Positions 1 to 38,986 of a stretch of DNA of 38,986 nucleotides are shown here, in pieces; the stretch's first letter is position 1; the number at the start of each line of letters is the position of its first letter. Source of the DNA: Chloroflexaceae bacterium (GTDB lineage Bacteria; Chloroflexota; Chloroflexia; Chloroflexales; Chloroflexaceae). The notes beneath the pieces are model-generated. The model was not told the DNA's origin. It worked only from the letters and a program-made list of their open reading frames with translations, and ran no database searches. Position numbers and translations under genes: made by a program. The stretch spans positions 1 to 38,986 of the forward strand of contig JAAURD010000020.1 of assembly GCA_012034075.1 (NCBI GenBank). The letters run 5' to 3'.

Positions 1-152
1 ATCCTCGATTGGGTTGTTGTCTAAATCGATGTCCACCAGCTGCTCGAATGCGTCTTTTGCGACCATCTCGCGAACGCTCCATCGACCCTATCTTGCTGTA
101 CGACGCATCCAAGACTCGCAGATTGCTGAGGTACGGCGACGCCGCCAGTTGT
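1..152 (-). pseudogene. Leucine-rich-repeat protein fragment
   Basis: Read on the minus strand, this stretch encodes leucine-rich-repeat text: LQQLAASPYLSNLRVLDAS, then after a one-base frame change near position 70, FEQLVDIDLDNNPIED. The spaced leucines and the LDLxxNxI-like pattern are typical of LRR proteins that mediate protein-protein contacts. It is only a fragment: one end is the window edge, and the other runs directly into an ABC transporter gene on the opposite strand near position 153. The frame change and the abrupt junction suggest a rearrangement remnant or an assembly join. No function can be assigned to the parent protein. Confidence 0.6.
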
Positions 153-608
153 TGCAATCCGGCGTTGTTGATTGCCGATGAGCCAACCACCGCACTGGAT
201 GTGACAATCCAAGCCCAGATCCTCGACTTGATGCGGGCCTTGCGGACGGGCATAGATACCTCGATCATCTTGATTACCCATGATATGGGCGTGGTTGCCG
301 AAATGGCGGAAAACGTCGCAGTGATGTATGCCGGTCAGATCGTCGAATATGCCGATGTGGTACAGCTCTTTGCCGATCCCAAACATCCCTACACCCAGGG
401 CTTACTCAAATCCATTCCGGTGTTGGGACGGGTACGCGAACAACTGGATGTCATTGAAGGGGTCGTGCCCAACCTCATCAACCCGCCCGCAGGGTGCCGT
501 TTTGCCAGTCGTTGCCCGCACCGGTTTGAGCATTGCAGCCAGGATCCGCCCGTTATCATGTTTGACGCGCAGCGCCAGGTACGTTGCTGGTTGTATGCCC
601 AGGAGTGA
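153..608 (+). pseudogene. Peptide ABC transporter ATPase OppD/DppD, C-terminal part only
   Basis: From position 153 the frame encodes the second half of an OppD/DppD-type ATPase, which powers import of peptides or related solutes from the inner membrane face. Visible are Walker B and D-loop (LLIADEPTTALDV), the switch histidine (LITHDMGVVAE), and the C-terminal oligopeptide-transport domain with HPYTQGLL, INPPAGCRF and the ASRCPHRFEHC cysteine cluster. Walker A, the Q-loop and the LSGGQ signature are missing. The upstream codons in the same frame (from position 9) belong to an antisense LRR fragment and do not resemble an ATPase. The stop sits 11 bases before the next ATPase start, as in normal opp/dpp operons. 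The truncation is either real or an assembly chimera. Confidence 0.85.
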
Positions 609-619
609 GGAGATTACTT

Positions 620-1606
620 GTGACCGATCAGCCTGTTCTACTTGATGTACACAACCTGGTGAAGCACTTTCCCATTAAAGGGGGCTTTCTGCGCCGCGAG
701 GTGGCTCGTGTGCGTGCCGTTGATGATGTGAGTTTTGCAGTCCACCGTGGCGAAACGCTGGGCCTGGTCGGTGAAAGTGGCTGTGGTAAGAGTACCACCG
801 GTCGCACTATTTTGCGCCTGCTGGAACCCACCAGTGGTCAGGTCTGGTTCGATGGCAAAGAAGTCTTTAAACTGCCGAGCCGTGATCTCAAACAACTCCG
901 CCGCGATATGCAGATCATCTTTCAAGACCCCTTTTCATCGCTCGACCCACGGATTACAGTTGGCGAGAGTGTTGCCGAAGGTCTGGTGATTCATGGCATT
1001 GGACAGGCCCGTGAGCGTGCTGAACGGGTCGGCCAGGTCTTAAGCAAAGTGGGCCTCCATCCCAGCCATATGCAACGCTTTCCCCATGAATTTTCCGGCG
1101 GGCAACGGCAACGCATTGGCATTGCCCGTGCCCTGGTGCTCGAACCACGCTTGATTGTCTGTGATGAGCCAGTATCGGCGCTCGATGTCAGTGTGCAGTC
1201 ACAGGTGCTCAACCTGCTGCGCAACTTGCAGCAGGAATTTGGCTTGACCTATATCTTTATTGCCCACAATCTCAGTGTCGTCGAACATATTAGCAACCGC
1301 ATTGCGGTGATGTACCTGGGCAAGATGATTGAATTGGCAACCCGCGATGACCTGTTTCGCCAGCCCATGCACCCCTACACCCGTGCGCTCATATCAGCCA
1401 TTCCGCTGCCCGATCCGACCATCAAGCGCGAACGGATTATCTTGAAAGGGGATGTGCCATCGCCAATCAACCCGCCATCGGGCTGTCGTTTTCACCCGCG
1501 CTGCTGGATGGCGCGTGATATCTGCAAAGAGCAAGAACCCGTCTTTGAGCAAAAAGCACCCAACCACTGGTCAGCCTGTCACTTTGCCGAAGAAGTATCA
1601 ACGTAG
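620..1606 (+). CDS. Peptide ABC transporter ATP-binding protein (OppF/DppF type)
   Basis: This 328-residue ATPase of an oligopeptide/dipeptide importer would pair with the OppD-type protein just upstream to drive the membrane permeases. In order: an N-terminal segment typical of OppF ([13 protein letters not shown]), Walker [10 protein letters not shown] at residues 51-59, Q-loop Q102, signature FSGGQRQ at 158-164, Walker B LIVCDEP at 178-184, switch histidine H216, and the C-terminal oligopeptide-transport domain with [13 protein letters not shown]. All ATPase motifs are intact. I chose GTG at 620 because GTGAGGAG lies 7 bases upstream and the family N-terminus begins there; a frame-compatible ATG at 584 lies inside the upstream gene. 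The permease and solute-binding genes are not in the window, so the substrate cannot be told. Confidence 0.92.
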
Positions 1607-4052
1607 ACGCGATGCCGCCATACGATATTTGCTATCGTAGTGAATAATAAACTGATAGGCGGCCGTGCTCACACCATAATGTTGGGCCAGCACCGCATCG
1701 ATAGCATCAATCAAGGGTTTGGCTGTGCTCACCGTATAGCGCCGCGATATGCGCTTGCCATACCGCTGGATACGTACCTCTTTGAGCGTCGCCTGGGCCT
1801 CCAACGCGCTCAGTAGCTGCTGACCCAGGGTCTGCAATTGCTCCAGCGTCGATTCCTTGGCAGCGCTAAAGCGAAACCCAAAAACCATATAGTCCTTCAG
1901 ATTATACATATCAAAGTGGGTTGAGTAGTACCACCAGAAGAACGAACTGCTCAGCAGTGCCACCGCCTGTGCACCAGTCAGTCCATCCAGATAAGCCACT
2001 TTGTTGGTGCTAGAGACCGTATCAAATGGATGATCCAGAAATACCTTCCAGTAGCGACCGCCAGCGCTTCGATAGCCCAGCACATGCGGGGTCACCTCGG
2101 TGGAGCGATAGCACTCCCAGCGGCTCGTTGCGGTAGAATGCCCGCAAGATATCCATTTCGCAGTCATCTTGCACCTTCAGCACAAACGGTGTCAGCTGCA
2201 CAATATCGGCAGGTTGCACCGTGTAAGCGAGGAGCTGGAACAGCTCTTGACGCTCAGTCGCGGTCCATCGGTTCAGACCAGTCGTGGCGAGCAGCGGCTC
2301 TGCTACCAGCGGCCCGCGCAAGAGCGTGATCAAGCGCTGATCCACACCGGCAAACAGTCTGGCCGGTCGCTCATCAAACGCCGCAATCAAGAGACTGTGC
2401 CCCGGCTCACCCGGCTGCGGTTTGAGCAACTGCTGGAGCGAACGCATACGCCGCGTATGGATCGCGGGCAATGGCAAAATCAGCCCCAGGTAGCTCTGCG
2501 GGTGCGATAACTGGCAACAGCGTTCAGCCACATAGGCATGCACATTGCCACACGCCAGCGTCGCATATCCCGCAAGCTGGTACTGTTGCCGCAACGCCGC
2601 GCGGTATTCAACAAAGGGCGGGTTGCCAATAATCACATCAAACCCGCCCCGCGCCATCACTGATGGGAAGGCCAGATGCCAGTGCAACGGTTGCTGATCC
2701 GATTGCCCTGTCCTGGCATCATCCCGAGCTGCTCCGCTGTCAGGCCCAATCTCGCCAATCAGCGCATTGCCAACCCGCAGCGCAAGACACATATCCGCCA
2801 GACAGCTCCCATGCACTGGTCCTGGCATCCGTGCTATCAGTGGCAGCAACAGACGCATGGTGCAAATCTCTATCGCTTCCGGCAGCAGATCAACGCCATA
2901 CAGGTTGCGCTCCAGAATCGTGCGGGTCACCCAGAAATCACGTCCCGGTGGCTGATCCATATCGGCCTGCCATGCCTGCTGATCGCCCTCAAACCGCTCC
3001 ATACGCCGCAAACAGCTATGATAGAACGGCTCCAGGAGGTGCAGTGCGCTGACCAGAAACTGCCCCGAACCACACGTCGGGTCGAGAATGCTCACCTCTT
3101 GCAAGGCTTGCCAGCACGCTGCGATCAGTGATGGCTCAACGCACTGGTCGATCATATCCTGAAGCAACTGGGCAACGTTCAGATGGTAGGGCAGCAGATC
3201 GTTCGTGCTGCGAATCTGGCCCTGCACCAGCGCCTTGTGGATGCGTGCAGAGCGCTGGCGTCGATGTATCACATCGCGCCAGGTTTCGGTCGGTCGAGCA
3301 TAGGCCGCCGGTGGCCGCTCGATCAGTCCACCTGGCTCATGCAGACCTGCTGCAACTTCTGGTGGTAATGGCACATCACAGCCATAGCGCAGCGCCGGGT
3401 AGATATATCGCTCAGGGTGCTGCTGGAGGAAGTGCCGGCACGTATCAAAGAATGTCCCCTCACGCCGTGCTATCGCATCCAGCAGTGCAGGCACAATCGT
3501 CTGCTGGCACAGCGAGGCAGTCACGTCCTCTTCGGTTGCGTAGGCGCCCAGTGCCTTCTGGTGCAAATAGCGATCCAATACCAGCACCAACACCTGTGGC
3601 GTCACGGTCTGCGCAGTCAATGGCGCGTGATCATCGAGGCACCACTGGTACTGCTGAAACACCGCAAAGATGCGCTCAAAAAGCCCATTCGGCAGGAACA
3701 CTGAATCGTCCTGCTCAATGCCCGGCTGAAAAAGCGGCGGCAATGCAATCGCAGCGCGACCGCTTGCTGTCTGCTGCGCACTGAGCAAGAGTGGCCATAG
3801 GACATGCTGCCCGTAGGTCTCCTGACCGTCCTGTTCGGCCAGACGCCGCTGCAGATAGGTCCGGTCCTCGTAGAGCAGACCAGCCTGCTGCAAAAACCAG
3901 AGTGCGGCAAGGCGGCTCAGCAACCGCAACGCCCCCCGCCGCCCTTCAGCCTCGGCGATGCCATGCCCAAGCGCCTGCTGCAATGCGGTATAGGCCGGTC
4001 GCAGCTGGGTATCAAAACGCTGTACTGCCTGTGCTATCGGGGCGTGTCTCAT
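1598..4052 (-). pseudogene. Eco57I-type DNA methyltransferase (type IIG-like), frameshifted
   Basis: This is a large adenine-type DNA methyltransferase of a restriction-modification family. The N-terminal part (to about 2115) carries a helical region (RLLSRLAALWFLQQAGLL), the family phrase ALGAYATEEDV, SAM-binding motif I DPTCGSGQFL at about residues 323-333, and catalytic motif IV NPPF at about 477-480. The C-terminal part (STEVTPHVLGYRSAGGRYWKVF onward, 1598 to about 2125) resembles a TaqI-like target-recognition region and lies in another frame, so a frameshift falls at about 2112-2126. I see no nuclease motif at the N-terminus. Start ATG 4052 is preferred over 4127 because the extra 25 residues are encoded by a REP-like repeat. 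The end overlaps the convergent oppF-like gene by 9 bases. No partner gene is adjacent. The defect could be decay or a sequencing indel. Confidence 0.8.
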
Positions 4053-4079
4053 AACGCGATAGACTGATTCCGTATCAGA

Positions 4080-4103
4080 CGTAGGTACGGCTTGCAGCCG
4101 CAC
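4080..4103 (+). repeat. REP-like palindromic repeat, copy A
   Basis: A copy of a dispersed 24-26 bp repeat with consensus CGTAGGYGCSGCTTGCAGCC followed by GCRC. Its core GCGGCT-TGC-AGCCGC can fold into a 6-bp hairpin (one mismatch in this copy). It lies just upstream of the methyltransferase start. Confidence 0.65.
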
Positions 4104-4204
4104 AGCGGTCGGCACGACCGCACGCACGCACGCATCATACTACATTCGGTTAATCGATAACCGATTGGGCGCAGTGGCTGTGCGTCATCTCTTCGGATCA
4201 GTGA

Positions 4205-4230
4205 CGTAGGCGCCGCTTGCAGCCGCGCAC
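4205..4230 (+). repeat. REP-like palindromic repeat, copy B
   Basis: Second copy of the repeat, in the same orientation as copies A and C; it reads CGTAGGCGCCGCTTGCAGCC then GCGCAC. It is nearly identical to copy C over at least 26 bases. Confidence 0.7.
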
Positions 4231-4249
4231 CCCTGAGCCGCCACAGCAT

Positions 4250-4275
4250 CGTAGGCGCCGCTTGCAGCCGCGCAC
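4250..4275 (+). repeat. REP-like palindromic repeat, copy C
   Basis: Third copy, identical to copy B across the 26-bp core and starting 45 bp after it, so B and C look like a tandem pair. The only other copy I found in the window is at 36981-37004 on the opposite strand. Confidence 0.7.
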
Positions 4276-4377
4276 CCTTTCCACCGCAAGCAGACTGCCG
4301 GGGTTGTGGGCGTCAGCGTGCTGCACCCAACGGCCCCCGAAATTGGTTTGGCATCGTTGAAGCCAAAAAACCGAGCC

Positions 4378-4425
4378 TTGAGAGGATGAGCGGTTGCAGA
4401 AAGCAGGCGCTCCTCATCCTCTCAA
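4378..4425. terminator. 13-bp perfect hairpin, possible terminator
   Basis: TTGAGAGGATGAG at 4378-4390 is matched exactly by its reverse complement at 4413-4425, leaving a 22-base loop. There is no strong T-tract on either side and no gene ends close by, so a terminator role is uncertain. It may be a structured element of the 400-bp gap between the methyltransferase and the next gene. Confidence 0.4.
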
Positions 4426-4518
4426 AGCACATACCAGTAATCACCCGAATAAAGGCGCCTTCCTACAGTTGGTAACAGTCTCTTTTGCGATCATACCCAA
4501 TTTGGCCGACAAAACCTC

Positions 4519-4547
4519 TTGACACAGAACATTTGTTCTGATACAAT
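4519..4547 (+). promoter_or_regulatory. Consensus sigma-70-type promoter with LexA-like palindrome in the spacer
   Basis: TTGACA at 4519-4524 and TACAAT at 4542-4547 are separated by exactly 17 bases. The spacer holds the perfect palindrome CAGAACATTTGTTCTG (4525-4540), whose core GAAC-N4-GTTC matches the general form of the Gram-positive LexA (SOS) box. A repressor bound here would block the promoter. It drives the gene starting at 4662. Confidence 0.75.
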
Positions 4548-4562
4548 AGAACTACCCCGCAC

Positions 4563-4634
4563 AACCCTGCGAGGCCAATAACCGCGTGCAGACGAGCTTT
4601 CTGGCCTCTCGGGTTGCCCTGCGAGGGTGTTTTT
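4563..4634 (+). promoter_or_regulatory. Structured 5' leader, possible attenuator
   Basis: The leader after the promoter can form a long stem: AACCC (4563-4567) and GAGGCC (4571-4576) pair with GGCCTC (4603-4608) and GGGTT (4611-4615). Immediately after comes a small hairpin CCCT-GCG-AGGG (4617-4627) followed by TGTTTTT, which resembles a weak intrinsic terminator. The block CCCTGCGAGG occurs twice (4565-4574 and 4617-4626), so alternative pairings are conceivable. The hairpin is short, so regulation is only a possibility. Confidence 0.35.
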
Positions 4635-4661
4635 ATCGCATCAAGAAGAAAGGTGTACGCT

Positions 4662-5207
4662 ATGGCAGTAACCAGTCGAGATATGCATACCACACCTGCG
4701 TGGTCGCGTTCACGTTCACCCCGTGTTCGTGGGCCAATGATGCGGCCACGCAGCATACGACCGTTCATCTGGTTTATCCTAGTCATCCAGGTTGCCATCG
4801 TGATCTACCTTCTGGTCAGTCAAGCCATTGGCTTGGGCCAGAGCTGGATCGATGACCTGCGGTATGGGAATCCACGCACCGCCCATATCGCCGGTTTTGT
4901 GGGTCACAATGAGGCACATAATCAACCAAGTCACTTTTTTGCGCTCAACCTCGACCGTCAAGTCGTAGTCCTTGAGTTTCCCGGCGGTGATGCCAGCAAT
5001 GTTCGTACTCTGGTTGGCCCCTACCTCTTTGGCGCCGATGCTGATCGTCATCCGGTGATGCTTGATCTGCGCGACGTCGATGGTGACCAGAATGTTGATC
5101 TCTTACTCACGGTACGCGATGAGCAGATCGCCTATGTCAATAAAGAAGGGACCTTTCGTTTGCCCACTGGCGAAGAGTGGAGCACTATTCAACAGCTCCA
5201 ACCATAA
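4662..5207 (+). CDS. Single-pass membrane protein of unknown function
   Basis: A 181-residue protein I do not recognise. The first 30 or so residues are basic and rich in Arg/Ser/Pro (RSRSPRVRGPMMRPRSIRPF). One hydrophobic helix follows (FIWFILVIQVAIVIYLLVS), then about 125 mostly polar residues predicted outside the cell. Near the end, LDLRDVDGDQNVDLLLTVRD resembles a short FG-GAP/EF-hand-like acidic loop of the kind seen in repeat-bearing surface proteins. ATG 4662 is chosen over an upstream ATG at 4614 because AAGAAAGG precedes it at a good distance and the leader hairpins lie before it. It has its own strong promoter with a LexA-like site, and the lysozyme-like gene follows 40 bases later in the same direction. 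Confidence 0.7.
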   Translation: MAVTSRDMHTTPAWSRSRSPRVRGPMMRPRSIRPFIWFILVIQVAIVIYLLVSQAIGLGQSWIDDLRYGNPRTAHIAGFVGHNEAHNQPSHFFALNLDRQVVVLEFPGGDASNVRTLVGPYLFGADADRHPVMLDLRDVDGDQNVDLLLTVRDEQIAYVNKEGTFRLPTGEEWSTIQQLQP

Positions 5208-5247
5208 GGGGGCGAGCTGACCGAAGCATGGAAATCATCGTAATGTC

Positions 5248-5964
5248 ATGATACGTCCACCTACACCCAATATGGATCGTGATCAGACCATGTTTGTTCT
5301 GGTCATGATCATCAGTCTGCTGATCGTGCTGCTGTTTCTGCTGCTCCCGCTGAGTCACAACGAGGTCTGGAGCCGCTGGAACGGACCGGCCGAACTGATA
5401 GAGGACCAACCGGCGTCGTCTGATACCAATGATGCCATCTCCGTGGCATCAACCGGCGCACCAGCGGACGGCTTGCCAGTCGCCCAGTCGGGTCGTTATG
5501 CCGTTCAGGGGCCGCCGAGCCTGACTGCTGGTGCGATTGATACCATTTTGCAGGTATATCATTCACCAGCAACGGGTACGGGGCAGGTCTGGGTAAGCTA
5601 TGGGCAGCGCTATGGCATCGATCCGATCTTTGCGCTGGCCTTTTTTGTTCACGAAAGCCAGGCTGGTACGCATCCCAACTGGGCCGGTCTCAAGCCCGAT
5701 GGCAGCACCACGCACAATGTTGGCAATATCATCTGTGCAGGCTATGCCCAATGCTACCAGCGTTTCCGCGACTATCCATCGTGGGAAGAAGGTATCCACG
5801 ATTGGTACCGTCTCATCGCAGTGGAATATATACAAGGGCGGGGTGCCACCACCGTCGAGCAGATTATTCCGATCTATGCCCCCGCCTTGGAAAACGATGT
5901 TGCTGCCTATATTGCCACGGTCAAGCAACTGGTAGACCGCTGGCGTGCCGATTATCAGTCCTGA
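5248..5964 (+). CDS. Membrane-anchored lysozyme-like / GH73-type peptidoglycan hydrolase
   Basis: A 238-residue protein with a transmembrane helix at about 15-36, a low-complexity Ser/Ala/Asp linker (about 40-90), and a C-terminal domain of the lysozyme/glucosaminidase type. The phrase LAFFVHESQAGT places a candidate catalytic glutamate at E136, followed by HNVGNIICAG, FRDYPSWEEGIHDWYRLI and IIPIYAPALENDVAAYI, which are typical of GH73-like N-acetylglucosaminidases. It would cleave glycan strands in the wall from the outer face of the membrane. No convincing ribosome site precedes ATG 5248; a second ATG at 5272 is possible. It probably shares the transcript of the membrane protein upstream. 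It ends close to the convergent acyltransferase gene. Confidence 0.75.
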   Translation: MIRPPTPNMDRDQTMFVLVMIISLLIVLLFLLLPLSHNEVWSRWNGPAELIEDQPASSDTNDAISVASTGAPADGLPVAQSGRYAVQGPPSLTAGAIDTILQVYHSPATGTGQVWVSYGQRYGIDPIFALAFFVHESQAGTHPNWAGLKPDGSTTHNVGNIICAGYAQCYQRFRDYPSWEEGIHDWYRLIAVEYIQGRGATTVEQIIPIYAPALENDVAAYIATVKQLVDRWRADYQS

Positions 5965-5965
5965 T

Positions 5966-5998
5966 CCTGACGGCGAAGTCTGGGGTATCACCGTCAGG
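5966..5998. terminator. Hairpin between convergent genes
   Basis: CCTGACGG (5966-5973) pairs with CCGTCAGG (5991-5998) across a 17-base loop. It lies between two convergent genes ending at 5964 and 6032, where a bidirectional terminator is expected, but no T-tract follows on either strand. Confidence 0.35.
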
Positions 5999-6031
5999 GA
6001 TCGGCGTCATACGGATCAGGACTATCTCGTA

Positions 6032-8810
6032 TCAATGTGCCGAGACCTCTTCCGGCAGACGTGGCGGCGCTAATTCAATCACCCGATCATGCAGCGCCTG
6101 GACAATGCGGGCATGGGGCTGTTCACCCTGACCCTGCTCAAGCAACTCCTGGGGATGGCATGGCCGACCAAACGTGACAACGACCGGGTGCAGCTTGGGC
6201 ACAACCTGACCACGCGGCAGCGACTCATACGTGCCTTGAATATAAATAGGCACGACCATCGCAGGATACTGATTGAGAATAATGCCCAATCCCTGACGAA
6301 ATGGCAGAATCTCGCCGCTGGGCGATAAGCGTCCTTCCGGAAACCAGACCAGATTCTTCTGCTTCTTCAGCGTCAACGCGCCAAACGCAAGGCTGGTGGT
6401 AAATGACCCGCTGGCAGCACTAGAGACAGGCAATGTCTGCGAGATACGACTAAACAAACGCATCACCGAGCTGCGAAAGAAAAGATCGACCGAACCGGCC
6501 CAGTAGGTGCGTTCCATCCAGGCATAGGGCAGTGACGCCGCCATCACAAAAGGATCAAGATTGCTGCTATGGTTCGCCGCCATCACAAACGGCCCTTGCT
6601 GCGGCAAGTTCTCCAGACCACGCACCTCTAAACGAAACAGCCAGCGCATCATCAACCGGTTATGGTAAAGAGCAGCACCGCCAGCACCCGCAATATCGGT
6701 CCTATCGGGCGAAACCACTGCTGCTGTTCTGGCGTCAGGATATCCTCTGGATGGGCTAACAGCTCTTGGATCGACTCGGACGAACGGTCCTGATCCGGTC
6801 GCCCCTGAGCAACTTCGCGCAACAGGTCACGCACGGTGCTGATCCGATTGGCCGCTTCTTCGGTCAACTCCACACCTGTCTGCTCTTGAATTTCAACCGT
6901 CAGATTGAGCCATGACAGCGAGTCAATGCCCAGCTCGAGCTGGGGACTGGTGTCTGGAGTGAGACGCCGGTCTTCATAGCGCCTTGCCAGCAGTTCCCAT
7001 ACATGCAACGCCTGCGGGTTTTGCAGCAACTCACGGTCACGTTCCGTCATATCTTCCAGGGCAATCGGGCCGGTCGCCGTGGTAGCGATGGTTTCGCCCT
7101 TGAGCGCCTGCACATAGCGCTCACGCAGCAAGTGGCGGCGAATTTTGCCCAGGTTCGTCTTGGGCAACGGTTCCATAGTGATAGCATAATCGGCAATGCG
7201 CTGATAGGTAGGCAACTCTTTTGACTGTGCACGAACGCCGTCACGAATAGCCCGTTCGATATCGCCATTACGCCAGCGGGTGACCTCTTCCATATCGGGG
7301 ACAATCAGCCCAACCAGGCGATTGTCATGCTGGAGCACGCCAATCTCGCTGATAAACTGGCTGGCCTGGTAAACTTCCTCGACCGGCTCCGGTTGTACAT
7401 TTTTACCACCCTCGGTAACAATCAAGGTAGATGCCCGGCCGGTAACATAAACAAAGCCATCACCATCGATATAGCCCAGATCACCAGTGCGAAACCAGCC
7501 ATCTTCGGTAAAGGCCTTCGCAGTCTGTTCCGGCAGATTGCGGTACCCACCAAACACACCCGGTCCACGTGCCAGAATCTCTCCCTGCCCTTCTGGATGT
7601 TCAGAAGGGCTCTCCTCGCCATCTTCATTCGAGGTATTGGTATCAATACGAATGTCAACATTGGAAAGGGGCACACCAACACTGGCAAAGCGTGGGACAC
7701 TGCCGGGTTTGAACGTAGGCATGGTACCAACATCAGGCAGGTTAAGCGTCAGCAACGGTGCGGTCTCGGTAAGGCCATACCCAATGCCCACGCGAAAGCC
7801 AATGCCTTCGAGCTTCCAGGCGAGTTCCGGGTCCAGGGCTGAGCCACCAGAGGCCAGCAAGTGCATGTTCTTGCCAAAGGTCTCGTGAATCGGCTTGAAC
7901 AGCAACTTCCCAACCCGAACACCCATAGAGCGACGTAACCAGATGCTCATCTGTAAACTGCGCCGAAAGATGGCGGTGGAGAGTGCGCCACGGGCCTGTA
8001 CCTGCGTTTCAATGCGGTTATACAATGCCCGATAGAGCCGTGGTACCGCCACCATAATGGTTGGTTGAGCCTGCTGCATCGCCTCCAGCAAATGGCGCCC
8101 CGTGAGTGATTGAGGCAAAACCACACAGGCGCCAAAGGCCAGCGGTGTCAAAATACCAATCGAGAATGGGTAGACATGATACATAGGCAGTGGCATCAAG
8201 ATGATCTCATTTTCTTGCAACAGACGACTGGCAAAAACCGCCTTGATCTGAATCGTGAGGTTCTGGTGGCTCAGCGGCACACCCTTGGGGACCCCAGTAG
8301 TACCAGAAGTATAAAACATCACCACGGTATCATCCGGTTGCACGGTCGGAAATGCCACGGTATTGGAACTGAGCAGCGCTCGCCAACCCCGCTCATCGTC
8401 ATCTGCAACATCAAGCAACGTGATATGGACCGAACCCTCAGGCGCAAGTTGCTCAATGCGCTTGAGATAGTTGGTCGTCGTAAAGATAAACCGGGTCTCA
8501 CTGTCGCGGAGCACTTGAGCCAGTGAATCGCGGGGTATCTGCGTATCAAGGGGAATCACCGCGCCCCCAGCGGTGATCGTAGCGAGACACGCGATCAGCC
8601 ATTCGGGGCTGTTTTGGCCAAAATGGTGACATAATCGCCCGACCGCAGCCCGGCTTGCACCAGGCCACTGGCTAACTGACGAATCCGATCCGCCATATCG
8701 CCATACGAAAGGCGGGTGATACCATGTTCATCGAATGACACAATACACTGGCTCTCACGCGCAACTCGCGGAGGATTCATCAGGGTCTGTAATGTCCGCA
8801 GATCGTCCAT
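6032..8810 (-). pseudogene. Acyl-AMP ligase / acyl-carrier / PlsC acyltransferase fusion, two frameshifts
   Basis: Three frames read in succession give one protein of about 920 residues. The adenylation domain has FYTSGTTGVPKG, GYGLTETAPLL, WFRTGDLGY and the C-terminal lysine motif TNLGKIRR. A carrier domain follows with LGIDSLSWLNL, whose serine would take phosphopantetheine, and then a PlsC domain with NHSSNLDPF (HX4D) and FPEGRLSPSG. Such Aas-like fusions activate a fatty acid and pass it to a lysophospholipid at the inner membrane. A one-base loss near 8605 (AKTAPNG-stop versus EWLIACLATITAGG) and another near 6667 (LLFTITG-stop versus YHNRLMMRWLFRL) break the frame. Both are mended by adding one base to a short run (G and T). 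Start ATG 8810 has AAGGAG 11 bases upstream. Sequencing error is likely, but pseudogenization is not excluded. Confidence 0.85.
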
Positions 8811-9028
8811 AAATTCAGATACTCCTTTTTGCTCGATCAGCAGTGCCAGTTCTCTCTCACGTATCCGCAGAGGGTGGCAGAATCATTGCCAAATGGTATC
8901 TCACTGCGTGCCTGGCGTCATCTCGTGCATCCTTTGCGGTGGTCAATAGTGTTTCTCTTCCTTTGCTGTATTGTATCACGCTTTGTGCCAAAGAACGATA
9001 CCAATCCCTGGTTTATTGGATCAATTTG

Positions 9029-9056
9029 CTAGGGGCGCAGCACGCTGCGCCTCTAG
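9029..9056. repeat. 28-bp near-perfect palindrome (REP-like)
   Basis: CTAG-G-GGCGCAGC-AC-GCTGCGCC-T-CTAG: all positions pair except one symmetrical G/T position and the two-base centre. GC-rich palindromes of this kind are commonly scattered between genes in bacterial genomes. No second copy was seen in this window. Confidence 0.55.
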
Positions 9057-9545
9057 CGTCAGGTGAGAGATAGCAATGTCTGGTCTATCAGCACAATCGG
9101 GTATGGGCTATGCGAAGGACTCGTACCACCGTGTGACGTAAAAACAATCTGGTTGCAGATGCAAGGAATGGGCTATCTGCTGCATTATGCCATATTATGT
9201 CAAGTTATCAGGATTGCTATCACCGTGATTTAGGCATGTTATCCAGCAGACACCAACCCTTTTTGGATACCTTTACTATAGTCATCGCGCCACTTTTTTG
9301 GTAGTATAGTGAGCAGGTGATGCTTGCTTTCTATACATACTGAATTGTCACTTCACATGATCACACTCAAGGAAGATCATGATGATTCTGTATCATCTGG
9401 TGAAGGCGTGATTGATCCACACGTTTAAATCATGATGCAGGGTTGCCTGATTGATGGTGTTGTCAGAGATGATAGGTGATAGGCGAAGTGATAATGTGTA
9501 TTGAGCAAGTAAATGCAATGTCGGATCACGGGGGTGCATCTCTTT

Positions 9546-9561
9546 CTATGTTCTAACATAG
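9546..9561. promoter_or_regulatory. Inverted repeat upstream of the ammonium transporter
   Basis: CTATGTT-CT-AACATAG is a perfect 7-bp inverted repeat with a 2-bp spacer, the size of a dimeric repressor site. It lies about 375 bp before the transporter start, 26 bp before a second inverted repeat. Confidence 0.35.
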
Positions 9562-9586
9562 GGTATCAAGGGATTCCATGCACTTT

Positions 9587-9605
9587 TGCAAAACGATGTT
9601 TTGCA
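9587..9605. promoter_or_regulatory. Inverted repeat TGCAAAAC-GAT-GTTTTGCA
   Basis: A perfect 8-bp inverted repeat with a 3-bp centre, well suited to a dimeric DNA-binding protein. Its position upstream of amt makes it a candidate site for nitrogen-dependent control, but no regulator is identified. Confidence 0.4.
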
Positions 9606-9935
9606 TCCTCAATCATTTGCCTGCTTCAAATGCCAGGCAGACCTGAGACAACAAATCATACCGGTTCTTTTTAGGAGGATGTGCCAGGGGTGACACATCT
9701 TTTGAGGAACACGACCAGGCAGGTTTGTGTAGCAGGTTCTACAATCAGGGACTTTGTTGTTACGGTTTGGATTAGGTTTGTCCGTTCAGTGTCGTGCTAT
9801 GTTGCATCAGCCGGCTCTGCTCTGGACAGTGTTGCTGTGTGGCAGCAACACGGTTGCTCATGCCAGAAATCGATACCTGGCACACATAGGTTCAAGACAT
9901 GTTTATGAAATGCACATTCAGGAGGAAAACAGCTC

Positions 9936-11381
9936 ATGAAAAGCAAGTGGTTTAAGTGGGCCAAATGGGGATCAACCATTGCTGGCGCCATGCTTGTCGT
10001 CTTTCTGCTCAATGGTACTGCCTTTGCTCAAGAAGAGGCGGCTCTTTCTGTTGACGAACTCGCCCGCAGCATCAACACCGTCTGGGTACTGGTCGCTGCG
10101 TTTCTCGTCTTTTTTATGCAGGCTGGTTTTGCGTTGCTTGAGGCTGGTGCGACCCGCTCCAAAAACGCAATCAACATTATGATGAAGAACCTGATCGACT
10201 TCATCTTTGCCACGGTTGCCTTCTGGGCCATTGGGTACGCCTTTATGTTTGGTGAGGGCAGCCCCTTTATTGGCCTGAATGGTTTCTTCCTTACTGGCAT
10301 CGAAGACGATTTTGCCGGTCTCCCCGTCATGGCGTTCTGGCTCTTTCAGCTGGTCTTTGCGGGTACTGCCGCGACCATCGTCTCCGGGGCCATGTCCGAG
10401 CGCACCAAATTTAATGCCTACCTGATCTACAGCATCGTCATCACTGCCATTATTTACCCCATCTTCGGTCATTGGGTCTGGGGTGGTGGCTGGCTTTCGA
10501 CCATTGGTCAGGACCTTGGGCTGATGGCAGAGGGTGGCTTCAGTGATTTTGCTGGTTCGACCGTGGTGCATAGTGTTGGTGGCTGGTGTGCCCTTATTGG
10601 TGCAATGCTCTTAGGCCCACGCATTGGTCGCTTCGATAAAGAGGGTCGTGTGCAGAGCATTCCGCCCCACTCCATGCCACTGATGACACTGGGTGTCTTT
10701 ATTCTCTGGCTGGGCTGGTTTGGCTTCAACCCTGGTAGCCAGCTGGCCGCCGCGACCGCTGGTGATGCCAACGCCATTGCCCTGGTCGCTGCCAACACCA
10801 ACATCGCTGCTGCTGCTGGTGCGCTCAGTGCGATGATTATTGCTGCGCTACATACCCGCAAGGCTGATCTGGGCATGACCCTCAATGGGGTGCTGGCTGG
10901 TCTGGTCGCAATCACTGCTCCCTGTGCCGTGGTCAGCCCGTTCTGGGCCTTGATCATTGGTCTGATTGGTGGTGGTGTGATCTTCTATGGTTCTATGCTG
11001 CTTGAGAAGATGAAAATTGATGATCCCGTTGGTGCCGTGCCGGTCCACTTGATGTGTGGTATCTGGGGCACGCTGTCGCTGGGTCTCTTCTCGACCGATA
11101 GTGGTCTGATTACCACTGGCCAGACTGGTCAGTTTCTGTCCCAGGTGATTGGTGTGGTCGCCTGTGGTGTCTGGACCGCTGGTACGGCCTTTATTCTCTT
11201 CATGGCAATCAAAGCCACGGTTGGTCTGCGGGTCAGCACCGAAGAGGAAAATCGTGGCCTGGACGCTGGCAAGCATGGTGCATTGGCCTACTTCTCCGAA
11301 GGTCAGCCCTACCCACAGCCATTAACTGGTGACGACAAGGCATCCGCGATGAGTGGTGTCAGCCGTTCACCTGCTAACTAA
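9936..11381 (+). CDS. amt: Ammonium transporter (Amt/MEP family)
   Basis: A 481-residue ammonium channel. An N-terminal signal peptide (to about TAFAQ, residue 32) is followed by 11 expected transmembrane helices. Family hallmarks are FFMQAGFALLEAG in helix 1, NIMMKNLIDF, the pore region around WVWGGGWL, DFAGSTVVHSVGG with the first pore histidine, and VPVHLMCGIWG with the second pore histidine. CAGGAGG precedes the ATG by about 10 bases. It would let ammonium into the cell under nitrogen limitation. No glnK/PII gene is next to it, which is unusual since amt is often paired with glnK. A hairpin terminator follows at 11421. Confidence 0.95.
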   Translation: MKSKWFKWAKWGSTIAGAMLVVFLLNGTAFAQEEAALSVDELARSINTVWVLVAAFLVFFMQAGFALLEAGATRSKNAINIMMKNLIDFIFATVAFWAIGYAFMFGEGSPFIGLNGFFLTGIEDDFAGLPVMAFWLFQLVFAGTAATIVSGAMSERTKFNAYLIYSIVITAIIYPIFGHWVWGGGWLSTIGQDLGLMAEGGFSDFAGSTVVHSVGGWCALIGAMLLGPRIGRFDKEGRVQSIPPHSMPLMTLGVFILWLGWFGFNPGSQLAAATAGDANAIALVAANTNIAAAAGALSAMIIAALHTRKADLGMTLNGVLAGLVAITAPCAVVSPFWALIIGLIGGGVIFYGSMLLEKMKIDDPVGAVPVHLMCGIWGTLSLGLFSTDSGLITTGQTGQFLSQVIGVVACGVWTAGTAFILFMAIKATVGLRVSTEEENRGLDAGKHGALAYFSEGQPYPQPLTGDDKASAMSGVSRSPAN

Positions 11382-11420
11382 GGTCTGTTCGATACACACC
11401 CGATATCTCTCTTCACCCCC

Positions 11421-11452
11421 GCCCGCTCTCCCTTTCACCAGGGAGAGCGGGC
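11421..11452 (+). terminator. Terminator hairpin after amt
   Basis: GCCCGCTCTCCC (11421-11432) pairs exactly with GGGAGAGCGGGC (11441-11452) across an 8-base loop. The downstream tract TGTTGCGTTGTT is only moderately T-rich. Confidence 0.65.
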
Positions 11453-11483
11453 TGTTGCGTTGTTCGGTTGCGCGAGCATCAAA

Positions 11484-11512
11484 AGGAGCATTCACTCCGT
11501 GTGAACGCTCCT
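11484..11512. terminator. Bidirectional terminator between convergent genes
   Basis: AGGAGC-A-TTCAC and GTGAA-C-GCTCCT form a 12-bp stem with one mismatch and a 5-base loop. TTTGTTTG follows on the plus strand and TTTTGATG on the minus strand, so it can end both amt and the convergent gene ending at 11544. Confidence 0.65.
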
Positions 11513-11543
11513 TTGTTTGCTCCTGGGTTGTGCTGAGCCTGTC

Positions 11544-12038
11544 TCAGCATGAATATAGATGCTGCTGCGATTCGTCAGTGTCCAGTCTGGTAACGTTGAG
11601 ATGATCGGGTGTTTCCTGTTCCAGGCCGAATGCAGATAAAGACAAGATAAAGGCATCAATATCATTGCCACGCCACCGCACGGTGAGCGGTTTCCCATTC
11701 CATGACCGCGTAAGCACACCGGTCTCTTCGAGATCACTCCATACCTGCTCCGGTTGTATCAGTGCCATGCCCCGCGCCTCGGAGAGCCGTGCCACGATGC
11801 GATAACACGGTTCAGGATAAATCGGCATGGCTTCCCAATCGGGGAGCCAGTGACCAACTACCAGACCTTCGGGCTCACATTTACCACCATTATCAATAAT
11901 AACAAGACCACTTTCTAGCGCCTCATTCAACAAACGCATAAAAGTTGCCCCTGGGTTTCCATTCCATGCATAACCATACTGATCGACGCTGGCATGCTGA
12001 TCGCAAATTGATGCTATAATGACTGAAGCGTGTGACAC
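11544..12038 (-). CDS. Hypothetical protein
   Basis: A 164-residue soluble protein I do not recognise. It has no signal peptide or transmembrane helix. Features include the tryptophan-rich phrases YGYAWNGNPGATFM, HWLPDWEAMP and RSWNGKPLTVRWRGNDID, and mixed alpha/beta character. The ATG is preceded by GAGGAGG at short spacing, which supports translation. It is divergent from the Dabb-domain gene starting at 12188 and shares a terminator region with amt. Nothing in the neighbourhood fixes its job. Confidence 0.7.
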   Translation of the reverse strand: MSHASVIIASICDQHASVDQYGYAWNGNPGATFMRLLNEALESGLVIIDNGGKCEPEGLVVGHWLPDWEAMPIYPEPCYRIVARLSEARGMALIQPEQVWSDLEETGVLTRSWNGKPLTVRWRGNDIDAFILSLSAFGLEQETPDHLNVTRLDTDESQQHLYSC

Positions 12039-12187
12039 ATTAGCCTCCTCTATCTGCTGTTGCTCACTTCATATAGACGTAAGTTCGGACCATTTTGTTG
12101 CAGAAATTGGTTCGTTCTTTTACAAAAATAGTTCGTAACGTATGGTTTGGTGTGAACGCATGTTGCCCAGAAAGGAGAAGACCTGCC

Positions 12188-12484
12188 ATGATCTGTCATG
12201 TCGTTTTGTTTGGTATTCGTGCTGATGTGCCACAAACTGCAATTGATGAACGAATTGCTGCACTGCAAGGGTTAACCGCAATCATCCCAGAGATTCGTTC
12301 GATGACGGTAGCACGTGATGAAATTGGGAGCGAACGCTCTGCTACATTTGGTCTGATCAGTACATTTGATACGCTGGAAGCACTGCGTACCTATCAGCAG
12401 CACCCACAGCATCAGGCAGTTGCGGCACAAACGTTTGCCCTATCGGAGTGGGTCAAAGCGTGGGATTTCACCACCGACGCGTAA
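12188..12484 (+). CDS. Dabb-domain (stress-responsive alpha/beta barrel) protein
   Basis: A 98-residue single-domain protein of the dimeric alpha-beta-barrel (Dabb) family. The start MICHVVLFGIRADVP has the family pattern of a hydrophobic strand with a conserved histidine. LQGLTAIIPEIRSMTVARDE and FGLISTFDTLEALRTYQQHPQHQAV follow, the latter the hallmark HPxH region. Length is normal for the family. ATG 12188 is chosen because GAAAGGAG lies 10-17 bases upstream. Members act as small dimeric enzymes or stress proteins; the substrate is unknown. The next gene may start inside its 3' end (GTG 12448), suggesting coupled translation. Confidence 0.85.
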   Translation: MICHVVLFGIRADVPQTAIDERIAALQGLTAIIPEIRSMTVARDEIGSERSATFGLISTFDTLEALRTYQQHPQHQAVAAQTFALSEWVKAWDFTTDA

Positions 12485-14976
12485 GCCGGTCTACACTGGC
12501 TGCCCGTAAACACTGGTGGTGCTTGATCGGGCTGTTCCTGGTCGTGCTGAGCATCGCTGGATGCACCACAACCGGTCAGGAACAGCCGCTGGTAGCACCA
12601 GAGTCGACCGTCATCCTCGCTGAAGGCCACACGTTTGGTCAGACCTTTGTCGCCCATCATGCTGGTTTGTTGGGGCTGGATATCTGGTTGGCTCCGCAGA
12701 CCGCTGGCAGTGGCAATCTCACCCTGATATTGCAACCTGGCCCACGAGACAGCACTCCTCTGGCAACGGCAACACTGCCACTGGCCCAGGTAACCGAGGC
12801 CGGGTGGTACCATTTTGCCTTTGCACCACTGCCCGACTCACATAACCGGGATTATTATGCGCAGCTCACCCTGAATGGCAGTGGACAGGTAGCCGTCGGT
12901 GGCGCCGCCGGTGAGAGCTATTTGCACGGCGCCCGCTATATTGATGGTCAACCCGAAGATGCGCAGATCAGTTTCCGGCTCGTCTTTGACTCCACCCAGC
13001 AATGGCTTGATGTGCTAACCCGCAGTGTCGTGGTGTGGCTACCGCTCATCCTGATGGCCGCCCTGCTCTATCTGGTGCCGGGCTGGGCCTTGCTGGTCTG
13101 GCTCTGGCCTACTGCCAGGCGTCCAGGCTGGCCGACCACGCTGGGCCTGGCAGCTGGTTTGAGTCTGGCCCTGCATGCGCTGCTTCTGCTCTGGACTGAT
13201 CTGGTCGGCGTGCATCTGGGCAGCCTGTACGTCTGGCTACCCAGTGTGCTCGGATTGCTCGCACTGGTCTGGTGGTACCAGCTGTGGCAGGTGCGGCAGC
13301 GCCTGGCGGACGCGTGGAACTGGCTGCAAGCGCAACCTCGCTGGGCCGACCTGGCCTTGCTGCTGCTGTTGGCAATGACCTTTGCCATACGCTTGCTGAT
13401 CGTCGGTTCGCTGGATGTACCGCTCTGGGGCGACTCCTACCACCATGCCATGATTACCCAGCTGCTGGTGCATCACGGCGGCATGTTTGACTCGTGGCAG
13501 CCCTATGCCGAATTGACGACCTTTACCTATCACTTCGGCTTTCATACCGCAGCGGCTGGTTTGCAATGGCTCAGCGGCATGGCCGCGCCCCAGGCCACAC
13601 TGTGGACGGGTCAGTTGCTGAACGGGTTAGCGGTGCTAGCGCTCTGTCCGCTGGCAGTGCGTCTGGGCGGCAATCGCTGGGCCGCCGTCGTGGCAGTGCT
13701 GCTGGCCGGGCTGATCATACCTATGCCGCTAATGTATGTGACCTGGGGGCGTTATACCCAACTCGCCGGGCAGGTGATATTGCCCGCCGTGCTCTGTTTG
13801 ACCTGGCTCTTCTTTGAACGCCGCACCCTCGATTGGCGAATGCTCGTGCTCACATGCCTGGTATGGGCCGGGTTGGCACTCACACACTATCGTGTACTGG
13901 TCTTTGCCGTGCCCTTTGTAGCGGTGCTCTGGGCCTTTGAACTGCGACCAGCAAGGATCAAGACCCTGATAACATCGGGACTGGCACTGGCGCTGGGCAC
14001 CGCCCTGTTGGTGTTACCCTGGTACCTCGGGCTGATTGCCGGTCGTCTAGTGACTATCGTTTCGCGCATTATGGTAGCTTCAAGTAATCCGACCAATCGC
14101 AACGCAGAGGTACTGAATGCCGCCGTGCCCGACCCGTTGCTGTATTTGCCGGTGCTGGTCTGGCTCTTGCTGCCCATTGCGATTGGCTGGGGTCTCTGGC
14201 GTCGTCAACGCGATGTGGCAATTGTTGGTTTGTGGTGGTTTCTGGTCATCGTGATGGTCAATCCGCACTGGCTGGGCTTGCCCGGTGCAGCGTTGCTGAC
14301 CAACTTTACCATGCTCATTGCGTTTTATCTGCCAGCCGCAGTGCTGCTTGGCGCGGCTGCAAGCTGGCTGATTGCACCGCTCCGGCAGCGCTGGCTGATG
14401 CCGCTGCTGGTGGTAGCGCTGCTGCTGGCCGGTAGTTGGGGTACTACTCAGCTGATCAGCCGGCTTGATCTAACGTCGAGTATGCTGGCAACCCGGCCCG
14501 ATGTACGCGCCAGTCGCTGGATTGCCGAACACACACCGGCCGATGCGCATTTCCTGGTCAATGCGTTTTTCCCGCCGCTGGTACCGGCCATGGCCGGCAG
14601 CGATGGTGGCTGGTGGTTGCCGTTGTTGGCCCAGCGATCCACGACCTTGCCGCCATATACCTATGGCACCGAGCAAGGGCCAACGCCCGATTATAAAGAG
14701 CAAGTGGAATATTTGACCCAGGAGATTTTGACCAAAGGGATTGACCACCCGGATGTGCAGCAGTTGCTGCATCAGCGTGGCGTAACCCATGCCTATATTG
14801 GGCAACGGCAGGGTCTGGTCAACACAACCATCCCACTGCTCCAACCGTCGGTATTGCTCCAGAGTCCCTATTTCGACCTGGTGTATCATGAAGATCGAGT
14901 GTTTCTTTTTGCTCTGCGGGATAGCCCATCTGGAGCAGAAACAGCAGTGAAAGAGAGGACCCTATGGCCCAGATAG
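12448..14976 (+). CDS. Multi-pass membrane glycosyltransferase-like protein
   Basis: An 842-residue integral membrane protein. The N-terminus is lipoprotein-like (LIGLFLVVLSIAGC, lipobox Cys39), then a soluble beta-rich domain (about 50-185) of jelly-roll character, then many transmembrane helices from about 195 to 690. The phrase VPLWGDSYHHAM with Asp329 resembles the first-loop acidic residue of GT-C glycosyltransferases (ArnT/PMT-like), and LTTFTYHFGFH follows. A C-terminal soluble region (about 690-842) includes ASRWIAEHTPADAHFLV, common in such proteins. It probably transfers a sugar from a lipid carrier on the outer membrane face; the acceptor is unknown. GTG 12448 is the best available start, though its ribosome site is poor. 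Its end overlaps the aldehyde dehydrogenase by 13 bases. Confidence 0.7.
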   Translation: MGQSVGFHHRRVSRSTLAARKHWWCLIGLFLVVLSIAGCTTTGQEQPLVAPESTVILAEGHTFGQTFVAHHAGLLGLDIWLAPQTAGSGNLTLILQPGPRDSTPLATATLPLAQVTEAGWYHFAFAPLPDSHNRDYYAQLTLNGSGQVAVGGAAGESYLHGARYIDGQPEDAQISFRLVFDSTQQWLDVLTRSVVVWLPLILMAALLYLVPGWALLVWLWPTARRPGWPTTLGLAAGLSLALHALLLLWTDLVGVHLGSLYVWLPSVLGLLALVWWYQLWQVRQRLADAWNWLQAQPRWADLALLLLLAMTFAIRLLIVGSLDVPLWGDSYHHAMITQLLVHHGGMFDSWQPYAELTTFTYHFGFHTAAAGLQWLSGMAAPQATLWTGQLLNGLAVLALCPLAVRLGGNRWAAVVAVLLAGLIIPMPLMYVTWGRYTQLAGQVILPAVLCLTWLFFERRTLDWRMLVLTCLVWAGLALTHYRVLVFAVPFVAVLWAFELRPARIKTLITSGLALALGTALLVLPWYLGLIAGRLVTIVSRIMVASSNPTNRNAEVLNAAVPDPLLYLPVLVWLLLPIAIGWGLWRRQRDVAIVGLWWFLVIVMVNPHWLGLPGAALLTNFTMLIAFYLPAAVLLGAAASWLIAPLRQRWLMPLLVVALLLAGSWGTTQLISRLDLTSSMLATRPDVRASRWIAEHTPADAHFLVNAFFPPLVPAMAGSDGGWWLPLLAQRSTTLPPYTYGTEQGPTPDYKEQVEYLTQEILTKGIDHPDVQQLLHQRGVTHAYIGQRQGLVNTTIPLLQPSVLLQSPYFDLVYHEDRVFLFALRDSPSGAETAVKERTLWPR

Positions 14977-16409
14977 ATGTTTCCCAGACCCCATCGTATG
15001 CGCTCTTGCTGGCCGGTGCATGGCAGCATCGTGAGCCAGCGTATGAGGTGCGCAGCCCCTACTCCAACGCCGTGATTGCACGGGTCAGTCGCGCCAATGC
15101 CGCCGATGTGGAGAGCGCAATAGCGGCAGCGGTTGCTGCCTTCGAGCAGACGCGGCAACTGCCAGCGTATCTGCGGGCGCAAGTGCTGCGTGACATTTCG
15201 GCAGCGGTAGCGGCACGCGCAGAAGAGCTGGCCGTAACCATTGCGCAAGAAGCCGCCAAGCCCATCAAGCATGCCCGTGCCGAAGTGCAGAGGTGTGTTT
15301 TTACCTTCGCCTGGGCCGCCGAAGAGACCGGGCGGATCGCCGCTGAATTGCTACCCATGGATGTGCTAGCCGCCGGCGTTGGTCGTCAAGGTCTGGTCAA
15401 GCGCTTTCCCATCGGGCCGGTTGCAGCAATTACGCCCTTCAACTTCCCCCTGAATCTGGTAGCACACAAGCTAGCGCCAGCGATTGCAGCCGGCTGTCCA
15501 GTGGTCCTCAAGCCAGCCTCGCAGACGCCGATCAGTTCGCTGAAACTGGCAGAGATCATCCTGGCTACCGACTGGCCGGCGGCTGGCTTGAGTGTGTTGT
15601 CCCTGGCAAGCAGCGATGCTGCGCTCCTCGTGCGTGATGAGCGGATCAAGGCGCTGACGTTCACCGGTAGCCCGGCCGTGGGCTGGGCGCTGAAGAGCCA
15701 GGCCGGACGCAAGCGGGTGATGCTGGAACTGGGCGGCAATGCCGGCGTGATTATCCACCACGATGCGCCGATTGAACAGGCGGTGGCGCGGGTAGTCGCC
15801 GGTGGGTTTGCGTTTGCCGGGCAGTCCTGCATCAGCGTGCAGCGAGTGTTTGTGCATGAGTCCATCTATGAGGCATTTCTGGAGCAGCTGATCCCAGCGG
15901 TTGAGCGCTTGCATGTTGGCGATCCGCTGGACGAGGCGAGCGACCTGTCGGCGCTGATTACACCCGCCGATTGCGAGCGGGTAGCCGCATGGCTGGCAGA
16001 GGCACGTGCGGCCGGGGCGCAGATTCGCACCGGCGGTGTGGTAGATGAACGGACGGTGCGGCCCACGGTGATTACCGATGCTCATGCCGATTTGAAGGTG
16101 AACTGTCAGGAGCTTTTTGCGCCAGTGATCACCGTGCAGCCCTATACCCATGAGAGAGAGGCACTCGATGCGGTGAACCAGGGCGATTTTGGCTTGCAGG
16201 CGGGCCTGTTTACCAACGATCTGCGCTTTATCTGGCAGGCGTATGAGACATTGGAAGTGGGCGGTTTGATCGTGAATGATGTACCGACCTGGCGTGCCGA
16301 TCATATGCCGTATGGCGGCGTGAAGCAGAGCGGTTTCGGGCGTGAGGGGTTACGCTATGCGATAGAGGAGCTGACGGAGCCGCGGTTGCTGGTGCTGGGG
16401 GTGGGTTGA
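14964..16409 (+). CDS. NAD(P)-dependent aldehyde dehydrogenase
   Basis: A 481-residue enzyme of the aldehyde dehydrogenase superfamily, oxidising an aldehyde to its acid with NAD(P). Conserved landmarks are TPFNFP with Asn160, the cofactor region KPASQTP, FTGSPAVG, the general base Glu255 in LELGG, and the catalytic cysteine Cys289 in GQSCISVQR. The C-terminal GGVKQSGFGREG is also typical. Length is normal. AGAGAGG lies just before the ATG, and the gene overlaps the preceding membrane protein by 13 bases, so the two are co-translated. Class resemblance is to the lactaldehyde/non-phosphorylating glyceraldehyde-3-phosphate group, but the substrate cannot be read from sequence alone. Confidence 0.92.
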   Translation: MAQIDVSQTPSYALLLAGAWQHREPAYEVRSPYSNAVIARVSRANAADVESAIAAAVAAFEQTRQLPAYLRAQVLRDISAAVAARAEELAVTIAQEAAKPIKHARAEVQRCVFTFAWAAEETGRIAAELLPMDVLAAGVGRQGLVKRFPIGPVAAITPFNFPLNLVAHKLAPAIAAGCPVVLKPASQTPISSLKLAEIILATDWPAAGLSVLSLASSDAALLVRDERIKALTFTGSPAVGWALKSQAGRKRVMLELGGNAGVIIHHDAPIEQAVARVVAGGFAFAGQSCISVQRVFVHESIYEAFLEQLIPAVERLHVGDPLDEASDLSALITPADCERVAAWLAEARAAGAQIRTGGVVDERTVRPTVITDAHADLKVNCQELFAPVITVQPYTHEREALDAVNQGDFGLQAGLFTNDLRFIWQAYETLEVGGLIVNDVPTWRADHMPYGGVKQSGFGREGLRYAIEELTEPRLLVLGVG

Positions 16410-16425
16410 TAGTCCTATCCAGAGT

Positions 16426-16650
16426 ATGGAGATCGACGATATCCTGGGCGAAGTGAATACTACAGCCAGTAAGACGCTTCTTCCAGATGTGCATGAACCC
16501 ATCCCACATCTCTCGCAGATCCATCCTCAATGGGATGAGTGTGGTGTGAATGAACTTACGCAGTCACTGGTTCGATTTGTTTTACGCGAGCCGTTTGATC
16601 TCCATCATCTGGAGATTGATCTTCGGAACCAGCCTTCTGATGACCAATGA
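16426..16650 (+). CDS. Possible small protein, unknown
   Basis: A 74-residue frame beginning MEIDDILGEVNTT, rich in acidic residues and ending QPSDDQ. I do not recognise it and no clear ribosome site precedes the ATG. Its composition is protein-like, but it could be a chance frame in the gap between two genes. Confidence 0.25.
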   Translation: MEIDDILGEVNTTASKTLLPDVHEPIPHLSQIHPQWDECGVNELTQSLVRFVLREPFDLHHLEIDLRNQPSDDQ

Positions 16651-16683
16651 GTCGCTTTCAGGCGTATCTATTGCGTATCATTT

Positions 16684-16717
16684 TTGAGACGGTCTCAATA
16701 CCTGTGAGACTGTCTCA
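16684..16717. promoter_or_regulatory. Paired palindromes TGAGAC-N-GTCTCA
   Basis: Two copies of the 13-bp palindrome TGAGAC-N-GTCTCA lie at 16685-16697 and 16705-16717, centres 20 bp apart (about two helix turns), which fits a cooperative dimeric repressor. Because each is self-complementary, the two can also pair with each other in RNA: on the plus strand they form a 13-bp stem with one G-U pair and a 7-base loop. The pair sits between the 3' ends of two convergent frames, so a terminator-like role is also possible, though no T-tract follows. Confidence 0.5.
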
Positions 16718-16749
16718 TAATGTCTGGTCATACGACAACAACATCGCCC

Positions 16750-18677
<1,928 letters not shown>

Positions 18678-18808
18678 GGGTAGCGTGCCTCTCTCTTTCT
18701 TATGTCAATCTGCGTCTCGTTGAACCTGGAACACCGGGCCGAATACTGATCGTATCGGCCATGGACCAGCAGAAGAAATACGCCTCTGGCTGGCTCTTTT
18801 CTGGTTTT

Positions 18809-18837
18809 ATTATAACACACATGGGCTATTTTGCCAA
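18809..18837 (-). promoter_or_regulatory. gyrB promoter
   Basis: On the minus strand TTGGCA (18837-18832) and TATAAT (18814-18809) are separated by exactly 17 bases. It faces gyrB, leaving a leader of about 125 bases. Confidence 0.7.
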
Positions 18838-18901
18838 GCACCGAACAAAGATTGCGCAGCAGGTTTTCAACATGATCCTGCCTATTTCTTCCTATTCGGG
18901 T

Positions 18902-18907
18902 TATAAT
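18902..18907 (+). promoter_or_regulatory. Candidate -10 box for the FtsH-like operon
   Basis: A perfect TATAAT lies 62 bases before the ATG at 18970. No good -35 hexamer is seen 16-18 bases upstream, so the assignment is tentative. Confidence 0.4.
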
Positions 18908-18969
18908 GACCATAGCGTCATTGGGGATGTCCCACTTTGTTTCTGTGATTCTGTCAGAAAGTAGATAGT

Positions 18970-20634
18970 ATGGCAAATCGGCCCCGTTCATCATCAACTA
19001 ATCGTATTTCCCGCAAGATCAGCCGTTTCTGGCAAGGTTCATGGTGGCGCCCCATGCGACAACTCGCCGGTCGGCTGCTGTTGGGCCTGCTGGCGCTTTG
19101 GATGGCGTGGAATCTGCTGCGTCTGGCCCCGGCGGTGCTCGCTTTTCTGATGACGCCGCTCTTTGGCTTGACGGTCTTTGTGATATTTTTAATCGGGCTG
19201 AATCTCTTTGTGTTGATCGGGTTTCTGTTTTTCCTGATCTATTCGTTTGGGCGCACGCCGGTGACCTGGCTGGCGGTGGGTCAGATCGATGCACGTTTTG
19301 ACGAGTATTACGGTGATAACCAGGTGCGTGATACCGCCCGTTCGCTGGTGACGCTGTTGCAGGCCGGGGCGTCTCGTGCCGTGACCCGCTCAATCTCACG
19401 CGGGGTGCTCTTCTGGGGCGCAGAGGGGAGTGGCAAGCAGTTTCTGGCGCGGGCGATTGCGGCCGAAGCGCGGGTGCCATCGGCCTATATCAATGCGCGT
19501 GCGTTCAAGGCTGGCTGGCTCGGCACCGACAACCTGAAGGGGCGCTTGCTGGCCCGCAAGGTGCAGCGCAGGGCGCAGCAGTATGGCGGCTGTCTGCTCT
19601 TTATCGATGAACTGGATGTGTTAGGCCATCCAGATAGCGGCCCGTTGAATGAGTTACTGCTCTATCTGCGCACGTCAACGACAACGAAGCGTGGGTGGCG
19701 GCGCTGGCTGCCATGGCGCCGTCAGCCGCGCAGCAGCGTCATTCTCACCATTGGCTCAACCAGCCAGCCGCAGCAGCCCGATGCGTTACTGTTACAGACG
19801 GGCTACTTTCGTCAGGTGTTGAGCTTTCCGCCGCTCGAAACCGAAAGCCGCTATCAGCTGGCACGCGCCAGCCTTGAGCCGATTGCCTGTGAGCCGGCCG
19901 TGCTTGATCGGCTCGTCTATCAGACCAACGGCGCTACTGCTGGCCTGATACGGGCAGTTATTCACGAGGCAACGTTGTATGCCCGCATGGATCAGCGCAC
20001 GGCGATGACCGATGCCGATATTGACCGGGCGTTGCAAGCTCATCGCCATGCGTTACCAGCACCGCTGGTGGTGTATTCCTATGCCGAACGGCGGCGATCG
20101 GCCTATCATCAGGCCGGGCATACCTTTCTGCAGGCGTTGTATGGCATGGCGACCAATGGACAGTACGATCATGATCAATCAGAAGCGCTGGACGAATTCC
20201 CGCTGGCTGATATTGATGATCGCGAAGGCCCATTGAGCCGCCAGGAATTGCTCCACCGGCTGCATATTGCGCTGGCCGGGCGGGCCGCCGAAGAGGAGTT
20301 GCTCTCGGTGCAGACGACCGCAGCAGCGCGGGATCTCTCGCAGGCGACGGCAATTGCAGCGCGGATTATCGGGCTGTTTGGCATGGATGGTTATCTTTTC
20401 TCGTTTGCTGCGGTTGACCCGCAGAGCCTGGGTCGGGCAATGGAGCAGAGCGATTTGCGCGAGCGCATCAATACCTTGCTGCTCGATCAGTATCATCAGG
20501 TGCGCCGCCAGATTGCGCAGAACCGCATGGTCGTAACGGCCATTGCCGAGGCCCTGCTGTTGTGCGATACGCTCACCGATGGCGATGTTGCGGCCATTGT
20601 CAGTAACCAGCCACAGTGGGAAGAGGCCGTTTGA
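18970..20634 (+). CDS. FtsH-like membrane AAA protein with altered zinc-protease motif (pseudo-protease)
   Basis: A 554-residue relative of the FtsH membrane protease. Hydrophobic helices fill about residues 31-92, with no room for the usual extracellular domain. An AAA module follows: Walker A GAEGSGKQ at 150-157, a pore-loop-like AGWLG at 181-185, Walker B CLLFIDELD at 208-216, and a second-region remnant TGYFRQV where FtsH has GRFDRQV. The C-terminal domain aligns with the FtsH peptidase, but HEAGH has become HQAGH (380-384). Both histidines and the likely third ligand Asp455 (ARDLSQAT) remain while the catalytic glutamate is glutamine. It could therefore bind zinc yet not cleave, acting as an unfoldase, chaperone or partner of a true FtsH. 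It sits 11 bases before a small membrane protein gene and is divergent from gyrB. Confidence 0.85.
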   Translation: MANRPRSSSTNRISRKISRFWQGSWWRPMRQLAGRLLLGLLALWMAWNLLRLAPAVLAFLMTPLFGLTVFVIFLIGLNLFVLIGFLFFLIYSFGRTPVTWLAVGQIDARFDEYYGDNQVRDTARSLVTLLQAGASRAVTRSISRGVLFWGAEGSGKQFLARAIAAEARVPSAYINARAFKAGWLGTDNLKGRLLARKVQRRAQQYGGCLLFIDELDVLGHPDSGPLNELLLYLRTSTTTKRGWRRWLPWRRQPRSSVILTIGSTSQPQQPDALLLQTGYFRQVLSFPPLETESRYQLARASLEPIACEPAVLDRLVYQTNGATAGLIRAVIHEATLYARMDQRTAMTDADIDRALQAHRHALPAPLVVYSYAERRRSAYHQAGHTFLQALYGMATNGQYDHDQSEALDEFPLADIDDREGPLSRQELLHRLHIALAGRAAEEELLSVQTTAAARDLSQATAIAARIIGLFGMDGYLFSFAAVDPQSLGRAMEQSDLRERINTLLLDQYHQVRRQIAQNRMVVTAIAEALLLCDTLTDGDVAAIVSNQPQWEEAV

Positions 20635-20645
20635 GGAACTGAGCA

Positions 20646-21257
20646 ATGGTACCGCTGATTCTCATGAGTATGGTGTTGCTTTTTCTGTTGCTCGTGCTGG
20701 TGGTGCTGGTGTTCTCCCCCAATGCACGGGCCCAGCGGGCGCGTGCCGCTGGGCGGCTCAGCGTGGCACTGCAAATCTATGTCCGACGGCATGCGCCAGC
20801 GCAGGTGGTTGCCTGCTTGCAGGAAGATTTGCCGTCATGGCCGGTGCGGGCACAGCTGATCCTGGCCTTTGAAGAGTTGATACAGTTGGAGACCAGTGCC
20901 CAGGTAGCACTGGCCGCCGGTGCGCCCCAGGCGTTTGCCACCAGTTTCACCGATGTTTCGCAGCACGCCCTGGAAAACCTGCTCCAGACCGCCGATCGCT
21001 TGTGGGCGGTTGCCGTCCAGCGGGTCGATTATGCGGTGTTGCAGCAGGGTCTGGAACGCGAAGATGAGCGGCTCCAACGTCTGGTCGGCGCAATTCGGCG
21101 TGCCCGCGAAGAGTTGGCACTGATTACGCTGGCCGATGCCCATGCCGCCGATTTTGACCATGTGACGGATCATCTGCGCTTGCTCGCCGATATGGCACGC
21201 CATGATCGTGGCGGGCAGCAGATAGAAGCGGTAAGCGAATGGTTGAACCAGGGCTAA
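20646..21257 (+). CDS. Small membrane protein, partner of the FtsH-like gene
   Basis: A 203-residue protein I do not recognise. It begins with one strong transmembrane helix (MVPLILMSMVLLFLLLVLVV), followed by a basic stretch (ARAQRARAAGR) that predicts a cytoplasmic C-terminal part. The rest is almost wholly helical, and the segment around LEREDERLQRLVGAIRRARE looks like a coiled coil. It starts 11 bases after the FtsH-like stop, with TGAGGA as ribosome site, so the two are one transcription unit. By position it may be an adaptor or regulator of that AAA protein; this is inference only. Confidence 0.7.
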   Translation: MVPLILMSMVLLFLLLVLVVLVFSPNARAQRARAAGRLSVALQIYVRRHAPAQVVACLQEDLPSWPVRAQLILAFEELIQLETSAQVALAAGAPQAFATSFTDVSQHALENLLQTADRLWAVAVQRVDYAVLQQGLEREDERLQRLVGAIRRAREELALITLADAHAADFDHVTDHLRLLADMARHDRGGQQIEAVSEWLNQG

Positions 21258-21318
21258 GCTGTGGTATCATAGCCTTGGTGTTGTCGTGGGTCTGATGTGT
21301 TTTCAATGGAGAAGCTGT

Positions 21319-23712
21319 ATGTTTCAGGTCTATGCGTCGGGTCGGGTGCTGCGTGCGGTCATTCTGGTGGTGGGTATCAGCTTGCTACTGCTGGCAATGG
21401 GTGTGCCCACCCTGGCACGTGAAGAACCAGCACCGGAACCCTCGATTATTGGCGGTGAAGATGCCAGCAATGGTGAGTTTCCATGGATGGTCGGTATTGG
21501 TTATGCTAATGAGCCAATATTAACCGATGCAGTGTATTGTGGTGGCAGTTTGATTGCTGAGCGCTGGGTGTTGACCGCCGCTCATTGCGTCCAAGGTGAA
21601 CAAGCCGATGATCTCATAGTCATTCTGGGTGAAGTCGATCTGAATCAAGATCCGGTACAGACCATCAATGTCCAATCATTGATTATTCATCCGGAGAATG
21701 ACTCCTTCAATGTGTACAATGATATTGCACTGGTCTTATTAAGCGAGCCAGCTCATGTGGCTCATCCCAATATTGAACTGATTGATCGGCTTGTCCCTGA
21801 TCAGGACGACCAGCTTGCGGCGGTAGGGAGCGAGACGATTATGACTGGCTGGGGGGTGACCCAACAGGATGTTTATGCCGAGGTGCTGCAACAGGTGAGT
21901 CTGCCCATAGTTGCCGCTGATGTCTGTCAGCAAACCGGGTTCGATGTTGATTCTGCCAAACAGATTTGTGCTGGAGGTGAGACTAGTCGGGATAGTTGTG
22001 TGGGAGATAGTGGTGGGCCGCTGGTGGTAACCGATGGTAGCACCTGGTACCAGGTAGGTATAACCAGCTATGGACCACAAAAATGCGGCACAACACCTGC
22101 TGTGTATACACGGGTATCGGCCTATATGGATTGGATTGACACACAACTGGCGATTGATATTGATACACCCCTGACGCTTGATCTCAGTGTGGACAATGCC
22201 CCGGCTGGTGCAGCTTTTACCTTTGGCGAGGCGGTGCGCTTTGCGGCCACGGTGAGCCAGAGCCAGGCCGGTGATCGTCTGGTGCTGACCTTTGCCGATG
22301 GCACCCAACAGACGAGCGATGCCCTACCAGCTTCGTCTGAGCCTGTCAGTGTGACATTCCAACACTTCTATGGCACTGATCTGGAGTCATTTGAACACCG
22401 CTTGGAACTCGACTCAAGCATCTATCTGGCACCGCTGGCGACGCTGGACTTGCCCGTTTCGACCGGGGTGACGGTCACCCTTGACCCGGCGGCGCCGCAG
22501 GTAGGCGATGATGTGACCTTTACGATTGAGGTACCGCGTCCGCCGCTGGTGAATGGCACGACGGGCGGCAGCATCAGCGCCATTCTCTCGGAGGGTCTGC
22601 TCAGCACCCTCTTTCAGCTCGATCCACAGCCGTTGACTATGGCTGGCGAAACAGTGTCATTTTCCTACCAGTTTACCGAAACGGGCACGTATAACCTGGG
22701 CCTGTTTATTGATGAAACGGCTGTGTATAACACGCGGCTGGAGAACGTGGGCCTGGCCTTTACGGTTGCTCCCGCCAGCGGGCAGCTCGATGTGCAGCCG
22801 CTGGTTGATACGATTACGTTGACCGATACGGCGGTGATTACGGCGAGCCTGAGCGGTATCGATACTACAACCAGCATCAGCTTTACGGTGACGCCAGCAA
22901 CCGCCGCGCTCGTTGCACCGCAGGCAGTCACGGCTGAGCCAGTGGATGGCACCGCGGTGGTGAGCACGACGCTCTACCCGCTGGGGCCAACCGGCCAGGT
23001 TGAGGTTACCGCCAATGCGCTGGTCGCAGGCCGGCTGTTGAGCGATACCACCAGCGTTACGATCAGGTCGGTTGATGATTTGCCCAACCTCAAGACGTGT
23101 GCCAATGAGGCCGCGCAGGGCATCACATGCGATGCTATCAGCATTGCGCCGCTCACGCTGCAGGCTGGACTGCAACAGGCGGTGACGGGCGATGCGACTG
23201 TTATTGTGCAGGAAAGCCCGGTGACCCTGGTGGGCCTGACCCAGGTGGTGGCCAACCCGATTGGCCCGGAGCTGACCACTGCGAACTGGAATGCGCAGCG
23301 GCAAGAGCAACGCCGGCAGATACCGTTTTACTTCCGGGTGCAGGTGATTGACCCGCAACAAGGGGCATTGGATGCGGCCGACATCGCCCTGGCGGGTGGT
23401 TATGCTATCACCGTTGATATGGCCGAAACCGGGATGCTGCCGTTTACGCCCACACCTGACTTGGTTGAACTGGCGCTCAGTCAATTTATTTCCAACACGG
23501 TCGAGCTAGAGCACTATCTGCCCAATGAAAGCGAATGGCAACGGGCGGGCACATTTCCTGGTGATACTGGGAGCGACTATGACTATGCCTGGGTGCCCAC
23601 CATTGGTAGTGACTTTAGCTTTGCCACAAGGCTGACCGATGTAGGCGATATGACGGTATCGGTACGCGAAGTGCGCACGGTCTATCTGCCGTTGATTCGG
23701 CGTGGCGAGTAA
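21319..23712 (+). CDS. Secreted trypsin-like serine protease (S1A) with C-terminal beta domains
   Basis: A 797-residue extracellular protease. A signal peptide (about 1-33) and short propeptide lead to the activation site IIGGEDASNGEFPWMV (Ile43). The chymotrypsin-fold triad is intact: His89 in LTAAHC, Asp135 in NDIALVLL and Ser231 in GDSGGPLV. Asp225, six residues before the serine, predicts trypsin-like cleavage after Arg or Lys. After about residue 285 come beta-sandwich domains of CARDB/Ig-like character, ending in the tail RTVYLPLIRRGE, a C-terminal motif I associate with secreted Chloroflexota proteins. ATG 21319 is chosen over 21286 because it directly precedes the signal peptide and has TGGAGAAG upstream. 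It follows the FtsH-like operon in the same direction after 61 bases. Confidence 0.9.
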   Translation: MFQVYASGRVLRAVILVVGISLLLLAMGVPTLAREEPAPEPSIIGGEDASNGEFPWMVGIGYANEPILTDAVYCGGSLIAERWVLTAAHCVQGEQADDLIVILGEVDLNQDPVQTINVQSLIIHPENDSFNVYNDIALVLLSEPAHVAHPNIELIDRLVPDQDDQLAAVGSETIMTGWGVTQQDVYAEVLQQVSLPIVAADVCQQTGFDVDSAKQICAGGETSRDSCVGDSGGPLVVTDGSTWYQVGITSYGPQKCGTTPAVYTRVSAYMDWIDTQLAIDIDTPLTLDLSVDNAPAGAAFTFGEAVRFAATVSQSQAGDRLVLTFADGTQQTSDALPASSEPVSVTFQHFYGTDLESFEHRLELDSSIYLAPLATLDLPVSTGVTVTLDPAAPQVGDDVTFTIEVPRPPLVNGTTGGSISAILSEGLLSTLFQLDPQPLTMAGETVSFSYQFTETGTYNLGLFIDETAVYNTRLENVGLAFTVAPASGQLDVQPLVDTITLTDTAVITASLSGIDTTTSISFTVTPATAALVAPQAVTAEPVDGTAVVSTTLYPLGPTGQVEVTANALVAGRLLSDTTSVTIRSVDDLPNLKTCANEAAQGITCDAISIAPLTLQAGLQQAVTGDATVIVQESPVTLVGLTQVVANPIGPELTTANWNAQRQEQRRQIPFYFRVQVIDPQQGALDAADIALAGGYAITVDMAETGMLPFTPTPDLVELALSQFISNTVELEHYLPNESEWQRAGTFPGDTGSDYDYAWVPTIGSDFSFATRLTDVGDMTVSVREVRTVYLPLIRRGE

Positions 23713-23761
23713 GCGCAGAGGCCGTTTGTCATCCAAATTGACGGAATCAATCTGTAGAGCC

Positions 23762-23784
23762 GCCTGGGACTAAAAGCCCCAGGC
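23762..23784. terminator. Hairpin after the protease gene
   Basis: GCCTGGG (23762-23768) pairs with CCCAGGC (23778-23784) across a 9-base loop. It lies 50 bases after the protease stop without a T-tract. Hairpins of the form CCTGGGACTAAAAGCCCCAGG also resemble ends of IS200/IS605 elements, so it could belong to the adjacent inverted-repeat element. Confidence 0.4.
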
Positions 23785-23792
23785 TCAATAGG

Positions 23793-23980
23793 GAAGCCCC
23801 CTGCGAGGCTGATTTCAGGGGCGGACAGAACATTTGTATGTATTTCCCGAATCGCATCCCAATGCGATCTGGCTCGAGCTGGTCGGGAGCTACGCCGCTC
23901 TCCATATCACCATAGATGGCATCAGAAAGCCATGTATGGTTGTGCTGTCCGCCTCTGAAACGTTAAGTCTAGGGGGCTTC
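23793..23980. repeat. 188-bp inverted-repeat element (MITE-like or structured RNA)
   Basis: The outer blocks GAAGCCCCCT (23793-23802) and AGGGGGCTTC (23971-23980) are exact reverse complements. After 10 unmatched bases on each side come the inner blocks TTTCAGGGGCGGACAG (23813-23828) and CTGTCCGCCTCTGAAA (23945-23960), which match in 15 of 16 positions. The arms are thus 36 bp with the same internal spacing. The 116-bp centre contains a smaller hairpin ATCGCAT-ccca-ATGCGAT. No target-site duplication is evident. A small non-autonomous transposable element is the simplest reading; an IS200/IS605-related end is an alternative. Confidence 0.6.
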
Positions 23981-24097
23981 AGCTCCAGGCGCTGCCCAGC
24001 CTGTATCGCTTCCGTAATGGCAGGTTATGTTCACCCGAGGCTCTGAGAGAGAAACCAGAATCTGTCGATTCTCCCTGTGTTGTTCCTGCAGTTCTTG

Positions 24098-24402
24098 CTA
24101 CAGCTTTTCCCATTCCTCACGGCTTATACCTGCTTGCTTGAGTATACGCGCCAACAGGTTTTGCCCAATGTCGTTGCTGTGTGCCTCCTCGCCTACCCCG
24201 CAGCCGTCTTATTTTTAGATGGTAACACACACGTGCTTCGTTCTTTCGTTCTTTTATTGCAGGTTTGCTTGCATTTTGTTTGGGCTGCCTGTTTCCCCTT
24301 GGCATGCATTCATACTTACCGCCTGCAAAGGGGCCAGTCTACCCGGCTTGTTGAAATACCCGAACGAGTTCGCGGCGTTTGTATCGATCCAAAAGGGGGC
24401 AT
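24098..24402 (-). pseudogene. hicA: HicA-type toxin remnant
   Basis: The ATG (24402-24400) overlaps the hicB stop as TGATG, the usual coupled arrangement. Read across frames, the sequence gives DRYKRRELVRVFQQAG, then GPFAGGKYECMPRGNRQPK, and at the end HSNDIGQNLLARILKQAG plus ISREEWEKL-stop (24098-24100). These are the start, middle and end of a HicA mRNA interferase. It is broken by an apparent extra T in the first codons, a TAG where the family has tryptophan (AG-stop-TGPF), and roughly 80 bases of unrelated sequence before HSNDIG. Several independent lesions mean the toxin is truly dead, unlike single-base breaks elsewhere in the window. Confidence 0.75.
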
Positions 24403-24647
24403 CAGGCAGCATCCTTCTGTACTACCAGCGTGTGCCCGTCTATATCGGGAAAGGAATGCCCTAGTGCCAGGCCAAGCGCGATCCGGCCTTCCAACACACT
24501 CTGCAACTCCTCGCGGCATGCTTCCAACGTTTCAGCATTTGCATACACGCCCTGAAGCACGGGGATTTCGCCATAGTAGCCCTCATTGTCGGGTAATATC
24601 TCGTAAGTAGCTTGCCGCAATGCGGCCTGGATATAGGCTATGAGCAT
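24402..24647 (-). CDS. hicB: HicB-family antitoxin
   Basis: An 81-residue protein of the HicB family, which neutralises the HicA ribonuclease. The phrase YEILPDNEGYYGEIPVLQGVYA is the usual partial RNase-H-like fold opening, followed by TLEACREELQSVLEGRIALGL and the IDG segment. It seems intact. GGAGGGG lies 6 bases upstream of the ATG. No separate DNA-binding domain is obvious after the fold, yet a tandem palindrome lies upstream. Its toxin gene downstream is decayed, so this is an orphan antitoxin, perhaps kept as protection against related toxins or simply not yet lost. Confidence 0.85.
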   Translation of the reverse strand: MLIAYIQAALRQATYEILPDNEGYYGEIPVLQGVYANAETLEACREELQSVLEGRIALGLALGHSFPDIDGHTLVVQKDAA

Positions 24648-24701
24648 GTTTTCCCCTCCAATTCATCGTCTCCTAATACATCTATCAGTACATGAATGAT
24701 A

Positions 24702-24727
24702 ATACCATATGGTATACCAAATTTGGT
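24702..24727. promoter_or_regulatory. Tandem palindromic operator upstream of hicB
   Basis: ATACCATATGGTAT (24702-24715) and ACCAAATTTGGT (24716-24727) are two perfect palindromes placed end to end, 55-80 bases before the hicB ATG. A -10-like TATTAT on the minus strand overlaps the first. Autoregulatory sites are normal for hicAB loci, so this is the likely operator. Confidence 0.6.
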
Positions 24728-25070
24728 TCATTGATAAAAGATATACCTTTTCCTAATGGCAAATAATCACTATTCACAATACACATAATGTCCCTATTGC
24801 TTGAACTAACTTAATCTGACCACGAGCGCCTGCTTGCAGTTAGCGCTGGTAGGCTGCAAACCTGCTCTCCATCTGAACTCGTCAAATCAAAGCAGTTGAG
24901 GTACGAGTAGGCGCGAGCGGACGCTGTAAGCATCTGCTCGTATAGCCCATTGGGTCCCGGAGCTTCAGCCCGTGGCGCCGACCTGCCCGCACTGTTTGTG
25001 TTGGTCATCTGTTGGCAGCGGGTTACCCAACGTGTTGTAGACTGTCTTATTGCTACGAACAAAGGAGCAA
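24728..25070. other. Intergenic region, nothing identified
   Basis: About 340 bases between the hicB control region and the tRNA-Arg terminator. Open frames here have no family resemblance and no ribosome sites, and I see no RNA gene or repeat. Confidence 0.5.
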
Positions 25071-25094
25071 CCATGATGACAAGGATCATCATGG
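25071..25094 (-). terminator. Terminator-like hairpin downstream of tRNA-Arg
   Basis: CCATGATGA (25071-25079) pairs exactly with TCATCATGG (25086-25094) across a 6-base loop. On the minus strand it follows the tRNA and is succeeded by TTGCTCCTTTGTT. Confidence 0.55.
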
Positions 25095-25121
25095 CTGTTT
25101 GTGTTGTACCAGAAAAGGTTG

Positions 25122-25198
<77 letters not shown>

Positions 25199-25210
25199 AG
25201 CGTCTTCCTA

Positions 25211-25239
25211 ATTATAGCGCAGGCGCTGGCCCATGTCAA
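25211..25239 (-). promoter_or_regulatory. tRNA-Arg promoter
   Basis: On the minus strand TTGACA (25239-25234) and TATAAT (25216-25211) are 17 bases apart, a perfect consensus. Transcription would start about 6 bases before the tRNA. Confidence 0.85.
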
Positions 25240-25241
25240 TG

Positions 25242-25287
25242 GGAGCGCGGACGTCCCGACCGCATGCAGGCAGGATGCCTGCGCTCC
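25242..25287. repeat. REP-like double-hairpin element
   Basis: The outer arms GGAGCGC (25242-25248) and GCGCTCC (25281-25287) are complementary, and inside lies GCAGGCA-GGA-TGCCTGC (25266-25282). The layout resembles GC-rich intergenic REP elements common in bacterial genomes. Only one copy is in the window. Confidence 0.5.
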
Positions 25288-25291
25288 AAAA

Positions 25292-25327
25292 AGCCCCGCC
25301 GCTCGGGTTCACCCGAGCGGCGGGGCT
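25292..25327 (-). terminator. Strong intrinsic terminator of the giant surface-protein gene
   Basis: A perfect 16-bp stem (AGCCCCGCCGCTCGGG and its reverse complement) with a 4-base loop, followed on the minus strand by TTTTT. It lies 40 bases beyond the stop codon of the gene ending at 25367. Confidence 0.9.
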
Positions 25328-25366
25328 GCCGTGATATGCAGCATTGCGCTGCGCTAGTTGAGTCGA

Positions 25367-28300
25367 TCAGGGTTGCGTCTTACAGGCGTTATTCCATGGT
25401 TGCACGCTACCACCCTGAACAATCGGACTGTTGCCAACCTGGTCGCGGGTCTCATCGACCAGCTTGAGCTTGCTAAAGACCAGACGGTCAACGATAGAGC
25501 CATCCTCACGCATCCAGAGGTTAATGGTATAGACACCCGGTGCGGGGATAGTGATCTGGACATCGCCGTTCACCTGAGAACGCCACTCAAACTTGTTCTT
25601 CGCCCAACCACCCAGGCCAGTGCCGCCAGCAGTCAGGTTGGGGCCATCATCGATGCTCAGGTGGATGGAGTAATCAGAGCTACCATTGTCTGAACGGCCG
25701 CGGACCGATGCGTAGTATTCACCGGCCTCACTGAAGTAGACCTCGTATTCCAGCCGAGGACCGGTCAGGTTCTCACTCGTGTTGGTACCACTATTCGGTC
25801 GTGCTTCCATATAACCATCGCCGGTATAACCGCTCTTATTCGTCCGTTGTTGCCATGAACGACTGATCGCGGTTTCCTGGACCATATAGTTCTCTGCTTC
25901 AAAGGCGAGCAGACCGCCCGACTCAATATAGCGGCATTCCCCAAAGGCGGTTGCCGTATCGACCGGTGTGACCGTCACATTGCTAAAGTTGGCCTGCACC
26001 GTCTTGCCATCGTGGCGCGATGAGACCGCCATACCAACGTAGAGGTCCGGGTTGAGCTGACCAGGAGCAAAGCCGTATGATCCCACCGGTGTCCACGGGC
26101 CAGCCTGGCTTGATGCATAGCTGCCGGTCAACACATTGCCACGCTTCTCAATCTTGAGCCAGACAGGCACACGGCTGTTGCCAATGCCAGGCGCCTTGAA
26201 GCTAGCACGGGTGATTTTATCTTCACCATCCACCCTGCGGTAGGCCAGCTGCACAGTGTTACCTGCATTGGGCTGTCCTATTGCATTGATGATCAGACCA
26301 GCGGCCTCGTAATCGAGCGAGTTGCGCACGATCAAGCCAGCTTTAGCCCAGGTTTCCAATGCTCCCTCGTATGACTCAAAGTTGGTGACCTGCGCCACGA
26401 TATCAAAGTCACCTGTGACGGTTTGATAGACAAAGCGGAAGCGGTCGCTATTATCGCTATTACCTCCATCATCGTAGGCAATGCTATTGCCCGAACCACA
26501 AACCAGCCAGGTTCCGTCGGGTTGTTCAATCACGGTACCGGCGGTGCTGCCAGAGCGCAACCCAATATCCTGTGAGAGCCAGTTGGGGCTGATGATCATA
26601 TTGAAATCGGCCACACAGGTGGTAGGTGGCTCAATCTGAACCGTAATCTCCTGCCAGTTCGTCCACAGCGCACCACCAGTCGGGGTGGCATCCTGGGCGC
26701 GTACACGCAGGGTGTAGATGCCCTGAGTCATATTTTGCAGCTGGCTACAGCCCGGACAGATGGTCTTCATATCCAGAACGTTGTAGCAGTTATCGCTGGC
26801 GTCACTGCCAAAGAAGCAGAAGCGTCCGGTATTATCGACCCGCGTAGCGACTGGGTTACCAACAGCATCGGGCAGCAAGAACGGATTGCCACTGGGATGG
26901 ATCAGCTGCATCTCCACTTTTGCCGGTGGATCGCTGGGGTCTTCAAAGACTTCAACTTCAAAGTCAGTATCCAGGAACGACAAGACCAGTTCACCATCGG
27001 TGGTTGGGTTGAGATAGTTAATGGTGAGATTGGCCGCCGGAATGGTAAACGCATGGGTCAGCCAGGTTGTCCAACGGGTGACATCGCCATTGATATCGGC
27101 CCGTGCGCGAACGCCCAGGGTATAGTCCATCGCTTCCAGGTTTTCATACAGCGCACTATCTAGTGTGGGGCAGGGGTCGCCATCGCTGCCAGCCAGACAG
27201 AACCGGCTGCTGTCGTCGCTGCCGCTTAGGATTTCCAGGCCATTTTGATCAACGAGACGGTATTCGACCTGATCGATCAGGCTGATTTGACCCAGATAGG
27301 TAGCGGTTGCTTCAAACGCGGTTGCTGCCAGGTCGGTGATGGTGCTGGCATCAAGTGGCGTGACGATAGCCAGGTCGATGGGCACTGGTACCATCTGGAA
27401 GTTGACCGAGGTCCATTCCGACCAGCGGCTCGCTACATCGTCGTTGTCGTTGGCCTGCGCCGATACCCACAACGTGTAGTCACCCATCGGCAAGGTTTCA
27501 TAGCCAGGCATTGGCGTACATGCGCCGGCCTGTTCATCCATACAATACGGCACGGCATTGTCGCCCAGTAGGGCTCCAGCATTGCTGGCAACGACAACAT
27601 CGTTGTTATCGCGCACTTCCATCAGCACACGGCGGATACCATCGCCGTTGGCGCCACCCATCACCGGGTTGTTCGCCCGTGTGCCAAAGCGGAAGTGGCC
27701 TGGTCGGTAAAATTCACCATCAGGCGTGACTGGTGTGGTCGGGTTACCCACGTAGGGCTGCAAGTTCAATGGTGCTGGGATAATCTCAAAGGTCTTGGTG
27801 ACCCAATCGGACCAGCCACCGCCCAGCGCTTTGGCCTGTGCCAGCACCATATAGCGGCCATCCGGCAGTTCCAGCGGCTTGTCGAAGTTTTCGAGCACAC
27901 CACACTGCGTCGGGGTCTCGTCATCCAGACAGTAGGGCAGGTCCAGATCAAAACGCTCGCCACCGCTGGGGATAGATACCCAGGCATTGCCATCCCAGCT
28001 ACGAACCAGGATGCGCACCTGTTCAACGCCATCACCATTGACCGGGATAACCCCATCTTCGGTGGCATCGGCCTCGGCCTCAATCCGTACCTGCTCGGCC
28101 AGATAGAGTTGACCATCGGGTGTGACCGGCACAGTGATGATCACGTCCATTGGCTCAGCGGGCATTTCAAAGGTGGTTGTCTCCCAGTCTGACCAGCGTC
28201 CATTGACCCCATCGTCCACAGCTCGGCCACGTGCTTCCAGCGTGTAGATACCGGGGGCCAGGGTATCTTGCCAGTTGCTCCAGATAGCACACGCTGCACC

Positions 28301-31300
28301 ATCCAGGCCAAAGGCACAGAAACGTGGGCCAATCTGAATTTGATCATAGATCGGTGTATCACTATCTAATGGCCCAAAGATGCGGAATTGCACTTCGGAA
28401 ACACCATCGCCATTCACCGGTGATGAGATGCTGGTGTCATAAGCTTCGACCTCAAACCGCGTATCGTCATCGTCCAGTAGTTCCTGGCCTGCTGTAGCTG
28501 GTACCAGGAAGTTCACATCAATTGGCGCGGAGCCAATCTGAAACTCCAGTTCAACCCACTCCGACCAGCGACCACGATTGCCATCATCCACCGGACGAGA
28601 GCGCGTTTCAATCTTAAATGTGCCACTAATCGCTGTATCCAGATCATCCATCACGTTACAGATTTCATCTACCTCGCCATAGACACAGTAGTAGAGAATG
28701 CTGGAGTCATCCGCGTCTTCGCGGGTCGAGTCATCAATGTCATCGCCAACATCAAAGGTCTTCTGATAGATTGGGTCAGCATTGTTGGGTTCAAACACGC
28801 GGAACTCAACATCGCCCACGCCAGCGCCGCTCTCGCGGTCGTCAAGCGCCTCATCGAGGAAGTCCGGATGCGGGTCTTCGTCATTGGCATCGTAGATACG
28901 TGTTTCAAAGCGAGCTTCATCCGGTGAGTCGACCGTGCCTACATAGGTACTGGCATACTCAATATCCATTGGCGCCCGAATAATCTCAAATTCTGTCTCA
29001 GCCCACAGCGACCAGAGGCCCGCTGCATCCTTGGCGCGTGCCCGCATAATATAGGTACCGAAGGGCAAATCGTCCTCATCGTCAAAATCATCCATCACCG
29101 CACACTTGCCGGAGTCATCACCATAGGCGCAGAAGCTATCGTTATCGAAGGTGTCGGCCATGGTGCTACCAATTTGATTGCCAGGATCCACACTGTCACG
29201 ATAGAGTTCAAATTCTACTTCAGCTACACCATCGCCATTGTTGTTGCCGACGAGCGTGTTATAAGCGGTGACCTCGACCCGTACCTGTTCGGGGTGGTAG
29301 ACCTCTGAATAGCTCAATGGCTCGGTGAACTCAATCGTAATCTGGGCCGGCACAATCTCAAAGGTCGTGGTATACCAGTTGGACCAGCGACCAAAGTAGC
29401 TGCGTGCCCGTGCCTCAATGGTGTAGATACCTGGTGACATATCGAGGAAATTGGTCATCGTGCGACAGAGACTGCTTCCTTGATACTTGTAGACACAGGG
29501 AATATCACTGCCTGAGCTTGTCGTTTGTGTCCATATGACAGTGCCATCCGGATCGGTTACGATGTATTCGGACTTGGATGGCGGTTCGCCCTGAATAGTG
29601 GCATTACTGACCTCAGTCTCAAAGCGACTGGCCTCTTCGCTGGCAACTTCCAGACCGTCTGTATCTGGATTGACAAAGGTAATGTCGAAAGGACCAGGAA
29701 CCAGCTCAAAGGTCATTTCATTCCAGGCCGATGCACCACCTTTCGATGAGACAGCACGTGCTCGGAGCTGATAGGTGCCATAAGGGATAGCTGTATCACC
29801 ATCGGGATCACCCTTGAAGAAATTCCACATTTGTTCACAAGGTGGGTTATTTCCACTCTTACTATTAAAGAAACAGTAAGTTACACTGGTATCCCTGAAC
29901 TCCGAACGCATGATTTCACCAGTATCGAGGTTGCGCACCTCCATATAGACTTCTTTGATATCGTCACCATTGCTGTTACCGCCATAACGCGGGTCCCAGA
30001 CTTCCACTTCAAAGCGAGCATGCTGAGCGCTATAGAGCTGCATCCCATCGGTCATCTCTTGCTTCTTAAAGGTGGCATTGTTATTGCCGTCCACACCGCC
30101 ATCATAGTAACCCCCATAGAAGTGGAACTCCAGCGGAGCAGGCTTAACGATGAAGCGCCGTCGTAGCCATTCAGTATAGGTACTTGTACTATCCTGTGCC
30201 CGTACCCAGAACTCCCAGGTGCCTGGCAACAGCTTGTTAAAGTTATCGATGGTCATCTGGGGGCAGTTACCGACAGAATAGACGGTACCACTGTTGCCAT
30301 TAAAGCAGAAGATATCACGAGACCCCATAGAGCCACTAATCTCCTGTTCGAGCGGTTGTACAGTAGAGTCTTCCAGATAGTACATGCGCATTTCAACCCG
30401 TTTCAGGTTTTTGCCCTTTGAGTCGATAGCATAGGCGCCAAACTCGGTATTTTCAAGGCCATCGACCTCCATGTTATCCACCATTTCGGTGGTATCAACC
30501 AGCGGCGTAATCACCACACTGGATTCTTTGGTGATATTCAGTAAGCGCACATCCTGTGCTGAAACGAGTCCCGAATTACCGACGGCGTAGGCCGTCAGGG
30601 TATAGATACCTGGGCTCAGGCTATTGTAGGTACTGGTCGGCATCTGGTTGCACGAACCGCCATAGGCACAGAACCGTGCACCATAATCCGGGCTATTGGT
30701 AACCTGGATTGGCTCATTGTTTGGCCCACGCAAACGGAAGATCACATATTGAATACCATTGCCGTTCTGCGCCCCCGGAATACTGAGGTCGCGTGCCTGT
30801 ACCTCAAACCTCGTCTTGCTGATATCATCAATCAGAATCGGCTCATCCGGATCGGCCGGTGCAGCTGGCTCGATGATAAACATCTCGAGCTGTGAAGGAA
30901 GCGTGATATTCGGGTCCAGATAGTTGGGCGTGCCATCGCCATTGCTATCGGGACAGGGCGGGCCGGGCTGACCGGCGGGACACTCAGCGGAGGTATCAAT
31001 GCCATCACCATCGTCGTCCGGGTCCAGATAGTTGGGCGTGCCATCGCCATCGGTATCATACGCGTTGGGGTCGCCCGGATTACCGTCGATCCCAAACACC
31101 CCATCAGGATATTCATAGCGCGTTTGCAAGCCATCGCCGTCATCGTCGGCATCGCGGAAGTCCGGGTTGCCATCACCATCGGTGTCGCGGCAGCCGGTGG
31201 TATCGTAGGGCGGGCTAGCACTCAAAGATGGACATTCAGCTCGGTTGCTCAAACCATCACCGTCCATATCACCATCGGGATCGAAGATAACGGGATCGAG

Positions 31301-32625
31301 ATAGTTGGGCACGCCGTTGCCATCGGTATCAAAACAACCGAGGAAGGGCAATGACGGATCAAACGTCGTACACTCCTCGGACGTATCAATACCGTCGCCA
31401 TCGTCGTCCGGGTCAAGATAGTCAGGTATCCCATCACCATCGGTATCGGCGTTATTTGGCTCGACATAGTCGGGCAAACCATCGTTGTCCTGGTCTGAAC
31501 AGTTTTCCAGGTCTGCATTACCACCACATTCCACAATATCAAGGATGCCGTCATAATCGATATCATCGATTGGCCCGGCGCCTTGCGGAATTTCGTTCTG
31601 ATCTAAAAAGCCCGGTTTCCCATCGAGATCGAGATCCGGACAGTTTGATGGTGTCGGACATTCTTCGCGGTCAGTGTAACCATCATTATCCGAGTCGGGA
31701 TCGATAAAGTTGGGCAGCGTATCTTTGTCTTCATCGCAAAGCACACTATCGTCGCTCTGGGCGGCGGGACAGTTGTTCTCGACATCATCGGGGATGCCAT
31801 CGTTGTCGGAGTCGAGATCAAGATAGTTGGGAATGCCATCGGCATCGGCATCGCCATCGCCTTCAACTGCATCGGGAATGCCATCGCCGTCACAGTCGTA
31901 GCCAGCCACACCTTCGGTACACAGATTATCAACAATCAGCTGACTCGGGTCGCTAATTTCACCAAAGGTGATTTCTGAGTTGTTCATTGCCAGGGTATAG
32001 TCGGATGTGAGGCGTACCTGATCGGCAAAAGCCGGCGCCAGGGCAAAGAAGAGCTTATAATCCATCGACACACTGACATGCATGTAGCAGCCCTGCTGCA
32101 TGCGTGGGTTGGTGCAGTAGCAGGGTTCGCTGCCACAGACGTCATCGTGTGGGTTACCATTAAAGTTGATATCACGCAGCACCTGAATCCGAATATACCC
32201 ATCGTCATAAAACTTGCTGTTAGTCTCATCAAATGGGATATCAAGATTGAGCGCGGTAAAGTCGCTGGTGCCAGGCTCTGGAATACGGGCGGGGGCCGTG
32301 CCACTGGCAATATCGACCACACCATTGCTATTCAGGTCGTGCAAATTGACGGCGTTGATACCGCCGCTATCACCTGACTCAAAGCGAATCCGGTTAATAA
32401 TTTCGTACTTATCAATATATTCCAGGTCCGGTATCCAACGGTTGTTCTCATCGGTGGTAAACCGGCTGCCATAGGCAGCACCCTCTTGTGCTGCGTTATG
32501 TAAGCCTGCAGGGCGAAAAAGATCAAACCCAGGTCGATGGCGGCCGCCAGCAAGAAAAAAATCAGCGTTGACGCCAGGGCAAACTCGACCAGTGCTTGAC
32601 CAGTTTGACGTATATGTTGTCGCAT
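25367..32625 (-). CDS. Giant TadE-anchored multidomain surface protein, one apparent frameshift
   Basis: About 2,400 residues. The N-terminus, in a neighbouring frame until about 32507, is TadE/TadG-like: QTGQALVEFALA then the membrane helix LIFFLLAAAIDLGLIFFAL. Restoring one G there (ALQ-GLHNAAQEGAAYGS) joins it to the long frame. Next comes a region with cysteines, then about 12 thrombospondin type 3-like calcium loops (DSDNDGIPDDVE type, about 31925-30905). Eleven Ig-like repeats of 110-150 residues follow (about 30890-26620), each with a C-x(5-15)-C pair and a closing WSxW...FxIxPAP. A concanavalin-like DUF1349-type domain (about 26620-25950) and a CBM6/35-like domain (AFEAENYM...) end the protein. 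It is probably a cell-surface adhesin or filament component using calcium and binding glycans. ATG 32625 has GAAGG 7 bases upstream. The gene follows a TadE gene and ends at a strong terminator. Confidence 0.85.
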
Positions 32626-32659
32626 TGCCATACCTTCTTTCTTCATGTATCAACACTGT

Positions 32660-33220
32660 CTAAGGCTGACACGGTTCCAGCACCGCGTCATCATTCGACG
32701 GGTCGCCATCGTCGTCGGGGGGAACATAGATACCCAGACTAACAATCGTGCGCTCCGTCTCCACATGAACCTTCATACGACCCAGGTCATTACCAATAAC
32801 GGGAACAAGCTGCCACAGCGGTGTCAGTGGTTCGATGGTATAGGTAATACTGACTTGTACGGGCTTGCCCATTGCTCGCCCAAACCCATCGCCGCTCTCC
32901 TGGGGATAGGCGATACTCACGTGCTCCGTATAGTTCCGTGTGAGATCCGGAAACAACGGAACATCTTCTTGCACCGCATTCAATATCTGACGCACACAGT
33001 GATCGTCGGTACTGATGGGTGCAACTTTGTTGGGAAAAGGTGGCTGCTTCGATGCCATCTCGGCTCCATTGCGTGCAGCCTGGTAGATGCTCGAAAAGCC
33101 ATAGATATAATGGGCCATATCGATAATGCCAAACAAAATAATAAACAAGAGCGGTGCAATCAGCGCCATCTCAACTAACGATTGGCCCCGTCGCTGCTGC
33201 AATACCGTGTTGTCATCCAT
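32660..33220 (-). CDS. TadE-like pilus-assembly/surface protein
   Basis: A 186-residue protein with the TadE signature at its N-terminus: RRGQSLVEMALIAPLLFIILFGIIDMAHYIYGF, given here as motif RRGQSLVE (10-17) plus a helix at about 18-40, then QAARNGAEMAS. TadE-type proteins are minor pilin-like components of Tad (Flp) secretion systems, held in the membrane with the C-terminus outside. The rest is soluble with two cysteines. ATG 33220 is chosen because AAAGGAG precedes it by 6 bases; upstream in-frame ATGs lack this. It lies 34 bases before the giant TadE-anchored protein, and both are expressed from the promoter at 33305-33333. No Tad ATPase or secretin genes are in the window. Confidence 0.85.
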   Translation of the reverse strand: MDDNTVLQQRRGQSLVEMALIAPLLFIILFGIIDMAHYIYGFSSIYQAARNGAEMASKQPPFPNKVAPISTDDHCVRQILNAVQEDVPLFPDLTRNYTEHVSIAYPQESGDGFGRAMGKPVQVSITYTIEPLTPLWQLVPVIGNDLGRMKVHVETERTIVSLGIYVPPDDDGDPSNDDAVLEPCQP

Positions 33221-33304
33221 GGTTCTCTCCTTTGTCACGCTCATGCGGTGTTCCCTGCGTATGAGTCGTCGCCGAATCGTAAACCCTGACATCATGTTAC
33301 TATT

Positions 33305-33333
33305 TATTATAGCCTTGCTCGCAATCAGAAACA
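33305..33333 (-). promoter_or_regulatory. Promoter of the TadE operon
   Basis: Minus-strand TTGTTT (33333-33328) and TATAAT (33310-33305) are 17 bases apart. It faces the TadE-like gene at 33220, leaving a leader of about 80 bases. Confidence 0.6.
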
Positions 33334-33434
33334 AGGGTTTGACATAGTACTATTCGCCTATCATCAGACAGAAATAGGTCAATTGTTTGACTTATAGTGG
33401 TAGTAGGGTGGCTAGATAGCTGGATCGTTAGCTC

Positions 33435-33463
33435 TTGACAGGCGAACGAACAATGGGTACAAT
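33435..33463 (+). promoter_or_regulatory. SRP RNA promoter
   Basis: TTGACA (33435-33440) and TACAAT (33458-33463) with a 17-base spacer. The predicted start at about 33470 coincides with the 5' end of the SRP RNA. Confidence 0.85.
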
Positions 33464-33470
33464 AGACTCT

Positions 33471-33562
33471 AGGCACCGGGGCGGCAGATACTTGCTGAAC
33501 CCCGTCAGGACCGAGAGGTAGCAGCGGTAGGTGAGTTCCTCTGGGTGTTCCTGGTGTCTACC
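33471..33562 (+). ncRNA. ffs: Signal recognition particle RNA (4.5S type)
   Basis: A small bacterial SRP RNA, the scaffold that binds Ffh and directs ribosomes to the membrane. The conserved domain IV reads GTCAGGACC, GAGA (a GNRA tetraloop), then GGTAGCAGC, which matches the universal GUCAGG...AGCAGC asymmetric loop. Upstream GGCGGCAGATACTTGCTGAA and the closing pair AGGCACCGG / CCTGGTGTCT complete the rod. It has a consensus promoter and ends before CCACTTCTTATCTT. Exact ends are estimated. Confidence 0.88.
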
Positions 33563-33580
33563 ACTTCTTATCTTGCGGCT

Positions 33581-34936
33581 TTAGTGTGAATCGGCGGGTA
33601 CTTGGGTCGGTTCGGTGTGATTGGTTTCGTTGAGCAACTCGCGGAGCAAATGATCCTCACCTTGGCGTATGTGTTGGTCATCTTCGCTCTCCAAATGATA
33701 AATGATGTGCAGTTTCTGTGGGCGTACTCCGGTCATGGCGACTACGGTAATGACTGCACCATTCACGACAATATGATCATGCAGCTTGGGTAGCCGACCA
33801 AGTTGTTCATACACTAGGCCGCCGATGCGGTCAGCTTCGGTCGATTGTAAATCCAGGCCAGTTAGCTCATTGATATCGTCAATTGGTACACGCACATGGG
33901 TGATGATCTCGGTCTCGCTGATAACCTGTACCGACGGCTCTTCGACATCGTACTCATCTTGAATTTCGCCAAAAATCTGCTCGATGAGATCTTCGATGGT
34001 TGCCAGTCCGGCGGTACTGCCGTATTCATCGACCACAATCGCCAGATGGACTTTGCTGCGCTGCAGCTCTCGAAAGAGATCATCGACTTTCATTGTTTCG
34101 GGCACAAAGTAGACCGGGCGCAACATCGCCGTAATCGGGATATCGTGATAGCCATCGCGTAACGCTGGCAGCAGGTCTTTGGCATAAAGCATGCCAACAA
34201 CCTCATCAACGGTTTCGTGGTAGACCGGAATGCGGCTGTGGCCCTCTTCCATAATCGTTGTCACGGCATCTTCCAGCGGGGTGTCATCCTCAAGTGCTAC
34301 GATATCCACGCGTGGCACCATAATCTCACGAATGATGGTATCGCCAAACGAGAAGATGCCTTCGATCATCTCTCGCTCGTCATGCTCAATCAGGCCCTCT
34401 TTTTCGCCGGCATTGACCAGCAAACGCAACTCGGCTTCGGTGATGGGTGGCGCACTGGGATGGTCGGGCTGGCCTGAACGCACCAGCGGCGCCACCAGCA
34501 GATGTGCCAGTTTGATCAACGGGAGCAACAGGCGCGAGAGCAGGCCAAGCTGTTTGACCATGACCAGCATGGTTGCCTCCGGGTTGCGTAACAACCAGAG
34601 GCGTGGCAGTGCTTCGGTCATCAGCAAAACGGCCAGCAGCAGCAGCAGCAGGCTACCAACCTGCCAACCCTGCCCAAAGGAGCGGGCGATGTGCAACGTG
34701 AACAACGTGAGCATGATCACCAGGGCAGCACCAATCAGCACGATGGTTGCTCTAAGGCTGGATGGGTCACGGTGCAGGTGGGCCAGTCGCCGATCACGGA
34801 TGGTTTGCTGGTGCAACAGCACATTCAGACGGTGGTAGCCAATCGCCGTCAAGATAGCACTGACGGTTGAGATATAGGCCAGAACCAGCAGGCACAGACC
34901 AATACCAATGGCAATAAGGCCAGATTCAGGGTCCAA
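33581..34936 (-). CDS. CorC/HlyC-type CNNM-CBS membrane protein
   Basis: A 451-residue protein of the CNNM/CorC family, linked to magnesium or cobalt efflux. Four hydrophobic segments fill about residues 1-165, less conserved than usual. Then come the linker [31 protein letters not shown], cited by its ends ITEAEL and EREMIEGIF, and [11 protein letters not shown], two CBS domains ([15 protein letters not shown] and [16 protein letters not shown]-like text), and a C-terminal CorC_HlyC domain with [15 protein letters not shown]. The start is TTG 34936 with GAGGGAG about 11 bases upstream. It lies 15 bases after prs and is probably co-transcribed with it. Confidence 0.9.
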
Positions 34937-34951
34937 TGCAGATAAACTCCC

Positions 34952-35890
34952 TCAGGAGAAGAGTGCGCTCAACGATAGATTTTTATGGATGCGGGTTATC
35001 GCCTCGGCAAAGAGCGGGGCAACACTGATCATCTGGACACCGGCATGGGCATAGTCTCCCGATGCGAGGATCGTATCGGTCACCACGGTTTCGACCAGAC
35101 CGGCCTCCGGCAACACACTGAGCGCATTGGCCGAAAAGACCCCATGGGTAGCACAGGCATACACCGATTTGGCACCACGTTCATACAATGCACGGGCCGC
35201 ATTGATGGCGGTACGCCCGGTGGAAATCATATCGTCGACAATAATGGCATGTTTGCCTTCGATATCGCCCACTACGTCAACAATCTCTTCGCTCTTGTTT
35301 TCGGTATGGCGGCGAGCAATAATCGCCAGGTCGGCGCCAATGCGATCACGAAAGCTATTGGCACGACCAACACCACCGGTATCGGGTGACACAATCACGA
35401 GGTCACGCAGATGCAGCTTGTTGATATAGCCCGCGAGCAGGGGCGCTGCCTGCAAATGATCCACTGGAATATCAAAGAACCCCTCAATCGCCGGCGCATG
35501 CAAATCCATGGTCAGCACACGGTCCGCACCAGCGGTGCGAATAAGATTGGCGACCAGTTTGGCCGATATCGGCTCACGTCCGGTGCTCTTTTTCTCTTGT
35601 CGGGCATAGCCATAAAAGGGTATCACGGCGGTGACCCGCGCCGCCGATGCACGGCGCAAGGCATCGATAATCAAAAGCAGTTCCATCAAATGATGGTTGA
35701 TCGGCGCACTGGTGGATTGTACCACAAATACATCGCAACCACGTACATTGTCATCGAGTTTGACTCGGGTTTCGGTATTATCGAGTGTGCCAACCGTGGC
35801 GCGACTCAAATTGATATTGAGAAAAGAGACAATCTGTTCGGCCAGCGGGCGGTTGGCATTACCACTAAAGACCTGCAGTCTTCCATCCAT
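34952..35890 (-). CDS. prs: Ribose-phosphate pyrophosphokinase (PRPP synthetase)
   Basis: A 312-residue cytosolic enzyme making 5-phosphoribosyl 1-pyrophosphate from ribose 5-phosphate and ATP, for nucleotide, histidine and tryptophan synthesis. Key motifs are LQVFSGNANRPLAEQI, FYGYARQEKK (ATP loop), the metal-binding DLHAPAIEGFFDIPVDHL, VSPDTGGVGRA and the PRPP loop VDDMISTGRT. DLHA-P-AIEG differs from the usual DLHAGQIQG; length is normal. ATG 35890 has CAGGAAC upstream. The CorC-type gene follows in the same operon. Confidence 0.95.
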   Translation of the reverse strand: MDGRLQVFSGNANRPLAEQIVSFLNINLSRATVGTLDNTETRVKLDDNVRGCDVFVVQSTSAPINHHLMELLLIIDALRRASAARVTAVIPFYGYARQEKKSTGREPISAKLVANLIRTAGADRVLTMDLHAPAIEGFFDIPVDHLQAAPLLAGYINKLHLRDLVIVSPDTGGVGRANSFRDRIGADLAIIARRHTENKSEEIVDVVGDIEGKHAIIVDDMISTGRTAINAARALYERGAKSVYACATHGVFSANALSVLPEAGLVETVVTDTILASGDYAHAGVQMISVAPLFAEAITRIHKNLSLSALFS

Positions 35891-36108
35891 CTATCTGTTC
35901 CTGTCGTTCCATGGGAGCAGGTGTTATGGATTGTATGAGGGGTTCAACCATGCACCATGGTAACACAACCAATCGTTCGACCTCGGTGTTTTGCATTGCC
36001 AGGACTACGCGAGTCGCAGCAGTTCATGTCAGTTAACATAGGTGCTTATGGCAGGCCGGCCAGCGATTTGTTCTGATGGCTCGTTGCTTCCAGAAATAAA
36101 AAAAGCAC

Positions 36109-36180
36109 CTGCCGGGCCAGGACTCGAACCTGGACAAACGGATCCAAAATCCGTTGTGCTGCCGATTACACAACCCGGCA
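36109..36180 (-). tRNA. tRNA-Gln (anticodon TTG)
   Basis: Minus-strand cloverleaf: acceptor TGCCGGG with CCCGGCA, anticodon stem ACGGA/TCCGT with loop TTTTGGA (anticodon TTG), and T-arm CCAGGTTCGAGTCCTGG. The CCA end is not encoded; GGTGCTTTTTTTATTT follows and may act as a terminator. It reads CAA codons. Confidence 0.95.
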
Positions 36181-36193
36181 TCATGTTGTTTCC

Positions 36194-36223
36194 ATTATAC
36201 CACATTCTAAAAGGAAATTGCAA
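36194..36223 (-). promoter_or_regulatory. tRNA-Gln promoter
   Basis: Minus-strand TTGCAA (36223-36218) and TATAAT (36199-36194) with an 18-base spacer. The -35 box lies inside the first copy of a 28-bp direct repeat. Confidence 0.6.
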
Positions 36224-36273
36224 CCCGCTTTGGGCCAAATTGAACAGGAAATTGCAACCCGCTTTGGGCCAAA
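36212..36273. repeat. Two 28-bp direct repeats
   Basis: AGGAAATTGCAACCCGCTTT plus GGGCCAAA occurs identically at 36212-36239 and 36246-36273, a 34-bp period. The first copy contains the -35 region of the tRNA-Gln promoter, so the duplication may have copied promoter sequence. Two copies are too few to call a CRISPR array. Confidence 0.8.
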
Positions 36274-36308
36274 GTTGCAGCTTGTCTCGCGGTATTATCA
36301 GAAACGGC

Positions 36309-36338
36309 TTGACATGGGGGAGCAGCCTGTGGTATAGT
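36309..36338 (+). promoter_or_regulatory. Promoter of the tetR gene
   Basis: TTGACA (36309-36314) and TATAGT (36333-36338) with an 18-base spacer. The -10 box overlaps the start of the large palindrome at 36336. Confidence 0.75.
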
Positions 36339-36369
36339 CATACCGAATGAACGTTCATTCGGTATGACT
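36336..36369. promoter_or_regulatory. 34-bp perfect palindrome, TetR operator
   Basis: AGTCATACCGAATGAAC is followed directly by its exact reverse complement. The centre GAATGAACGTTCATTC is a form often seen at TetR-family sites. It overlaps the -10 box and lies 24 bases before the tetR start, so autorepression is likely. Confidence 0.85.
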
Positions 36370-36393
36370 GGCGAGCAATGATGACGGATTGGT

Positions 36394-36960
36394 ATGGCGA
36401 GTAAGTATACGGCTATTTTGCAGGCGGCACTTGACCTTGTTGCGGAGTATGGCTTTCGCGGGACGACGATGGCGCTAGTTATTCGGCATTCGCGGGTGAG
36501 CGCGGGGACGATTTACCACCATTTTGCGAGCAAAGACGAGATGATCCAGGCGCTTTATCGGCAGATTAAGACGGGTTTTTACCAGGCGCTGCTGCAGGGT
36601 GAGCCGCAGCACCAGCCGTGGCCGCGCTATTTGGAGCAGCTCTGGCTGAATGCGTTTCACTATGCGATTGAGCACCCCAGGGAGACGAGCTTTCTGGAGC
36701 AGTATGACCATGCGCCGGATTATCCGCGCGAGGATGGGGCTGAGCATGAACTTTCTGCGCCGCTTGAGCCGATGATGCAGCGGGTACGGGCTGATCTGGC
36801 AGCGGGGGTGCTGCTCGATTTGCCATTTGATGTGCTGTATGAGTTGACGCTTGGCGTGGCGTTGGCGTTGGCGCGGCAGCAGATTGCTGGTCGGATTGTG
36901 TTGAATGAGATGCAGCAGCGCGATATTGCGCGGGCGTGTTGTCGTGCGGTGTCCAGGTAA
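36394..36960 (+). CDS. TetR-family transcriptional regulator
   Basis: A 188-residue repressor. Residues 1-50 form the TetR helix-turn-helix domain: ILQAALDLVAEYGFRGTTM, then VIRHSRVSAGTIYHHFASKDEM with the hallmark GTIYHHF. The remaining 140 residues are the helical ligand-binding part, which does not reveal the ligand. A 34-bp palindrome overlaps its promoter, so it probably represses itself. The dehydrogenase gene 77 bases downstream in the same direction is the likeliest co-regulated partner. Codon use leans to G/T at third positions relative to other genes, but I could not quantify this. Confidence 0.92.
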   Translation: MASKYTAILQAALDLVAEYGFRGTTMALVIRHSRVSAGTIYHHFASKDEMIQALYRQIKTGFYQALLQGEPQHQPWPRYLEQLWLNAFHYAIEHPRETSFLEQYDHAPDYPREDGAEHELSAPLEPMMQRVRADLAAGVLLDLPFDVLYELTLGVALALARQQIAGRIVLNEMQQRDIARACCRAVSR

Positions 36961-36980
36961 TGCTTGCTTGCAACTGGCGC

Positions 36981-37004
36981 GTGCGGCTACAAGCCGCACC
37001 TACG
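36981..37004 (-). repeat. REP-like palindromic repeat, copy D
   Basis: On the minus strand it reads CGTAGGTGCGGCTTGTAGCC then GCAC, the same repeat as copies A-C near 4.1-4.3 kb, with a perfect GCGGCT / AGCCGC core apart from one loop change. It lies between tetR and the dehydrogenase gene. Confidence 0.65.
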
Positions 37005-37037
37005 TTTGAACGTATGAGATCAACAAGGAGACAACGG

Positions 37038-37978
37038 ATGCGAAAATGGACGGCTGCGGATATACCGGACCAGACAGGGCGTCTGGTGGTTGTAACGGGG
37101 GCGAATAGCGGGCTGGGTCTGGAGACGACGCGAGCGATGGCGCAGCGCCAGGCCCATGTGATTATGGCGTGCCGCAATCTGGAGAAAGCAGAGGTGGCTC
37201 GCCAGGAGCTTTTGCGTCAGCTGCCACAGGCGCAGCTGACGGTGCGAGCACTTGATCTGTCGCGTCAGGCGTCGGTGCATGCGTTGCCGAGGCGTTTTGT
37301 GCGGAGCATCAGCGCCTTGATCTGCTCTTTAATAATGCGGGGGTGATGGCGCCGCCACGCCGCGAAACCGAGGATGGGTTTGAGTTGCAGTTTGGGACAA
37401 ACCATCTGGGCCATTTTGCGCTGACTGGGTTGCTTATTGCGCCGTTGCTGGCAACGGCGGGTAGTCGTGTGGTGACCACGACCAGTGTAGCCCATCATAC
37501 GGGGAAGATCAACTTTGCCGATTTGCAGAGCAAGCGGCAGTATCAACGCTGGCTGGCGTACGGTCAGAGCAAGCTGGCGAATATCCTGTTTGCGTTTGAG
37601 TTACAGCGGCGTTTGCAGGCGGCCGGTTCGGGCACGATGAGTGTGGCGGCGCACCCTGGCTATGCCAATACCCATTTGCAGAGCAGCGGCACCAGTATCG
37701 GTGCGAAGAGTGCCGATTATTATGTGATGCGGGTGACCAATGCGTTGGCGCAGAGTGGTGCAATGGGCGCATTGCCGCAACTGTATGCGGGTACGGCGTC
37801 GGGGCGTGGTTGGCGGTGATTATTATGGGGCCAAGTTTCTTTGGGTATGGGGGCTATCCGACAGCGGCGGCGGCCTAACCCGGCGGCGTTTGATGCGGAG
37901 GTTGCGGCTCGGCTGTGGGCGGTATCGGAGGAGTTAACGGGTGTGCGCATTGATTTGGGGGTCGGGGCGTCGGTTTGA
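37038..37978 (+). pseudogene. Short-chain dehydrogenase/reductase (retinol-dehydrogenase-like), four frameshifts
   Basis: Reading across frames gives one SDR of about 312 residues that would reduce or oxidise a carbonyl or alcohol with NAD(P). Visible are VTGANSGLGLETTRA (TGxxxGxG cofactor motif), [12 protein letters not shown] (NNAG), TTTSVAHH with the catalytic serine, and YGQSKLAN (YxxxK). The tail GGDYYG, PNPAAFDAEVAARLW and AVSEELTGV is also conserved. Frame changes fall near 37284 (one T missing), 37803, 37829 and 37872 (each mended by removing one G). Start ATG 37038 has AAGGAG upstream. Four indels in one gene suggest either a poorly read stretch or real decay. Its position after tetR suggests control by that repressor. 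Confidence 0.85.
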
Positions 37979-38078
37979 TGTTGGGATAGACCCTGGGGGT
38001 ATCGGTAACAACATTGCTCATTCGTTCGGCTCATGTGGGAATGTCTTCCACATTGCTTGACGTGCGGCATCTCTTTCC

Positions 38079-38186
38079 TCAGCTGTTATCGTTATACCAA
38101 TCCTTGCGGTGCAGCAGCACGAGCAGGCCGCCGAGGCCGATGACGAGCACGAGCGGCAGCAGCGGCAGGCTCTGTTGCTGCGGTGA
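38079..38186 (-). other. In-frame C-terminal membrane anchor beyond a TAG stop
   Basis: Directly after the TAG (38189-38187) that ends the S74-domain protein, the same frame continues for 35 codons to a TGA (38081-38079). It encodes SPQQQSLPLLPLVLVIGL, then GGLLVLL and HRKDWYNDNS: a hydrophobic helix followed by basic residues, the form of a C-terminal membrane anchor. This is presumably the original end of the protein, cut off by a nonsense change, a sequencing error, or read through. Confidence 0.6.
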
Positions 38187-38986
38187 CTACCGCTCGTTGA
38201 GTTGCTGCTGCATCATGGTCATTTGCTGTTTGAGCAGCTCGATATCCTGCTGCTGGGTGTCGAGTTGCTGCTGCTGAGCCGTGATGGTTTGCTGCTGGGT
38301 GTCGAGTTGCTGCTGCTGGGCAGCGTTTTCGCTCTGTAGCGCCGCGTTTTTGCTCTCCAGCGTGCTGATGGTCTGCTGCTGCTCTTCGACCAACTGGTGC
38401 AGGCCCTGGATGGCGGCGAGGGCAACGCCGTCGGCATCGACCATGCTGATGCTGGTGTTGTTTTCGCCCAGCCCAAAGGCGGCGTGGAAGTCCTGGGCCA
38501 TGGGACCCATATGGCGAATGCTGTCGGCCTGGCTGAGATAGTTCCAGGTGACGATAGGCATCTGGGCGACGAGATTGAGCACGGCTTGCGGATCAACGGG
38601 GGTGATATTGGCTTTGGCGTTGCGGTCGCTGGTGCAGTTCCAACTCCCGCCACCGGCAGCGATAGAGCAGCCGGTGGTGCCAGCACTATTGGTGACAAAG
38701 CGCACGCCACCGGTCGCTCGCACGGCAAACTGGTTGTCTGCCGTGGAGGTGAAATCGGCATTGGTGCTATCGGCCCAGACGAAGGCGCCCAGGTTGTTGG
38801 CTTTTGCCTGCCGCCCGGCGGCAAAGCTATAGCTACCGATGGCCTCATTGAAGACACCCCCACCGACCGTGGCATAGTTGCCGCTGGCGGTATTGCTGCT
38901 GCCGCCGCCCACCGTGGCAGCGAAGCCGCTGACCGCATTGCTGACACCGCCGCCCACTGTGGAATTGATACCGCTAGCCGCATTGC
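38187..38986 (-). CDS. Surface protein with head repeats, S74-type chaperone domain and coiled coil (N-terminus outside window)
   Basis: Only the last 265 or so residues are present; the frame runs off the window end. Upstream parts carry trimeric-adhesin-like head repeats of the GGGxxNxASGxxATVGGG type, then SFAAGRQAKANNLGAFVWAD. A beta segment with ADNQFAVRATGGVRFVTN follows. The TSDRNAKANITPVDP segment opens a peptidase S74/intramolecular chaperone domain, which helps fibres trimerise and can cleave itself at the serine of the SDRN-type motif. The end is a glutamine-rich coiled coil (TISTLESKNAALQ, then QQQQLDTQQQ repeats). The stop TAG at 38189 is followed in frame by a membrane-anchor sequence. 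Confidence 0.85.
   Translation of the reverse strand, partial: NAASGINSTVGGGVSNAVSGFAATVGGGSSNTASGNYATVGGGVFNEAIGSYSFAAGRQAKANNLGAFVWADSTNADFTSTADNQFAVRATGGVRFVTNSAGTTGCSIAAGGGSWNCTSDRNAKANITPVDPQAVLNLVAQMPIVTWNYLSQADSIRHMGPMAQDFHAAFGLGENNTSISMVDADGVALAAIQGLHQLVEEQQQTISTLESKNAALQSENAAQQQQLDTQQQTITAQQQQLDTQQQDIELLKQQMTMMQQQLNER

Follow-up and report, generated by a model that had tools for sequence, protein, structure and literature searches.

The window, a stretch of 38,986 nt from a Chloroflexaceae genome, carries at 18970-20634 (+) an intact open reading frame of 554 amino acids for an FtsH-like protein with a degenerate active site. At roughly even odds (about 0.5), we read this protein as a pseudo-FtsH that has lost its protease activity and acts as a membrane-anchored, FtsH-shaped subunit that binds or holds clients or regulates FtsH1, the other FtsH of the genome. 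Both the loss of activity and the holding or regulating role are inferred from motifs, trees and gene context. The protein belongs to a second, short-N-terminus FtsH found across the class Chloroflexia (Chloroflexaceae, Roseiflexaceae-type families and Thermomicrobium-type genomes), for which we coined the label FtsH2; it has no database name, and the copy of Thermomicrobium roseum is annotated only as 'AAA family ATPase'.

A degenerate FtsH in the window

The features of the locus, each with the evidence behind it, are as follows.

18970-20634 (+): degenerate FtsH2, putative pseudo-protease, 554 aa (ORF, Pfam, motif alignment, gene tree, phmmer)
19063-19254 (+): pair of N-terminal membrane helices close to each other (about aa 32-95) and not separated by a periplasmic domain (hydropathy; AlphaFold helices 26-59 and 65-94, low-to-moderate confidence)
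19417-19440 (+): Walker A GAEGSGKQ (aa 150-157), with the Lys but with Gln in place of Thr/Ser (alignment)
19516-19518 (+): pore-loop-1 aromatic W183, kept in the window, Arg in the other three clade members (alignment)
19597-19617 (+): intact Walker B LFIDELD (aa 210-216), followed by a segment of 9 residues versus 27-44 in canonical FtsH2 (alignment)
19762-19764 (+): sensor-1 position, Asn replaced by Ser265, within TIGSTS 260-265 (alignment)
19792-19818 (+): second homology region (SRH) LQTGYFRQV, aa 275-283, versus LRPGRFDRK (alignment)
20107-20121 (+): HQAGH, aa 380-384, with the zinc ligands His380 and His384 but Gln381 (CAG, 20110-20112) instead of the catalytic Glu (sequence, alignment)
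20332-20334 (+): third zinc ligand Asp455, in TTAAARDLS, present in all four clade members (alignment)
20646-21257 (+): one-TM protein of 203 aa, predicted helical, 11 nt downstream of FtsH2 (ORF, hydropathy, model)

Homology to FtsH was supported by Pfam, where AAA (47.6 bits) and Peptidase_M41 (62.3 bits) exceeded their cut-offs, and by phmmer, in which residues 109-548 matched solved FtsH structures (8e-32) with HQAGH aligned to HEAGH. In the NCBIfam FtsH equivalog TIGR01241 (cut-off 600), the protein scored 119.5 bits and fell below the threshold, as did canonical FtsH2 proteins (308-350 bits). An AlphaFold model built from five sequences was of modest quality (pLDDT 65.7, pTM 0.45); its top structural matches were FtsH proteins, and subunits of the Ycf2-FtsHi motor were among its matches.

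The glutamate of HEXXH serves as the general base, and it is this residue that Gln381 replaces, whereas the Asp of the third zinc ligand (D455) is in place. Compared with an active M41 protein, the AAA module keeps the Walker A Lys and the Walker B DE and departs at the Walker A Thr/Ser (Gln), the sensor-1 Asn (Ser) and the first of the paired SRH arginines (Tyr279); the second was probably retained as Arg281 after a one-residue deletion. The earlier note, made from the letters alone, had named HQAGH, the Walker A ending in Q, the replaced SRH arginine and the retained Asp455, and all of these residues were correct. It had also pointed to closely spaced N-terminal helices without an extracellular domain; the helices are real by hydropathy, but a short N-terminus is normal throughout the FtsH2 group. 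Its assignment as a pseudo-protease was borne out at the sequence level, the Glu being lost in all four copies of the clade described below.

Origin and selection of the degenerate clade

In an alignment of 62 FtsH-like proteins, HEAGH, GPPGTGKS and RPGRFDRK were found in 40 of 40 canonical FtsH2 proteins, and a 41st, more distant one (G082) had HETGH. Degenerate FtsH2 was found in four genomes: that of the window (G000), G010, G015 (MAG Chloroflexaceae bacterium SM2_1_1) and G025 (MAG Chloroflexales bacterium N1_Bin_METABAT__22_1). In this order, the catalytic Glu position is occupied by Q, K, R and R and the sensor-1 Asn position by S, H, H and H, the HEAGH-equivalent motif reading HQAGH in the window, HKAGA in G010 and YRAGQ in both G015 and G025. 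The segment following Walker B has 9-14 residues in the four copies versus 27-44 in canonical ones. The window copy keeps the Walker A Lys156, Walker B D213/E214, the pore-1 W183, both zinc histidines and D455. G010 keeps the Walker A Lys, the Walker B DE and both paired arginines, with Arg at the pore aromatic; decay has gone furthest in G015 and G025, where neither zinc histidine is left and the pore aromatic, the Walker A Lys and the Walker B DE have disappeared too. Long frames are intact in all four genomes, with protein identity within the clade down to approximately 33%, and none of the four copies has lost D455 or the residues that define the fold.

In the FtsH2 gene tree, the four degenerate proteins formed one clade inside FtsH2 (support 100/99), on very long branches. 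A long-branch artefact as the cause of this placement was rejected on the basis of leave-one-out trees, in which each degenerate lineage alone still fell within FtsH2. Long-branch attraction could still tighten the mutual grouping of the four copies; however, a GyrB+RpoB tree grouped the same four genomes (94/91) with an inner G010+G015+G025 group (100/99) and the same branching order, and the derived features common to the four, namely a TAAAxDL motif, the short post-Walker-B segment and the lack of the upstream gene F3, agree with it. Judged by these trees and features, the degenerate FtsH2 proteins are a single clade with a single origin, inherited vertically. Moreover, FtsH2 of G015 and G025 adjoins the same set of polysaccharide genes (including Wzz, CpsB/CapC and a glycosyltransferase) as the canonical gene of G006 and, in part, those of G013 and G032; it is therefore the ortholog in place and not a newly acquired copy. 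Genes of the Wzz/CpsB type adjoin FtsH2 in several Chloroflexaceae (L034, L035 and L040). A link with loss of photosynthesis was rejected, as reaction-centre L/M genes are present in all four genomes of the clade.

Purifying selection was measured on the G015-G025 pair only, giving a dN/dS of 0.18 (NG86) or 0.22 (YN00), far below 1. Canonical FtsH2 pairs ranged from 0.02 to 0.19, so that this pair lies at the upper end, above most of them. A value of approximately 0.2 points to a pseudoenzyme that is probably maintained; by extension, its maintenance is inferred for the window genome.

The earlier note had suggested a search of the genome for a canonical FtsH, and one is present. FtsH1, on contig C321, is the only other M41 protein of the window genome and carries GPPGTGKT and HEAGH; in all four genomes of the clade, FtsH1 has GPPGTGKT, RPGRFDR and either HEAGH or HEGGH. 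FtsH1 and the window protein share the domain order and 28% identity. Unlike the window protein, FtsH1 has a periplasmic-type N-terminus and an active site with the canonical motifs, and it passes the equivalog cut-off of 600 with 812 bits, whereas the window protein, at 119.5, does not.

Gene neighbourhood

Canonical FtsH2 usually has a gene that we call F3 directly upstream, in T. roseum as well. In F3, a hydrophobic segment accompanies a conserved domain of approximately 100 residues, and the protein had no match in Pfam or NCBIfam. This unnamed F3-FtsH2 gene pair is conserved across Chloroflexia (e.g., L099:5089-7620 and L038:8000-10720), and four f5 genomes (G083, G084, G085 and G086) carry clusters of two or three F3-like copies. 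No F3 match was obtained in any genome with a degenerate FtsH2 (G000, G010, G015 and G025) or in Chloroflexus (g10), whose FtsH2 is canonical. Missing sequence could explain its absence from the window assembly, which is 88% complete and contains indel errors, but the other three genomes agree on the absence.

Downstream of the window FtsH2, the 203-aa protein begins with a strongly hydrophobic N-terminus (one TM), and the remainder is predicted to be helical with low confidence (pLDDT 58). Homologues were found in G030, G083, G136, G139 and G141, and in the stretches of these genomes that were examined, none lies beside FtsH. A small family of related one-TM helical proteins occurs in distant Chloroflexota (e.g., L167:6024-6782 and L073:611-1357). 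On its other side, the 203-aa gene adjoins one (21286-23712, +) whose 808-aa product is a trypsin-like S1 protease in which the C-terminal region is long.

On the upstream side, gyrB is divergent from FtsH2 and starts approximately 290 bp away. The earlier note had suggested that FtsH and a co-transcribed coiled-coil partner, paired next to gyrB, may be a conserved unit of the lineage. The nearness to gyrB is real in the window but was found in no relative examined, and the pairing with the 203-aa protein likewise occurs in none. In seven of the relatives inspected, gyrB comes after a different membrane-protein gene (N1), and members of the partner family are located away from FtsH; such a unit is therefore not supported. 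A search of the window genome for N1 gave no match, an empty result that shows little as the search had no control. In G014, GyrB (L170:3246-7301) is 1351 aa long with two intein-like insertions.

Putative function and known counterparts

Proteolysis by the window protein is very unlikely because the catalytic Glu is lost, and E. coli FtsH E415A is inactive (PMC3866087). Walker A and Walker B are gone from two apparently maintained members of the clade and the pore aromatic from three, so the function common to the clade probably requires neither cutting nor threading. The E. coli E415A protein, although enzymatically inactive, retains its client sigma32 at the membrane (PMC3866087); that a protease-dead FtsH can do so favours a binding, holding or FtsH1-regulating role.

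According to the scenario that we prefer, the Chloroflexia-specific FtsH2 would be the ancestor and the degenerate gene its vertically inherited ortholog. The common ancestor of a small, reaction-centre-bearing clade of Chloroflexaceae would have lost the Glu, the sensor-1 Asn and most of the post-Walker-B segment, and later decay would have gone to differing degrees by genus, the overall FtsH fold and the membrane anchor being retained. The present proteins would not cut; they would hold FtsH2-type clients at the membrane or tune FtsH1, whose active-site motifs are intact, with weak or absent ATP turnover. More tentatively, we propose that protease and motor were dismantled stepwise under continued selection and that the FtsH hexamer thereby became a scaffold or client holder at the membrane that works without ATP. 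As a counterpoint, the window copy could still bind or hydrolyse ATP and bind zinc, since both zinc histidines, the pore-1 Trp, one Arg finger and the Walker A Lys and Walker B DE are in place.

These retained residues (Lys156, D213/E214, W183 and probably Arg281) also speak for a pseudo-protease with a working motor that threads or unfolds proteins by ATP without cutting them. The plastid Ycf2-FtsHi import motor is of this kind, and the model has subunits of it among its structural matches; plant FtsHi proteins have lost the protease site, yet their AAA+ domain is described as intact (PMC8197885). We regard a working motor of this sort in the window protein as rather unlikely. In the window copy, the Walker A Thr/Ser, the sensor-1 Asn and the first paired Arg are replaced and only 9 residues follow Walker B, and the clade-wide function cannot need threading when the pore aromatic is absent from three members (G010, G015 and G025) and Walker A and B from two of these (G015 and G025). 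The unfoldase action that the earlier note had inferred is weakened by the same losses, of which those of the sensor-1 Asn and most of the post-Walker-B segment are common to the clade. ATP-driven threading thus appears unlikely for the clade and possible for the window copy.

Decay towards loss remains a live alternative, given that several related genera have no detectable FtsH2 (homologue searches of g15, g18 and g8). The gene would then be an evolutionary remnant, FtsH2 having become dispensable in this part of the family. The very long branches, the failure to detect the F3 partner in any of the four degenerate genomes and a G015-G025 dN/dS above that of most canonical pairs are consistent with this, but frames that stay long and intact despite divergence to approximately 33% identity, a dN/dS well below 1, and fold-defining residues and D455 conserved in all four make drift an unlikely explanation.

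It is highly improbable that the window protein is still a protease with relaxed catalysis through His380, His384 and Asp455; although all three zinc ligands are there, the Glu is gone, the E. coli E415A enzyme is inactive (PMC3866087) and motor residues are damaged too. Least credible is a sequencing or assembly error in an otherwise active FtsH. GAG to CAG is a single base change (G to C), and the same assembly has a frameshift near 17500 in gyrB (16750-18677, -), splitting it into frames of 391 and 249 aa where relatives have one of approximately 640-670 aa; this frameshift probably arose in the assembly, and rpoB on contig C287 seems to be split too. Those errors are indels, however, whereas the FtsH2 frame is intact, and Walker A, sensor 1, SRH and the post-Walker-B segment are altered as well. 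The earlier note would have given up its reading if homologues had HEAGH and the Gln codon a read-level error; homologues outside the clade do all carry HEXXH, but in the other three members, which come from independent genomes, the position holds K, R and R and more residues are lost, so Gln381 is not accounted for by an isolated error, and a read error as the full explanation is rejected.

Among known proteins, canonical FtsH2 of Chloroflexus, the Roseiflexus type and Thermomicrobium shares with the degenerate clade the short two-helix N-terminus, the AAA and M41 order and common ancestry (100/99); its GPPGTGKS, RPGRFDRK and HEAGH, its 27-44-residue segment and the F3 gene that most canonical genomes have upstream were lost in the clade. 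The plastid FtsHi proteins are inactive M41 homologues with an intact AAA+ domain beside active FtsH (PMC8197885; PMC11266112). Like FtsHi1-5 of plants and algae, the window protein lacks the catalytic HEXXH and is kept alongside an FtsH with intact motifs. In contrast to FtsHi1-5, the Chloroflexota case is of independent bacterial origin, its motor is damaged and no hetero-complex is known for it. A presumed inactive FtsH has been reported in Prochlorococcus marinus SS120 (PMC8197885), which is likewise bacterial and thought to be non-proteolytic, but cyanobacterial. Among the papers searched, no description of a Chloroflexota pseudo-FtsH was found, which is no proof that none exists. Plastid FtsHi is the closest concept, and by its motifs the window protein is a bacterial counterpart of the inactive chloroplast FtsH proteins.

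To our knowledge, most inactive FtsH proteins described so far are plastid ones, and these retain the motor. The clade described here would add an independent bacterial case with intermediates, from the window copy as the least to G015 and G025 as the most degenerate, together with an active outgroup. It also brings to light the unnamed F3-FtsH2 gene pair across Chloroflexia and may allow one to ask which functions of FtsH outlast the loss of cutting and threading.

Follow-up and report, generated by a model that had tools for sequence, protein, structure and literature searches.

A giant open frame behind a tadE gene

The window analysed here is a stretch of 38,986 nucleotides from a filamentous Chloroflexaceae bacterium (contig JAAURD010000020.1). 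On its reverse strand an ordinary tadE gene (tadE1) is directly followed by the start of a second one (tadE2), and the remainder of tadE2 is contiguous with a single open frame. The product has about 2,400 residues and combines calcium loops, eleven Ig-like repeats with Cys pairs, a concanavalin A-like domain and a GH115_C/CBM-like domain, so that the modular anatomy described in the first-pass annotation is real. The features are as follows.

32660..33334 (-): TadE1, ordinary TadE-like minor pseudopilin gene, directly upstream (PF07811, 48.9 bits)
32503..32610 (-): TadE2 pilin signal and hydrophobic helix (GQALVEFALA...), frame A (TadE2 profile A2 positions 1-36, 59.6 bits; PF07811, 26 bits)
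32503..32521 (-): frame-change zone between the TadE helix and the remainder (overlap of two TadE2 profile matches; translations)
31958..32521 (-): TadE2 globular pilin domain (NAAQEGAAYGS ... FFALAPAF), frame B, running on into the giant open frame (profile A2 positions 31-194, 140.8 bits, E = 9.5e-41)
25367..32656 (-): giant open frame, 2429 aa counted from an upstream GTG at 32656
30884..31921 (-): calcium-loop (thrombospondin type 3-like) region, residues 246-591 (18 DxDxDG)
30521..30883 (-): Ig-like Cys-pair repeat 1 (leave-one-out E = 1.5e-19)
30140..30520 (-): Ig-like repeat 2 (2.5e-15)
29693..30139 (-): Ig-like repeat 3 (1.9e-25)
29348..29692 (-): Ig-like repeat 4 (1.4e-24)
28973..29347 (-): Ig-like repeat 5 (1.1e-30)
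28526..28972 (-): Ig-like repeat 6 (5.3e-17)
28154..28525 (-): Ig-like repeat 7, structure predicted (3.4e-31; beta sandwich, pLDDT 93.6)
27776..28153 (-): Ig-like repeat 8 (7.7e-22)
27386..27775 (-): Ig-like repeat 9 (1.9e-24)
27032..27385 (-): Ig-like repeat 10 (6.3e-17)
26627..27031 (-): Ig-like repeat 11 (5.1e-20)
25937..26623 (-): concanavalin A-like domain (predicted model, pLDDT 79.9; Foldseek)
25472..25930 (-): C-terminal carbohydrate-binding-like domain, GH115_C (PF17829, 60.6 bits, E = 2.3e-16)
25122..25198 (-): tRNA-Arg, just downstream of the giant, with no tadG following

The match of the preceding gene to PF07811 bears out the earlier statement that the giant follows a normal TadE gene, and TadE1 has its homologue in the first tadE of relatives' cassettes (35-44%). 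The TadE2 profile is matched in two pieces, in frame A from an ATG at 32625 and in frame B; because these pieces overlap in two frames, one frame change lies within 32503-32521. A TadE/TadG-type N-terminus had been described as leading into the giant. The signature itself is present (26 to 26.6 bits against PF07811, over the curated cut-off of 22.9), but it lies in an ORF at 32332-32646(-) whose frame differs from that of the giant. A TadE segment in a separate frame, which the first-pass annotation had named as evidence against its reading, is thus literally what this assembly contains, but the gene of relatives is in one frame. The TadE2 start carries a class III-like signal, RQTGQALVEFALA, and its Q, A, V, E and F are invariant in all 19 aligned TadE2 rows. 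A G stands before QALVEF and E at +5, as the cleavage rule for such signals asks.

Searched with phmmer against PDB sequences, the giant gave no match at E <= 0.01. The NCBIfam models BamM and P_ac_wall_RPT match it below their own cut-offs, BamM reaching 60.6 bits against a cut-off of 315 with its best stretch in the calcium loops.

Calcium loops, repeats and C-terminal domains

Against the 18 DxDxDG motifs of the loop region, 5000 shuffles gave 0.58 on average and never more than 5. The proposed thrombospondin type 3 loops stand as motifs, but not as a Pfam assignment, since TSP3_bac (PF18884) scores 19.5 bits here against its cut-off of 25. The fibre may be stiffened by calcium, as had been proposed.

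Eleven repeats occupy residues 592-2010. Each was recovered by a leave-one-out HMM (E from 2.5e-15 to 3.4e-31) and each holds a Cys pair, in agreement with the first description. The cysteines of a pair are spaced 6-14 residues apart, and repeat 11 has four. No tandem repeats were detected at the DNA level, so the repeats are well diverged. The WSxW ending ascribed to every repeat is found, as W[ST]xW, in 8 of the 11 (repeats 4 to 11), but repeat 2 has YTEW and repeats 1 and 3 have no such motif.

Structure prediction for a single repeat, which had been proposed as a check, gave an Ig/FN3-like beta sandwich for repeat 7. VIA comparison of this model returned Z scores of 10.4 to 9kvu (rmsd 2.3, 90 aligned) and 9.6 to 3pdd (rmsd 2.4, 88 aligned), and Foldseek returned nothing at E <= 0.001. 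The Y_Y_Y domain (PF07495) is weakly similar to the second half of the repeat: 3 of 22 repeats match it at E <= 0.1 (best 0.0012), and no single stretch passes the domain threshold, although the summed score over the whole protein is 53.8 bits, over the family cut-off of 26.6. The suggestion of an undescribed Ig-like family therefore survives in that no named domain is matched per domain; the fold is not new, and the summed Y_Y_Y score weakens the suggestion. The resemblance of the WSxW ending to the FN3 domains of class I cytokine receptors (WSXWS) is not significant in sequence (best E 0.025), and the structural Z of about 8 is tied with many FN3 domains. The repeat is not private to pilins either: it also occurs in the non-pilin proteins L073, L078, L080 and L173, and is thus no marker of pili.

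The concanavalin-like domain of the first-pass annotation gave no match in the Pfam search, and its predicted model matches ConA-like folds in Foldseek (E down to 3.9e-9, best 3mep), such as those of GH43 C-terminal domains and PL7 lyases. The homologous domain of L035 passes PF17851 (GH43_C2). The C-terminal domain, which had been read as CBM6/35-like, has no phmmer match but hits PF17829. Together the ConA-like fold and GH115_C form an extra module with a recognisable adhesive or lectin-type function, for which sugar binding is predicted.

Related genes, Tad machinery and the frame change

This second tadE gene is also present in three further genera of the family, joined in one frame to repeats of the same kind, with products of 1805, 1267 and at least 1305 residues. 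PF07811 lies at the N-terminus of the fusions in L034 (1797 aa, E = 2.7e-8), L035 (E = 3.3e-9) and L036 (E = 4.2e-8). In the sister family the second tadE is fused to PA14 domains, a form carried by the genus Roseiflexus, and the in-frame fusion of L038 has TadE (E = 1.5e-8) and two PA14 domains (E = 2.8e-39). Pilin module and extra module thus lie in two frames in this assembly and in one frame in L034, L035, L036 and L038. Behind TadE2 there are three Ig-like repeats in L034 and in L035, five in L036, and two in L037, which is cut by the contig end; by lineage the copies number 0, 1, 3, 5 or more, and 11. The operon of L035 reads TadE1, giant TadE2, TadG, Kelch protein, RcpC, TadZ, and that of L034 reads TadE1, giant TadE2, TadG with a vWA domain. 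The earlier reading of a Tad-exported surface fibre gains from these one-frame fusions of PF07811 with repeats and from operons with TadG, RcpC and TadZ, but loses from the separate frame at this locus.

TadE2 length depends on lineage, with open frames of at least 510 aa in 11 of 66 matching genomes. In a tree of 30 TadE2 rows the Ig-extension label needs four changes and well-supported branches force at least two, so a single origin of the extension was rejected, with the caveat that G000 and G017 have rows on long branches, whose placement is unsure.

A Tad locus elsewhere in the genome had been suggested as a check, and Tad machinery is present: TadB/TadC, TadG, TadA, RcpC, a prepilin peptidase (Peptidase_A24) and Flp. 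No secretin was found in the host genome. TadG and the Tad machinery lie on contig C238, away from the TadE1-TadE2 pair, and tadG adjoins the pair in L034 and L035. The distance of the pair from tadG in this genome is unusual.

The frame change most likely reflects an indel from sequencing or assembly. Two further genes of the window, gyrB and an SDR gene, are likewise divided between frames, and so is a Kelch gene in the tad locus on C238 that is a single 994-aa ORF in L035; these breaks speak for assembly indels. The idea that the frame changes at a conserved slippery site, or by phase variation, was rejected, since two-frame TadE2 genes occur in only 2 of 66 genomes with a TadE2 match, the host and G006, and break at different profile positions. 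It is distinctly unlikely that the change is real and marks a decaying copy in which the TadE and giant parts are no longer one protein. The break does stand in the assembled sequence and the pair lies apart from the usual tad operon, but about 2,380 codons past the break remain open with all 11 Cys pairs retained, and the broken gyrB and Kelch genes point to indels in general. Less probable still is that TadE and the giant are two genes, the latter being exported or anchored by another route as a sheath or S-layer-like fibre. Frame B does open upstream, at the GTG, and relatives have Ig-repeat proteins with no pilin domain. However, the part of frame B at 31958-32521 is itself the continuation of the TadE2 pilin domain, so that the giant starts inside a pilin fold; moreover, the fusion is in one frame in three relatives, and no signal peptide was seen by eye at the frame B start.

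Proposed identity and relation to known systems

We consider it probable that this gene represents the second tadE in the tadE-tadE-tadG set of Chloroflexales, enlarged by a giant modular extension and interrupted most likely by an indel. Its product would be a modular minor pilin of the TadE type. Most likely it serves as a tip adhesin, by which the Tad pilus would stick to polysaccharide. Both location and binding are inferred. Prepilin peptidase would trim the class III-like signal at G|QALVEF, and at the distal end of a Flp pilus the TadE2 helix would pack against TadE1 (and TadG). The extension could then project as a long tether presenting two sugar-binding domains, and the pilus would adhere to polysaccharide of the sheath, the mat or neighbouring filaments, a grip that may serve adhesion, aggregation or gliding.

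The protein might instead depend on Tad and stay in the membrane or cell wall, its TadE helix being an export signal only. We regard this as unlikely: relatives' operons place the giant TadE2 with TadE1 and TadG, and those TadE-like proteins that have been studied are regarded as minor pilins, as far as the available part of PMC12075869 goes. It would nevertheless fit the lack of a detected secretin for the giant to pass and the many large TadE proteins across the phylum, and in the available portions of PMC12075869 and PMC12607857 the tip position is only modelled or argued in other bacteria. Within the tip-adhesin reading, a more elaborate and rather doubtful proposal is that the window encodes a detached, interchangeable tip, TadE1 plus giant TadE2 at a distance from the tad operon, and that the common Tad machine could install it in place of a standard tip. 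In this view the extension acts as a force-bearing tether with its length set by the copy number of an undescribed disulfide-loop Ig-like repeat; it would end in two sugar-binding domains and let filamentous Chloroflexota hold on while gliding or aggregating.

Descriptions of modular pilins and of variable Tad tips already exist, and the giant is an extreme variant; titles and abstracts of the open-licence PubMed Central literature gave no described TadE with these modules. Streptococcus sanguinis PilB and PilC are modular type IV pilins (PMC8179133; PMC9934059). As the available text of PMC8179133 describes them, they resemble the giant in having an adhesive module grafted on a pilin module, ConA-like in PilC; such pilins were sought by the IPR012902 pilin motif, whereas the giant is TadE-type (Tad/IVc). 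The "most extreme case" in that part of the text has 860 residues with 12 copies of one motif, against about 2,400 residues and four kinds of module here, and the modular-pilin idea is thereby extended to TadE proteins.

The Myxococcus xanthus Kil tips KilL/M/N and TadEFG share with this set TadE/F/G-like minor pilins, variable exposed domains and extra tip gene sets in the genome, but in the sections available the large module is on the TadG-like KilN (PMC12075869), whereas here it is on the second TadE, with lectin-like domains on a long repeat tether. Caulobacter crescentus CpaL/TadG is likewise a Tad minor pilin with a grafted module and is modelled at the tip; its module, in the part of the paper at hand, is a vWA domain (PMC12607857), which in L034 is on the separate TadG neighbour. 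The large module thus sits on a different tip subunit from that of the Myxococcus and Caulobacter cases. GhlA, the grappling hook protein of Litorilinea aerophila, is also a long Ig-like chain on a Chloroflexota cell and is described in the accessible text as having 49 DUF11 domains (PMC13319060), whereas DUF11 is absent from the giant's Pfam matches at E <= 0.05 or 0.1. With 0 to 11 repeats and ConA, PA14, PASTA or CBM ends, these TadE proteins form a natural series for pilus-tip evolution.

The Chloroflexales tadEEG set has the same genes and is reported with pili near septa and with gliding filaments; the available part of that account lists the genes with no giant TadE (PMC7332563). There Gaisin et al. 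proposed that pili drive Chloroflexales gliding and, in the same portion of the text, found only Tad genes (PMC7332563). Lectin-like ends on a TadE would be a concrete candidate for the part by which these pili take hold.

Architecture and reading frame of the giant protein

The giant is best read as a modular minor pilin of the TadE type, of unusual size, and the gene preceding it encodes an ordinary TadE (TadE1), as the first-pass annotation had it. We read it as a second TadE (TadE2) with a long extension; its open frame and the parts of its pilin domain are located as follows.

25367–32656, (-) strand: open frame of the giant, 2429 aa
32332–32646, (-) strand: frame with the TadE signature, 104 aa, separate from the giant frame
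32503–32610, (-) strand: TadE2 profile match in frame A (TadE signal and helix), profile positions 1–36, 59.6 bits
31958–32521, (-) strand: TadE2 profile match in frame B (pilin domain and giant), profile positions 31–194, 140.8 bits

The TadE-type N-terminus claimed initially is present (PF07811, 26 to 26.6 bits against a cut-off of 22.9) but does not share the frame of the giant. The two matches to the profile, which was built from 19 TadE2 proteins, place the start of the giant frame within the TadE2 pilin domain and a single frame change inside 32503–32521. In the window, gyrB (16750–18677, (-) strand) is divided over two frames, 17502–18677 and 16750–17499, as is a short-chain dehydrogenase (36936–37346 and 37343–37819, (+) strand); a Kelch protein of this genome, on contig C238, is spread over three frames, and its homolog in L035, a relative, is a single ORF of 994 aa. 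The gyrB split suggests indel errors in the assembly and, in view of all three splits, the sequence suggests that the break in the giant is likewise an assembly or sequencing indel.

Asp makes up 24% of residues 246–591, where DxDxDG occurs 18 times (shuffle mean 0.58, maximum 5 in 5000 shuffles), in agreement with the proposed calcium loops. Residues 592–2010 are indeed eleven Ig-like repeats, each recovered by an HMM built from the other ten (11/11, E 2.5e-15 to 3.4e-31); the Cys pair is present in all eleven, but the WSxW ending described for every repeat is not, with W[ST]xW in 8/11. The next domain has no Pfam match and is predicted to fold as the anticipated ConA-like sandwich (pLDDT 79.9; best Foldseek E 3.9e-9, 241 matches at E ≤ 0.001), and the C-terminal domain, earlier called CBM6/35-like, matches Pfam GH115_C (E 2.3e-16). 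From sequence and model, TadE2 thus probably carries a sugar-binding end.

The Ig-like repeat family

We predicted the structure of one repeat, as the first-pass annotation had suggested, and searched with an alignment of 22 repeat rows. The repeat is confidently modelled as a beta sandwich (pLDDT 93.6), and VIA indicates the Ig/FN3 type (Z 10.4 to 9kvu and 9.6 to 3pdd); Foldseek with this model returned nothing at E ≤ 0.001. Pfam does not claim the repeat at domain level, with 3/22 rows reaching Y_Y_Y at E ≤ 0.1 (best 0.0012). We therefore regard the repeat, on sequence and predicted structure, as an unnamed family inside a known fold; the proposal of an undescribed family holds at Pfam domain level but not further, as the Y_Y_Y score summed across the whole giant exceeds that family's cut-off and the fold is known.

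The family occurs in 15/82 genomes and 14/34 genera of the order, and in 8/400 genomes sampled from the phylum, two outside the order; in this sample at most ten candidates were scored per genome. One repeat follows PF07811 (8.3e-14) at L072, TadE-like starts were seen by eye at L174 and L156, and L073, L078, L080 and L173 show the repeat on proteins that lack a pilin start. A protein at L079:2668–4302 (+) that begins like a pilin, judged by eye, and combines PASTA repeats with a single Ig-like repeat is a candidate further modular pilin type.

The repeat at 28154–28525 and others have a WSxW end with arginines on the preceding strand, resembling the WSXWS of cytokine receptors. At E 0.025 the sequences do not match significantly, and the likeness is therefore probably convergence rather than kinship.

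Relatives and history of TadE2

Residues 55–245 of the giant match in 48/150 related genomes (E ≤ 0.001), mostly TadE proteins of about 200–250 aa. The TadE2 profile matches 66/82 genomes of the order, with a best open frame of at least 510 aa in 11 (that of the window included), 282–395 aa in 5 and shorter in 50. PF07811 is found in 92/151 sampled genomes of the phylum and the largest open frame among the matches listed is 998 aa, so the giant stands at the size extreme for TadE proteins. The fusion of TadE to repeats, proposed from the window, is in frame in three of the four long relatives examined.

Repeat-bearing TadE2 relatives
L034: 1805-aa frame; 3 repeats; PF07811 start in same frame, E 2.7e-8
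L035: 1267-aa frame; 3 repeats; PF07811 start in same frame, E 3.3e-9
L036: 1305-aa frame, reaching contig end; 5 repeats; PF07811 start in same frame, E 4.2e-8
L037: 662-aa frame, contig-cut; 2 repeats

The named loci belong to the Chloroflexales (Chloroflexaceae, Roseiflexaceae and Kouleothrix). L084 and L085 hold one repeat apiece, L038 of the sister family has PF07811 and two Pfam PA14 domains, and in L094 (Kouleothrix) PF07811 is accompanied by a PASTA match below threshold. In the sister family (Roseiflexus) the second TadE bears PA14 on threonine-proline stalks in place of Ig repeats (L038:5882–8479 (-) and L042:7459–9300 (+)), and one genome has two adjacent TadE2–TadG cassettes (L040, 7350–17157).

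In a tree computed from the pilin portions alone of 30 TadE2 rows, one side (support 96/93) holds ten short forms and nothing else; every modular form lies on the other, together with three short rows and a contig-cut one. The rows of the window genome and of G017 are long. The Ig label needs four changes, at least two forced by well-supported branches, from which we infer that modules were gained, lost or swapped at least twice on a conserved pilin base.

Tad context and comparison with known pili

L035 has the order TadE1, giant TadE2, TadG, Kelch/Calx-beta protein, RcpC, TadZ, and L034 has TadE1, giant TadE2 and TadG with vWA; a MiaB-like gene lies upstream of both cassettes (by eye). In the window the pair is away from tadG: the genes for CorC and PRPP synthetase lie upstream of it and tRNA-Arg downstream. 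The Tad locus sought elsewhere in the genome is on C238, with TadG, the Kelch protein, RcpC, TadZ (assigned by eye and position), TadA, TadB and TadC, and a prepilin peptidase is on C148. Flp gives six matches on six contigs (C13, C158, C315, C168, C218 and C91), five equal in score, which may be several near-identical major pilin genes or assembly copies. A secretin was not found in this assembly (88% complete) and is present in 6/14 control genomes.

C238 stops 389 bases upstream of its tadG, in a stretch without an intact gene; this contig end (L090:18014–18402) is proline/threonine-rich with no intact frame and is perhaps the tail of another stalk-bearing gene. The Kelch/Calx-beta surface protein between TadG and RcpC lies at L035:2325–5309 (-) and L090:11256–14976 (-). 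At the window end, the product of 38187–38957 (-) contains a Peptidase_S74 (endosialidase chaperone) domain.

Domain order and machinery genes are seen directly, as are in-frame fusion and operon context in the relatives. TadE2 would undergo prepilin-type cleavage at G|QALVEF and assemble with TadE1 at the pilus end, where repeats and calcium loops could act as a tether and the extension could bind polysaccharide.

PMC7332563 gives the Chloroflexales pilus genes as only rcpC-tadZABC, tadEEG and flp, and reports pili near septa with a proposed role in motility. PMC13319060 reports Tad pili in Litorilinea; the DUF11 hook protein described there is unrelated to the giant. In other bacteria, minor pilins with grafted modules are known (PMC8179133), TadEFG tips are variable (PMC12075869) and a vWA minor pilin was placed at the tip by modelling (PMC12607857). 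Modular minor pilins are already known; this one stands apart by its TadE type, its unusual size, the unnamed repeat and the putative tip subunit, the described modular tip pilins carrying the module on another subunit whereas here it is on TadE2.
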